From Cenococcum geophilum 1.58 (taxonomy: Eukaryota > Ascomycota > Dothideomycetes > Gloniales > Gloniaceae), in NCBI GenBank assembly GCA_001692895.1, contig KV748248.1, positions 1-64,000 of the forward strand: a DNA stretch of 64,000 nt, given 5' to 3'. Position 1 is the stretch's first letter. The number at the start of each line of letters is the position of its first letter. The notes under the pieces were generated by a model. It worked only from the letters and a program-made list of their open reading frames with translations, did no database searches and was not told the origin of the DNA. This document shows positions 1 to 64,000 of this stretch, in pieces. The translations under genes were made by a program, and so were the position numbers.

Positions 1-1080
1 GCTCTACGCATAGCGCTTAACGGGTATTAAGAGCGCGGTGTCGCTGGCGATTATAGATCGACCGTAGATATAGGGTAATATTTACATACCACTGAGCGCA
101 CAGGCCTCTTCGCCTACAAAATCTGACTTAGCAGCTGATTTAGCTATACAAATTGAACTGTGGACATACTATTGGTCTAAGAGACTTTTGCGAGATTTAT
201 TAAGCGGTCTAACTTATTTTATATATAGAACGGTTACCTTCTTTAACGAAATTAATCTGCATCCCTATAATAGCTATTATCTTAGAAATACCGTTAAATT
301 AATCTGTAGAAGTGGCTCTATAATTAATTAATATATCTACTCTATTAGCCCCCGCAATATTAAGCAGAAAGCGCCGCCAAATAGGTAATATATTAATAAT
401 TAAATCCCTTACTCCCACTATAAATATAATACTAGTTAACCGGCGGACGCCTATTTAAACATTAGCTAGAGTATCTACCGAGCGGATATCACGCCTAGTA
501 ATAAAGGAAAAAAAGGTTAGAGTTATTATAGAGTATTTATAAGGCTAGAGATAGTCCTTTAGTAACATTTTTTATTATAGCTATAGTATAGATAGATAGA
601 TAGATCAATTCTATTACGCTGTTGCGGTTCCTTAAGGTCTATACAGCGGTTCTATAGAGCGCTATTCTCTACAGAGGAGGAAACTAGCATACTGGGAAAA
701 ACCTCCTCTTAGAACTGGCTAGTTAAACCAGTATACTATATACAGATGCCTCCTCCCACTATTAGTGGACTAGTGTAGCCAATAGCCAAGGTATATACTA
801 CTAAGCACGATTTTTAGTTATATTATTATAAACTCCCCCTAGCCGTAACCAATAGTATATCCCCGCCCTACTATTGCGATAAATAGCGCCCTTACCAATA
901 TTCTCTACTGCCCCGTTGCATGCCACACTAAGACTAGGGGTTGGTTGCTCCTATTACCGTTACAAGCCAACGGGCCTATTTTTTTTAGCGCTAGCAAGCG
1001 CCCTTAAGCCATCTTAATACTGCAGATGGTGGCGCCTGTATACCCTTTTGAGATTTATATAGAGAGTAAAAAGCCACAGA
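1..1080. other. Unassigned RIP-degraded sequence
   Basis: This stretch is AT-rich and poor in CpA and TpG. A plus-strand frame over about 130-540 stays protein-like if TAA and TAG are read as former Gln codons, but I do not recognise it. From about 540 to 1080 CpA and TpG are more frequent and no frame is convincing. No LTR or terminal inverted repeat boundary was found. Confidence 0.4.
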
Positions 1081-1086
1081 AAAGAA

Positions 1087-1178
1087 GAGGGCTGTAGGAT
1101 TTGAACCTACGACCTTCGCGGTCACCACTCCGCGTCAGACTTCCCGATAGTATATCTTTACCACTGCGCCATCGCCCC
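1087..1178 (-). tRNA. tRNA-like relic with intact A and B boxes
   Basis: On the minus strand an A box (TGGCGCAGTGG, 1161-1171) and a B box (GGTTCAAATCC, 1097-1107) both match the RNA polymerase III consensus. The T stem GTAGG/CCTAC pairs perfectly around a 7-base loop. A CGCGG/CCGCG hairpin lies between the boxes and could be the variable arm of a class II (Ser/Leu-type) tRNA. The acceptor strands (GGGGCGA and AGCCCTC) pair at only four of seven positions, and the D and anticodon arms are imperfect, so I cannot assign an anticodon. It is most likely a tRNA pseudogene or the head of a tRNA-derived SINE. It is much less RIP-altered than its surroundings. Confidence 0.55.
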
Positions 1179-1206
1179 ATGTGGCTATAGTATAGTACTA
1201 GTAAAA

Positions 1207-2287
1207 GACAACGCTTAAAAAAGAAGAAGGTAAAGGAGCTTATTATTACCCTTTTAGGAGATAAAGAAACTCGTAATGTAATTAAGGAGGCTACAGATAT
1301 TTATTTAAAACTAGTTAATATGGTTATAAATATCCTTTATAAGGAGCTTTATAATTTTTAGTAAAAGATAGTTATTTTTAGCTTATAGAAGTTAGATCTT
1401 AAGTTTAACGATGTTTAACTCTTATAGGGCTATAAAGCAATTAGCTAGTATACCCCTCTACTCTACCAACTAATAGAAGGATTATTAATATAATTAAGAA
1501 GTAATAAATCGCGAAATCCGTATCTAGGGCAGGTTATTCTTCTTATATCTATCCTTTTATTAGGCCGCGCTTAAAGCCCCACTAACTATTTTACTTAGCT
1601 TCTTAGTCTTTATCTTTAAGGCATAGGTATAAAGCGTTAGGTTTTATTACTGCTTTATAGACTAGGACTTATTAACGGATATTAAATACTTAACTTCTAG
1701 AAGATAGGATTGGCTAAACGCTCTAAGAAAGGTTATAATATTAGTAGCGGATATACTAGCGCTAATGTTATTAAAGACTTACCTCTAATTAATATTTACT
1801 CTTAATAATATCTATATTATATACAACAATTTTAACTACCTTAAGCGATTATAATATTAGTTAGTCGGAGATACTAGTGTTTTCTATTCCTATACTACTA
1901 GAAAACTTATCCGCGGATCTTATATTCCCCCTAGTGGCCTTTTTTAAAGTATACTATATAACCGGGTATAGCTTTAAATTAAGGATATTACTAAGGCACT
2001 AGGTAATATATATAATAGCATTTAAAATTAGATATTAATTTTTATAATTATAGATACTCTCTAAAGCGCGTATCTAGCTGCTATAAATAGTATTTTTTAA
2101 ATCTAATACCAAACTTAAATATCCGCGTATACCAGAGATTGATATTCTATTATCTATAAAGATAACCTATATAAACCTAGGCCCTATTATAAAGAGCGAG
2201 GCTTCTATAAATAGCAACTACTATATACTTAAGACGATCTTCCTAAAGTAACTATAGCTTAATTGCAATAATAATTTTCAGAACTGA
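1207..2287 (+). pseudogene. DUF6589-like pseudogene, 5' part
   Basis: A plus-strand frame runs through this interval with TAA and TAG where Gln or Trp is expected. Its pattern (a segment near 1500-1580 beginning NKSRNPYLGQVILL, then a Leu-rich LYLQGIGIKR-like part) resembles the N-terminal half of the large fungal proteins with DUF6589. The match is from memory, not from a search. The frame is cut at 2287 by chromovirus A1, and a second protein-like part resumes after A1. Total length of the two parts, about 2.26 kb, fits one protein of roughly 750 residues. RIP stops make it non-functional. DUF6589 proteins are often repeated in fungi, which would explain why RIP hit it. Confidence 0.4.
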
Positions 2288-2707
2288 TGTTATGGACGCT
2301 TTAAGTACGATGTTATAACTACTTAAAGAGGAGTCGGAAGAAGCTAGTTAATTAATTTAGGCACGGTCTAGGATAAATCCGATAGAACTATGTAACAAGG
2401 AATAGTAACTAAGGTTATATAACGTTATACGCAGTGTATGTAGTGTATAAAGGAAATATACGTATAATATGTATAACACGTACCTTACGTATAAAGGGGA
2501 TTTCTTAGGAGTACGGTTGTGTATTTAAAGGACTACAGTCCCTACCTAGATAGTTCTCTCCTTTGTAGTAAATCTTAAAATATAATTAGAGTTAATCTAT
2601 TAAGCAACTACTTCACCAGTTATTATTACGTTGTTAACTTCTTGTTTACCTATATACCTAGCCTATTAATAAGTCTACCGTAGTTCCTGCTACAAGGCTT
2701 CGTTATA
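2288..2707 (+). repeat. 5' LTR of A1
   Basis: This 420-bp LTR aligns along its length with 9686-10105. It keeps the TG start, but its final CA is TA. The first and last thirds match the A2 LTRs, while the middle (about 2408-2508) is unrelated to the A2 middle. No primer-binding site matching a tRNA 3' end was recognised just downstream. Confidence 0.93.
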
Positions 2708-2748
2708 TATTCACTACTAAGGTTACGGTATTAATAAAGTTAAATAAT

Positions 2749-5700
2749 ATGCCACTAAAAGCAGTAGCTACGACGGCGTCTACAGCGGCGACTACCTTAA
2801 GATTAGGTAATGACACTAGTATAGCAGATACTAACTCGTAACTAGTTACTATTAAACAGCTATAGGAAATAGTTAATTAATTAATAGATAATAATAGGAT
2901 ACTTAAAGAAAGGATTAATAGGATTGGAGCAATAAAGGTTAAGTTACCCTCAATTAAGCAATTCTTAGGGGAGAAGTCGAAACTTAAGGGATTCCTTATA
3001 TAAATGCACTTTAAGGTTACGTAGGAAGAAGTAAAACTAGGAACGCCTATGGATTAAGTCACTTACGCAGGATTATTTTTAATAGGAAGGGCACTTAAGT
3101 AGTTTAAACCTTACCTTACGGAGGTATAGGAGTATAGTATAATAACTACTAACTAGGAGGTATAATTTATGTTCTTAAGTTAGAGCGGGTTCGCAGAATA
3201 ATTAATATAAATATTTAGAGACCTAGAGGTAACTACTATAGTAAAAAAACTTTAAAACCTAGTATAAAGAACTTTAGTAATTAAGTATATAACGCAGTTT
3301 TAAATATTAGTAATATAGGTTAAATAGAATGATAAAGCGCTTATAGCACAGTATAAGTAAGGACTTAAAGTAAAAGTCTAGGACGTAATTATCCTAATGG
3401 AAGATGCGGATACTCTTAGGGATTTAATTAACTAAGTAATTAAGATTAATAATAGGATCTACTAAAGAGAGTAGGCTAAGAAAGGTTAGGATAGAGTTCT
3501 ATAGTTATATAAGGCGTAGGGCACGTAATAATAAAGTTAAAGTTAAAAACTATAGTATAGCGTAGAGCTAATAGACTTAAGTAGTACTAAAGAATCTAAA
3601 AGATAAAATAAGAAATTATGGAAACCTAGAGGATAAGGATTAAGTAATTAAAGGTCTAAAAAGTAGAGGCCGAACTAGGGATCTTAGTAGCAGAAGACGT
3701 TTAGGCGGACTCTATAATAGGAAAAATAGTTTAAAAAAGGAGCTTATATAAATTGCGGAAAATAGGGTTAGTATATTAAAGACTATAGAAGTGGTTAGAG
3801 TTACTATATAGTAAAAGAAATAAGACTAATAGACAATATATACGTATAGAGGGATAATAATGTGCTATAAGGAACAAAAGAATATTTAATTAAAAGTTTT
3901 GCGTTCTGCTATAATAACGTATACTAAATTTATAAGGACGCTAAGTATGGCGTAAGCTATTGGCTATAGAAGCTAAAATTATTAGAGTTTAAAAGAACTA
4001 ATAAACTAGTTTATAGATTAGATATTAAGGACAATAAATTTAATATAGGCGAAATATTTAGTAATAATAAGGTAATAAAGGTAGCTTACTAGGAGTATGT
4101 AGACCTTAAAGATATTATACTAGAAGTAAAGGATAATTCCATTATAAAATAGGGAACATTAGTAGGGATTAAGACCCCACTAGATATAATATCTATCGCT
4201 TTATAAGATGTAAGAGAAGTAGAATAGTAAACTACTTCGGTACTTAATAAAGGCAAAAGGCTAAAGGCTTAAGATTCCTAAGACGAGATAAGAGATAATT
4301 AAGATTCTTAAGATAAAATAAGGCAAGCTTAAGGACCTATAACGGATAATAACTAATAGGGCAGAGTAATAGCTTAGTTTAGTAATATATAAATAAGCTT
4401 AAGACGAAGTTTCCTAAAGGCATAAAACTTTTAAGATAAGACGAGTAAGATTTAAGACTCTTAAGATAAGATAAAAATACTAGTAAAGCCTAGTTAAACT
4501 AAGGCTAGAGCTAAGCTTAAGAAAGAAGTAAGCTTAAAATTAAGAATTCTATAGGACTAAGACTTTAGTAACAGAATAAGGACCATTAAAGAAATTGCGA
4601 GTAAGGCTTAACAATAAGATCGAAATATTAATATCAAGATTAAGAAGTAGGAAGACTTTAAGGATCTACTTATAAGACGCAAACTAAAAGAAACCATAGA
4701 AGAATTTAGATAAAGAATTATTGTATAGTAAGAATATAAACTAGATAAGAGATCTAGTATACTAGGTTATATAAGGGACAAAGTACCTATATAAAGAATT
4801 ACTAATAGGCCTAAGGCAGGTATACTAAGAGCTAAGTAGCTTACTAAACTAGAAAACAAAGAGGATTTAGGGATCCCTACTAGGTTTAAAGAACGACATA
4901 TAAAAGGCTATTATAACGTAGTAATAAGAAGATACTTCCTTACGGACAAGCTATATATACTCTAGTAGCTATACTAAAAGTGGTATAGGCAACGACATAA
5001 TAATAAGTAGGAAGATTTCTATATATAGTTAGATAAATAAGTTATTTAGGACTACCTAATTATAAAAAAGGCTATAACTTACATTAAAGGAGCCTTAATT
5101 ATAATATTAAAGAATATAAAAAAATAATTAGGGGACTAGAAAAGCAAGAGACGCATCTTAGTACCTATAAATAAAGTTATAATATTTAGATTAATACGGT
5201 AAAGGTTTAAACTTAAAGATAAAAATAAGTTAAGAGTTAACCTAAAGCACCTAGCATACTATACGCTATTATAGATTATATATATAAACGATATATATAA
5301 AATATATAAGAATCTAAAGAAAAAGAATTAAAAATACCTTATAAGGATATATTAGGCGCCAGATAAGCAATAGTATAGAAATACTAAGTATATATATAGA
5401 TGGCATCTAGCAGAAGTTTAAGAGTTAGAAAACTTAATACTTTAACTAGAAAAATTTCTTACGGAAGAATACTTAGACGGATAATAGTAGTAGGAATACC
5501 TAGAGAATACGTATCTATAGTATATTAAAGATAAAAAGCGAACTAGGTATTAGCTAAAGAATAAGCTAAGTATATAAGGATTAAGTAGCTAATAGTTAGG
5601 AAAAGTGGAGGCCTATAGGACTAAAGGGAGCTAGTAGTAAAGCCTTAAACCCTTAAAGGAATTTAAAAACAACACCTAAATTTATAAGTTAAATAGTAAG

Positions 5701-8700
5701 ATTAATAGTTTAAAGCGCTAATAGATAATAAAGCAACGCGAAACTATATTTTATTAGCAGCAGTTAAAAGAATAGAATTACCTTATAGACAGAAGGAATA
5801 ACTTTACTTATTAGTTATAATTTTAGGAGATCTAATAGCCTACGGAGGAGGGATTATTAATCTTAAAATAGGACCTATTTAAATAACCATTAAAGGAAGA
5901 TAAATTAAGATATCTTTTAATATCCTACCATTAGGACGGGATAAGGTAGTATTAAGTATGCCTTAGTTATAGAAATATAACCCAAGAATTAATTAGATTA
6001 CAGGATAGGTTAATATTAAAGATACTTAATAACGTAAAATATAATAGCAAACTAAGTTAGTATAGTACTAAGTTAGAGCGATATATAAGGAGACTAAGTA
6101 AGGCTTAAGTTATATACTAAAGAGATACTATAAGTATAGTAAGAAACTATAGTTACTGGAAAGTAAAAAGCTAGTAGATTATACAGCATAGGACTATAAA
6201 ATAGAGTTAGAATTAGAAATAAGTCTAAGGTTCTTTCTAACCTATAAACTTATATAAGAAGAGTCTAGAGCACTTAAAAAGTTTATTTAGGAAAACTTAT
6301 AAAAGGGATACATTAAACTATCATAGTTATTAGCAGAATATCTAGTACTATTTATACTAAAGAAGAACGGAAAACTTAGGCTATATATTAACTATAGGTA
6401 GTTAAATAGCATTACTCGGAAGGATAGGTATCCTTTACCCTTAATTAGCAAAATTTAAGATTAGATAGGTAATATGCAAATCTTTATAAAGATAGATCTA
6501 AGATAGGCGTACTATTAGATTAGAATTAAGGAAGGCAATAAATAAAAGGCAGCCTTTAGATTAAAAAAAGGACTATATAAACCATTAGTTATACAATTTA
6601 GTTTAATAAATATACTAGCAACGTTTCAGAAATAAATTAATAGCGTATTAGGAGAACACCTTAATAAGTTTATTATAGCATACCTTAATAATATTATCTA
6701 CTTAATAACTAAGGAAGAATATAGGGAATACGTTAAATAGGTCTTAAAGAGACTATAAAAAGAACAGATACTAGTAGCAATTAAGAAATGCGAGTTCTTT
6801 ATAAGGAAGACCGAATTTATTAAATTTATTATTGAATTAGGTTATATTAATATAGACCTAAAGAAAATCGAAGCTATAGTAAGTTAGCAAGAACTAGAGA
6901 ATATAACACAGTTAAGGTTATTTTTAGGGTTTTATAACTACTATAGAAGGTTTATAATATAATAGTTAAAGAACATTAACCCGTTTACTAGGCTTATAAA
7001 GAAAGAGGAATTATAGGCATAGGGAGACAAATAGAGGAAGCTATTTAAGGAACTTAAAGAATTGTTTACCTAGGAGCCAATCCTTAAAATATATTAATTA
7101 GGATTAAACACAGTTATAGAAATAAACGCATTAAACTACGCACTAGGAGTATACCTACTATAAAGGTATAAGAACGCATGGCATCTAGTAGCATACTATA
7201 GTTAAAAGATAATACTACTAGAGTTAAACTATAACGTCTATAACAAGGAGTTATTAGATATAATTATAGCACTTAAAAAATAGAGAGCATTCTTATAAGG
7301 CGTAGAGAAACTATTTATAGTTAAGATGGATTATAAGAACCTAACGGGGTTCCTAATAATAAAAGAACTTAATTAAAGATAAGTTAGATAGGCAGAGATG
7401 CTTATAAAATACTATTTTAAGATTTAGTACACTAAAGGGACTAAAAATGCAAGAGTAGACGCACTTAGTAGAAGAGCTAAACTATAAAATAATAAGATGC
7501 TATTAGGAGTAATGCTATATAGAGATAGTAACGGGTTAATTAGATATAATTACCCTAAGCTAGTAGTAACTTAAGAGGATAATAAACTAGATAGAGTCTA
7601 TAAGACACTAAAGAGCTTTTAGGTATAAAGGATTCTAGAAGTATAGTTAGAAGATCCGCAGATAGATATATATAGAAATTAAGAAGTAAAGTATATCCTA
7701 AGAAGTATAGCAGAGTATTTTATGGAAGATTTCTATAAGGGAATAACTTGGGGACACAATAGAGTAATAGGCTTAGTATTAAGACTTTAAGAAGAATATA
7801 ATATTAACGGAATCTAAAATATCGTAAAAAAAGTAATAAAGGAGTATCTAAATTGCTAAAGGAATAAACTAATAAGGTATAAGCCATATAGAGAACTACA
7901 ACCTATTAAAATACTAAAAAGACCATGGGACTTTATTATTAAGTTACTAAAGTTAAGAGATCCTATTACTAAATAAGAATATAATATAATCTTAGTAATA
8001 GTGGACAAGTTAACTAAATAGGGCTACTTTATAGCATATATAGAAGAAATCTCAGCGGAGGATATCGCTAGAATCTATATTAAAGAAGTGTTTATAAGAT
8101 ATAGAGTACTAAGTAAGATTATATCGGATAGAGATTTAAGATTTATAGCAGTATTTTAGGAGGTATTCTTGGCAGAATAAGGAGTTTAAGTAGAAACTTC
8201 TACCGCATATTATCCGCAAACGGATGGTTAAATAGAAAGACTAAATTAGACGCTAGAATAGTATCTAAGATATTATATTAACCACGCACAGAACAATTAG
8301 GTATCGCTATTACTAATTATATAGTTTATATATAATATAACACTATAAAAAGGAATAGGCATATTACTATTTAAGGCAAATTATGGATATAAGCTAAGAA
8401 TATTATTATTACCACAATAAGTAAAGAAAATAAGTAGCATAGCTAAAAAAAATAAAGATACTAATAAATCTTTATATAGACCTTATAGAGTTAGTAAAGA
8501 GAGTATAAAAAAGAATAAAAAGGTACTATAACGCTAAGAGATCTAAGGGACCAGATCTTAAGGAGGGAGATAAAGTGTAGCTACTATATACAAATTTTAA
8601 GAGTTAATAACTAAGCAAGAAGTTAGACCATGTTAGATTAGGACCCTTTAAAATTATATAGAGGATTTTACTAGTTATATTTAAGTTAAACCTACCAGCC

Positions 8701-9806
8701 AAAATAAAGATTTACCCTATATAGTATATTATAATACTAGAACTAGTATATAGGAATATTAAACTACTAGTTTATAAAGCAGACACGTATAGAGGATAAG
8801 AAGAAGATAAATAGTAAGTTTTAAAGATTATTAGTTATAAGGACATTAACGACAAAATATAGTATAAGGTTAAGTAAATAGGCTATAATAAGACTACCTA
8901 GGAACTACTAGAGAATTTAAAGAACGCTATAAGAAAGGTATAAGAGTATTAGAAGAAATTAGGTTAGATAGTATTAATAAAGAAGGATTACTAAAGAATA
9001 AATCACTTAAGGGGGACCTAAGAAGAGCAGTTGCCGAACTACTTAGATCTATTTCCTTCTTAGTTAAAAAAAATCTATTTTTTTATTGCTAAGTTTCTAT
9101 AAACCTTATTCTATAAGTTTTTACTCCTTAAAACGGACCTTTTTATAAACCTTTTTAAGACGTAGTAACTAAGCGGACGCCGCAATATAGGCTTTAAGAG
9201 CCTTCTACTTTATATTATAAGAATGTTCTAACTTAGTAAAGGCTTAAGACAGTTTACTATCTAGCTGCGCAGCAGTAAACTAAATATAAAACCCTAAGGT
9301 AAATTAGTTAAGGAACTAGACGACTATTAAGAGTAATAGGACGCGTATATTTAGTATTAAAGATAGAGTAAACGTTATAGGACGAATAAATATTTACTTT
9401 AGTGCACTTTAAATAAGAGGACGGTTATTATAAAGATGGGTTCACTAATACAATATAAACTAACCCCTTTTTTAAACAGCGAGAACATAAAGACAGTATA
9501 ATCTCACTAAGAGATAATATTACAGTAACAGTGTAAGCACAACGTTGCGCCTGCAAAGAAGAAGGAGCTTTAGGTATAATAAGCAATAATATTAACTAAA
9601 TTAATTAGACGGATATTATACCTCTAGTAAACAACTTAGAGATATTTAAGATTTTTAAGGATAAAGATAAAGAAAAGGGAGATAGTATTACGGACGCTTT
9701 AAGTACAATATTATAACTACTTAGAGAGGAGTTAAAAGAAGCTAGTTAGTTAATTTAGGCACGGTCTAAGATAGAGCCAATAGAACTATATAATAAGGAA
9801 TAGTAC
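2749..9806 (+). pseudogene. A1 gag-pol polyprotein pseudogene
   Basis: The ATG at 2749 (MPLKA start) matches the A2 start. In order it encodes Gag, a zinc knuckle (3742-3786) whose first Cys, His and last Cys are no longer encoded, a long unidentified region with DSQDEIR-like repeats (about 4270-4480), protease (about 5800-6010), RT (about 6230-6830), RNase H (about 7080-7470), integrase (DD35E: Asp 7929, Asp 8127, Glu 8235) and a chromodomain (8818-8946). The RT box is YLNN at 6681-6692 in place of YxDD, so both catalytic Asp are lost. A further conserved stretch follows the chromodomain and runs into the 3' LTR. Dozens of TAA/TAG codons stand for former Gln and Trp. RT and integrase are in a different frame from gag, so indels occurred as well as RIP. 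Confidence 0.88.
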
Positions 9807-10105
9807 CTAAGGTTATATAATATTATACGCAGTATATATAGTATATAAAGAGAATATATATATAATATATATAACACGTACCTTACGTATAAAGGGGATT
9901 TCTTGGGAGTATGGTTATATATTTAAAGGACCACAATCCCTACCTAGATAGTTCTCTCCTTTATAGTAAATCTTATAATATAATTAGAGTTAATCTATTA
10001 GGCAACTACTCCACCAGTTATTATTACGTTGTTAACTTCTTATTTACCTACATATCTAGCCTATTAATAAGTCCACCGTAGTTCCTGCTATAAGGCTTTA
10101 TTATA
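9686..10105 (+). repeat. 3' LTR of A1
   Basis: This 420-bp LTR begins TATTACGG, which is TGTTACGG after a TpG to TpA change, and ends ATTATA. Differences from the 5' LTR are mostly transitions in CpA/TpG context. The polyprotein frame runs into its first 120 bases or so. Confidence 0.93.
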
Positions 10106-11290
10106 ACTAATTATATCTAGTGTATAGTAATTAGAAAACTGCAAAGCTTATTTACGTCTATAAGTAGGAGTAGGTGGAGGCTGCGCTCTTATATAATAGC
10201 TACTATTAGGTACTACCTATTTTAGGTCTTTAGCACCTTCGGTTAAACTTTCTATATATAATTATAAGGACTTTCTTTAGTAATAAGCAATATACGCAGT
10301 AGTACTTTACGCTCTATACTTATATAAATTACCTTAAGCAACAAAATATTCCTATAAAGCGCCCTCCTTTTTACTATCTTAAGGAGCTAGTACTATATAG
10401 TTTTAATACCCGTATTATTGCACTCTTTTTAATATATATCCGTAATAGGCTTAATATCTATAAAGAAGGTGCGGTTAAAAGATATATTAGATCTTTAATA
10501 CCTAAGTAGTTTCTATAGCATATTAAGGATATCCACGTAGTAGGTTTTAGCTCTAAAATTAGCTATAAGGCTAATAAATTAGTTTATCCGCAGCCTTCTA
10601 CCCGCGGAGGTTCTCGGATTATAAGTTAATTACTTATAATACCCAGCTCCGCTACTATAAGCCAGCCCGCTTAAATTATTAACGTAGAGTTTTTATTAAT
10701 TATATTTAGTATTTATAGGTGGTTAAAATATATAAAGTATTAAAATACGCTATTAAGTATGCGGATATTGGCCTTTTAAAGCGTGCAATTGCCTACCTTT
10801 GCCTTTACTTTACTAAATTAAGGAGTAATAACTATATATCTAAAATAATATACTTCTAGAGGTTAATTATAATAGAAGTGTATAATCTAGTACTTTAGCG
10901 GGCCGTATTAGTAAATAAGCTAATTAATAATCGCGGAGAGCCAAATAGCTTTTTTAAAGCTGATTAACTTAATAAACTACTAAATCTTTAGCTAAAGGAG
11001 TTACTCTAATTACGCGGAAACTTAACCTTTAGAATAAACTCTCTATTTAGGTAGAGTATTTTTACTATAAGCTATACTGGACCTCTTTATACTAAGTTTA
11101 AGAACGCGTTTAGTAAGCGGACAATATTTAATTATATAATTAAGTCTCTAGCGGTTAATATCTAGTCCCTTACGGATATAATTACTAAGGACTTAATTAT
11201 GCGTTAGTATATGCGGGACGTTAAGTTTAAGGCACCTACTATTTTTTTAACTTAGATTAGAGCGGCTCTTATAGGGTAATATTACTGATT
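10106..11290 (+). pseudogene. DUF6589-like pseudogene, 3' part
   Basis: This continues the pseudogene interrupted by A1, immediately after the ACTAA copy of the target duplication. A plus-strand frame over about 10740-11280 contains ADIGLLKRAI, then a VNKLINNRGEPNSFF-like stretch, then LNLQLKELLQLRGN. This order resembles the C-terminal half of DUF6589 proteins as I remember them. Stops are TAA/TAG at former Gln or Trp codons. An upstream frame at about 10270-10640 is also protein-like in a different register, so a small indel is likely. A profile search against DUF6589 would settle the family. Confidence 0.4.
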
Positions 11291-11539
11291 TTAATATACA
11301 GATGTCTTATATTAGCGGTTTACTATATAACCCTTATAAGGTTGGATTTAATAAGGCTATAGATAATATGCTAGAGGACTTTTAAATACTTAGGCTTATA
11401 GTACGTTTCTATCTTAATATATTAATCGAGTTCTTTTTATTAATATTAACTCTAGCTAGCGTATAATCTTCTTAGTATATAGTATATAACGTAGCAGTAG
11501 GCTGTTTTGTGGTGCAGATATATAGATATCTTTATCTTA
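11291..11539. other. Short unassigned interval
   Basis: A plus-strand frame from about 11290 to 11460 has few stops and may be the C-terminal end of the DUF6589-like pseudogene after a frameshift. Nothing else is visible before the first minus-strand gene copy. Confidence 0.25.
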
Positions 11540-13430
11540 GCTTGTGCGGATATCTTTATATTAGCTTACGCAGATATTATCATCTTAGCTTATACGGATA
11601 TTATAATATTAATTAAGTATATCTATTAAATATAAGGTAGAGACTTAGTTCCTATATATATAGTAGCAAAAAGGCATAAGCTACTATTTTATTATTATAA
11701 ACTAGTAATAATAGCCAACCTATAGTAATAGCTAACTTACATTTACCTATATTTAATATTTAGTAGCCTAGTATTATATATAAGTATAATAATACCACGC
11801 CTTAGGAACGCAAGCTTATCCTTTATTTTGCTTAGAGAATCTTTAAACTTATTAAACTAGCGATCTATAGCTTAAATATCTTTCGCTATATTAGTTACCC
11901 GTTTATAAACTATATTAACGCATATAGAAATAGTAATTGCTAAATATACCCTAATAAACCCAGCGCTAGCGGAAGCGGCGGTAGTAATAGCAGTACCTAA
12001 CATACTAGTAATTAGTAAAAGGGTTAGAGGAGCAGTAGTAGAGTGGGTGCCCCTATAGCTATACGTATTACTATAAGTAGGAGTCTTAATAGGAGGGGAG
12101 ATCTTAGTAGGTGGAGGCGTAGTAGCGCGGGCGGGGATAGTATAAAAACGAAGCTATACGGATATTAGTAATATCTGTATTATTAAAATGCGGATAGTAT
12201 ACCTTCTTAGTAGGTGTTTTAGCCGGACTACTAATAAAGCTAATTACGCACATTTTTTACCCTAAGGTATAACCGGCTCCGGATTTAGTAAAATCTCCTA
12301 TACGCGTATTAGCTAACAGAATAATAGTATATTATTAGCATGTACCTTTCTACACAACCTACTACCTATATAATATTTTAAGCACGTACCCCTAAAATAT
12401 GGCCTAGAGTCCTTCTTATAAACGCGATATTTATAGCTGTGCTTCTTATATAAAGTATATAGCGGATCACGCAGCTTACTAAAGCTACACTTAATATTCT
12501 AAACGTGTATTAATATCCGCTAGCGACTTTTCTTTATATTATTCTAAACACTAACTTTTAGAGTATACTATTTATTCGCTAACGGTATTTAGATAGGAAG
12601 GCGCTTATTTATATTAGGAGTACTATAAAGATTATAAGGGCTATGGAGATTGTAAGGGCTACAGAGATTATAAGAGTTAGCGTCATTAAGGTCCTTATCT
12701 TTATCGCCATCTAAAGATTCGCTATCTAAAGAAACCTTATATACAGTATTTGGGTCACTATAAGAGGTAAATTAGTAAATAAGACACTAAAACAGTATAA
12801 CTAATATATATAATTTAATAGCTATCTTAAGCTTTATATTTGTATTAGCAGCCTTTTTAGCCCCCTTTTTAAGAAAAGAAGATAAATAAGCCTTATTAAG
12901 CCTCTTTTTAGAAGTATTAGGCGGCGGTAGTAGAGAGGCGGATAGTAAAGTAGCCCACAGTAAAGATATAGGTAGTGGAAAGGCACATAGTAAAAAGGTA
13001 AGTAGGTTTTTAGTGGATTTTACTCTACCTTTATTATTGTTATCTACTAAATCCTATAAAGAGCGCCTTAGTATATATTTCCTAAAATCATATTAGCTAT
13101 AGGCATAATTTAGTATTAGAAAGCTTACTCTTTAGAAATAGAGCCTAAAGGCTTAGTAAGAGCAGCTATAGCGTACTTAACAGCATTAAACTCCTTATTG
13201 TTAATGTCGCGTATATTAAGTTCCTTAACCGCCTAGTTGCTGTTATTTATATTAATATTGTTTAAAGGTATAAATAAAGGCATTATAGATTGCAGTATTC
13301 TAAGGGATAGTATATAAAACAACAATAATAAAGTTCGCGGTGCGGTGTTATAAGATAGAAGGTTAGTAGAGGAAAAAGAGGTATAGAGGTTAATTAAGGT
13401 AAATATCCACGCTGCCAATTTTATTAAATT
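11540..13430 (-). pseudogene. Unidentified repeated gene, copy 1
   Basis: This minus-strand pseudogene is the more decayed of two adjacent homologous copies. Reading from right to left, an upstream part includes a 61-codon open segment at 13233-13418 (MAAWIFTLIN start) and a segment around 13090-13230 beginning VKELNIRDINNKEF. A middle part follows, then a C-terminal charged, coiled-coil-like part ending near 11740 that aligns with copy 2 (KDSLSKIKDKLAFLRRG). I do not recognise the family. Copy 1 preserves more of the upstream end because copy 2 is cut by element B'. RIP stops occur throughout. Confidence 0.5.
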
Positions 13431-13489
13431 AGCTCACTAATAAATAATCGCTGCTATAGTAACTTACCTTAGTAAACATTAACGGTGCG

Positions 13490-14874
13490 AATATATAAAT
13501 ATCTCTATCCTAGCTTATACGGATATCCTTATCCTAGCCTATACGGATATTATAATATTAATTAGGTATATCTATTAAATATAAGGTAGAGACTTAATTC
13601 CTATATATATAACAGTAAAGAGATAAGAGCTACTATTTTATTACTCTAAACCCGTAATAATAGCTAACCTATATCTACTTAAATTCTATATCTAGCAACC
13701 TAGCGTTACATATAAGTATAGTAATACCACGCCTTATAAACGCAAGTTCATCCTTTATCTTACTTAGAGAATCTTTAAGCTTACTTAACCGGCGATCTAT
13801 AGCCCGAGCATCTTTTACTATCTTAGTTACCCGTTTATAAACTATATTAACGCGTACGGAAATAGCAATTACTAAATACGCCCTAATATTTTCTGTGCTA
13901 GCGAGAGCGGTAATAGTAATAGAAGCAGCACCACGCGTATTAGGAATTAGTAAAAGAGTAAAAGGAGTAGCAGTAAAACGGGTGCCTCTATAGCTACGCA
14001 TATTACTATAAGTAGGAGTTTTAGGGGGAGGGGAGGTCTCCGGAAGGAGGATAGTGTGGGTATAAAGCTATACGGATATTAGCAATATCCGTATTATTAA
14101 AATGCGGATATTATACCTTTTAGTAAATGGTTTAGCTGGACTACTAACAGAAGCTAATTACGCACGTTTTTTATATTAAGGTATAACCGGCTTTAGTATT
14201 AGCAAACTATCTTATATACGTATTAGCCGATAGAATAGTAGTATACTATTAGCATATACCTTTTTATATAACCTACTACTTAAGCAATATCTTAAGCACG
14301 CATCTCTAAAATGTGGCTTAAAGTTCTACTTGTAAACGCGATATTTATAGTTTTGCTTAATATATAGAGCGTATAACGATTACACAGTATACTAAAGCTA
14401 CCCTTAATATTCTGGATATGGGTATATATCCGCTAGCGAGCTTCCTTTATATTCTCCTAAGCACTAGCTTTTAGGGTGTACTATTTATTTACTAACGATA
14501 CCTAAATAGGAAGGCGCTTATTTGTATTAATATCTAACGTTATAGCTTAGGCCGTTTACGTACTACAGAGATTATAAGATAATAGAGGAGGGCTTTTAGG
14601 AGAGTTGGCGTTATTAAGATTACTCTCTTTATCGTTATCTAAAATCTTTAATATTTCTATTGGGTTACTATAAGAGGTAAATTAGTAGATAAGATACTAA
14701 AAGAGTATAGCTAATATATACGATTTAAAGGCTATCTTATACTAAACATTTTACGTAGCAATTTTATTAGCCTACCTCTTAAGAGAAGCAGAAGTATAAT
14801 AAGGATTAAACTTTTTAGAAGTAGTAGGCGGAGAAATAAGCGGCTTAAAAGAAGGCAATAAAGAGGTAGATAGT
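13490..14874 (-). pseudogene. Unidentified repeated gene, copy 2 (truncated by B')
   Basis: This is the second minus-strand copy of the gene at 11540-13430. Its C-terminal part keeps a 108-codon open stretch (13675-14001). That stretch begins MRSYRGTRFTA, has small and hydrophobic residues in the middle, and ends in a basic-acidic coiled-coil-like region (RRLSKLKDSLSKIKDEL) and a hydrophobic tail. Upstream (14100-14520) a frame contains several Cys and aromatic residues, possibly a degraded zinc-binding module. The 5' end is removed at 14875 by the LTR of B'. Function is unknown. The two copies differ by many transitions, as expected for RIPped duplicates. Confidence 0.5.
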
Positions 14875-15221
14875 TATTACGGAGTAAGTATAAGCGGCGA
14901 TAATATATAGCAAGGTAGATACTATTAAGCTATATACATAAACTATATAAGAAGTCAAGACGTTATATAAGGAAAGAAGGTAGGAAAACGGGAAGAAAGG
15001 GTATATATTATAGACTTAGTTACTTAGTTAATACGTACACGGAGCAGAATAGGATTTAGGTAGTAGTCCTAGCAGAACTTAATAGGGTTTAGTAAAACTT
15101 AGTAAAACTTAGTAGAATATAGTAGAATATAGCAAGTTGCCGTCTTATAGTCGGTCTCTAGTTGCTAAGTTAGTGGAAATAGGTAGATATATATAAGGTA
15201 TTACGGGGGTGTCCTATAATA
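14875..15221 (-). repeat. LTR of B' (family B)
   Basis: This 347-bp LTR is in reverse orientation. On the plus strand it reads from TATTACGG (TGTTACGG after RIP) to CCTATAATA. It aligns with the LTRs at 32230-32570 and 44359-44729. Its length is intermediate because the internal run of short GCAATCTAA-type and AGTTCTGCTA-type repeats differs in copy number. Confidence 0.88.
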
Positions 15222-15743
15222 GTACTCCCTCTTTAAACTTAAGCTTCTGTAAAATAGGGCTATAGTAGTTCTAGATAGAGTTTATAAAAGTCTTCTATAG
15301 CTTATATAAGTCCTATAGAGTTAACGGGTTCCTATAAGGGCTTAGTATAGCCTCTTTACTTTATAAGATATATATATTGGCGTTTCCGTTTATTATACTT
15401 AATATTATTAATTCTTTTAATAAAGTACTTATCCTTACCGTCCACCTTAACTAGTAGGGGAGGGTCCTATATCTATCTAGGCAGGGCGTTTAATATAGGG
15501 GCAGTAGGGTAGAGAACTGACGTATAGAATATAGGGTAGATTTTAACCGTATTAGGGAGCTTTAGTTAGTAGGTATAAGAAAAAATAACCTTTTTAACCT
15601 TATAAGGGCCAGTATTCTTCTAATTAAGTTTCTTAGTAGGTCGTTTTGTGTTTAGATTTCTTATATCTAGCTAGATAAAATTACTAATTTAGTAGACTAG
15701 TACTAGGGTTTATTTCTTATTCGCTACGGATTTATAAATAGAT
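14875..15743 (-). mobile_element. B' - 3' end of a minus-strand family-B chromovirus
   Basis: A minus-strand LTR (14875-15221, 347 bp) is followed rightwards by the C-terminal part of the integrase gene (15222-15743). Both align in reverse with the 3' end of element B (about 43850-44729), including the segment before the LTR and the LTR start that carries ACACCCCCGTAATACC. The copy stops abruptly at 15743, where element F begins. No continuation was found elsewhere in the window, so the rest is deleted or lies outside. It truncates copy 2 of the unidentified gene. Confidence 0.85.
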
Positions 15744-18156
15744 TGTCACGGAACCCCACCGCAGGGGCCTCTATAGGAGAGCCCCATGCTCTTGCGTATA
15801 CCTCACGTATAGCTTATATTAGCTACGCGTAGGTATATTACCTCCTTACGCCCTTAACCCTTACAATTAATCGCGCAACGTCTTATAGACTCCTTAAATA
15901 CATACGCTTTGTAGCTACTACCCCCGTCCTATAACATTACGTTACGCCTTTTTTACTACTAACGCTTAGCCTATAACTAATTCTACGTCTCTATAATACT
16001 ATAGGCGCTGCTAGAAGCAGTATGTCTACGAATTACCTCACTTTATACTTCTAAGGAACCCATAATAGTAAGATAATATCCTTTACTAGCTACTATATTA
16101 AACCTAAAGAACAATTTAATACCTATACTTAACCTATAACGCCAATTAATCCTAGAAGAATTTAATTTATTAGCCCTAGCCTTAACTCCTAAGGAGACGG
16201 ACACTAATAATATCTTATCTTTTATTAACTATATAACTACGGATAAGCAAATAAAAGGGCTACTACTTATTAAAATCAAAATATAAGACGCCGAGACGTT
16301 TGCAAAAATAGTAGCACGAGACCCTAATAAATACTACCGCCTTCTATAAAACTACTACCTAAAGCTTATATAAGCTGAGATGCGTACTGCTTAAAATTGT
16401 AATATTATCTAAGACCTATAAGCTTATAAGGCGCTTGCTAATAATATACGTTAAGAAACTAAAGATAACCTCTGTATATCTAAACGCAACGTCTAATAGT
16501 TAAAGAAGGCTAAGATTGCACTAATTGCTACAGTTACTAAAAGAGAAGGCATAATTAAATACCTATAATCTTAGCTTAATGAGTATATTTATAATAATAT
16601 TAGATACCTCTCTATTATATATAACGCTACCTAAGTCTTTACGCCCCTAGTAACTTTACCTACTTAATACTTAATAGAGGGCTAGCGCTAAACAGCTTTA
16701 CCTAGTAGAAACCCCTACTAAAGCAGTAACAATAAAAGCTATAATAATTGGACCTAAACTGCTACTATAGGGTCTAATATACGCTACCTTAATCCCCTAG
16801 TCTTTTAGGGAGACCGTAAGGAATATAGCTACTAGAAGATGCAAATCCGTAAAAAACTAACTTAGAGCGCCTACCTTTTTTTTATAGAAGACACTAAGAT
16901 CGGCTATATTATTAGGTAAATAAAGGGTATACTATTTAATAGACTCTTTACCTAATAGGAGACTAGTAGCCCCTAGAAGTAGTAGTCCTACTAAAAAGTC
17001 CTTAATAATTTTAACCTAATATACCGCGACTATAACCTACTAGCTACTAACTAAGCTAAACTANNTNCCCTAAAGATAAGCCCTACTAAATTATTTAATA
17101 AATTTTATATTAAATTCTAGGAATATACCGGAGCTTTTACTTAAGATAATACTAAAGACCAGAAGGACCTCCTTAAAAAAGTTACTTATCGCTTTAGTTA
17201 CGCAGCCGCTAGCTATAACTATAACAATGTTTATAATATAGTAGTAGCTCTATAAAAGATTAAACAACAACTAAATTAGATTGCTACTATTAACCTTTAC
17301 CTAAAGACCTCTCTATAGAAGCCCTCTAGGCCTACTAAACCTATATATACTAAGCTACTAACGCCTATTACCTTAAGTACTACTAGAACCAATATCGATT
17401 TCTCTATACTAACCTTCCTATAAAAACTCTTAGATAGAAAGCGCGAGCTACTTTAGAAACTAGGACGCTACTATAGATACTATTAAAAAGGCTATTATTA
17501 TAATAACCTAAACTGCCTAATAGCTAGGTTTAGTAGCTACCGCCTAATATTTAACCTAATACCCTAAACACTAAATATATTGCTATATACTATTACCATA
17601 TAAGACAAAGACGTAGTAATAGCGGTAAAGTTAGATACGGAAATAGAAAACGCTAAGTCCTAGCCCTAAGTTATAGGTTAGGACGCCCTAATAACGGAGG
17701 GATTTATATATTAGCTTACTTAATAGATAACTCTATAAAGATAAATAAATAGAAATAGATAGTTTTACCTATAATAGGAACTACTGCTAAAAAATAATAT
17801 AAAAGCTGTTTTATAATTAATTGCGAAGCTACTAATAAATTTATAGATACCTAATTTGTGTATACTTATAACCTACTTACCTTACCCCTTACTAAAGCCT
17901 GCGCCCTATAACTTGCTAATAGTAATTATAAGCTCAGACCCCCGGAACTCGGTTATCGCCCAAACTTAGTTACCCTACTAAAATTGGTTGCAATACTTTG
18001 GAAGCTATCTATACCTAACTAAATTAAATTAACCATTTACCCCTATATGTTATTTAATATATTAACTTCGCTCTTTCTAGCTAACACCTTATAAGGCTTT
18101 AATTTTGGCTCCTTTGCCCTTATTTTAGCCTATTTCTCCTTTACCTCCTTTATAGC
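15744..18156 (+). mobile_element. F - 5' part of an LTR retrotransposon
   Basis: This starts with an LTR-like TGTCACGG at 15744, inserted in the integrase remnant of B'. The first 200 bp or so (to about 15943, ending ATAACA) are a plausible short LTR, but no second copy is in the window, so its end is inferred. A gag-protease frame follows on the plus strand. The element is interrupted at 18156 by chromovirus E, and sequence after 30199 may be its continuation, though I could not identify RT there. Three unresolved bases sit at 17064, 17065 and 17067. Confidence 0.6.
16040..18156 (+). pseudogene. F gag-protease pseudogene
   Basis: The plus-strand frame is broken by TAA/TAG at former Gln and Trp. 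Around 17440-17520 there is a knuckle-like region in which Cys and His positions have become Tyr. Around 17810-17850 a retropepsin-like segment reads INCEATNKFID, where an ancestral Asp of the D-[ST]-G-A motif has become Asn and the Gly has become Glu. Between these lies a Ser/Thr/Pro-rich linker. This order (Gag, knuckle, aspartic protease) fits a Ty3/gypsy element. No RT is visible before chromovirus E cuts in at 18157. Confidence 0.55.
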
Positions 18157-18371
18157 TGTAAGGGATATTATTGCAGACACCTTAGGTTGCCCTTAGGACA
18201 ACCCCCGGACGCCCCTTAGATGGTCGCCGGTCACATACTAAAGGCACGTGCCCGTAGTATATAGTCTCCATAATCCTAGAGGCCTTACCTCCTTAAGGAT
18301 TCGTCTCTCTTACTAATCTATCCTATTCCAATCGTGTCCTTATAGCCCCCTGTCTACAAAATCCCCTTATA
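18157..18371 (+). repeat. 5' LTR of E
   Basis: This 215-bp LTR starts TGTAAGGG and ends CCCCTTATA (CCCCTTACA after a CpA to TpA change). It matches the 3' LTR in length and nearly in sequence. It retains GGACAACCCCC and a TCGTGTCCTTATAGCCCC segment, less altered than the coding regions. Confidence 0.93.
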
Positions 18372-18641
18372 TTTAAATCCTTCCTACTCTTTTTTAGAAG
18401 GGTAGTCGGCTTTAAGGACCAGATTATTTATTTACATCTTTTGCTTATAACTACTATCCTTCCTTAAAATCTTGCGATAACCTAAATAGAAACTCTACGG
18501 ATACCTTATAGAAAGCCGTCGCGTAAAGGCAGGAAGGTCCCTCTAATAGTGAAAGATTATAACAATATAACCCTCTAGGTAAGATGGCTGAATAGGCCCT
18601 AATACCTAGATGCTCTAGGAGCTTAAAACTCTTATACACCT

Positions 18642-20215
18642 ATGGTTACTAGTAACGCTAAGGAAAATACAAACACCCTTTATAACGGTTATAACGCTAC
18701 CAGAAAGTAACCGGAACCCCTCCGGCCCTACTTAGGCTAATTAGAAGATTAAGCGCTAGAGGCGACTTTAAGATCTTCCTCTAAGCTAGAAATGCTAGAG
18801 GAATATACTAACGCATCTAACTAGGGAACTAACCGGAACCCTCCCGGAAGACTATTAGCCTATAATTAGTATAGTAGCGGTATATAGACTGCTTATAAGC
18901 TAAGCGGGCCTACCCCTTTAGGTAATCTAAGCTAATTACTAACTTAAGACCTAAGCCTTGTTAGGAAGCCTATACTAGCTACTAGTACTAACACTACCTC
19001 TATAGCAGGAGCTTCCCTAGGCCCAAGTTTAGAAGGTTAAGAGCCCTATATCGATCTCCTTTAAGACGGATATTAGGAAGCTATTATAAGGCTCTTAGAA
19101 GCCATACGGGAGGAAGCCACTAATAAATATATTAGAACCCTTTAAGGGTAAATCTAGATCTAACAGGGTCTAATCTAAGCTAGGTAAATTTTTTTACAAC
19201 CTAGTTAAGGCTAAGGGCTTCTTAGGAGCTACCTAGTACCTACCTAAGGAGGTATAAAAGACTTAGAGAGTTATCTATACTATAAACGGAAAAAGGATAT
19301 AAACTGACTGGCTAAGGCCTCTAGTAGTTTAGAACTCCGCCATAAACCTAACGCCTAGTAGTTAGACGATTGGGTTTATAAGATAGACAACTTCTTTAAG
19401 ATGCTAATAATACGAGATAATATTAAAGAGCGTATACGCTGGATTATTAGTAAGATTAAAGACCGATTACTAAACTAGATTGCACTTAATTAGCTTAATA
19501 AAGAGTAAATTACTATATAGCCATAGCTATAAACCTTCCTAAAGAAATAGACTTAAGATCTGTATATTATATAATATAATAATGCAGAGCTATTCTAGAA
19601 TGGGATATAGCTAGACTGCTATAACTTCCGCTAGTTTATAAACTTTGTAGAAACTTATACTTAGTAGATAGATCTAAAGCTCTTTAAAAACAAAGACGGT
19701 AGCATCTATAAAAAAAAGAAGATTGGGTTTATTTAGGCTAGAATTAAGCTAGTAATTTATAATAAAATAAAGCGCGTGGGAGCCCTATTGCGGATCACTA
19801 TATATACGGATTTCGAACGAGTAGTTCTAAACGCTAAAGATACAGTAAGGAACCAGACCTCTTCTAGTAGGAAGCTAAGGGGTTACCAAAAGTACGGGTA
19901 CTCTAGTAGTAATATAAGGCAGACCCAACCTTTAAAGAAGCCGTTCTTAAAGAGAACTTTAAAAGGGTTAAAGTTAGGAACCTTAAATAATAGAAAAGAC
20001 TCCTAGGGCTAACCTAATACCTATCCGGCACCTTTACGGGAACACTTTAAGAAGTTAAAAGAAAACTCCGGAGGTAGATCCTATTGGAAAAATAAGTAGG
20101 GTAATAACCGCACTAATAATCTAAAAAAAAAGCCTTAGTCGCGGACCTTTTCTAGCTGCAACTAGGCAAGATATAGAAGGAGATACATTCTGTATTGCTG
20201 TTAAGCTGGAAATAA
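18642..20215 (+). pseudogene. E gag pseudogene
   Basis: The likely start is the ATG at 18642 (MVTSNAKEN), about 270 bp after the 5' LTR. The frame contains Glu/Leu-rich helices, an IDNFFKMLIIRDNIKERI-like capsid segment near 19390-19440, a basic Ser-rich linker (the open 76-codon stretch 19776-20006) and a Cys/Arg-rich region near 20140-20190 that may be the nucleocapsid knuckle. Stops are mostly TAG/TAA at former Trp or Gln codons. Gag would assemble the virus-like particle. The RT frame downstream is different, so pol was either frameshifted or moved by indels. Confidence 0.6.
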
Positions 20216-23128
20216 CACTCCCTATAGGTAAAGTATGATAGTTCTAAATACTATATAACAGCGGCGCCGAAATCAATCTTATATGATATAATTTAGTTAA
20301 AGAGTATAAACTTATCCTATTATAAAGGTGGCGGAAACCTATTATAGGCTTTTTAGATAAACATTAGATTAAGCTATATAGTGCCTATAAGCTTATAGTG
20401 TTAATAGCCAATATACACAACCGCACTAAGGTAGTCGGCCTGTAACCCTTCTAGGTGGCTAACTTTATAGGTTACGACCTTATCCTTAAATACCCTTAGC
20501 TAGCAAAAGTAGATCCTAAAATACGCTTTAAGACTGGAGCCTTTAAATAGTGGAATAATAAAGATTTAGAAGGGCGTATATTACTAATAAGCCTAAAGGA
20601 TATCCTAGAGAATATAGCCCTAGGTAAAATAGTATACGCTTTATACCTAAAGGAGTATTGAATTTAACCCCTATTTAATAGCAAGATGGGTATAAAGCCT
20701 AGTATAGGTAATAACCCCTCTATAACGGAGACCTTATAGGGAACTACTAGATAGGCTGCAAAGATATTATAGGGAGGCGGCGATCTTAAGGATCTTATAA
20801 GATACTTTAACCGCTATAGGTTACTTTGGCTTAAGTAATATACGAAGAGTATACTATAGCACCTCAAACGCTGCGTTAAGGAGTTTCCTACCCTCTACTA
20901 GCTACTATATAAAACGGTTTAATATATAGTAGTACCTATATATAAGCAATTAATATAGTGTATAACACTGCCTATAAGTATTTTAAGGGAGCTCCAGGAC
21001 TTATCTAATAATAGTGTAGAGGATAAACGCGACCCTAATTTATTAAATATTCCAGTAAGCCTAAGGGACTTATTAAGGGTATTTTTGGGTAGGAGAGCTA
21101 AAGTCCTACTGTAGAACTTGGAGTACGATTATGTAATTAATCTAGAAGAAGGTAAATAACTACTAAACCTTCCTATCTACAACCTCTCGCGTAAAGAGCT
21201 TGAGATCCTATAGAAGTACCTTAATGGCTTACTAGAAAGGGATGGATCCGGCTAGTAAGTTACTGTTAGGTGCGCCAATCCTCTTTGTTCTAAAACTAGA
21301 TAGAACTATAAGGCTATATATAGACTATCGCGGTCTTAATAAGATTATAATTAAGAACCGTTACCTACTACTACTAGTTAGTAAAATGCTGGATCGACTA
21401 TTTAGGGCAAAGATCTTTATAAAGTTAGACCTATAAGACGCCTATTATAGGCTCCGTATTAAAGAAGGGGATAAGTAAAAGACCGCTTTTAAGACCTAAT
21501 ACGGCCACTTTAAGTATCTAGTAATGCCTTTTGGGCTAGCTAATGCGCCTATAACATTCTAATTATATATTTATAGAGCCTTAGGGGGACTAGTTGACCG
21601 CATATACGTCGTCTATTTAGATAATATTTTAATCTACTTAGAAGACAAGGATTAATACGAGTAATATATCCGCGAAGTGCTGGAATGTTTAGATAATTAG
21701 GGCCTCTACGCTAAGGTATTAAAGTATATCTTTAACACTAAGTAGGTCAAGTTCCTAGGTTATATTATAACGCTTATAGGTATAGTTATAGACCTAGTAC
21801 AGGTGTAGATGATTTAGAAGTGGCCGGAGCTAGAGAGCTACTAGGATATTTAAGTGTTCCTAGGCTTTACCAATTTCTATAGGCGCTTTATTTATAACTA
21901 CTTAGACGTTACCTAATACCTATTTAACTATATTATAGAAGCTTCTTAAGACCTAACCTAAGGAGCAAAAAGCTTAAAGGCGGTAAAAAAGAAAACTAAA
22001 AAGGGACTAACTAAATAGTATAAGCCATAGTTATAGCCCAGAAAGGTTTAGGAGGCCTTCTAAAAACTTTATATAAAGTTTATAGAAGCTCTATTACTGC
22101 GGCATTTTAACCCAGATTAGCTATTAATGATAATTACTAATATATTAAATTTTGCCTTTGCTGGTATCCTACTATAACCTAATAGGCATCCGGATGCTAC
22201 CCAGCTCTATTAGGGACTAATAATATTTTATAACAGAAAATTCTAGGGATCTAAAGTTAGGTATTATACCCACAATAAGGAACTGCTGGCTATAGTTAAC
22301 TACTTTAAATAGTGACGACACTACCTTAAGTACGCGAGCCATACTACTTATATACTCTTAGACTACCATAATCTACGCTACTTTATGACTATAAAGGAGC
22401 TTATACCTCGACAAGCTAGATAGGTAGAGGAGCTTACGCGATTTAATTTTGAGATTGAATATAAGCTAGGGGAAAATAACCCTGCTAATAGACCGTTATA
22501 ATGGCCAGATTATACCAAAGGCTTTAAAACAGGAGAAGGAAAACAGATAATAGATATCTTACTCCCTATATTGTAGAACAAGCTCTAGGTATAGAATGCT
22601 TAAGCACCTATAGCTTTATATACTAAGTCTTAGGCGGTATAAGCCCTATTAGTTTCCACTAACGTTTTAGCTAGTACCCAGTCTATTACTAATAAGGGTC
22701 CAAATATACCTAGACAGGACGTCCCTAATATATTCTTAGAACCTAGTAATACACTATCCCTAATTACTAAGCTATCCCCTTAAGCTAATAGCGAAGCCAT
22801 AGAGCAATTAGAACTTGGAGCCCTATAATAACTAAAGGACTTTAACCTTATAGCGGCCTTCCTAATATATACGTATTGAAGAGTTATAAAATCCATAGTA
22901 CCATTTAGTCTTATACTTGGAGCAGTATAGGATAAAATAGCTTTTACCCGGGAACTATCTAAAAGGTTAATGGATTTTATCTATAAGGTATAATAAAGGG
23001 ACGCCTTCTATGCTATCCTTAATGCGGAAGTAGACCGGAAACGTAATAGAAAGGAAGCTGCTAGGCGCCACTATTAGGAACTAGACCTAGTGGGCCTACT
23101 ACGTAGAGGTGGTAAGGTTTAGGCGCTA
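20216..23128 (+). pseudogene. E pol pseudogene, part 1 (protease, RT, RNase H, integrase start)
   Basis: A protease motif reads YNSGAEINLI near 20251-20280; the catalytic DSG is NSG (Asn codon 20257-20259). RT spans about 21180-21800, including [18 protein letters not shown] and the box YLDN at 21614-21625 (YLDD with the last Asp changed to Asn). RNase H runs about 22070-22500, and the integrase N-terminus follows from about 22800. A 64-codon open stretch lies at 21242-21436. The frame is interrupted at 23128 by the piggyBac element and resumes at 26276. Confidence 0.88.
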
Positions 23129-23352
23129 TCCCTTCGTGTGGCATTCGACACTTTTCGTATTGGGCGCTTTGGGCGTTTCTGCTTGGGTTAGCATGCTGCA
23201 GGCATCCTAGCTAGCGTGATTTTATTAACAAGCCCCACCAAAACACCTCGATATTACAATGCCGACGAAATGCCATCCAAGGCCAGCCACTATAAAAACA
23301 CTAAATATATTTTTTTGAAGAAGTTAGGCAAGAAGTCGTGATACATAACGTT

Positions 23353-23840
23353 ATGACCGTACGTTCCTGTCCTTCCTCTATTAACCAGCTACTAATTATA
23401 TAGGAAAAGCCTGCATTAGAGTCCCCCAAATCCTTACCACCTATACAATTTATACGCGTTCTTAACGTCGATAAGGATAAGCTAGTAGAGGATCAGCTTA
23501 AGGTTATAAGGGAGGACGTATTGTATACGTCAAATGAGGTAGATTAGATGCTATAGGTGGTTAAACGGTTTAATTAGCGATTATTTAGTATAAAGGCGCG
23601 TTTAAAGGCAGTAGAGGAGGGCTTAAGGATAGGCGCTGTAGTAAAAGCTCAATTAGCTCTAGAGTCTCAATGTTAGAGGCGTAAGGAAGTAGAGGATCAA
23701 AAATAGTTACCTAGTTATTGCCTACTGAATAAAAGTCGTCAAAGCACCGTAGGTATAGAGGAAGCCTACAAACCTCGCAATCGTATACTGTTCGCCTTGT
23801 CTTTACTATAAGCTTCTTCGCGTACTCCCATCTATACATC
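23353..23840 (+). pseudogene. Coiled-coil passenger gene of the piggyBac element
   Basis: The ATG at 23353 starts a frame (MTVRSCPSS) that runs to about 23840 with a few TAG/TAA at likely Gln codons. It encodes a charged helical protein with DQLKVIREDVLYTSNEVD (around 23490-23545), QVVKRFNQRLFSIKARLKAV and VVKAQLALESQ, suggesting a coiled coil. The same motifs occur in the minus-strand pseudogene at 59760-60600, so this is a mobile or repeated family. I do not know its function. It converges with the transposase gene. It could be an accessory protein of the transposon or a captured gene. Confidence 0.5.
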
Positions 23841-24079
23841 CAGCATATTAGTAAGCTCTTATAGCCTTACTTCTTCATATAGCTCTTAATATAGCGGTAA
23901 GTTCGCGCACACCGTCGAATTATAGGTAGTAGGGTTTTAGCAGTAACGTAGGTGCTTTTTTAATTTATTCTAATATTTTTATAACTAGGCCTAATACCAG
24001 GTTTATATTGCCCGTGATTTGGTAATATCAAACAAAGAAGACGCTTAGTATCTTTCTCATTTACGCCTATCTGCCAACT
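23841..24079. other. Intergenic region of the piggyBac element
   Basis: This lies between the 3' ends of the convergent passenger and transposase genes. It is mildly AT-rich with several CpA left. No separate gene was seen. Confidence 0.3.
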
Positions 24080-25930
24080 GCCTATAATAACAAGGTTCCA
24101 TGCCAATCGTACGCGGAAGCGGCGATGGGTTTAAAGGAAGGGCTTTCTTAACGTCTAGAAGATCTTCTTGCTAATAATATAGGCGTTAATTATAGCCGCA
24201 TTAAGCGCCTAGAAGAATAAGGGCATCTAGGTACGCACAGTGGTAATCTAGGTAGTGTAATAGCTTTGAAGTTAATTATAGATATTAACACCACCTATCT
24301 AGTTATTGTAGTTGATAGAGAGCCTAGGAAGCATTAACTTCTTAATTAAATTATCGCCCTAAACGTCAGCTACTAACTTCTTAAGAAAGGAATTATATGC
24401 TCGCGGCCGGCGCCAATCAACTTCATTAACATCCTCATCACCGTATAAGTAAGCTATCGTCAAAAACCGTACTAAATTCTTATCCTGCCATACAATTAAA
24501 AGCACTAGATTAGCTGTGCTAACTACTCCTATAATAAAGTTAAACGGCAACCTTGCCTTCCTTTTATTAGCCCCTTTATATACCTCTAGATAGTCCTTTA
24601 AGTTTAATTAAGCCATGCCAGCTATAGAAATTCTAAGTCGTTAAAGCACCTAGAGCAACGGAATATTTATAAAGTAGTTATCTAAAAATAGGCAGAATCG
24701 ACGGGCCTAAAGAGGAAGCTGCTAGGTAAGGTAGAGGACGCACTTAAAGGTCTTTAAGAGGACAATATCTTAGTAATCTCTTTAAGAAGGAAGCCTAAAA
24801 AAGCAGCTAGGTAAGGTAAATATAAAGCTATAGTAATATCCATATTAATAAAGACTTATTATTTTAAAGCCTTTAGGTACTGGCTTACTAGGTAATTTAA
24901 TTATAGCCGCAAATCGTTTAGTAAACCTCACTATTATCTTATCAAAACTAACTATAGATCTAGGTATAACGTACTTTCTAAACGCCTTACCTAGAGGAGT
25001 CATCAACGGCTTAATTTTCTCGAAGATCTGGCGTTTAACGCCTTTTAGTAAAGGCGGTAATATATAAAAGAAGCGCTTAAGTTACTCCCATCTTTTTTAG
25101 CCCATAAATAAGCTAATTAGGTATTAAGGATATTCAAGATCTATTGCCCAAAAGTCTCGCACTTAAAGAGCTTTAAAGACGCCTATATAGATAATAAGCC
25201 CTACCCAAATTATTAACTTACCAGCAGATGTCTCCTTCCACACCCGTAATTATTTACCAGCATACTATCCTAATTAGTGATATCCGCTAGCGCTTTAAGA
25301 GGCTGTATAGAGGTTCATATTAGTTGCAAGCCTCTTAAATACACTAATACTAAAGAATAGTAGAAATACTTAAATGGGCAGGTCCTATCCAAATTTACAT
25401 CTACCAGACGTCATACTAATCTAATCTGCCAGTGTACAGTGAGCAAGGCGCTCAGTATCCTCATTTTAATCATTTTAATTAGATTCAACCCTTATACTAA
25501 CGCTATTAACAAGCTCACCAGCACGCCGAGCGGCAAATATTAATTTATCTAAAAGGTTAATAACTTCAAGATCTAGTTCAGGAACGGCGGCCATAGGCTC
25601 CCATATAATAGGAACGGTAGAAAAGCCCATTCTTGCAACTTCTTCAGCTAATAGCTCTAGTAATTCAGTCTCGTCCACCTTATCTGCCTTATCCTCAGCA
25701 GTCTCGCCGTGGGCCTCAAAAACAGCTCCTAATTCATCCTTAATATCCTCCATCTGGCTACTTAGCCAAGCCTTAATATCCTCACTTAGCACCGCCTACT
25801 GCATAGCTACTGGGGCCACCAAAGCCTCTAGAGGCTGTACAACCACTGCCGCCAAACTATCGTGTGTATACTGCGTTACTTAAAAGGATTGTAAATAAGA
25901 CTCTTAGGCTTTAGGTGCTTTTAGAAGCTT
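24080..25930 (-). pseudogene. piggyBac-like transposase (DDE_Tnp_1_7 type), lightly RIPped
   Basis: Read leftwards on the minus strand. The N-terminal part is acidic and helical, with a 106-codon open stretch at 25475-25792 (MLSEDIKAWLSS start). Next come a GVFKALKVRDFWAIDLEYP-like segment, a MGQKRW-like segment and a SFDKIVRFTKR stretch followed by KLPSKPVPKGFKI. The last matches the D-E-x-M-x-x-[FW]-K-G-R and KP-x-K-x-G block of the family. The C-terminal part (open 24359-24550 and on) has YNNQIGGVN, matching the family YN-x-x-M-G-G-V-D, then SYYTT and AIINAYII. The final Asp of GGVD is Asn and the block Asp pattern is weak. The transposase would cut and paste the element. Confidence 0.75.
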
Positions 25931-26275
25931 TAGAGTCTTTAAAGGCTTTAGAGGCTTCAGAGCCGCGTAACGTTTTTTAGGCGGTATAAGAACGATATTT
26001 CGCAGAGGATTTAATAATCAAATGGACGGCAACAATATTGGAGCTTTTTGATCAACTACAACACCAAATATTCTGTGGGCCTCCTAGCCACGTCGCTACT
26101 GCTCACCGCAATATTCGGGCGTCAAAGACGTCAATGAGGCGCCAGCACCCCTACCGCCGAGCGACCGCACTGACCAGAGGCTTAACATCAATCAATATAC
26201 GGTATAGAGCCTTTAGATTGGCTTGAGAGGCTTGCATATACGAAAAGTGCAAGAAACGGTTGCCACACAAAGGGA

Positions 26276-27740
26276 TAAGAAGCAAATCTATAACAGAAGA
26301 TTCTTATAAAGAATTACGATAATCCTCTAGGCGGCCACTATAGTTAAGCAAAAATAGTAGAATTACTTTAGTATAAATACTATTAGCTAAGGCTTAATTA
26401 GGAAGTAAAGGAGTATATTAGCTATTATAAGAAGTGTTAAGTATATAAGATCCGCAGGCATAAGCCATGGGGTCTACTTAAATCAGTTCCCCCCGCTAGT
26501 AAGCTATAGTAATATTACGCCATAGACTTTATTACAAATCTCCCGCTATTTAAAGATAGCTAAGGGCGAACATACAATTCGGTCCTTATACTTATTAATA
26601 GGTTTTTAAAGTACGTCCAATACCTTCCCGTTAATAAGACGATTAATATATAAGCGCTAGCCAACCTAATTAAGGAGAAATGCTTTCTTAAAGTAGATTA
26701 GCCGCACTCTATTATTACTAATAGGGGCAGCGTCTTTATAAGCCAGTACTAGTTGGACCTATGCTTCCATTTAAAGATAGACTACTATTATAGTACAGCT
26801 TTCTATCTATAAATGGATGGGCAAATAGAACGCTAGAACTAGGAACTGGAATCTTACCTATAAATATATTTAAACTACTAGTAAGACAATTAGTATAAGC
26901 TACTTCCGTATACGGAGTACGCTTATAATTTAAAGAAACACGTATTATATAAGTATGCACTAATCTAGATTGCCTATAGCGTTTAACTATTTGGGTTTAA
27001 TAGTATACCCGATAATTACTAGCTAAGGCCGTATAATTAGTTATAGGATCCTACCGGGAAGTTTAAGGACATCTACTAAAGAGTATAAGGATACCTCTAG
27101 GAATAGGAGGAGTAATAGAAATATGCGAAGTAGAGCCTATAGGATGCCTAAGAGCAGTAGAGACTTTAGTATAACCGTAAATACTAGGATAAGCATTTCG
27201 GAGTAGGCGATAAGGTTCTATTACGTTTAACAAATATTAAGAAGCTTAATATAAGATACCTAGGTCCCTTCTAAGTTAAGGAATAAATTAGTAAGCTAGC
27301 TTACTATCTCTAGCTACCCCTATCTATAGCCTATATGCATCTAGTGTTTTATATAAACCTACTAAAGCTATAGCATAGACCACTGCTAGAAAAGAACTTC
27401 CGTTTAGGCCCAATTAAACACCCTAAGGTAGTAGGCGAGCGGTATAAGGTTAAAGCTATACTACGCTATAAGTCTATTAAAAACAAGCTTTAATTTAAAG
27501 TTAAATAGCTAGGCTAGCCCGCTAAGGACTCTATATAGGAACCAAAAAACTACCTTAATTATTGCGAAGATATTCTAAAAGAATATTGGGACTAAGGTCT
27601 ATAATCTATAAGTCGCAGAAAGCGCTCTAATACTATAGTGTCATCGCGACCTATAAAGAAAGCTCGCGAAAAGAGTAAATAGATTAAATCGGATATAGAA
27701 TAAACAGGCTCCGGAAACCATAGGGATAGGGCTACGGCCT
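26276..27740 (+). pseudogene. E pol pseudogene, part 2 (integrase core, chromodomain)
   Basis: The integrase resumes after the piggyBac insertion. The zinc-binding region includes DNPLGGHYS and CKKC-like VYKIRRHKPWG (about 26320-26480). In the core the first Asp is kept (AIDFITNLP), the second is Asn (ITNRGSVF), and the Glu is kept (MDGQIERQN region, about 26815). A chromodomain follows (27438-27595): YKVKAILRYKSIKNK, FKVKxLG and EPKNYLNYCEDIL. A basic Ser/Arg/Lys tail follows to about 27740. Chromodomains on integrase can steer insertion to modified chromatin. The frame does not rejoin exactly when the transposon is removed, so an additional indel is likely. Confidence 0.88.
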
Positions 27741-29984
27741 AAGGCAGGACAGGTCCTTAGCCTTTTTACGTATATAGCATAGAGTTAATAGGGCATTTTG
27801 CTAGAATTATATTCCCATTCATTAATCTCTACTAAAAACATTGTTCTTAGGGCTTCTAAGCCCTTTTTAAAAGCCTTATAAGGCCTTCCTAAGCACCTAA
27901 TTAAGGTCCTTAATTGCTACTATATACAAGAACGAATCCTAAAAGTCTAAACTATAAATACCTAATCTAAAAAGCCACTACGCCTTATTATTATCAGGAG
28001 TAGGATTAGTATCTATCAGGCCACTAAGTAATGGCTAACAAGAATGGGATCTAGATACCTTAGTAGGCGTATAAGTAGGTATAAAAACAGGGGTAGGACG
28101 ATAAGGTGTAGCTAAAGTAGAGACTCTTAAACGCTTAACACTAATATTAGGTCCAAACCAATACTAATAAAGCTCTTACGGTGTAAGCTTATAGTTAATA
28201 AAGACACGCTTAAGCCTAGAATAAATAGAGACGTTAGCTAGCTAGCACAGTCTAGAACCACCAAGACCTTACTATAGTAACTATTAGTTACCTATCCGGT
28301 AGGTATCCGAAGGGTAACCTACCTAATAACGCATTATATTATGCTCTTTTAAAACTTAACGCGTATATATAAACTTCTTCCTATAGTAGATAGCAACCTT
28401 CTTCTTATTACCCCTATCCCTTACCCTATTCTTAGTATACTAACCTTACTCTTATATTAGGCGTTACTAGCTAGCTTGCTAGGAATTATAGACAGTATAA
28501 ATGGCCGTAGCATAGTCTTAAATTCGGCTAAGTTGTTTAGCATTTATACTAAAATAAAAGAGAGCCTAGGCGATGGAGTAGTTAAGGATATTAAAGGAAC
28601 GTTACCACTTAGGCCTAGGCTATTAAAGCTTAAAGTTAGTAATGGAAATCTATTAAGAATAGAAAAGCTTACCTTAACGTAACTGCCGCTCTTAGTACGC
28701 ATGCATCGATTATAAGGACTAAAGGTATTAAATCTAACGCAGTGTATCTTATTATAAGCCTCCAGAATCCTATTATTAGATTTCTGGTCTTTTAAAGACG
28801 TATAGGTAAAATTATTTAGGTAGAACCAGCACCAGTTATAAGTTAGTGGATGTTAGGATTTTATATACAAAGGTAGGGCTAAGATACGCTGTGGAATCTT
28901 CTTAAAAGAGCAGTTAGTAGGAGAATAAAGAGGCATATTAAATTATTAATAGAAAAGAAGAAAATCTTAATAATATATTAAAGATACGTCTAAAATTGGA
29001 CAAAGGTTAATGATGGGAAAGTAAGGTGTTAAGGAAAAGGAGCAGCTTAATGAGTAAAGGTATCCTTATACTTTACCATCTAATACCCTTTTAGTAAATA
29101 GCCGCAACCTTACTAACATAACTCCGTTATAATAGCGCTATTTAAAAGGAAGGAAATACGCGTATAAGTTATTTAACTATTACTTCCTTATAAAAACTAA
29201 CTACGTAGCCGGGGGAAGGCAATTAAAATGTTAAATTAAAGACCTATATAGGTTAAATTAGATCTAAAATAATACTATAGTATTAAAAAACAACGTTATA
29301 GACGTTTTTAATAATTGTATAATAGCTATAATTGCTATTACGAAATGTCCCTATTTGCTAGGTAGTAGAGCTACGCTAAATGTATGGTATAGGACTACTA
29401 GATTTAAAACCACATATACTAAATCTTAAGAGATAAGTCTCTTTAACTAACTAATTAATACCTTAACCGCATCTAATAGCCTAAGGGTAAATATAGGAGC
29501 AATATGTTAGTGACGCAGGGGATTATAAGAAAAGGATTATAAGAAAGGATTATAGACTATATCTTAGTAGTTAAAGACAACGGCAAGCTAAGGCTCTATA
29601 TATTAAATCCTATACTAAAAGGTTTTACGGAACTATACTAGAACACCAAATTGCCTATAATACTTATAATTAATTACAGACTGGTATAAAGGCTTAGAAG
29701 CAAAGTTACATAAAAATCCCTATATTAGCCTAGGTAGTTACTAGCATACTTCTAATAGGCTTTTAATAGGTCTCCTAGTAATCCTCACATCTTTTCTCTA
29801 GTTATGTTTTTTCCTTATTAAGGTTTTTTAGGAGTTTAAAGCAGGGGTTAGATAGATAGATAATATATAGTGGTATACCAATACCTCTCTAATATCTCTC
29901 TAAACCTCTTTTGGGACGAACCCTTATAATCTCCCTACTATAAGGTAATGGCAATTAGGGGCCAACTGTAAGAAGGGGGGGTAA
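27741..29984. other. Long 3' non-coding part of E with a possible copia-like integrase fragment
   Basis: About 2.2 kb lies between pol and the 3' LTR. On the minus strand over about 28265-27950 a frame reads YKLTPxELY then GPNISVKRLRV then a Pro/Thr-rich tail, resembling the end of a Ty1/copia integrase (TP-x-E-L ... LR-V-F-G). It could be debris of an inserted copia element. Around 28450-28690 both strands are open, so I do not call a gene there. At 29570-29720 the plus strand reads DNGKLRLYI, a pattern like RT motif 1, without further RT motifs. Confidence 0.35.
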
Positions 29985-30199
29985 TATAAGGGATATTATT
30001 GCGGATACCTCGGGTTGCCCTTAGGACAACCCCCAGACACCCCTTAAATGGTCGCCGGTTACGTGCTAGAGGTACGTGCCCGTAGTATATAGTCTCTACG
30101 ATCCCAGAGGCCTTACCTCCTTAAGGATTTATCTCTCTCACTAATCTATCCTATTCCAATCGTGTCCTTATAGCCCCCTATCTATAAGATCCCCTTATA
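29985..30199 (+). repeat. 3' LTR of E
   Basis: This 215-bp LTR starts TATAAGGG (TGTAAGGG after RIP) and is preceded by a G-rich tract at 29974-29981 that fits a polypurine tract. It ends CCCCTTATA, followed by the ATAGC target duplication. Confidence 0.93.
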
Positions 30200-31640
30200 A
30201 TAGCTTCCTTAATTCCATCTCTATATTTAGAGTCTATATTTAGATCTACAGGTACTTACCTATAAATTTTTACGCTTTTAAGGTCTTTAAGTTATAATTA
30301 CAGGCTATATATTTAAGGGTCTATATATATTGCCTTTATAATAAGCTGCTAAAGTTATTGATTTACTTTTTATAAGAATAACTAAATCTTTAATTAAGTG
30401 TATATCTATTATAAAGGCCTTAATTTATTCAATATCTGTTATAGGGCTTCTTTGTGGTAACTATAATGTTAACCTAATTATTACTAGCCTATTTAAGGCT
30501 TAGAACCTCTATTAAAGCTTTATTTTTGATCTATAAAAAATTTAAGCTATTTTATAGATTTTATAGATAACTACTAAAGATATACTATCTAAATTTAATT
30601 ATCTTTGCTATAAGACCTTCCCTTTAGGTCTTATAGTAATACTTAGTGAAGTANTACTTNTTAATTANAGCTATATTATTAAGAAATATAAGCTTTATAA
30701 TCTACTCCTAATATTTTTATTTAATAAAGGAGAAATATTATAAATTTAAAGGTTACTATATTAAATAAAGTAGTAAAAAAATAAGTTATATATTAATTAA
30801 TTTATATTTTAATAAAAACTTAATTATATAATAGCTTATATAGCTATTAAGTAAAAATAATTAGGGTTTATTACTAAATAATTTGGTTTTAAGTTAAAAA
30901 AAGTTTAATAAATAACCTAAATATAATAAAATTAATTAGGTAATTATTCCTTAAGGCTATATATGTCTAATAAGGCATTTTAGCTTAGTATAACTATATT
31001 AGTAACAATAAAAATTAATTAATTAACTAGGGGTAAATATTATCCCTGTAATAGACATATATTTATAGTTATTTAGTAACTATATAAAAGCCTCCTTTTT
31101 ATAGGCACCTTTTACAGTAATTAGGTTTATATATATACATAATATTACTCTAAATTCATCTATATTATAGGTTTTTTTTACCGCTCTTATAAAGATTATA
31201 AAACCTTTAAATTTGCTTTAATTATGCCCTATTAATCTATATCTTTTCTATTAACTATATAGTTTAATATTTAATAATAAGATTTTGGTTAAAATGGCTA
31301 ATTACCTATATTTTACTAAAGGGCTTAGTATTGCTATTTTAACTAAATATTTAAGCTACTATTTTTTTTAGAATTATAAATATAAGGGAGTAAATCTTTA
31401 TAGGTCCTATTTAAGTATTCAATTTATAAACAAGACCTCCTATATAAAAGTTAATTATATATATAAATCGAGTTAATAGCTTGCTGTTTTATTAATCGCT
31501 TAAAATCGACAAAGGGACACTATATGCAAGCATAGCTTTTCGCATAGGCTTATAAACACCAGATTTGGAATCTACAATAGTCATTTATAAGTTCTGCTAA
31601 TTTTAGTCTATATTAATTAACTCGTTATAGAGAAAATAGG
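30200..31640. other. Extremely AT-rich, unassigned
   Basis: Possibly the continuation of element F after E, but no protein motif, LTR or inverted repeat was identified. Three unresolved bases occur at 30654, 30660 and 30668. The composition is the most AT-rich of the window. From about 31480 CpA and TpG reappear, suggesting a different, less repeated origin. Confidence 0.35.
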
Positions 31641-32143
31641 TAAGTTGATTTTGGTATAGTGACTGAGTTTAGGAGGCAACTAAGTTCTAGGGGTCCGAGC
31701 TTACCGTATAAAAGATTACCTATATAGTATAACTCTACTTAGATATAAATAGGCACTAGGAAGAACTTTAGGCCTATATTATACTACTTACTAACTACCC
31801 TATTATTCTTAAAATAAACTAGCTTAAATAATATAACCCTACTATTAACTAGAAGAAAAAAGAAGGAACCTTTAACTCTAAATACTATAGAGAGACTTGC
31901 CTAAGGCATAGCTTAGCCACCTCTATTTACTCCCTAGGATATTAACCTAAGAAACCCCTTACTACTCTACCTATAACTAACTACTACTATATAAGTGCCA
32001 TAGCCTTCTACCGTATAGTATATAAGAAAGGCTAAACCATTACTATAGCTTTTTAATTAGAACTATATAAGCTTAATAAAGAATAAAACTACGTCCTCTA
32101 TAGTAATAGGATAGACATAGTTAACCTTTTAAAAGATAACGCC
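31641..32143 (+). pseudogene. Unidentified coding-like remnant 5' of the MITE
   Basis: A plus-strand frame over about 31680-32143 can be read with TAA/TAG as former Gln codons, including SKYYRETCLRHSLATSIY and DIVNLLKDNA at the end. A second frame is also fairly open, so the assignment is weak. It ends at the MITE boundary (32144), and sequence after 44865 would be its continuation. Family unknown. Confidence 0.25.
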
Positions 32144-32229
32144 CATTAGGAAAAAAAAAATTTAGGCACGTTATCGCAGTCAAAAATTAGGGTCTGCTTA
32201 ACTCGCTTAAGTCGCGATTTTGGCGATTT

Positions 32230-32570
32230 TGTTACGGGACACCCCCGTAATACCTTGCACACGTCCACCTGTTTTTACCGACTTAGCAATTAGAGACTAA
32301 CCGCAAAATGGCAATTTAATAGCAATCTGATGGCAATCTAATGGTAATTTACGGCATTCTGCTAAGTTTTGCTAGGACCATGACCTAAACCCTATTCTGC
32401 CCTATGTATATATTAACTAAGCAACCAAGTTAACGATATATGCCCTTTCTTCCCGTTTTCCTACCTTCTCTCCTTACGCAACGTCTTAATTTTATTACAC
32501 AGTTTATATACATAGCTTAATAATATCTACTTTACTATATATTATTGTCGCTTATACTTACTCTATAACA
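32230..32570 (+). repeat. 5' LTR of B
   Basis: This 341-bp LTR begins TGTTACGGGACACCCCC and ends CTATAACA. It is 30 bp shorter than the 3' LTR because a run of AGTTCTGCTA-type units has fewer copies. Confidence 0.92.
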
Positions 32571-33018
32571 CTATATTATATTAAACCTATACTACCTTAC
32601 CCCGCCTAATATATAGAATAACCTAAAAGCCCCTATATTTATAACTAACTTACGTAATATATTTACCGAATAAATAAAGGGCCTGCAATAGGCCTTTATA
32701 GATGCCCTTACTTAGTAAGAAGCTTAATACTAAGAAATAATTAGATCCCTAAGAAAAGAAATTAAAGAGATCCGCCGTAACCTACCGTCTGCTATACTAT
32801 CGCCCCTACCTATTCCTACTAGTGTTAACCTATAAGTACTAGATAGAGAAGACGTGTTTAAGACTAGCTCCTTAACCCTAAATTCGCTAATTAGTGCCCC
32901 CGTAAAGAAGCTAACGTCAGGAAAAATTTTACCAGCATTTTTGCAGCATTTGGCAGCATTTGGCGGCCAAATGCGCATTCCGCGCACTATAACGTGTAGC
33001 GTATAGTATTGACTAAGG

Positions 33019-33160
33019 TGCGGCATACTGCTGCATTTAATAATGCAGTGCGGCATACCGCTGCATACTGCTATATTTAACAATGCAGTGCGGCATACTG
33101 CTGTATTTAACAATATAGTGCGGTATACTGCTATATTCAATAATACAGTGCAGCTAATTA
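33019..33160. repeat. 30-bp tandem array in D1
   Basis: About four imperfect units of the type GTGCGGCATACTGCTGCATT plus TAATAATGCA. The overlapping open stretches on both strands are repeat artefacts. Confidence 0.8.
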
Positions 33161-33190
33161 CGCATTTTGTACTTAATGCGCAATTAATAT

Positions 33191-33271
33191 ATAATGCCCT
33201 CCTTGCGTATTCTGTATATAATGCCCTCCTTACGCATTCTATATATAATGCCCTTTTTACATATTCTATAT
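33191..33271. repeat. 27-bp tandem array in D1
   Basis: Three units of exactly 27 bp beginning ATAATGCCCT. Later units differ by C to T changes, in part in CpA context. Confidence 0.85.
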
Positions 33272-33400
33272 ATCTTACTCTTCCTACGCACTTAATAGTA
33301 TTTGCTTAGTTTATACAGTTAGTACAAAATAAATTATATTATTTTAGATAATTTAATATAATATAGCGACGGTTCTCTTCTCCCTATTTACTTACCGACT

Positions 33401-33570
33401 TACCTACCTACCTACCTACCTGCCTACCTACCTACCTACCTACCTACCTACCTACCTGCCTGCCTATCTGCCTGCCTACCTACCTACCTACCTACCTACC
33501 TACCTACCTACCTACCTACCTACCTACCTACCTACCTACCTATCTATCTATCTGTCTGTCTATCTATACC
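33401..33570. repeat. CCTA/CCTG tetranucleotide tract in D1
   Basis: About 40 tetranucleotide units, mainly CCTA with blocks of CCTG and, at the 3' end, TCTA and TCTG. The variants are C/T transitions, and the tract grades into a TACCTGTCTATG spacer shared with D2. Confidence 0.95.
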
Positions 33571-33680
33571 TACCCGTCTATACCTACCTATCTGTGCCTA
33601 CCTGTCTATGTCACCTTGATTCGATCGATTAATTGAATCGTTTATCGTGTTCGCTGGCTGGTCGTTTAAACGGTTGTTGT

Positions 33681-34362
33681 GTAGCTCTGGCGACGGTTAT
33701 GTAGCGATAACGACGGTTGTCTAGCTCTGGCGACGGTTATCTGGCTCTGGCGACGATCATCTAGCTCTGACGACGGTTGTCTAGCTCTGACGGTCGTCCA
33801 GCTCTAAAGACGGTCATCTGGCTCCGGCGACGGTCGTCTAGCTCTGACGACGGTCGTCTAGCTCTAACAACGATCGTCCAGCTCTAGCGACGGTCATCTG
33901 GCTCCGGCGACGGTCGTCTAGCTCTAACGACGGTCATCTAGCTCTGACGGTCGTCTAGCTCCGGCGACGGTCATCTAGCTCCGGCGACGGTTGTCTAGCT
34001 CTGACGATGATCGTCTGGCTCTGACGGTCTAGCTCTGGCGACGGTTATCTGGCTCCGGCGACGGTCGTCTAGCTCTAACGACGGTCGTCTAGCTCTGACG
34101 GTCGTCTAGCTCTGGCGACGGTTATCTGGCTCCGGCGACGGTCGTCTAGCTCTGACGACGGTCGTCTGGCTCTGACGGTCGTCCAGCTCTGGCGACGGTT
34201 ATCTGGCTCTGGCGACGGTCGTCCAGCTCTGACGACGGTCGTCTGGCTCTAACGACGATCGTCTAGCTCTGGCGACGGTCATCTGGCTCTGGCGACAGTC
34301 GTCTAGCTCTGACGACGGTCGTCTGGCTCTGACGGTCGTCTAGCTCCGGCGACGGTCGTCTG
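33681..34362. repeat. 20-bp minisatellite in D1
   Basis: About 35 units of a 20-bp repeat of the type TAGCTCTGACGACGGTCGTC, with several 17-bp variants lacking one GAC. The core GACGACGGTCGTC is a near-palindrome, so single strands could form many small hairpins. CpG-rich in an otherwise AT-rich region. Confidence 0.95.
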
Positions 34363-34504
34363 CTAGCTGTCGTTCTGGTGTCTTCCTAGGTAGGGAGGAT
34401 ATAAGGAAGGGTAAAAAATGAGGTGGCTACCTAGGTGTATATAGGGGGTATACTTGGCAGAGGCACGTGTAGAGGCTATCGGGAATATAGTAGGGACCCA
34501 ATAC
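34363..34504. other. Conserved spacer between the two minisatellites (D1)
   Basis: About 140 bp almost identical to 38524-38665 in D2, with a core of over 70 identical bases including AGGAAGGGTAAAAAATGAGG. It holds a 9-bp inverted repeat CCTAGGTAG ... CTACCTAGG. RIP has barely touched it. A continuous frame runs across it into the 12-bp array, but it starts at TTG and has no ATG. Confidence 0.8.
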
Positions 34505-35108
34505 GGAGCTTTGTGTAGAGCCTCCGTACGCAGAGCTTCGTATAGAGCCTCTATACGCAGAGCTTTGTATAGAACCTCCGTACGTAGAGCTTCGCGCAGA
34601 GCCTTATATAGAGCCTCTATACGTAGAGCTTTATATAGAGCTTTGTATAGAGCTTTGTGTAGAGCTTTATGCAGAGCTTTATATAGAACTTTATGTAGAG
34701 CTTTATGCAAAGCTTTGTGTAGAACTTTGTGCAGAGCTTTATATAAAGCTTTGTATAGAACTTTATATAGAGCTTCGTATAGAGCTTCGTATAGAGCTTT
34801 ATATAGAACTTTATATAGAACTTCGTGTAGAGCCTTATACAGGGCTTTGTATATAGAGCTTTATATATACAGAACTATATACAGAGCTTTGTATAGAGCT
34901 TCGTGTAGAACTTTATATAGAGCTTCGCGTAGAGCTTTATATAGAGCTTTGCGTAGAGCTTTGTGTAGAACTTTATACAGAGCTTCGCGTAGAGCTTTAT
35001 ATAGAACTTTATGCAGAGCTTTATATAGAGCTTCCGAAGAGCTTTGTACGGAACTTTATGCGGAACTTTATGCGGAACTTTATATAGAACTTTATACGGA
35101 GCCTCTAT
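34505..35108. repeat. 12-bp minisatellite in D1
   Basis: About 48 units of the type AGAGCTTTGTAT, with interspersed 15-bp units (AGAGCCTCTATACGC). As the period is a multiple of three and the unit lacks stops, both strands appear as long ORFs of four-residue repeats (RALY, KALH). I treat these as artefacts of the array. Confidence 0.95.
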
Positions 35109-36110
35109 ATTAGAAAAAAATTTACTAGCATCTAATTTTACTTTTTTGCTATTTTAGCATTTTCTAGTATTTAGCAGCTAAATGCTAATACTTAATTATA
35201 AAAGCAGCATTTGGCGGCTAAATGCTAGTACTTAGTAATAAATACAGCTAAATGCTAACACTTAATTATAAATACGGCATTTGGCGCTAAATGCTAGTAC
35301 TTAGTAATAAATGCCGCATTTAGCTGCTAAATGCTAGGAAATGCTAGAAATGCTAAGAAATGCTAAAATGGCAGAAAAGTAAAATTAGATGCTGGTAAAT
35401 TTTTTCCTAACAAACCAAATATCTCCCTAATCCTCCCGCCTATTTAGGTAAAAGGAGCAAACTACGCTCCTTCCTTAACTAACTTAAGAATAAGCTAAAT
35501 AGTAATATTGACCGCTACCCTACCCCTAATAGTTAACTATGTTATACTATAAGCCGTTTAACGGGAGATGCCGCGGAAACTGTGTACCCGTTTTAGCTAA
35601 ACACTATAGAAGAACTAGTTACTATACTAGAAGCATTTTATAGCGACCCTAACCAAATTATAATAGTATAAAGGAAACTAAATAAGATAATATATGGCTC
35701 TAAGAGCTTCCTATTATACTTTATTGAGTTCCACCGCTATACTAAAGAGACTAGATAGAATAAACCCGCCTTAATTAATCGCCTAGTGGAATCTTTAAAC
35801 TCTAAACTAAAGGCTTCCCTTATAGGAGTTAAACTGCTAGATATCCTTACTGCCTACGCTAATGTTATTAACGGCCTGTATAACAATATACTACGCCTTA
35901 CCCTAAAATATATACCTTAATACTCTACCCTCTAGTCGTCTAAGACCCGTAAGGACCTAGACGCTATAGATATTAACGCTAAAACCCTCTCTTACGCCCT
36001 AAAAGGATTTACTAAATGTAAACGACGTATTAAATACGGCCTTTGTTTTAAGTGCGGAAGCGACGCTTATATCTTAAGTTACTGCTCTATCCCCCTGCCT
36101 AAAATAAATA

Positions 36111-37504
36111 TTTAAACAGCTAGTATAGGCGGTGTACTACTGTCCTAATTATATAAAAGGATAACTAGTATAAGCAACTAATCGCCTTAACTAAGCTCTG
36201 TTTACTGACCCTAATTATTATCTAGTTCTAACTCGTTATATAGTAAGCACCACTTATAAGGACGAAACTATAACTAATACGCTATAAGAACTCCGTCTCG
36301 ATCGCCTTTAAAAGGAAGGTCTTAGAGCTAAGTCGCTCTCTAGGACGGCTTTGCCTTAAGATCTTATTAAATGCTTTAGATATTATAAACTCTAACTCTT
36401 AGGATTATAGCATAACCGTTAACTACCGCCTATAGCAGAATAATTAATAGGTTAGTACTTAAGTCTTAATTAATATAGGAGCCAGCGGCATAGGATTTAT
36501 TAATAAGATCTTTGCGTAAGATAATGGTTTTACCCTAACCCCCCTTAACCGGCATATTAATGTATTTAGATTTAATGGCAAATATACCGTCTTAGGCCGT
36601 ATTACCTATATAGTATTTCTAAGACTCTAATACCTAAACCACGAAGAACTGATTAGGCTTTTTATTACTACCTTAGGTTATTTAGTAATCCTTAGATAAC
36701 CCTAGATAAAGCTATATAAGGTAACTATTAATTAGGATAACCTTAAGCTTCTATTTACCGCCTCCTATTATAAGCAGAAGTGCCTTATAACTTACTACTT
36801 AGACCTAAAACTAAAATATAAAAATTCTACTAAACCCTACAAACAGACTCTAAGTACTGCACCACCCCGCGCTAAGTAAAAGCTTAAGCTTACTATATAA
36901 AAGTACTAGAAGGACTAGTACTCTATTATAAAGAGTATACTTAAAGAACCCGAACCTAAATCTAATACTAACTCTATACCTAATACTGACTCTGTACCTA
37001 ATACTAAACCTAAAGCTAAATAAAACGCTATGTAAGAAACTAGAGACGATCTAAGTAAGCTTAGTACCCTAGATATCTATATAATTAAAGCTACCCTACT
37101 GGCGTAACTTGCTAAGAAACCCGAGTATATAATCTTTACTATTATAATAGCTGATATTAAGAAAGCCTTAGCACTAAAGAAGCACACTAACCCTACCACA
37201 AAGGTACTAGTAGAGTATTATTATCGCCTAGATGCATTCTTATAAAAGGAAGCCAATAAGCTACCGGAATACCAACTATATAACTATAAGATTATACTTA
37301 AAGAAGGAAAGCAGCCCGGATTTAGACCCTTATACAAAATATCCTAAAATAAACTCTAAGTACTATAAAAGTATTTAGACGAGAACCTAAGTAAAGGATT
37401 TATTAGAGTAAGCTCGTCGCCTATAGCCGTACTAGTAATCTTTATTAAGAAACCTAGTGGTAGTCTACGCTTCTGTATAGACTACCAAGCTCTTAATGCC
37501 GTTA
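36111..37504 (+). pseudogene. B pol pseudogene, part 1 (protease to RT start)
   Basis: The protease active-site region is near 36460-36500: INIGASGIGFI, where the Asp of the DSGA-type motif is Asn. A linker with Pro/Asn/Ser/Lys-rich repeats follows (about 36950-37020, SNTNSIPNTDSVPNTKP). RT starts with a GFIRVSSSP and [11 protein letters not shown] segment ending at 37504, where D2 is inserted. Stops at former Gln codons are frequent. Confidence 0.85.
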
Positions 37505-37718
37505 TATTAGGAAATTTTTTTTAGGCGCGTTGTTGCAGATTACGGCAATTTGCTGCAAACTATGTAATTTGCGTGGTCGTATATAGTCGTTAGCAATTCG
37601 CGTAAACCGCGCGTTTTACAACAAAATTGCAGCATCTACTAGCAAATTATAGCAAAACGCTTAACTACCAAACTAATTCTAGCTTTTTGCTACCCTACAA
37701 ATAAATAGCGCGCAAACT

Positions 37719-37826
37719 GTACGAACTATATAAACTATACGAACTGTATAAACTATACAAACTATATAAACTATATAAACTATACAAACTATATAAATTG
37801 TATAAACTGTACGAACTATATAAATT
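37719..37826. repeat. 9-bp tandem array in D2
   Basis: Twelve units of the type ATATAAACT / GTACGAACT. Differences among units are largely transitions. Confidence 0.85.
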
Positions 37827-37976
37827 ATTATTATATTATATAATAACCAAATTATTACATATTCCTATAGATTTCTATAATATACTTTTAAATATATTTA
37901 TATTATAACTATATAAAATATAGAGCTATCTACTTTAGGTATTAAGGGGGAAGCCTCTTATAGAGGCTCCAAATTA

Positions 37977-38160
37977 TCTACCTACCTGCCTATCTACCTA
38001 CCTACCTACCTACCTACCTGCCTGCCTACCTACCTACCTACCTGCCTACCTATCTACCTGCCCGCCTACCTGCCTGCCTACCTACCTATCTATCTATCTA
38101 TCTATCTGTCTATCTATTTATCTATCTGTCTATCTGTTTATACCTACCCGTCTATACCTA
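37977..38160. repeat. CCTA/CCTG tetranucleotide tract in D2
   Basis: The same kind of tract as in D1, with CCTG and TCTA interruptions, followed by the same TACCTGTCTATG-type spacer and a GATTCGATTAATCGATT segment. Confidence 0.95.
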
Positions 38161-38253
38161 CCTATCTATGCCTACCTGTCTATGTTACCTTGATTCGATT
38201 AATCGATTAAATCGTTTATTGTGTTCGCTGGCTGGTCGTTTAAACGGTTGTTA

Positions 38254-38523
38254 TATAGCTCTAGCAGCGGTCATATAGCTCTAGCGACGGTCGTCTAGCT
38301 CTGACGGTTATCTAGTGACGGCGACGGTTGTCTAGCTCTGATAACGGTCGTCTAGCTCTGACGGTCGTCTAGCTCTAGCGACGGTTATCTGACGACGGTC
38401 GTCTAGCTCTGGCGACAGTCATCTAGCTCCGGCGACGGTCGTCTAGCTCTGACGACGGTTATCTAGCACTGGCGACGGTCGTCTAGCTCCGGCGATGGTC
38501 GTCTAGCTCCGGCGACGGTTGTC
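38254..38523. repeat. 20-bp minisatellite in D2
   Basis: About 13 units of the same 20-bp repeat as in D1 (CTCTGACGACGGTCGTCTAG type), with 17-bp variants. The array is much shorter than in D1. Confidence 0.95.
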
Positions 38524-38665
38524 TGCTGGCTATTGTTCTGGTATCTTCCTAGGTAGGGAGGATATAAGGAAGGGTAAAAAATGAGGTGGCTACCTAGGTG
38601 TATATAGGGGGTATACTTGGTAGAGGCACGTGTAGAGGCTATTGGGAATATAGCGGGGACCCGAT
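38524..38665. other. Conserved spacer between the two minisatellites (D2)
   Basis: Counterpart of 34363-34504, with only scattered transitions. It includes the CCTAGGTAG/CTACCTAGG inverted repeat. Confidence 0.8.
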
Positions 38666-39310
38666 GTAGAGCTTCGCGTAGAGCCTCTATACGCAGAGCT
38701 TCGCGCAGAGCCTCGTGCAGAGCCTCTATACGTAGAGCTTCGTATAGAGCTTCGTGTAGAGCCTCGTGCAAAGCTTTGTATAGAGCTTCGTGCAGAGCTT
38801 CGTGCAGAGCTTCGTATAAAGCCTCGTACAGAGCTTTGTGTAGAGCCTCGTATAGAGCCTCGTTTAAAGCTTCGTGTAGAGCTTCGTGTAGAGCTTTATA
38901 TAGAGCTTCGTATAGAGCTTCGTGCAGAGCTTCGTGCAGAGCTTTGTATAGAGCTTCGTGTAGAGCTTCGTGCAGAGCNTTGTGCAGAGCTTCGTGTAGA
39001 GCTTTGTATAGAGCTTCGTGCAGAGCTTTGTGTAGAGCTTCGTATAGAGCTTCGTGCAGAGCTTTGTGCAGAGCTTCGTATAAAGCTTCGTATAGAGCTT
39101 CGTATAGAGCTTCGTGCAGAGCTTTGTGTAGAGCTTCATGCAGAGCTTCGTATAGAGCTTCGTATAGAGCTTCGTATAGAGCTTCGTGTAGAGCTTTGTG
39201 TAGAGCTTCGTACAGAGCCTCTATACGCAGAGCTTTATATAGAGCCTTGTGTAGAACCTTGTGCAAAGCTTCGTATAGAGCTTTGTGTGGAGCTTCGTGC
39301 AGCGCTTTAT
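38666..39310. repeat. 12-bp minisatellite in D2
   Basis: More than 50 units of the type AGAGCTTCGTGT, more homogeneous than in D1. It gives long spurious ORFs on both strands (for example 38617-39369 plus and 38463-39266 minus). One unresolved base at 38979. Confidence 0.95.
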
Positions 39311-39639
39311 GCAGTTTTGTGGTATTTTTATTACATTTTTATTGCATTTTTGTTGCAGCCAAAAATTAGGGTCTGCTTAAGTCGCTTAAGTCGCAATTTT
39401 AGCAATTTATAACATACGGAACGTTGGTCCCCCAACGTAAATTTTAACCCGAGTTTATAAGTAATAAGCCAATCAATTTTAGAGCTTTATTATATAGACT
39501 TTAATTAATATATATAGAGATAAGGTTTTCTAGGGGGAGACCCCCTGGACCCCCCCTATATAGAGCTTTTACTTAATTTAGAAGTAATATATATACCTCC
39601 GTCGTGCTGCGCTGTGGGGGCTGCTTCGCAGTAGGGGGT

Positions 39640-41245
39640 AGGCTTTAGTAGAGGCTTGTGCAGAGTTTTATATAGAGCTTTGTGCAGAGCCTTATATAGA
39701 GCCACGTGCAGGCGTACAGACGTGTAGACGTGCAGACGTGCAGACGTGCAGGCGTGCAGACGTTTCTGGCGATTAATTGCAGAGACGTTTACAGAGACAA
39801 TTGTATGAGCAATTGTATGGACATTTAACTAACCGTTCGTTCGGGCGTTCGTGTGGGCGATTAATTGATTGATTAATTGTATGGACATTTATAGAGCCGT
39901 GCGTAGGGCCGTTCGTAGAGAAGTTTGTACGGGCGTTCTATTGATCGATTATATGGGTGTTTAATTGATTGATTAATTAATCGTACAGGCGATCGTGCAG
40001 ACGTTCGTAGAGCCTTTTATAGAGCCGTTCGTGTAGACGATTATAGAGCCTTCCTAGTATATTAGTGCTGCGTGTTAGTAGAGCCTTAGAGCTCCGTATC
40101 AAGCTTTGAGTAGAGCTTCGAGTAGAGCTTCGAGCTCAAGGGGGAGACCCCCTTAGACCCCCCCACGCACTGCGTGCTCCATTCACTGCAGAGGCAGAGC
40201 TCTTGCAGGCTTTGGTAGAGCGTTTTAGTAGAGCTTTTGGTAGAGTTTTTGCAGAGCTTCGTGTAGAGCTTCGTGTAGAGCTTCGTGTAAAGCTTCGTAT
40301 AGAGCTTCTATAGAGCTACATGACAATCGTACGGGCGATCAATCGTAGAGACGTTTATAGAGACGATCGTATAGGCAATCGTGTAGACGTTTAATTGATT
40401 AATCATATGGACGTTTAATTGATCGTTCGTATAGGCGTTTGTACGGCCAATTGTAGAACCTTCCTGGTATATTAGCACTGCGTGTTAGTAGAGCTTTAAA
40501 GCTCCGCAGTAAGCCTCAAGTAGAGCTCCGAGTAGAACTTTGAGCTCAAGGGGGGGGCACAGCTCTTGCAGAGGCTTTTGGTAGAGGCTTTGGTAGAGCT
40601 TTTAGTAGAGCTTTTGTAGAGCTTTAATAGAGCTTTGAGTAGAGCTCCGAGCAGAGCTTTGTATAGGCGTTCGTGTAGGCGTTTATATAGATATTTGTAG
40701 AGAATTGTAGACGTTCGTACGGACGATTGTATAGGCGGTTGTAGACGTTCGTAGAGACGTTCGTAGAGACGTTTATACGGGCGTCTAATTAATTGTATAG
40801 GCGTTTAATCGATTGATCGTATAGATATTTAATTGATCGATCGTATGCGCGTTCGTATAGGCGATCGTGTAGACGTTTATAGAGCCGTTTGTAGAGCCGT
40901 TTATGCGGATGATTGTATAGGCAATTGTAGAGCCGTCTATAGAGACGTTCATAGAGACAATTATAAGACTTCCTAGTATATTAGTGCTACGTGTTAGTGG
41001 AGCTTTAGAGCTTCGTATAGGGCTTTAAATAGAGCTTCGAGTAGAGCTTCAAAGGGGAGACCCCTTAGACCCCCTGCGCACTTTATGCTCCTGCATGGCT
41101 AGTACACTAGGTAGGTAGAGGTGTTGCGAAGCCTTTGGTAGAGCTTTTAGTAGAGCTTTTGTAGAGCTTCGTACGGAGCTTCGTACGGAGCTTCTGCAGG
41201 GCTTTGGTAGAGCTTAGTGCAGAGCTTTTACAGAGCTTTTGTAGA
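39640..41245. repeat. Higher-order tandem repeat in D2
   Basis: Three long units are visible. Each has a segment starting TTCCTAGTATATTAG (near 40046, 40461 and 40970), then TAGAGCTTCGAG runs, a GGGGGAGACCCCCTTAGACC block, an AGAGCTTTTGGTAG run and a CGTTCGTGTAGACG / ATTGATTGATTAATTG part. Unit length is roughly 420-510 bp. The units are themselves built from variants of the 12-bp repeat. Confidence 0.75.
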
Positions 41246-41251
41246 GCTTGG

Positions 41252-41536
41252 TATTTTGAAGTTCATCACGTGGATTCTGCCACAAATTACCGCGCGTAGT
41301 TTTGTTTCTAACCAATTAGAAGCTGGCTTAGCTAAGTTTGAAATCCAGGACCCGAAAATATAGACTACTTATACCTCGGGTCAATAATATTTTGATATTC
41401 CAATATTTTGAAGTTCGTCACGTGAATTCTGCCACGACTTACCGCTGCATCTTTTTTTAAACCAATTAGAAGCTGGCTTGGCAAAGTTTGAAATCTGGGA
41501 CCCGAAAATATAGACCACTCGTACCTCGGGTCAATA
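41252..41536. repeat. Pair of 135-bp direct repeats in D2
   Basis: 41252-41386 and 41404-41536 are direct repeats starting TATTTTGAAGTTC and ending CCTCGGGTCAATA. Each includes a CACGTG motif (41267-41272 and 41419-41424) and AATTAGAAGCTGGCTT. Less RIPped than the host. The 64-codon minus-strand open stretch here is not conserved between the repeats. Confidence 0.85.
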
Positions 41537-41652
41537 AAGTAGCCTGCAAATCGCTGCAAATTGCCGCAAATTGCTAAAATTGCGACTTAAGCGAGTTAAG
41601 CAGACCCCAATTTTCGGCTGCAACAACGCGCCTAAAAAAAAATTTCCTGATG

Positions 41653-44358
41653 TACTGTTAAGAACTAATATCCGATCCCGTTAATATGAGAGACGCTAAA
41701 CTGACTAAGTAAGGCTCGTTACTACATAAAGCTTAATATTATCTCTGCATTTAACCGTCTCTATATTATAAAAGGAGACAAATAGCTTACTGCATTTTGT
41801 ACCCAATATGGACTATTTAAGTACCTAATAATACCCTTTAGCCTTATAAACGCTCTAAGCTTGTTTTAACATTATATAAATAATACCCTACGCCCCTACC
41901 TAGACATCTTTTACACTGCTTATATTAATAACATCCTAATATATAGTAATAGCCTAACTAAATATTGGAAGCACGTTAACCTTATTCTATAAGCCCTACA
42001 CGGAGCTAGTTTATAATTAGATATAGATAAATGCGAGTTTTATAAAATAGAAGTTCTATACCTTAGACTTTTTATTTCTATAAACGGTATATAAATAGAC
42101 CTAAAGAAAGTTAAAGTAATTATAAACTGGTAAGAACCTAAGAATATTAAGGACGTAAAAGCCTTTATAGGGTTTACTAATTTCTACTAACAGTTTATTA
42201 ATAACTTCTTTGCCTTAGTTTTACCCCTTATAGCTCTAACCTAAAAGGATAAAGTTTTTGTCTTTAATAAGGAATATAAGAAGGCCTTTGCCTATCTAAA
42301 GGTTATATTTACTACTGCGCCTATACTTTAATACTTTAACCTAAACTAAATAAGTGTTATAGAAGCTGATTTATCTAACTACGTTACTAAAGGCATCCTG
42401 TCTTAATATAACAAGGATGGAGTATTATACCCTATAGTATACTTTTTAAAATAACTAAGCCTAGCTGAATATAACTACGAGATCTACAATAAGGAATTAT
42501 TAGCTATTATTAGATATTTTAAATAATAGCGACCTAAACTAGAAGGCGCTGGATTTCTAATTAAGGTCCTTAGCAACTATAAGAACCTATAATACTTTAC
42601 GACCATAAAATAGCTAAGTTATTATTAGGCCCGCTAGTTAAAATATCTATCTTGTTTCTAATTTTTAATTATATACCGCCTAGGCGTTTAAGGTTAGAAG
42701 CCTAATGCCTTAACCCAATACTTATAAGACGCGCTAGCCCTAAAAGAAGCGCGCTCTTACTAAAATCAGACCCTGCTTTGCCCTAAACTATTTAACCCTC
42801 TTACTAAAGACCTTATAGTATACGTCCTTAAAATAACTAATTAACTAATTAAATAGATTATAATTAACAAATACCTAAATAATAAATTTATTTAAGAGAC
42901 GCTTAAGCTAATATATAATAGCATTAGACGCTCTAAAAAGATTTCTCTAAGTAAATACAAAGCCTATGGAAACCGCTTATATTACTAGAACCGCTTAGTT
43001 ATACCTAACTATAATAAACTTAAGCTTAAGCTCCTTAAACATGTATATAATCTACTAGTAGCCGGCTACCTAGACTAAGAAAAAACCCTAGAACTGCTCT
43101 AACGAGAATATTATTGGCCGAATATATATAATATAATATAAAGGTACGTCTTTAGCTGCTATATCTGCCGACGAGCTAAAGCTTTACATAAGATGTATAA
43201 CGGCCTCCTAAAGCTACTACCTATTCCGGACCGAAGATGGAAGGATATCTTAATTAACTTTGTTATTAACCTCCCCGTAAGTAAAGGCTGTATAAATATT
43301 ATAGTAGTTATAGATTAACTATCTAAGATAAGGCACTTAATCGCCTGCCCTAATATATTAACGCCTACTATTGCCTAACTATTCCTAGACTATATATAAA
43401 AACTCTATAAACTCCCTAAAATAATTATCTCTAATAGAGGTAGCTAGTTTATCTCTGTATTTTAGAAAGAATTAACTACCTAACTCCGTATTAAAGTACT
43501 ACTATTTACTATATATTACCTAGAAACAGATGGTTAAACGGAATGTATAAACGCTATAATGGAATAGTATATCTGGATATACACGTTATATCTATAAGAT
43601 AACTGGATTAACTGGCTTATATTTACTAAGTTTATTATAAATAATTCCGTCTTAGAAACTATAAAGGTCTCCCTATTTCTAGCCAATTACGGCTAGTACC
43701 TATAAATGGGTTTTAAACCTTTTAGTAATGTTCCTTGCCCTATTCGTTACGTCTTATAAGTTATAGAAGTAAATGAATTCGTAAAGAAGATAGAGGAACT
43801 ATAATGGTTTCTTACTAATGAAATAATATAGGCCTAATTTGTCTATAAAGCCGTAGTAAATAAGAAACGAACCCTAGCACCGGCTTACTAAATTAGTAAC
43901 TTTGTCTGGCTAAATATAAGAAACCTAAATATAAAATAACCTACTAAGAAACTTAATTGGAAGAACGCTGGCCCTTACGAGATTAAGAAGGTTGTTTTCT
44001 TTTATGCCTACTAACTAAAGCTCCCTAATACGGTTAAAATCCACCCTGTATTCTATACGTTAGTCCTCTACCCTACTGCCCCTATATTAGACGCCCTACC
44101 TAAACAGATATAAGACCCTCCCCCACTAGTTAAAGTAGATAGTAAAAACGAGTACTTTATTAAAAGAATTAATAATATTAAGTATAATAAACGGAAACGC
44201 TAATATATATACCTTACGAAATAGAGAGGCTTTACTAAGCCCTTATAGGAACCTGTTAACTCTATAGGACTTATATAAGCTGTAGAAGACTTTTACAAAC
44301 TTTACCTAGAACTACTATAGCCCTATCTCGCAGAAGCTTAAGTTTAAAAGGGGGGTAC
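41653..44358 (+). pseudogene. B pol pseudogene, part 2 (RT, RNase H, integrase, chromodomain)
   Basis: RT resumes after D2 (VKN, YPIPL), with FCTQYGLFKYL and the box YINN (about 41929-41940) in place of YxDD. RNase H runs about 42250-42700. Integrase runs about 43080-44050. Its first and second catalytic Asp are Asn (43256-43258 in LINFVINLP; 43433-43435 in ISNRGSQF), while the Glu of the GxTEC-like segment is kept. A chromodomain near 44130-44300 (NEYFIKRINNIKYNK ... EPVNS) ends the polyprotein shortly before the 3' LTR. The G tract at 44350-44355 fits a polypurine tract. Confidence 0.88.
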
Positions 44359-44729
44359 TGTTACAGGACACCCCCGTAATACCTTGCACATATCTACCTA
44401 TTTCTACTAACTTAGCAATTAGAGATTAACTATAAAATAGCAATTTAATAGCAATCTAATAGCAATCTAACGGCAATCTATGGCATTCTGCTATATTCTG
44501 CCAAGTTCTACTAAATTCTATTAAGTTCTGCCAGGACTACGACCTAAACCCTATTCTGCCCTATATATATATTAACTAAGCAATTAAGTCAACAATATAT
44601 GCCCTTTCTTCCCATTTTCCTACCTTCTCTCCTTACGCAACGTCTTAATCTCATTATATAGTTCATGTACATAGCTTAATAATATCTACTTTGCTATATA
44701 TTATCGTCGCTTATACTTACTCCGTAACA
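44359..44729 (+). repeat. 3' LTR of B
   Basis: This 371-bp LTR has intact TGTTACAGG and CCGTAACA ends. It carries extra AGTTCTACTAA-type units relative to the 5' LTR. Confidence 0.93.
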
Positions 44730-44865
44730 GATTTATAGCAATTTATAGCGATTTGCTATAAACATATATGGGTAGCCTATATATTTATAGCAAATCGCTA
44801 TAAATCGCTAAGTTAAGCAGACCCCAACTTTTAGCTGCAATAACGTGCTTAAAAAAATCCTAATG

Positions 44866-45690
44866 CCTAGCCGCTATAACTAGCTACTATAACTAATATA
44901 TAGGAAGTATAACCGTAGGGACAGGCCAGTAGAGCTCTCTTATTAAATACGAAATTGCTATATATTGCCTAGCACACTCCAGTTATTAGGCATAAAATTG
45001 CCGTATATTACCTAGCATATCACCCAGTTCCTTAAGCGGTAAGCTAGCAAACTTCTATTACTAAGCGCGAAATTGCTGTATATTACCTAGTATATACCCA
45101 GTTCTTTAAGCAGCAAGCTAGTAGACTTCCATTACTAAGTATAAAGTTACTATATATTACTAGGCATATTGCCCAATTCTTTAAATTATAAGCTGGTAGG
45201 CGACGCCTATTATTAGTAAAACATTTTAATATATTAGCTTATATTTACCTAGTTCCTACATTATAAGCTAGTAGACTTATTATATTAATAGAGCATTACA
45301 ATATATTACCTAGCGTATCACTTAGGTCTTTAAATAGCAAGCTAGCAGTTATCGCTTATTAATAGAGCACTATAATATATCCAGTCGCTTATTGCCCAGC
45401 TCCTTAAATAGCAAGATAGTAAACTTGTCTTATTAATAGAAGAATTTCGGCATATTACCGATATATTGCCCTATTCTATAAAAAACAACCTAATATACCT
45501 TCTATTAACCGTAAGACCATAGTATATTGCTAAAAAATATTGCTTATTCTACTAAAAAAAAACCCCTAGTATATGCATTCCATTAGCTATAAGACTGCGG
45601 CATATTGCCTATTATATTTCCTAATTCTTAAAATAATAGCCTAGTATACTTCTTCTATAAAATAAGACTTTACAGCAAATTGCTTAGCAT
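44866..45690. repeat. Degenerate tandem array, unit about 75 bp
   Basis: At least seven to nine imperfect units anchored on AAGCTAGYAGACTT, CGAAATTGCTGTATATTACC and CCCAGTTCTTTAAG. Two fully measured units are 74 and 75 bp, so the period is not a multiple of three and a repeat protein is unlikely. Units near the 3' end are more diverged. It follows directly after the MITE. Confidence 0.75.
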
Positions 45691-46108
45691 ATTACCTAAT
45701 TCTGCGCTAAAATATTAAAAATACCTCGTTAAAGCACTTCTACTAGCTACTCCTTTAAACTCCCTAGCTTATTTATATCTACGTCTAGTATCTCGTCCGC
45801 GGCGGTCTTTTTAAACTTATACTTATTTAGAATTCCAACCTTAATATAGGAAGCCGTGTTATACAAAATATATACTATTATAAAAGGGTTTTCTTGGCTA
45901 ATTTAGTAGATGCGGTATATAAACTATTCCTATTTACTAAAGGACGGATTAAGCTCTATAAGTATAATAAAGTATACCTTATTAAGGGTAATACCCTCTA
46001 TAATAGCCTTTAGAGATAATAAAAGAATCCATGGTCCGCTTAGCTGCTTCCACGAGTTATAAATAATATAGTTTTTTTACTTTAGTAATGTTCCTCTAGG
46101 GAGATATA
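45691..46108. other. Unassigned RIPped sequence before element G
   Basis: A plus-strand frame reads KGRIKLYKYNKVYLIKG and similar, but no family was recognised. It is continuous with 47738-48080 once element G is removed. Confidence 0.3.
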
Positions 46109-46258
46109 TGTTGGTAGGGGGGGGGGGTACGTGGACATCCACAGGAGCTTCCTGAGATCACGTGATTGCTTTCGCCTGTTGTATATACTCTCATCCTTTA
46201 AGACTACTCCACCTTATGGAGTCCTCACACCACCATACACCTGCATTCCCGTGTGACA
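46109..46258 (+). repeat. 5' LTR of G
   Basis: A 150-bp LTR with an 11-G run near its start and GATCACGTGATT (CACGTG at 46159-46164) in the middle. The ends are TGTTGG and TGTGACA. Confidence 0.93.
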
Positions 46259-46270
46259 GGTTATGAGCCC
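46259..46270 (+). promoter_or_regulatory. Primer-binding site matching the anticodon arm of initiator tRNA-Met
   Basis: GGTTATGAGCCC lies immediately after the LTR. Its complement GGGCTCATAACC is the anticodon stem-loop (CAU anticodon) of eukaryotic initiator tRNA-Met. Use of a half tRNA cut in the anticodon loop is known for Drosophila copia, so G is probably primed the same way and related to Ty1/copia. Confidence 0.75.
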
Positions 46271-46689
46271 TTTTCGCAGCTTCAAGATTCAGCTATATTC
46301 ATCAGCTATTGACTCCATCGCTGCACCAGATACGTCAGATCGATTAACGCGCACGATTGACGCGGCTGAACGCGCACGTACGACATCAACAATCGACCCC
46401 TGACACCAGATTTGTCAAATTCGGCCGCGACAAAGTCGACCTTTTTTAACATCACGACGTCAGATCTTGACACCAGATTATTAGCTACTCGGGTTCTTCG
46501 ACTGCCAGAGGTCAAGAGGAAAGACTATACCTAGGGGAAGGATAATACCCGGGGGTTAAAGACCAGCGGAGGGATTCTATACGAGAGCTCGATCGGTCGG
46601 CCAGCTCCATACAATAGAGCTATAGCCGAACACCAGAACTACCACCGATATACTAGACGTCGCTACTATAATAGCGGCTTGGTAGAACA

Positions 46690-47263
46690 AAAGGTTCCGA
46701 TTTTACAAGATATCGGGGACTTTTACCCATGGAAGTTAGAAGTTATAGTACATCTAGACCTTTAAGAGCTTCCACCAGATTAAGAGGTTATCTTCATAAA
46801 TACATGCCTATCGCAAGATGTCAGAGAGAAGCTACCTAAAGGGGAAATATTAAGTACCTAGGAGCTTATGGCTAGGATCGAGGTACTGTATAGAAGGACT
46901 TTAAGCATCGAGACTGCGACACCAGAGGACCTAGAGGGGGGTGCCGCTCGATATACTTCCTCACCAAATACGCCTACATCGGCACCAGATGCGCCTACCT
47001 TGGCACATAATATAACGACTACATTGTTACCAGAGTCATCGAATACAGCGCAGCTAGCAGCCCGTGCAAAGAAGACAACCTGTCAAAGATGTAAAAGGCA
47101 ACTCGAATTAGGAAACAAGCTTCATAAGCATTTAAGAGAGGGCTGTAGATATACCCGGCAGCAACGAGAGACTCAACCGAATATGACGGCTCCATCCAGA
47201 GCGTCACTAGAAGCACTACGTGCGACACAATTGATGGCTATATCTAAAGCCTTACCATATTAA
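46690..47263 (+). pseudogene. G gag-like gene, lightly RIPped
   Basis: A plus-strand frame runs from about 46690 (FLQDIGDFYPWKLEV-like part) through two or three stops at likely Gln codons into a 131-codon open stretch (46868-47263, MARIEVLYRR start). The N-terminal part is capsid-like (LSQDVREKLPKGE). A Thr/Pro-rich linker follows. A C-terminal Cys/His module, CQRCKRQLELGNKLHKHL then REGC (about 47079-47145), gives C-x2-C ... H-x3-H-x4-C and resembles zinc modules in fungal retroelement Gag proteins. The frame ends at TAA 47261-47263. No enzyme domains follow. Confidence 0.65.
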
Positions 47264-47582
47264 AAGACGTTACTGTCGCTTGACGAGATCCGATTTGATC
47301 TACAAGAGAATCTATAGGCAAACGACTACGGCAGCAACAACGTACTAGCTTCAAATTAAAGCACCAGATCAATCGATCGATTCGACGATCTTAATCCTAT
47401 TCAATTCTTCAACAACGCGAGCACACGATTAAGCTTTAAGATTCGAGCTTCCTGTATTACCAATTTAATTTCCTTATTCCCTACCATTTGTATACTACAC
47501 CACGGCCTTACTTAGAAGGACGATATACCCACTAGCGCTTGTTTTTGATAGGGCTTGGAGAGCTCCTGTGTCTGGGGGGGTG
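47264..47582. other. 3' untranslated part of G
   Basis: Non-coding between gag and the 3' LTR. It has normal CpA content and ends in a GTCTGGGGGGGTG tract that could serve as polypurine tract. Confidence 0.5.
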
Positions 47583-47732
47583 TGTTGGTGGGGGGGGGGG
47601 GTACGTGAACATCCATAGGAGCTTCCTGAGATCACGTGATTGCTTTCGCCTGTTGTATATACTCTTATCCTTTGAGACTACTCCACCTTATGGAGTCCTC
47701 ACACCACTATACACCTGCATTCCCGTGTGACA
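47583..47732 (+). repeat. 3' LTR of G
   Basis: A 150-bp LTR with a 12-G run. It differs from the 5' LTR at six sites, all transitions, five of them in CpA or TpG context. CACGTG at 47633-47638. Confidence 0.93.
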
Positions 47733-48080
47733 ATATATAACAGCGTCCTCACTATATTTAGCAACTAAGGCCTAAAATAAGTATTAGCTTAAAGTTCCGA
47801 TTAAATAAGCTACTATTAAAAGGTAAAAAGATGGAGTGTTTTATTACTTACTGCCATATATACCGCCCCAATAGTTAGAAAATTAGTGCTAATAACAACC
47901 TTGCTATAATACCCCCCGATATTTTTTAATTATATAACTTCTTTATAGATAACTAAAAGCGCCTTAAATTTTATGTTACCGTAAAGAATTTCCTCCCCAT
48001 TCTTACCCAAGATGCTTTTAATAGGAGATTTAATTAATTTCACGTAAAATCTTACTTATACGCCGATTTTATCATCATCT
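47733..48080. other. Unassigned RIPped sequence between G and A2
   Basis: A plus-strand frame from about 47830 (MECFITYCHIYRPN) to 48080 is readable with a few stops and includes FLPILTQDAFNRRFNQF. Family not recognised. It is cut at 48080 by chromovirus A2. Confidence 0.3.
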
Positions 48081-48502
48081 TGTTACGGACGCTTTAAGTA
48101 CGATGTTACGACTACTTAAAGAAGAGTCGGAAGAAGCTAGTTAGTTAATATAGGCACGGTCTAAAATAGAACCCGTGGAACTATGTAACGAGGAATGGTA
48201 AGTAGAGTCACGTGATGTAATCTGTATAATCTGTATAATCTGTGTAATCTGTAATAGAGCGGACAGAGTAGATAGAGCAGATAGAGCAACGACTTTCTTA
48301 GGAGTACGGTTGTGTATTTAAGGACCCTTAGTCCCTACCTAGATAGTTCCTTCCTTATAGTAATTCTTAGAATATAATTAGAGTTAATCTATTGGGTAAC
48401 TACTCTACCAGTTAATATTACGTTATTAACTTAATTTGCTTTACCTATATACCTAGCCCAATAACGAATCTACCGTAGTACTTACGATAAGGTTCCGTTA
48501 CA
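48081..48502 (+). repeat. 5' LTR of A2
   Basis: A 422-bp LTR. The middle (about 48201-48290) holds a CACGTG (48209-48214), four AATCTGTAT-type 9-bp repeats and AGAGCAGAT-type repeats, absent from the A1 LTRs. No tRNA-type primer site recognised downstream. Confidence 0.94.
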
Positions 48503-48546
48503 TAATTACTACCTAGTTACGGTAATAAATACAGAAGTCGAACAAT

Positions 48547-51500
48547 ATGCCACTAAAAGCAGCCACCACAACGCCATTAACGGCGGCAACTACTTCAAGG
48601 TTAGGAGGTGATACCAGTATGGCAGATACTAACTTATAGCAACCTATAACGGTCGGACAACTATAAGAGATAGTTAATTAACTAACGGAAAACAATACGG
48701 CACTAGAACAACGGATTAACGGGATAGGAGTAGTAAAGGTTAAGTTACCATTAATTAAAAGATTCTTAGAAGAGAGATTAAAGCTTAAAGGATTCCTTAT
48801 ATAAATGCACTTTAAGGTTACGCAAGAGGGAGTAAAGCTGGTAATACCTATAGATTAAATAGCGTATATAGGATTATTCTTATTAGGAAGAGCACTTAAA
48901 TAGTTTAAGTTTTACCTTATAGAGATATAAGCAAATGGAATAATAATAACAAACTAGGAAGTACGGTTTATATTCTTAAGCTGGAATAGATTTATAGAGC
49001 GACTTATATAAATATTTAGAGATTTAGAGGCAACAACTATAGCGGAAAGAAAACTCTAAGATATTACGTAATAAACCTTAGCTATTAAATATACAACGCA
49101 GTTCTAAACGTTAGTAATATAAGTTAAGTGGAATAATAGGGCGCTTATAGCACAGTACAAATAGGGACTTAAGGCTAAAGTCTAGGACGTAATTATTCTA
49201 AAAGAAGATGCGGATACCCTAAGGGAATTAATAAATTAAGCGATTAAGATTAATAATAGGATCTTTTAAAGGGAACAGACTAAGAAAGGTTAGGATAGAG
49301 TTCTATAGTTATATAAGGCGCAGAGCACGCAACAACAAAAGCTAAGTTAGAAACTATAGTATAGCGTAGAGCTAATGGACCTAAGCGGTACTAAAGAAGC
49401 CTATAAGAAATGGAGTAAAAAACTATAGAAACCTAGAGGTTAAGGATCTAGTAATTATAGGACTAAGGAGTATAGGCTAAACTAGGGATCTTATTAGCAG
49501 AAGACGTTTAGGCGGACTCTATAATAGAGTTAGTGGTTTAGAGATAGAGCTTATATAAATTGCGGGAAATAAGGTTATTTCGCGAGGGATTATAAAGATA
49601 GTTAAAGTTACTATGTAATAAAGGGAACCCAACTAATAGCAGAAGACATATATATATAAAGGGATAATAGTATACTGCAAGGAACAAAAGAGTATTTAAT
49701 TAGAAGTTTCGCGTTTTGTTATAATAATACATACCAAATTTATAAAGACGCTAAGTATGGCGTAAGCTATTAGCTATAAGAACCAGAGTTAAGAGAACTT
49801 AAAGGGATTTAAGAGTTAGATAAAGAATAAGATTAACTCTACGAGCTAGATTAAGATATTACAGTAACATACGGATAATAATTAGTAATAATAACAATGG
49901 AGTTAGAGTACTTATTAATTAATAGTAACGAGGATAGTAAAGGAACTAACTAGGGGTATCTAAACCTTAATAATGTAATAAAAGTAGAGACTAAAACCGC
50001 TATAGAGTAAGGTTTAGTAACGGGTATTATAATACTGTTAGATATAATATCCATCGCTTTATAAGACGAAAGGAGTAATATTTAAAGATAATTAAGTAAG
50101 CAGACGACTGCTAGTGCTAGCTTACCACTTAATAAAGGTAAAAGGCTAAAGACTTAAGATTTTTAAGACGAGATAAGAGACGACTAAGATTCTTAAGACG
50201 AGATAAGGCATACCTAAGGACCTATAATAGACGAAAACCAATAGAGTAGGGCAGTAGCTTAGTTTAGAAATATACGAATAAGCTTAGGATAGAGTTTCCT
50301 ATAGGTATAAGACTTTTAAGACGAGATAAGTAAGATTTAAGACTCTTAAGATGAGATAAGAACACTATAAACGCCTAATTAGACTAAGGCGGGAGCTAAG
50401 CTTAAGTTGGAAGCGAGCTTAGGATTAAAAAATCTAAGGGATTAAGATTTCGGAGTACAAATGAGGACACCTATAGGTAAGAGGCAAGGAGCTTCTTTAT
50501 AAATTAGAGAATCTATAATATAAATAGCAGTTAGACTAAGAGACTAATATATAGACCCAGAGGACCTACTAGGAGAACGTAGTGTTCAGCCGGAAGATTA
50601 AAAGTTTAATACCGCGATTAAGAAGCAAGAAGACTTTAAGGATCTACTTATAAGACGCGAAAGAAAAGAAACTATGGAGGAATTTAGAGTAAGAATTACC
50701 TTATAGCAAGAACAGAAACTAGATAAAAGATTTAGTATATTAGGATATATAAGGGATAGAGCGTTAGTATAAAGGATTACTAATAGGCTAAAAGTAGGTA
50801 TATTAAGAGCTAAGTGGCTTACTAAACTAAAATAAGAAGAGGATCTAGGGATTCTAACTAGGTTCGAGGAACGACATACTAAAGGTTGTTATAACGCAGT
50901 AATAAGGAGATACTTCTTTACGGATAGACCGTATATACTTAGGCAGCTATACTAAAAGTGGTATAAGCAAAGGCATAATAATAAGTAGGAAGATTTCTAT
51001 ATATAGTTAGACGAAAAAGTTATCTAAGACTACCTAATTACAGAGAAGGCAATAACTTATATTAAGGGAGCCTTAATTATAACGTTAAAGGATCTAGAGG
51101 AGTAATTAGAGGACTAGAGAAGTAAGAAATAAATCTTAATACCTGTAAATAAAGTTGCAACGCTTAAATCAACATAAGAAAGGTTTAAACTTAAAAATAA
51201 AGATGAGCTAAGAGTTAACCTAAAATACTAAGTATATTACACACTATTATAGATAGCATGCGTGGATAATGCGTGTAATATATATAGAGCACTAAAGGAT
51301 AAAAACCGGAAGTATCTAATAAGGATATATTAAATAATGGATAAGGCGAAATATTAAAACGCTAAGTATATGCATAGCTGGCACCTAGTAGAAGTTTAAA
51401 AATAAGGGGATTTAATACTTTAACTAGGAAGATTCCTTACGGAAGAATGCCTAGAGGGATAATAATAGTGGAAATGTCTAAAGAATACCTATCTATGGTA

Positions 51501-54500
51501 TATCGAAGATAAAAAGCGAACTAAGTATTGGCCTAAGTTGGACTAAGTATAAATAGGATTAAGCAGCTAATAGTTGGGAAAAGTAGAGGCCTACGGGATT
51601 AGAGGGAACTAGTGGTAGAACCTTAGACCCTTAAAGGAATTTAAGGACAATATCTAAATTTACGAGTTAAGTGGCAAGATTAGTAGTTTAAGGCATTAAT
51701 AAATAGTAGAGCAATAAGGAACCACATCTCGCTAATAGTAGTTAAAAAAAATGGGGTTACTATATAGATAGAAGGAACACCCTTACCTATTAGTAACAAT
51801 TTTAGGAGATCCAATAGCCTACGGAGGAGGCATTATTAATCTTAAAATAGGACCTATTTAGCTAACTATTAAAGAAAGACTAGTTAAGATGTCTTTTAAT
51901 ATATTACTATTAGGGAATAATAAGGCAGTATTAGGAATGCCTTAGTTATAGGAATATAACCTAAAGATTAATTGGATTACGGGTCAGGTCGATATTAAAG
52001 ATACTTAACGCCGTAAGATATAATAACAAACTAAGATAGTATAGTACTAAGTTAGAGCGATATATAAAAAGACCAATTAGGGATTAAGTTATATACTAAA
52101 GAGATACCATAAATATGGCAAAAAGTTATAGTTACTAGAAAGTGAAAAGCTGTTAGAGTATATAGCATGGGACTATAAGATAGAATTGGAACTAGGAACA
52201 AGTCTAAGGTTTTTTCTAATCTATAAGCTTACTAAAGAGGAAGGTAGAGCACTTAAAGAGTTTATCTAAGAAAACTTACGAAAGGGATATATTAGACCAT
52301 CGCAGTTATTAGCGGGTTATCCAGTACTATTCGTACTAAAGAAAAATGGCAAGCTAAGGCTATATATTAACTATAGACAGTTAAATAGCATTACTAGGAA
52401 GAATAGGTATCCTTTACCCTTAATTAGTAAGATTTAAGATAGGATTAGTAATGCGCAAATCTTTACAAAGATAGATCTAAGATAGGCGTACTATTAGATT
52501 AGGATTAGGGAAGGCAATAAATAAAAGGCAGCCTTTAGATTAAAGGAAGGACTATATAAACCATTAGTTATATAATTTGGGCTTATAAACGTACTAGCAA
52601 CGTTCTAGAAGCGTATTAATAATATATTAAGAGAATACTTGGATGAATTTATTATAGTATACCTTAACGATATTATTATCTACTTAATAAGTAAGGAGGA
52701 GCACGAGAAACACGTTAAATAGGTTTTAAAGAGACTATAAGAAGAACAGATGCTAGTAGCAATTAAGAAATACGAGTTCTTTATAAGGAAGATAGATTTC
52801 GTTAGATTTATTATTAAACTAGGCTAACTTAGTATAGATCCAAAAAAGATTAAGGCTATAGTAAATTGGTAAGAACTAGAGAACGTTACGCAGTTAAGAT
52901 TATTTTTAGGGTTTTGCAATTACTATAGAAGGTTTATAGCGTAATAGTTAAAAGATATTAAGCCATTTACGCGGTTAACAAAGAAAGAAGAACTATAGGT
53001 ATAGGGAAAAGAATAATAAGAACTATTTAAGAAAGTTAAGAGGTTATTTACCTAAGAGCTAGTTCTTAAGATCTATTAACCAGGACTAGAAATAGTCGTA
53101 GAAATAGATGCATTAGACTATATACTAGGAGCATACTTCACGCAAAGGCATCCAGATGGATGGCATCTAGTAGCATACTACAGTTAAAAGATAACACTAC
53201 TAGAACTAAACTATAATATCTATAACAAAGAGTTATTAGGTATAGTTGCAGCACTAAAAAAATAAAAAGTATTCTTATAAGGTACAGAGAAACCATTTAT
53301 AGTTAGGACGGACTATAAGAACCTAATAGGATTCCTAATAATAAAGGAACTTAACTAAAGATAGGTTAGATGGGTAGAAATGCTTACAGAATACTATTTT
53401 AAGATTTAGTATACTAAGGGTACGGAGAATGCATAAGTAGATGCTTTAAGCAGAAAGGCTAAACTATAGAATAATAAAAAGCTATTAGGGGCTTTACTGC
53501 GAAGGGATACAGACGGATTAATTAGGTATAATTATCTAAAAATTATAGCAACTTAAGAGAACGAGTTAAAGAAAGTCTATAAGATACTAGAAAGCTTTTA
53601 GGTATAAAGAATTCTAAAAGCATAACTAGAAGATCTATAGTTAGATATATACAAAAACCGAGAAGCGAAGTATATCCTAAGAAGTATAGCAGAATAATTT
53701 ATAGAAGATTTCTATAAAGGACTAACTTAAGGATATAATAGAGCTACGGGCTTAGTGTTAAGACTCTAGAAGGAATACATTATTAACGGAATCTAAAAAA
53801 TAGCTAGGAAGATTACTAAGGAGTGTTTAGATTGCTAAAGAAATAAACTAACGAGGTATAAGCCATATGGAGGGCTATAACCTATTAAAATACCAGAAAG
53901 GCTATAGGAGGTTATATTATGGGACTTTATTATTAAGTTGCTAAAATTAAGAGACCCTATTACCAGATAAGATCACAACGTAATTTTAGTAATAGTAGAC
54001 AAGCTTATAAAGTGGGGATACTTTATAGCATACACAGAAGAAATCTCAGTAGAAGATATCGCTAGAATCTATATTAAAAAAGTATTCGCAAGATATAGAG
54101 TACTAAGTAAGATTATATCGGACAGAGATCTAAGATTTATAGTAGCATTTTAGGAAGTGTTCTTAGCAGAGCAAAGAGTTTAAGTAGCAACTTCCACCGC
54201 ATATTATCTACAGACAGACGGTTAAATAGAAAGATTAAATTAGACACTAGAGCAGTATCTAAGGCACTATATTAATTACGCACAGAATAATTGGGTATTA
54301 CTATTACTAGTTATATAGTTTGTATATAATATAATACCATAAAAAGGAATAGGTACGTTACTATTTAAGGCGAATTATAGATATAAGCCAAGAAGATTAT
54401 TATCGCTACGTTAAGTAAAGAAGATAAGTAGTAGAGCTAAGTAAAGAATAGAGACTTTAATAAATCTTTATGCAAACCTTACGGAAACAGCTAAGGTGGT

Positions 54501-55824
54501 ATAGCAAAGGATGAAAAGGTACTATAACGCTAAGAGATCTAAGGGACCAGATCTTAAGGAGGGGGATAAAGTATGGCTACTACACAAAAATTTCAAGAGT
54601 CGATAACTAAGTAAGAAGTTAGACTATGTTAGACTAGGACCTTTCAAAATTACATAGAGAATTTTATTAGTTATATTTAAATTAAACCTACTAGCCAAAA
54701 TAAAGATCTACCCTGTATAATATATCGTAATGCTAGAGCCAGTATATGGGAATGTTAAGCTACTAGTTTACGAAGCAGACACGTATAGAGGATAGGAAGA
54801 AGACGAATAGTAAGTTTTAAGGATTATTAGTTATAAGGACATTAACAATAAAACATAGTATAAAGTAAAGTGGATAGGCTATAATAAGACTACCTAGGAG
54901 CTACTAGAGAACCTAAAGAACGCTATAGGAAAGGTATAGGAGTATTAAAAGAAAACAGGTTAGGAAACGTTAATGGAGAAGAATTACTAAAGAATAAGTT
55001 ACCTAAGGGGGACCCAAGAGGAACAATTGCCGAACTACTTAGAGTTATTCCCTTCTCTATTAAAAGAGAATCCATTCTTTTATTACCAAGTTCCTATAGA
55101 CCTTACTCTATAAGTTTCTACTCCTTAAAATAAACCTTCTTACGGACCTTTTTAAGACGGATTAACTGAGTGGACGTAGTAAGACGAGAATTAAGGGCAC
55201 GTTGTTAAGCATTAGCAGCCTCCTTCTTAGTGTTATAAGAATAACGAAGTTCCGCCAGAGTAATAGATAACTTATTATTAAGCTTTATAGCAGCAGATTA
55301 AATATAAGACCCTATAACAAATTATTTAGGGAACTTAACAACTATTAAAAGTAATAGAATGCGTATACTTAGCATTAGAAACAGAACAAACATCGTAGAG
55401 TAATTAAATATTTGCTTTAGTGCACTCTAAATAAAAGGACGGTTGCCGAGATAAAGGACTCGCTAACGTAATATAGATTAACTCCTTTTTCGCACAACGA
55501 GAATATAGAGACGGTATTATCTTACTAAGTAACAGTATAGACGAAACTGTACGCGTACAATAAAGAGTTAAAGAAAAAGAAGATGGTTTAGGCATAATAA
55601 GTAATAATATTAACTAAATTAATTAGACGGATATTACACCTCTAGTAAACGACTTAGAGATATTTAAAATCTTCGAGGACGAAGATGGAGAGGAGGGAGA
55701 TGGTGTTACGGACGCTTTAAGTACGATATTACGACTACTTGGAGAAGAGTTAGAAGAAGCTAGTTGGTTAATATAGGCACGGTCTAGGATGGAACCCATA
55801 GAACTATATAACAAGGAATAGTAA
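48547..55824 (+). pseudogene. A2 single-frame gag-pol polyprotein pseudogene
   Basis: The ATG at 48547 (MPLKAATTT) begins a frame of about 2,425 codons interrupted almost only by TAA/TAG at former Gln or Trp. Order: Gag; zinc knuckle 49552-49593 (the first Cys, His and last Cys are all Tyr); a 650-700-codon unidentified region with DSQDEIR repeats (about 50150-50360); protease (about 51700-51960, ending LGMP and NPKINWITG); RT (YLND at 52660-52671); RNase H (about 53090-53460); integrase with intact D, D and E (second Asp 54121, Glu 54229, 35 residues between); chromodomain (54814-54945); a 290-codon C-terminal extension running 40 codons into the 3' LTR. It is dead because of RIP. Confidence 0.88.
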
Positions 55825-56125
55825 GCAGAGTCACGTAATGNGATCTATATAATCTATATAATCTATATAATCTATAATAGAGCGGATAGAGCAGACAGAG
55901 TAGATAGAGCAATAACTTTCTTAGGAGTACGGTTGTGTATTTAAGGACCCTTAGTCCCTACCTAGATAGTTCCTTCCTCGTAGTAATTCTTAGAATATAA
56001 TTAGAGTTAATCTGTTGGGCAACCACTCTACCAGTTAATATTACGTTGTTGACTTAATTTGCTTTACCTATATACCTAGCCTAATAACGAACCCACCGTA
56101 GTACTTACTATAAGGTTCCGTTATA
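55704..56125 (+). repeat. 3' LTR of A2
   Basis: A 422-bp LTR with an intact TGTTACGG start. CACGTG has become CACGTA, and the final CA is TA. One unresolved base at 55841. The polyprotein frame continues into it to about 55824. Confidence 0.94.
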
Positions 56126-57650
56126 TATCTAGCAGATCCTTATTATATCTATCCTTCCATAAAAGTAACCTAGGCGTTATTACTATAACATAGCACGTAA
56201 AGTAGGTGCTTAAGGAGGTACTAGCTATTTGTACTAGTTAGTTCCCCTTAAAAGAACTATCTTCTTTCTATTTAACCATTTTCTACTAGAATACTTCTTC
56301 TATTTCTAATGCTATTACACTCTTTATACCCTATAGCAATTTAATTTCTATTGTTCCATACTTATAGTTTAGGTAGTAAGTCCAAAGCTCGCCTAAAATA
56401 ACTTTTAATTTTTTTCCATTAAAGCTAATAGTATTTAAGGTATAGCGAATTTTAAAGTTTATAAGTATTTCTCCGCTAACCTAAACTAATTCTTTATATG
56501 CCGTAGACTATAAGACCCCTTTAGGGTTACTCTTTCCTTATTTTAAAAAATAACTCTATAGCTTCGTTATTTTTTAACTTTAACAGACGTGTATTTTTTT
56601 AAAAAAAATGCTATTATCTTAGGCGCTTGCCTAATTTAGATCTAAAAGGCTACTTATAATAAACCAATATATATCTATAACACTATTCTCTATTAGAGTC
56701 CCTAATATAGCCTAGACAAAAAATCTAAGGCGTTTTAGTATAGTACTTTTATAAAAATAAAGAAATTAGTTAACTATAGTCTCTTTATTCTTNTTATTAT
56801 AAAACTTATNNTATAAAACCCTANTAAAAAACGTNGTCTTAACTAACTGCCNACNTTTATCCTCTTACTTACCGNTAAATAAGAAGCGGTAGACGCTTCT
56901 AGTAATTATAAAGTTATTAATAACACGCTGTTTTAGGCATTTAGATATTATAATTATAATAAATCTTATTACTAAGGCGGCCGGGGTACTAACTAAAGGA
57001 TTACCCTTTCTAAGTAGTAGAACACTATTAGAGAACTATAGGTAAGGGGTTTTTACTTTATCTATAAGAGCCTAATAAGTATTTAAAGGATTATAGGCAG
57101 TCTAGTTTTCTAGTATTCCTATTTTTAGCCACTTATTTAAAATTAGCTGCTCTATGCCCAAAGAAACATCCGCCGTTAAATAGCATATTATAACTCTTAG
57201 CGGTACTTATACTTACGTTATAAGTAATAAGTCTTTAAATAATAAGATATAATTATCTCTCTAGGCAGTAATAATATATAGAACTGCAATAACTAGGCTA
57301 GTACTATACTATTTATATATTATAGATATAGCGTTATGATTTACGTACGAGTATAATAGAGGCACTTAATCCTAGCTAAGACACTTAGCGCTACTAGCCT
57401 AGTAGCCTTCTAGTAGATATTAAGTAGCATTTCCAGCCACTTAATTAGTAGCTACTTCGTCTAGGTTTATAGTATAGTAGTAATTAAAAACAATAGTTAA
57501 GTATGCAATTACTATTTTACTAGTCCCTATACCATCTACAAGAACCCTACTATTTAGCTCTATATATTATATAGCTAGTATAGAAACGCTCTAAACTCTA
57601 AATTTAAACCCTATTTACAGGGAACGGGGACCATGTTATTCCTTAGGAGG
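56126..57650. other. Unassigned RIPped sequence after A2
   Basis: No convincing gene. A minus-strand frame near 56880-57000 (PAALVIRFIIIIIS) is readable but not identified. Eight unresolved bases cluster at 56793-56875, which suggests collapsed or poorly sequenced repeat copies. Confidence 0.3.
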
Positions 57651-58460
57651 GCCTCCTTAGAAACCCCCTATAGCTTAGCTAAGCGTTTATATATCTACTA
57701 CTCCATTCTCTTAACTTTACCGCCTGCTTTTGCTGTAGCGGCTTCTTAAAATCTAAAAAATGCTAACATTAGCCTAATTTAAGATATACTCTATATGCTT
57801 ATATACCCATACCTTTACTTAATACAATTAGCTGCCTCTACCTCCCTATTAGCTTCGTTTATTATATCTTTAAGAGCCTCTTCTTCTAGGTTATTATCTT
57901 TTATAGAAATCTATATAATATTACTAGTTAGATCGTCTACAATTACAACCTATAGTTAAGCTAGTTTAGAATCTAGAGCGGTTACGCTTTAGAGAGCATT
58001 ATAATTATCTTTATTCTCCTCTATATTATTAGGACCCCCTATAGGCTAGATAGCTAGACTACCGCAGCTGTCCTTAGTAGCTTACCGTAATTTACCTTTA
58101 GATACTCTAGCAGGTTACTCCCTTTTATAACTACATTTCTTCCAACCTAATAAACTTAGAATACTTCTATACGCTAATAAGGTTAATAAAGTATTACTCT
58201 TACTTTTGGTGTCTTTATTAACAAACTTATTATTTAAGTACTCTAAGTGCTTGCGGGTCTACTTAGACGTAGTCTTCTACCGTTTCTTATATATGGGCTT
58301 ACCGCGTAAAGACTGGCGAATTAGGGTATTAGCGATGCTAGGAGGGTTTATACTCTACTTACGCGGTATTTAGTACGATATTTCTATAATTAAGTACTTA
58401 GCTGCAATTGTTAGTATATAAATAGCTAGATATTATTAAAAGAACTTATAATTGGTACTC
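57651..58460 (-). pseudogene. Unidentified minus-strand pseudogene
   Basis: Read leftwards from about 58440. A long frame with stops only at likely Gln/Trp codons contains PPSIANTLIRQSLRGKP, a Lys/Arg/Gln-rich stretch (KKRxKTTSK), KHLEYLNNKFVNKD, then an Asn/Asp/Glu-rich helical part (EENKDNYNAL, KDNNLEEEALKDIINE). The N-terminal part is loosely like helix-turn-helix regions of DNA transposases, but this is a weak impression. It may be part of the same damaged locus as 59760-60600. Function unknown. Confidence 0.4.
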
Positions 58461-59759
58461 TTAAGTATAAATTCTACTTTACTTCTGTGGTATAGTATAC
58501 ATCGCTAAAATACAGCTTATAATGCCCCTTACTAGGCAATGCGAGCCTCCTTATAAGATTTAATATCGACCTATATAATTTAATCTTTATCTAAGTTAAA
58601 CCCTACTAATGCTACAACCTCTTAAAATAGTAAGAAACTAATTTCTTTAATTATTAGGGTTTCTGTATTAGCTTTTATAATGTTATAGATTATACAAAGC
58701 TCTATAGTATTTTAGGTAGTTAAGTTTATTCTTTAAAATTAGAAGGTTTTATTTTTAAGCAAAAGCGGCTTACCTAATAATATAGGGCCTAGTAATTCCG
58801 AGATTTGCTTAAAAGTAAATATAGACGCTAGCGTTATTATAGGTTTGAATTTAGTTTAAGTCTAACTTCTAAGTTCTAACTTATTTTGCTATTTTATGGC
58901 ATTGGTTCTCTAAGATACTATTAAAGCAATAATAGTATCTTTAGACTAGCTCTCTAAAACACCTTCCCTCTTAGGCAAGTTACTAAGAACCTTCTAAATA
59001 AAGTTATTACGTAGCACTTTATCTTTAGCAGTACGAAACACAACTTTATTAAGCCTAGTCTCTACTATACCATCTAAGATTGTCTTCTTAATTTCCTTAA
59101 GGTAACGAGCATTAATTTTTTATCTATTTATAATATCCAAGTCCTTTATAGTAATGCGTGAAGATACTAAAATAGGACAAAGAAGAAGTAGAGTATTGCT
59201 ATATAAGGGCGGAAGAATCTAGTTAGTATTTAGTAGAGGTATAAGTCTAAAGTAGGTAGGTAAAATAAACTAATTATAAGAATTAATTAACCGGGCGGAT
59301 TACCGCAGTTTTAGGGCGTGAGTTATAGCTTAAAGTAGTAATTAGCGGTTAAACTAATTAATTAACTAATTAATGTCGCGTAGAGGTGCCGTGCGAGAGT
59401 TAGTTAAGGTAGTAGAGGTAAAGAATTAGGCGAAGTAAATATTAAAGTTAAGTAACGCTAGTAGGTAAATTGCCGTTATCTAATGCTTATTAATAATAAG
59501 GTAAATTAAAAAGTTCTAGTAAATATACAGAATGCTAAGTCTAGCGGCATTTTATAGTAGATTGCCTTAGGTAGTATAAGTCTTATATAGTTATAATCTT
59601 TAGGATTTAAGAACTAAACCAACTTATTAGTTTATTAAACTTTATAAATCCTACCTAGGCTACTTATATAAAAAGGTAATAACTTAGCTAAGTATAGAAT
59701 TTACGTATTATTTTAATTATTTTATAATAGGAGACTAGGTAAAGCTAATTAAGCCTTTA
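58461..59759. other. Unassigned RIPped sequence
   Basis: On the minus strand near 58700-58470 a frame reads LPSKGHYKLYFSDVYYTTEV, faintly like the protease-to-integrase junction of copia elements, but no catalytic motif supports it. Otherwise no gene, LTR or inverted repeat was seen. Confidence 0.3.
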
Positions 59760-60600
59760 CTATAGCCTCCTTTAAGCCCTCCTCTACCGCCCTTAATCAA
59801 TCCTCTATATTAAACAGCCGCTGGTTAAACTATTTAACTACTTATAGCACTTAATATACCTTATTTAGCGTATATAGTACGTCCTCCCTTATAACCTTAA
59901 GCTGGTCCTTTACTAAAAGCTCTTAAAACATTACCTTTCTCTAATTTACATTATTATACGCTTCGATCAGTTATAAATATAGTTTTATAACCTTAAAAGT
60001 AGTCCTACTTTATTACTTAGGCGTCCCAGATTAGATTTATAATAGATATATTTTAAGCCTTTTTAGCTTTTTAAAGTTCCTCAATTTCCGTCTTTAAACT
60101 CTTAATATTTTAGCAATTAGCGGGTAATACAGTCTATAAAGCATCCTACCCCTCCTTTATATAACTAATTATCTAACTTATAACATTAAAGAGGTCTCTC
60201 TTTTATAGTTTTCTAGTTTCCATAACAGCCATCTCCGTAACGCTATTTTTATTTAACTTAATTCTCTTTAAATTATATCTAGTAGTATTTCTAGCGGCTA
60301 GTAGGACAGAATAGGTTAGCGGAGGCTTCTTAATAGGTAGCTAAGCTGTCTTTATAACTTTAGCTACCTTACTATTCTTCTCCTACTTAATTAAAAACCC
60401 TCTAATCTCCTTCTAATAACTATCCACCGCTTTCTTCTTTCGCGGCTTTAGAGCTAGCTTAGTGGTCCTATCTCTATTCTTTAGTAACGCCTTTTTAATA
60501 TAGGGACGCTTAGTGCGCTTAGCTAGGGTAGCTGTATACCTAGGGTTTTCATTTATTTATAATAACTAATCAGCGTAAGATATTTATAACTCCTTATTAG
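59760..60600 (-). pseudogene. Coiled-coil gene related to the piggyBac passenger
   Basis: Read leftwards from about 60590. The basic N-terminal region (ENPRYTATLAKRTKRP, KKALLKNRDRTTKLALK) continues to SVTEMAVMETRKLQKRDL, VLPANCQNIKSL and KTEIEEL. In a neighbouring frame, over about 59900-59770, it reads VKDQLKVIREDVLYTLNKV and then AVEEGLKEAIVKAQLAL. This last part matches the passenger protein at 23353-23840 closely (DQLKVIREDVLYTSNEV; AVEEGL; VVKAQLAL). The copy is heavily RIPped, unlike the passenger. No transposase was found next to it. Confidence 0.5.
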
Positions 60601-61449
60601 CATATATATTATTATAACGTTTACTTTAAAAATAGGTTAAGGGCTAGTATATAGTTAAGTTAAGGGGAAATTGGTTTTAATATAGAGAATAGGTAATAGA
60701 TAGATAAATAGTATTTAGTAGTAAGATCTAAGTGTAAGGGCGCGAAGAGACTTTGGGGAAGATTTAAAGGAATGATATAAATTCTATCTAAATCTAAGGG
60801 TATATAGCTCTCGCTAAGAATAAGACGTTGCGTAAAGAAGAGAAAGGAATAATAAGAGAATTATATAATTAAATAGTTAGGGGCTTAGTAGTCGATGCGT
60901 GCGTATATACGCACGCGGTCTTTAACAGACTTTAGTAATTTAATTGATCTAGTAGATTTTGGTTAAAGTGTTAAAATTTATCTATTAAGTATTTTACTAA
61001 GACATTCCTACTATAACTGGGCTAGTCCCGTTATAGTACTACCCCTTTTAGCCGAAGGTCTAAATAATTAAATTTTTTGTTAAGACTTATAACTTGTTAC
61101 GTGTCGTATTTTCGCGTTAGGTAGCGGTATAGGGTTTTATTAATTCTATCGTTAAATAGACTAATTAGGATTTTTTATCGCCGGGATAGAAAATCGCTAT
61201 TAGCTCGGTTAAGGCGGTAAGCAGAACTAATATCTTTGTAGTAAGTCTTAGTAAGGCAGATCTAACTAATTAAATAACTTTAACCGGCGGTTAAAGTTCT
61301 TTAATATCTTGTGTGTTATGTGATTATATTACAAATATCGTGACGTATTTTAAGTCTTTTTTAATTTTAAGTTTTTTTTTAATTTTAAGCTTCCTGCTAT
61401 TGTGTTTCGTGTATTTATATTAGGTAGTAATTATTTGCTTTTATATCGT
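60601..61449. other. Intergenic, with a possible LTR
   Basis: This contains a perfect palindrome (60897-60916). Nothing coding was recognised. 61093-61333 could be a minus-strand LTR (TGTAATATAATCAC to ACACGTAACA), but there is no second copy and no clear polypurine tract, so I leave it open. Confidence 0.3.
60897..60916. repeat. Perfect 20-bp palindrome
   Basis: GCGTGCGTAT followed by its exact reverse complement ATACGCACGC. It is GC-rich within a very AT-rich region. Purpose unknown. Confidence 0.9.
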
Positions 61450-62920
61450 GTCTATCTAGCTAAAGTAGGCTATAAAGGATAGTTCTCGTGGAATTCTTTT
61501 ACTAGGGAAGGCGTATCGGTCTTAATTTAGTTATAGGTTTCCTAAGTTTATATTTTATATCCATCCTATTTAATAAAAAGTTTAAATTATTTAGATTATA
61601 TCTTCTATTGTATATTATTAGTTAAGTTAATAAAGTAAGAACTGTTACCGTTGTTAATAATTATAGAAGGTGGTAGTAGTACTTCGTAAGTTATAGGTTT
61701 ACCCTTTAAGGGTTATAGTAAGTTTACGTAAAATGTTAGATATATTTTTATCTTAGTTAGTAGTTTAAGTTTATAAGTATATAGGCTTAGTTTCTTCTTA
61801 ACTTAGTATAGGCCTATAAACTTCTAGTCTAGTTTCTTTAAGGGTTGTTAAGTCTTTAGGTTTTATATATTTAGGTAAACTATATTACCTTTCTTAAAGT
61901 CCTATACGGGAGCTCGTCCTTTATTTATATGCTATTCCTATACTATTTAAGCGTACGCTAATTTACTTTATAATAGTTCCGTTAACTACTTTATTTAATT
62001 AATAAAGTTATATACATTAATTAGTTAAATCCTCTTAATTATAGGTCCTATTATATTAATTTTAGGTTATAGTTTAAATCTAAGTTAAGGGTCTTATCCG
62101 TAGGTTGCGTAGAACGGCATTATGCCTATTAATTTGGTTCTTATATTATTCGCAGTAAACTTAGCTAATAGTAGCCATTTTTCCTAGTTGTTTTGCAGGT
62201 AGGAGCAGTATATTTATAGGTATTATTCTATAATTACGTTTGTAATTTTAGTTTAACTATTTATCTCTAAATAAAATGCAGTTAAGAGTTGTGTTTATAT
62301 ACTTAATTATTTATATAGGGCTTATTAGAAGTCTAAAACGAACTAGCTTCTATAGTTAGATATTATTAAATTAGAAAGTCTATATAGCTTAAAGACGTAC
62401 TTAATAAAACATTTAGCTACTAATATTGTATTAATTAAGTCTATAGGAATTATATATCGTATTTTTATAAGATAGTTAATAATTACTATAACATTTATAA
62501 ACCTATTACTATTAAGTAGGTTAACTATAAAGTTAATTAAGATATCTTGCTATCTTTGTATTAGAATTAGTAATAGTTAAAATACTCCTTACTTTTTATA
62601 TAAGAGGTCTTCCTATATACGCATATTCTATATACTTAAATGTATTTTTATATATAGTTATATATTATAGGCTAGTAATATACTTATTAAATAATCTTAG
62701 AGGTCTTTATATAGCTAGGATGCCCTACTATAGGGGAATCGTGTATAAATTTAAGTATTTTAAATCGTAAGGGTTTAGAATTTGGGACTACTATCTTCTA
62801 TTAATAGTATAACCAATTATTACGGATTTCGTATTTAGCGAGTATAATATCCTTATATTGCCGTTTCCCTATTTGGATTGCTTATATCTACTATCTAGGG
62901 ATTGTTCTTATATTTATAAC
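61450..62920 (-). pseudogene. Ty3/gypsy integrase remnant
   Basis: Read leftwards from 62920. The zinc-binding part includes HDSPIVGHPSYIKT (about 62750-62710), then a VYRICVYRKT segment whose Cys/His positions are partly Tyr. In the core, all three catalytic residues appear lost: Asn in LINFIVNLL (62532-62534), Asn in the ISN segment (62355-62357) and Lys at the Glu position of the QTKITN segment. The C-terminal part includes YTKLRRN and LxxPIxYG-like segments. No RT was seen to the right: the copy ends about where the LINE ORF1 starts. It is a different family from A, B and E. Confidence 0.75.
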
Positions 62921-62927
62921 AAAAACG

Positions 62928-64000
62928 ATGCAATTGCCCGCCAAAGAAACCTTTAAAACAAGCCCAACAGAGCTCCCACGAGCTCCAGAGGACTTCAGAA
63001 ACCCTTCCTATCAACACTACACACCCCAATTCGGCGTTAGTGGAGGTATACGTGGTGCCTTCCAGTATATAACCCCTAAAGCCGGACCACAATAAACAAA
63101 TAAGCCCCTACCCCCAACCCCAACAACCTCAACTAAATAACGCGCCCTTTAAGAACGCGTCTTATAGACTATATAAGCTGTAGAACAAACCTAGTAGGTG
63201 CTATAGAAACGATCTCTTAATATAGATAAGGAGCGTACTACTATACTCTCCTTCCTCACTACCGCGATCACAACCCTTTGGGTAGCCTTTGCTATATTAG
63301 CGGAACTTATCTAGACCTAAGGAACCTAGGAACAATATACCCAGGACATAAAGGCGATCTGGATAGATATTGGCGCCCTCTAGAGGGCCGTAACAATGGC
63401 TATAAAGAGCGGACCGGCGTCTATAGGCCCGCTGTTATACGCATACGTTGCTGCCACTATACCTATAATGCCCTAAGCTATAAGATAAGTTGCCTATAAA
63501 CCTATAGAAGTAAATAAGATTATAATCCGCATAGGCGACGCTACCGACCGCGAGGAAACCTTAAAGCAGAATAGCTAAGCCCTGGTATATAAGCTTTAGG
63601 CCGTAGGACCCCTAGACACCTATAAGATATAAGCTATAAAGAAGCTATAGAGTGGCGATGTTAGGGCGTACGTTATAGATAAAGATATAAAAGATAGATT
63701 GCTATAAGAAACGGGGTGGATAAAGGTCCTAGGACGCTCTGCTATACTAGCTATACCACTAGTACTAGTAGAGGTCTACGCGGTGCCTATAAGCCTCGCC
63801 ACTTAGGGCCTAGAGGCTAAGTAGATAATAGAGGATATAATAAAGCAAAATTGTACTATAGCAGGGCTTATAGTAGAAAGGCTGGCGTGGAAAAGGCTAG
63901 GAAGAGTCTAGACGGAAGAAAAGGTCCAATTATTACTTATTATAGGCGTATAGTTAGAAGAGGTTGCAAATGCGCTATTTAATTAGGGCCTCTTCCTAGG
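62928..64000 (+). pseudogene. LINE-like ORF1 (gag), runs past the window end
   Basis: The ATG at 62928 (MQLPAKETFK) opens 55 codons before the first TAA (63093-63095). This first 200 bp keeps normal CpA/TpG. Beyond about 63140 the same frame is heavily RIPped. Motifs further on, SGDVRAYVIDKDIKDRLL then GWIKVLG, AVPISLAT and IAGLIVERLAWKRLG, match the nucleic-acid-binding part of fungal non-LTR retrotransposon ORF1 proteins (Tad/I type) as I know them. RT (ORF2) would lie beyond 64000. Confidence 0.6.

Follow-up and report, generated by a model that had tools for sequence, protein, structure and literature searches.

The window, a 64,000-nucleotide stretch of Cenococcum geophilum DNA (C73:1-64000 in a 177-Mb genome of 162 contigs), contains a Ty3-like LTR retrotransposon that lies within a short element and carries two sister elements, D1 and D2. 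The features are as follows.

32144..44865, no strand: short D2-terminus element, 217 bp, target duplication CC; outermost host
32144-32229 and 44735-44865: arms of the 217-bp D2-terminus element, split by the Ty3-like retrotransposon
32230..44729, no strand: Ty3-like LTR retrotransposon, host of D1 and D2, target duplication GATTT
32230-32570 and 44359-44729: LTRs of the retrotransposon, 81.4% identical over 371 columns
32913-32914 and 35413-35414: target duplication AA of D1
32915..35412, plus strand: D1, sister of D2 with the cassette in common; ends of CGTCAGG type
35108..35412, plus strand: D1 right end, including the inner terminus copy that abuts the array at GAGCCTCTA
37503..37504, no strand: TA target duplication of D2, left copy
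37505..41652, plus strand: D2, 4148 bp, delimited by termini, duplication and split reading frame
37505..37700, plus strand: D2-type left end, common to D2-type copies, no match to D1 ends
37714..37828, plus strand: AT-rich 9-bp/27-bp repeats of the D2-type left subterminal region
37978..38183, plus strand: tetranucleotide tract CTAC/CTAT, left limit of D1-D2 similarity
38188..38250, plus strand: conserved TTGATTCGAT segment
38253..38524, plus strand: 20-bp array
38526..38660, plus strand: conserved cassette spacer
38665..39307, plus strand: 12-bp array
39350..39408, minus strand: right-end hairpin, inner arm; complementarity to 41568-41626 is 95%
39412..41534, no strand: nested repeat 'D3' in the hairpin loop, left limit ±1 bp
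41535..41652, plus strand: D2-type right end, outer hairpin arm
41653..41654, no strand: TA target duplication of D2, right copy

D2 is a real, non-autonomous DNA transposon. Its coordinates are exact, with TATTAGGAAATTT as the first bases at 37505 and TTTCCTGATG as the last at 41652, and it has inverted ends TATTAGG..CCTGATG, the left of which reads CATCAGG in sister copies. An earlier sequence-only reading of this DNA had proposed that excising D2 with one TA restores the reverse transcriptase motif of its host. Excision indeed rejoins the frame as ALNAV-T-VKN across the split codon GTT A / CT GTT; translated separately, the right flank begins VKN*YPIPLI. The 44-aa left flank piece matches a Ty3 reverse transcriptase in PDB (4ol8, E 0.0044) and no Pfam family at E 0.1. 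D1 interrupts a gag-like frame upstream of the reverse transcriptase frame, with duplication AA; the gag label was assigned by eye, and the split frame has no database match. Nested duplications and split frames together give the order of events: the short D2-terminus element came first, followed by the retrotransposon, then D1 and D2, and last the nested repeat in D2. The TpA/ApT ratio is at least 1.5 in 31 of the window's 32 2-kb blocks and 1.18 in the remaining one, as expected under repeat-induced point mutation (RIP), a signature suggestive of a filamentous ascomycete.

Neither a coding nor a structured RNA interior fits D2. A search of open reading frames and Pfam found no transposase frame in the element, and its reading frames of at least 70 aa are translations of the arrays. 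One frame (38463-39338, minus strand) exceeds the Pfam cut-off, but it is low-complexity sequence of KALHEAL type produced by the 12-bp array, and no stretch of it passes alone. None of 24 Rfam matches (E up to 0.1, 32100-44900) reaches the gathering score, and these sub-threshold matches fall mostly in the 12-bp array and an AT-rich palindrome.

D2 had been described as the larger sister of D1. It is larger, but the extra size comes from a 2123-bp nested repeat at 39412-41534 and not from the element proper: D2 is longer because a third repeat, D3, inserted in the loop of its right-end hairpin. Without D3, D2 measures 2025 bp, and the other 26 complete elements range from 1370 to 3158 bp. D3 is absent from all 14 other D2-type right ends compared, in each of which AAAGTAGCC and the outer arm directly follow the inner hairpin arm. 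It has a target duplication of at most 1 bp and is a multi-copy repeat (2059 first-look candidates, 40 scored). A different insert occupies the same hairpin region of a D1-type element, L011; it has CAGTGTGTCC ends and an 8-bp duplication, GCTAGTAC, and is presumably hAT-like.

The cassette order proposed at the outset (tetranucleotide tract, TTGATTCGAT segment, 20-bp array, spacer, 12-bp array) is present in both D1 and D2. Similarity between the two begins at the CTAC tract and stops inside the 12-bp array. They had been taken to differ throughout the remainder, and this holds between the outermost bases and the cassette; the outermost bases themselves are related (CRTCAGGA), and both elements have a hairpin right end. 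Among copies, the 20-bp array varies from roughly 50 to 670 bp. It is nearly absent from L044 and L045, two complete elements whose D2-type left end is a variant one: 22 bp separate the flanking segments. The array is thus unlikely to be essential.

The ends and the spacer recur more often than by chance. The D2 end pattern CATCAGGAAANNTTTTTT occurs at 311 exact places in the genome (2 for the reversed control), the D1 end pattern at 211 (control 0) and the spacer core, with up to two mismatches, at no fewer than 362 (control 0). For each of these patterns the first 100 places were listed, and the pairing of ends with spacers covers that part of the genome. An exact D1 end, correctly placed and oriented, accompanies 26 of the 100 exact spacers listed, and another has a wrongly oriented end. 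For the 62 of them on contigs C1-C13, we found an exact D1 terminus at 14, an exact D2 terminus at 13 and both at none; two more have a wrongly oriented D2-type end, one of which (C4:4710681) is L015, where that end is the inner arm. Controls shifted by 20-100 kb gave 0 or 1 terminus match, and the remaining spacers have ends that depart from the exact pattern or lie beyond the search distance.

Left and right ends are of one type, D1 or D2, in every one of the 27 complete elements, and the cassette always has the same orientation and order with respect to them. Matching 2-bp target duplications flank 25 of the 27 (TA in 16; otherwise CC, AA twice, AG, GG twice, TT, GA and CT), the exceptions being L018 (TA/TG) and L033 (TG/CT). 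Permuting right ends over 10,000 rounds gave a mean of 10.6 matches and a maximum of 18, against the 25 observed. Terminus pairs spanning 265 bp were considered as solo MITEs, but those fetched are right-end hairpins adjoining the array.

We then compared these features with known transposon classes. PlavakaB elements have CATCA..TGATG termini and 2- or 3-bp target duplications, according to the available part of their description (PMC12730594). The D2-type termini CATCAGG..CCTGATG, including RIP-like variants, conform to this pattern, as do the 2-bp duplications of 25 of the 27 elements. D1 ends, CGTCAGG..CCTGACG, depart from it, and we call D1 only Plavaka-like because it begins CGTCA and not CATCA. 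D1 and D2 also differ from PlavakaB in being non-coding, with an array interior. In the accessible portions of the literature, we found no other published terminus and duplication rule that fits D2. A Tc1/mariner MITE was rejected on the 9 of 25 matched duplications that are not TA, and CACTA sensu stricto (EnSpm) on its CACTR termini, from which those of D1 and D2 differ. A foldback element was rejected since the hairpin is at the right end only and the left and right ends share about 30 bp.

The Plavaka transposase model matches at least 123 places in the genome (123 of 266 first-look candidates scored), nearly all stop-ridden. None was found between D1 or D2 ends; of the Plavaka places compared with the 200 listed termini, the nearest is 12.8 kb away. 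No CATCA end faces the gene at L049, located 1 kb upstream from the best of the Plavaka places, and two right termini lacking a spacer (L037, L038) adjoin no gene recognised by eye. The Transposase_21 (PF02992) and KDZ (PF18758) models have no genome match, and both are equally silent in their own control genomes.

Other array-bearing transposons offer partial parallels, as far as the available text of each source goes. MtPH-A6-4, a PIF/Harbinger element of Medicago, is likewise non-autonomous with a variable number of internal tandem repeats, for which abortive gap repair has been proposed; it differs in its 3-bp duplication and superfamily, and its rearrangement occurred within one subfamily rather than placing one interior under two end types (PMC2213677). 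The CACTA-like Jozin of Chenopodium belongs to the CACTA group and has a tandem array near its 3' end, but it has CACTA termini, a 3-bp duplication and coding capacity, and its array is a 171-bp satellite (PMC8978399). Tetris, a foldback element of Drosophila virilis, is non-autonomous, contains tandem repeats and shares its TIRs with DAIBAM; its arrays lie in the TIRs and occur as free satellite, whereas D1 and D2 carry their arrays in the interior, with no free copies found (PMC4079207). The same source states that Galileo arrays are multiple transposase-binding sites, and by analogy the D1 and D2 arrays could possibly serve in that way. The available literature on Plavaka, array-bearing CACTA and minisatellite transposons, gap repair, giant fungal transposons and Cenococcum, mostly non-subscription papers, contains no description of this family.

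Taken together, we consider it probable that D2 is a non-autonomous cut-and-paste transposon of Plavaka-like type (CMCT, CACTA-related) whose interior module passed as a block between the D1 and D2 families. The evidence for exchange comes from the spacer, for which 43 sequences were available. Two short ones (L032, L043) were dropped before tree building, leaving 12 D1-type and 29 D2-type rows of 145 bp; L029-L048 had been chosen via their right terminus and do not form an unbiased sample. The spacer has no fixed difference between the types and a single column with a differing majority. Mean distance is 0.019 within D1, 0.055 within D2 and 0.038 between types, and spacers are identical in 30 of 348 cross-type pairs; those of four D1 elements (L020, L021, L024, L025) equal that of a D2 element (L028) letter for letter over 145 bp. 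In contrast, the ends do not align across types. Over 300 bp, left ends show similarity in 0 of 190 cross-type pairs, compared with 45/45 pairs within D1 and 169/171 within D2. The last 150 bp of right ends show none in 270 cross-type pairs; over 242 bp there are 95 cross-type matches, all in the first 95 bases, which hold array remains and low-complexity sequence. This pattern agrees with the original suggestion that the cassette moves between elements. The sequence comparisons support exchange of the cassette interior between the D1 and D2 families, the number and direction of exchanges being no part of the claim.

The spacer tree adds to this with less resolution. Terminus labels change seven times on it, as low a count being reached in 4 and 7 of 500 shuffles. 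Grouping the D1 rows in one clade is marginally disfavoured but not rejected at the 0.05 level (p-AU 0.054), and such a clade appears in 0% of 200 bootstrap trees. None of its 32 branches is starred, so the tree shows only that the types are mixed. RIP-like transitions blur it. Because labels cluster somewhat and p-AU is 0.054, a small number of exchanges, inherited thereafter, is a better fit than free mixing; one exchange, or a few, is possible.

The right-hand junction can be read directly. The array stops at GAGCCTCTR, with an inner copy of the family's own terminus beginning at the very next base, in a minority of the rows of each type (4 of 11 for D1, 6 of 31 for D2); L019 and L048, both D2 rows, are off by 1-2 bases, and L043 differs. 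This common junction base adjoins the one stretch shared by both families, and for that reason we locate the right-hand switch of template at this point for at least some of the copies. The same junction could be read as a swap of ends and not of the interior, with a short terminus-loop-terminus element inserting next to the module at GAGCCTCTR and then supplying the outer end of a composite transposon. Such an insertion would produce what is seen in four D1 and six D2 copies, where a complete inner terminus follows the module at one and the same base, and the window holds a solo short element with ends of this kind (217 bp, duplication CC). We regard this as unlikely, because two independent insertions would not give both families the same junction base and because left ends have no inner terminus.

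A second alternative derives D1 and D2 from long divergence within one family, their interior held alike by selection or concerted evolution while their ends drifted. This would account for the outermost CRTCAGGA and hairpin right end common to both and for the somewhat clustered terminus types on the spacer tree. It is, however, hard to reconcile with spacers up to 100% identical between elements whose 300-bp left and 150-bp right ends are unalignable across types. The spacer also takes RIP-like transitions as its surroundings do, and it has neither a coding signal nor an Rfam signal above the gathering score. The version put forward in the sequence-only reading, in which long-diverged elements keep up their arrays, is disfavoured, since similarity is equally high in the spacer, where there is no array. 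We judge descent as one family improbable.

It is equally improbable that the cassette is a mobile unit or satellite seed of its own, inserted separately into both families: 12-bp units within D3 are 81-82% like D2's own array units and parts of the module occur in a third family, but no target duplication or inverted ends were seen flanking the cassette, it keeps one orientation and order with respect to the ends throughout the 27 complete elements, and 0 of 18 spacer-list cassettes (D2 and 17 loci fetched among 39 other spacer-similarity matches) is without a terminus or subterminal remnant. Free satellite DNA was rejected on the same set, in which 17 of 18 have a terminus and the last, L026, has D1-type subterminal sequence; free copies of the cassette, which the sequence-only reading had named as its refuting observation, were not found.

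For the preferred reading, passage of the module between families, we propose the following mechanism. A transposase supplied in trans presumably recognises and cuts the CRTCAGGA ends and inserts the element with a 2-bp duplication. The module (CTAC tract, TTGATTCGAT segment, 20-bp array, spacer and 12-bp array) would have been transferred as a block, in one direction or the other, most likely by a template switch during excision-gap repair or by ectopic recombination. The left switch would lie inside the CTAC tract, and the right switch inside the 12-bp array or at the inner terminus copy, whose first bases both families share. Thereafter the module would have been copied within each family as its arrays altered in length. 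Gap repair with template switching in repeats would yield both the array length changes and the exchange.

A set of much larger units has D1-type ends. When the 100 listed D1 ends are paired with their neighbours, nine of the ten pairs spaced 12-35 kb apart converge. One of the nine convergent pairs, on C20 (14.4 kb), has a cassette near its end; this pair and a 10.4-kb pair on C4 are probably inflated D1 elements. Eight pairs of D1 ends span 19.8-32.4 kb, among them the following.

C10:950439-972018: large D1-ended unit
C13:454670-474490: large D1-ended unit
C26:826116-846461: large D1-ended unit

We sampled 150 bp at each end of six of the eight. Each of the six pairs an end of D1-left type with one of D1-right type, flanked by matching duplications (TA in five, AC once). 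At three marker positions, two of them transversions, all six differ from 10 small D1 left ends, with one marker unreadable in two small copies. This single-subfamily signature argues against random retrotransposon nesting in small D1 copies. No listed exact spacer (of 100) and no Plavaka place (of 123) falls within the eight units; one unit has cassette-like matches inside it, at C25:422758-424831. At least 30 further ends match a large-unit end at 91% or more, a level that small D1 copies also reach. The 20-32 kb units may be the parent element of D1. More speculatively, and with considerable doubt, they could be a giant transposon family, the autonomous or cargo-bearing parent of D1, whose small relatives, together with the D2 family, would be repeatedly refilled by an itinerant cassette, a parasite of transposon interiors that switches hosts at the shared terminus core and CTAC tract. 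To our knowledge, few giant elements are known in the CACTA-related group, and the 20-32 kb units would add to them if they are one transposon family. CACTA elements of 16-20 kb occur in a red alga, according to the part of the report available (PMC6431247).

The usual argument for transposon families exchanging interiors rests on captured genes. In this genome, no fewer than 362 marked copies of one interior lie under two end types, which makes template switching directly testable, with visible breakpoints and a nesting order that serves as a clock. Finding CATCAGGA or CGTCAGGA as the termini of an intact-ended Plavaka gene would identify the driver of D1 and D2. Arrays inside transposons can be common by capture and not by common descent, which matters wherever families are named by their interior.

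The Ty3-like retrotransposon that hosts D1 and D2 interrupts a short element with D2-type ends, which lacks the cassette and is left in two pieces:

window 32144-32229 and 44735-44865: 217-bp element with D2-type ends, duplication CC

Two complete elements at separate genomic places (loci L044 and L045) are nearly identical to each other, carry a variant of the D2-type left end and have almost no 20-bp array; this pair is probably a recent burst. On contig C2, three exact D2-type ends (2725081, 2732205 and 2737903) lie in the same orientation inside 13 kb.

We also observed units of 20-32 kb, characterised from their ends alone, that are flanked by D1-type ends belonging to one subfamily. Matched 2-bp duplications were found in all six units sampled at their ends (L050-L061):

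C10:950439-972018, large unit, sampled
C11:2729587-2762001, large unit, sampled
C13:454670-474490, large unit, sampled
C22:764829-796411, large unit, sampled
C25:402785-434679, large unit, sampled
C26:826116-846461, large unit, sampled
C8:729882-758725, further large unit
C12:546320-573353, further large unit

The right-end hairpin carries insertions in both D2 and a D1-type copy:

window 39412-41534: D3, nested repeat in D2's hairpin loop
L011:4478-6912: hAT-like insert in the hairpin of a D1-type copy, 8-bp duplication

D3 has numerous copies across the genome, 12-bp units resembling those of the cassette and, at the right end, a 150-bp tandem duplication (41252-41537). The hAT-like insert is a second independent insertion into the right-end hairpin.
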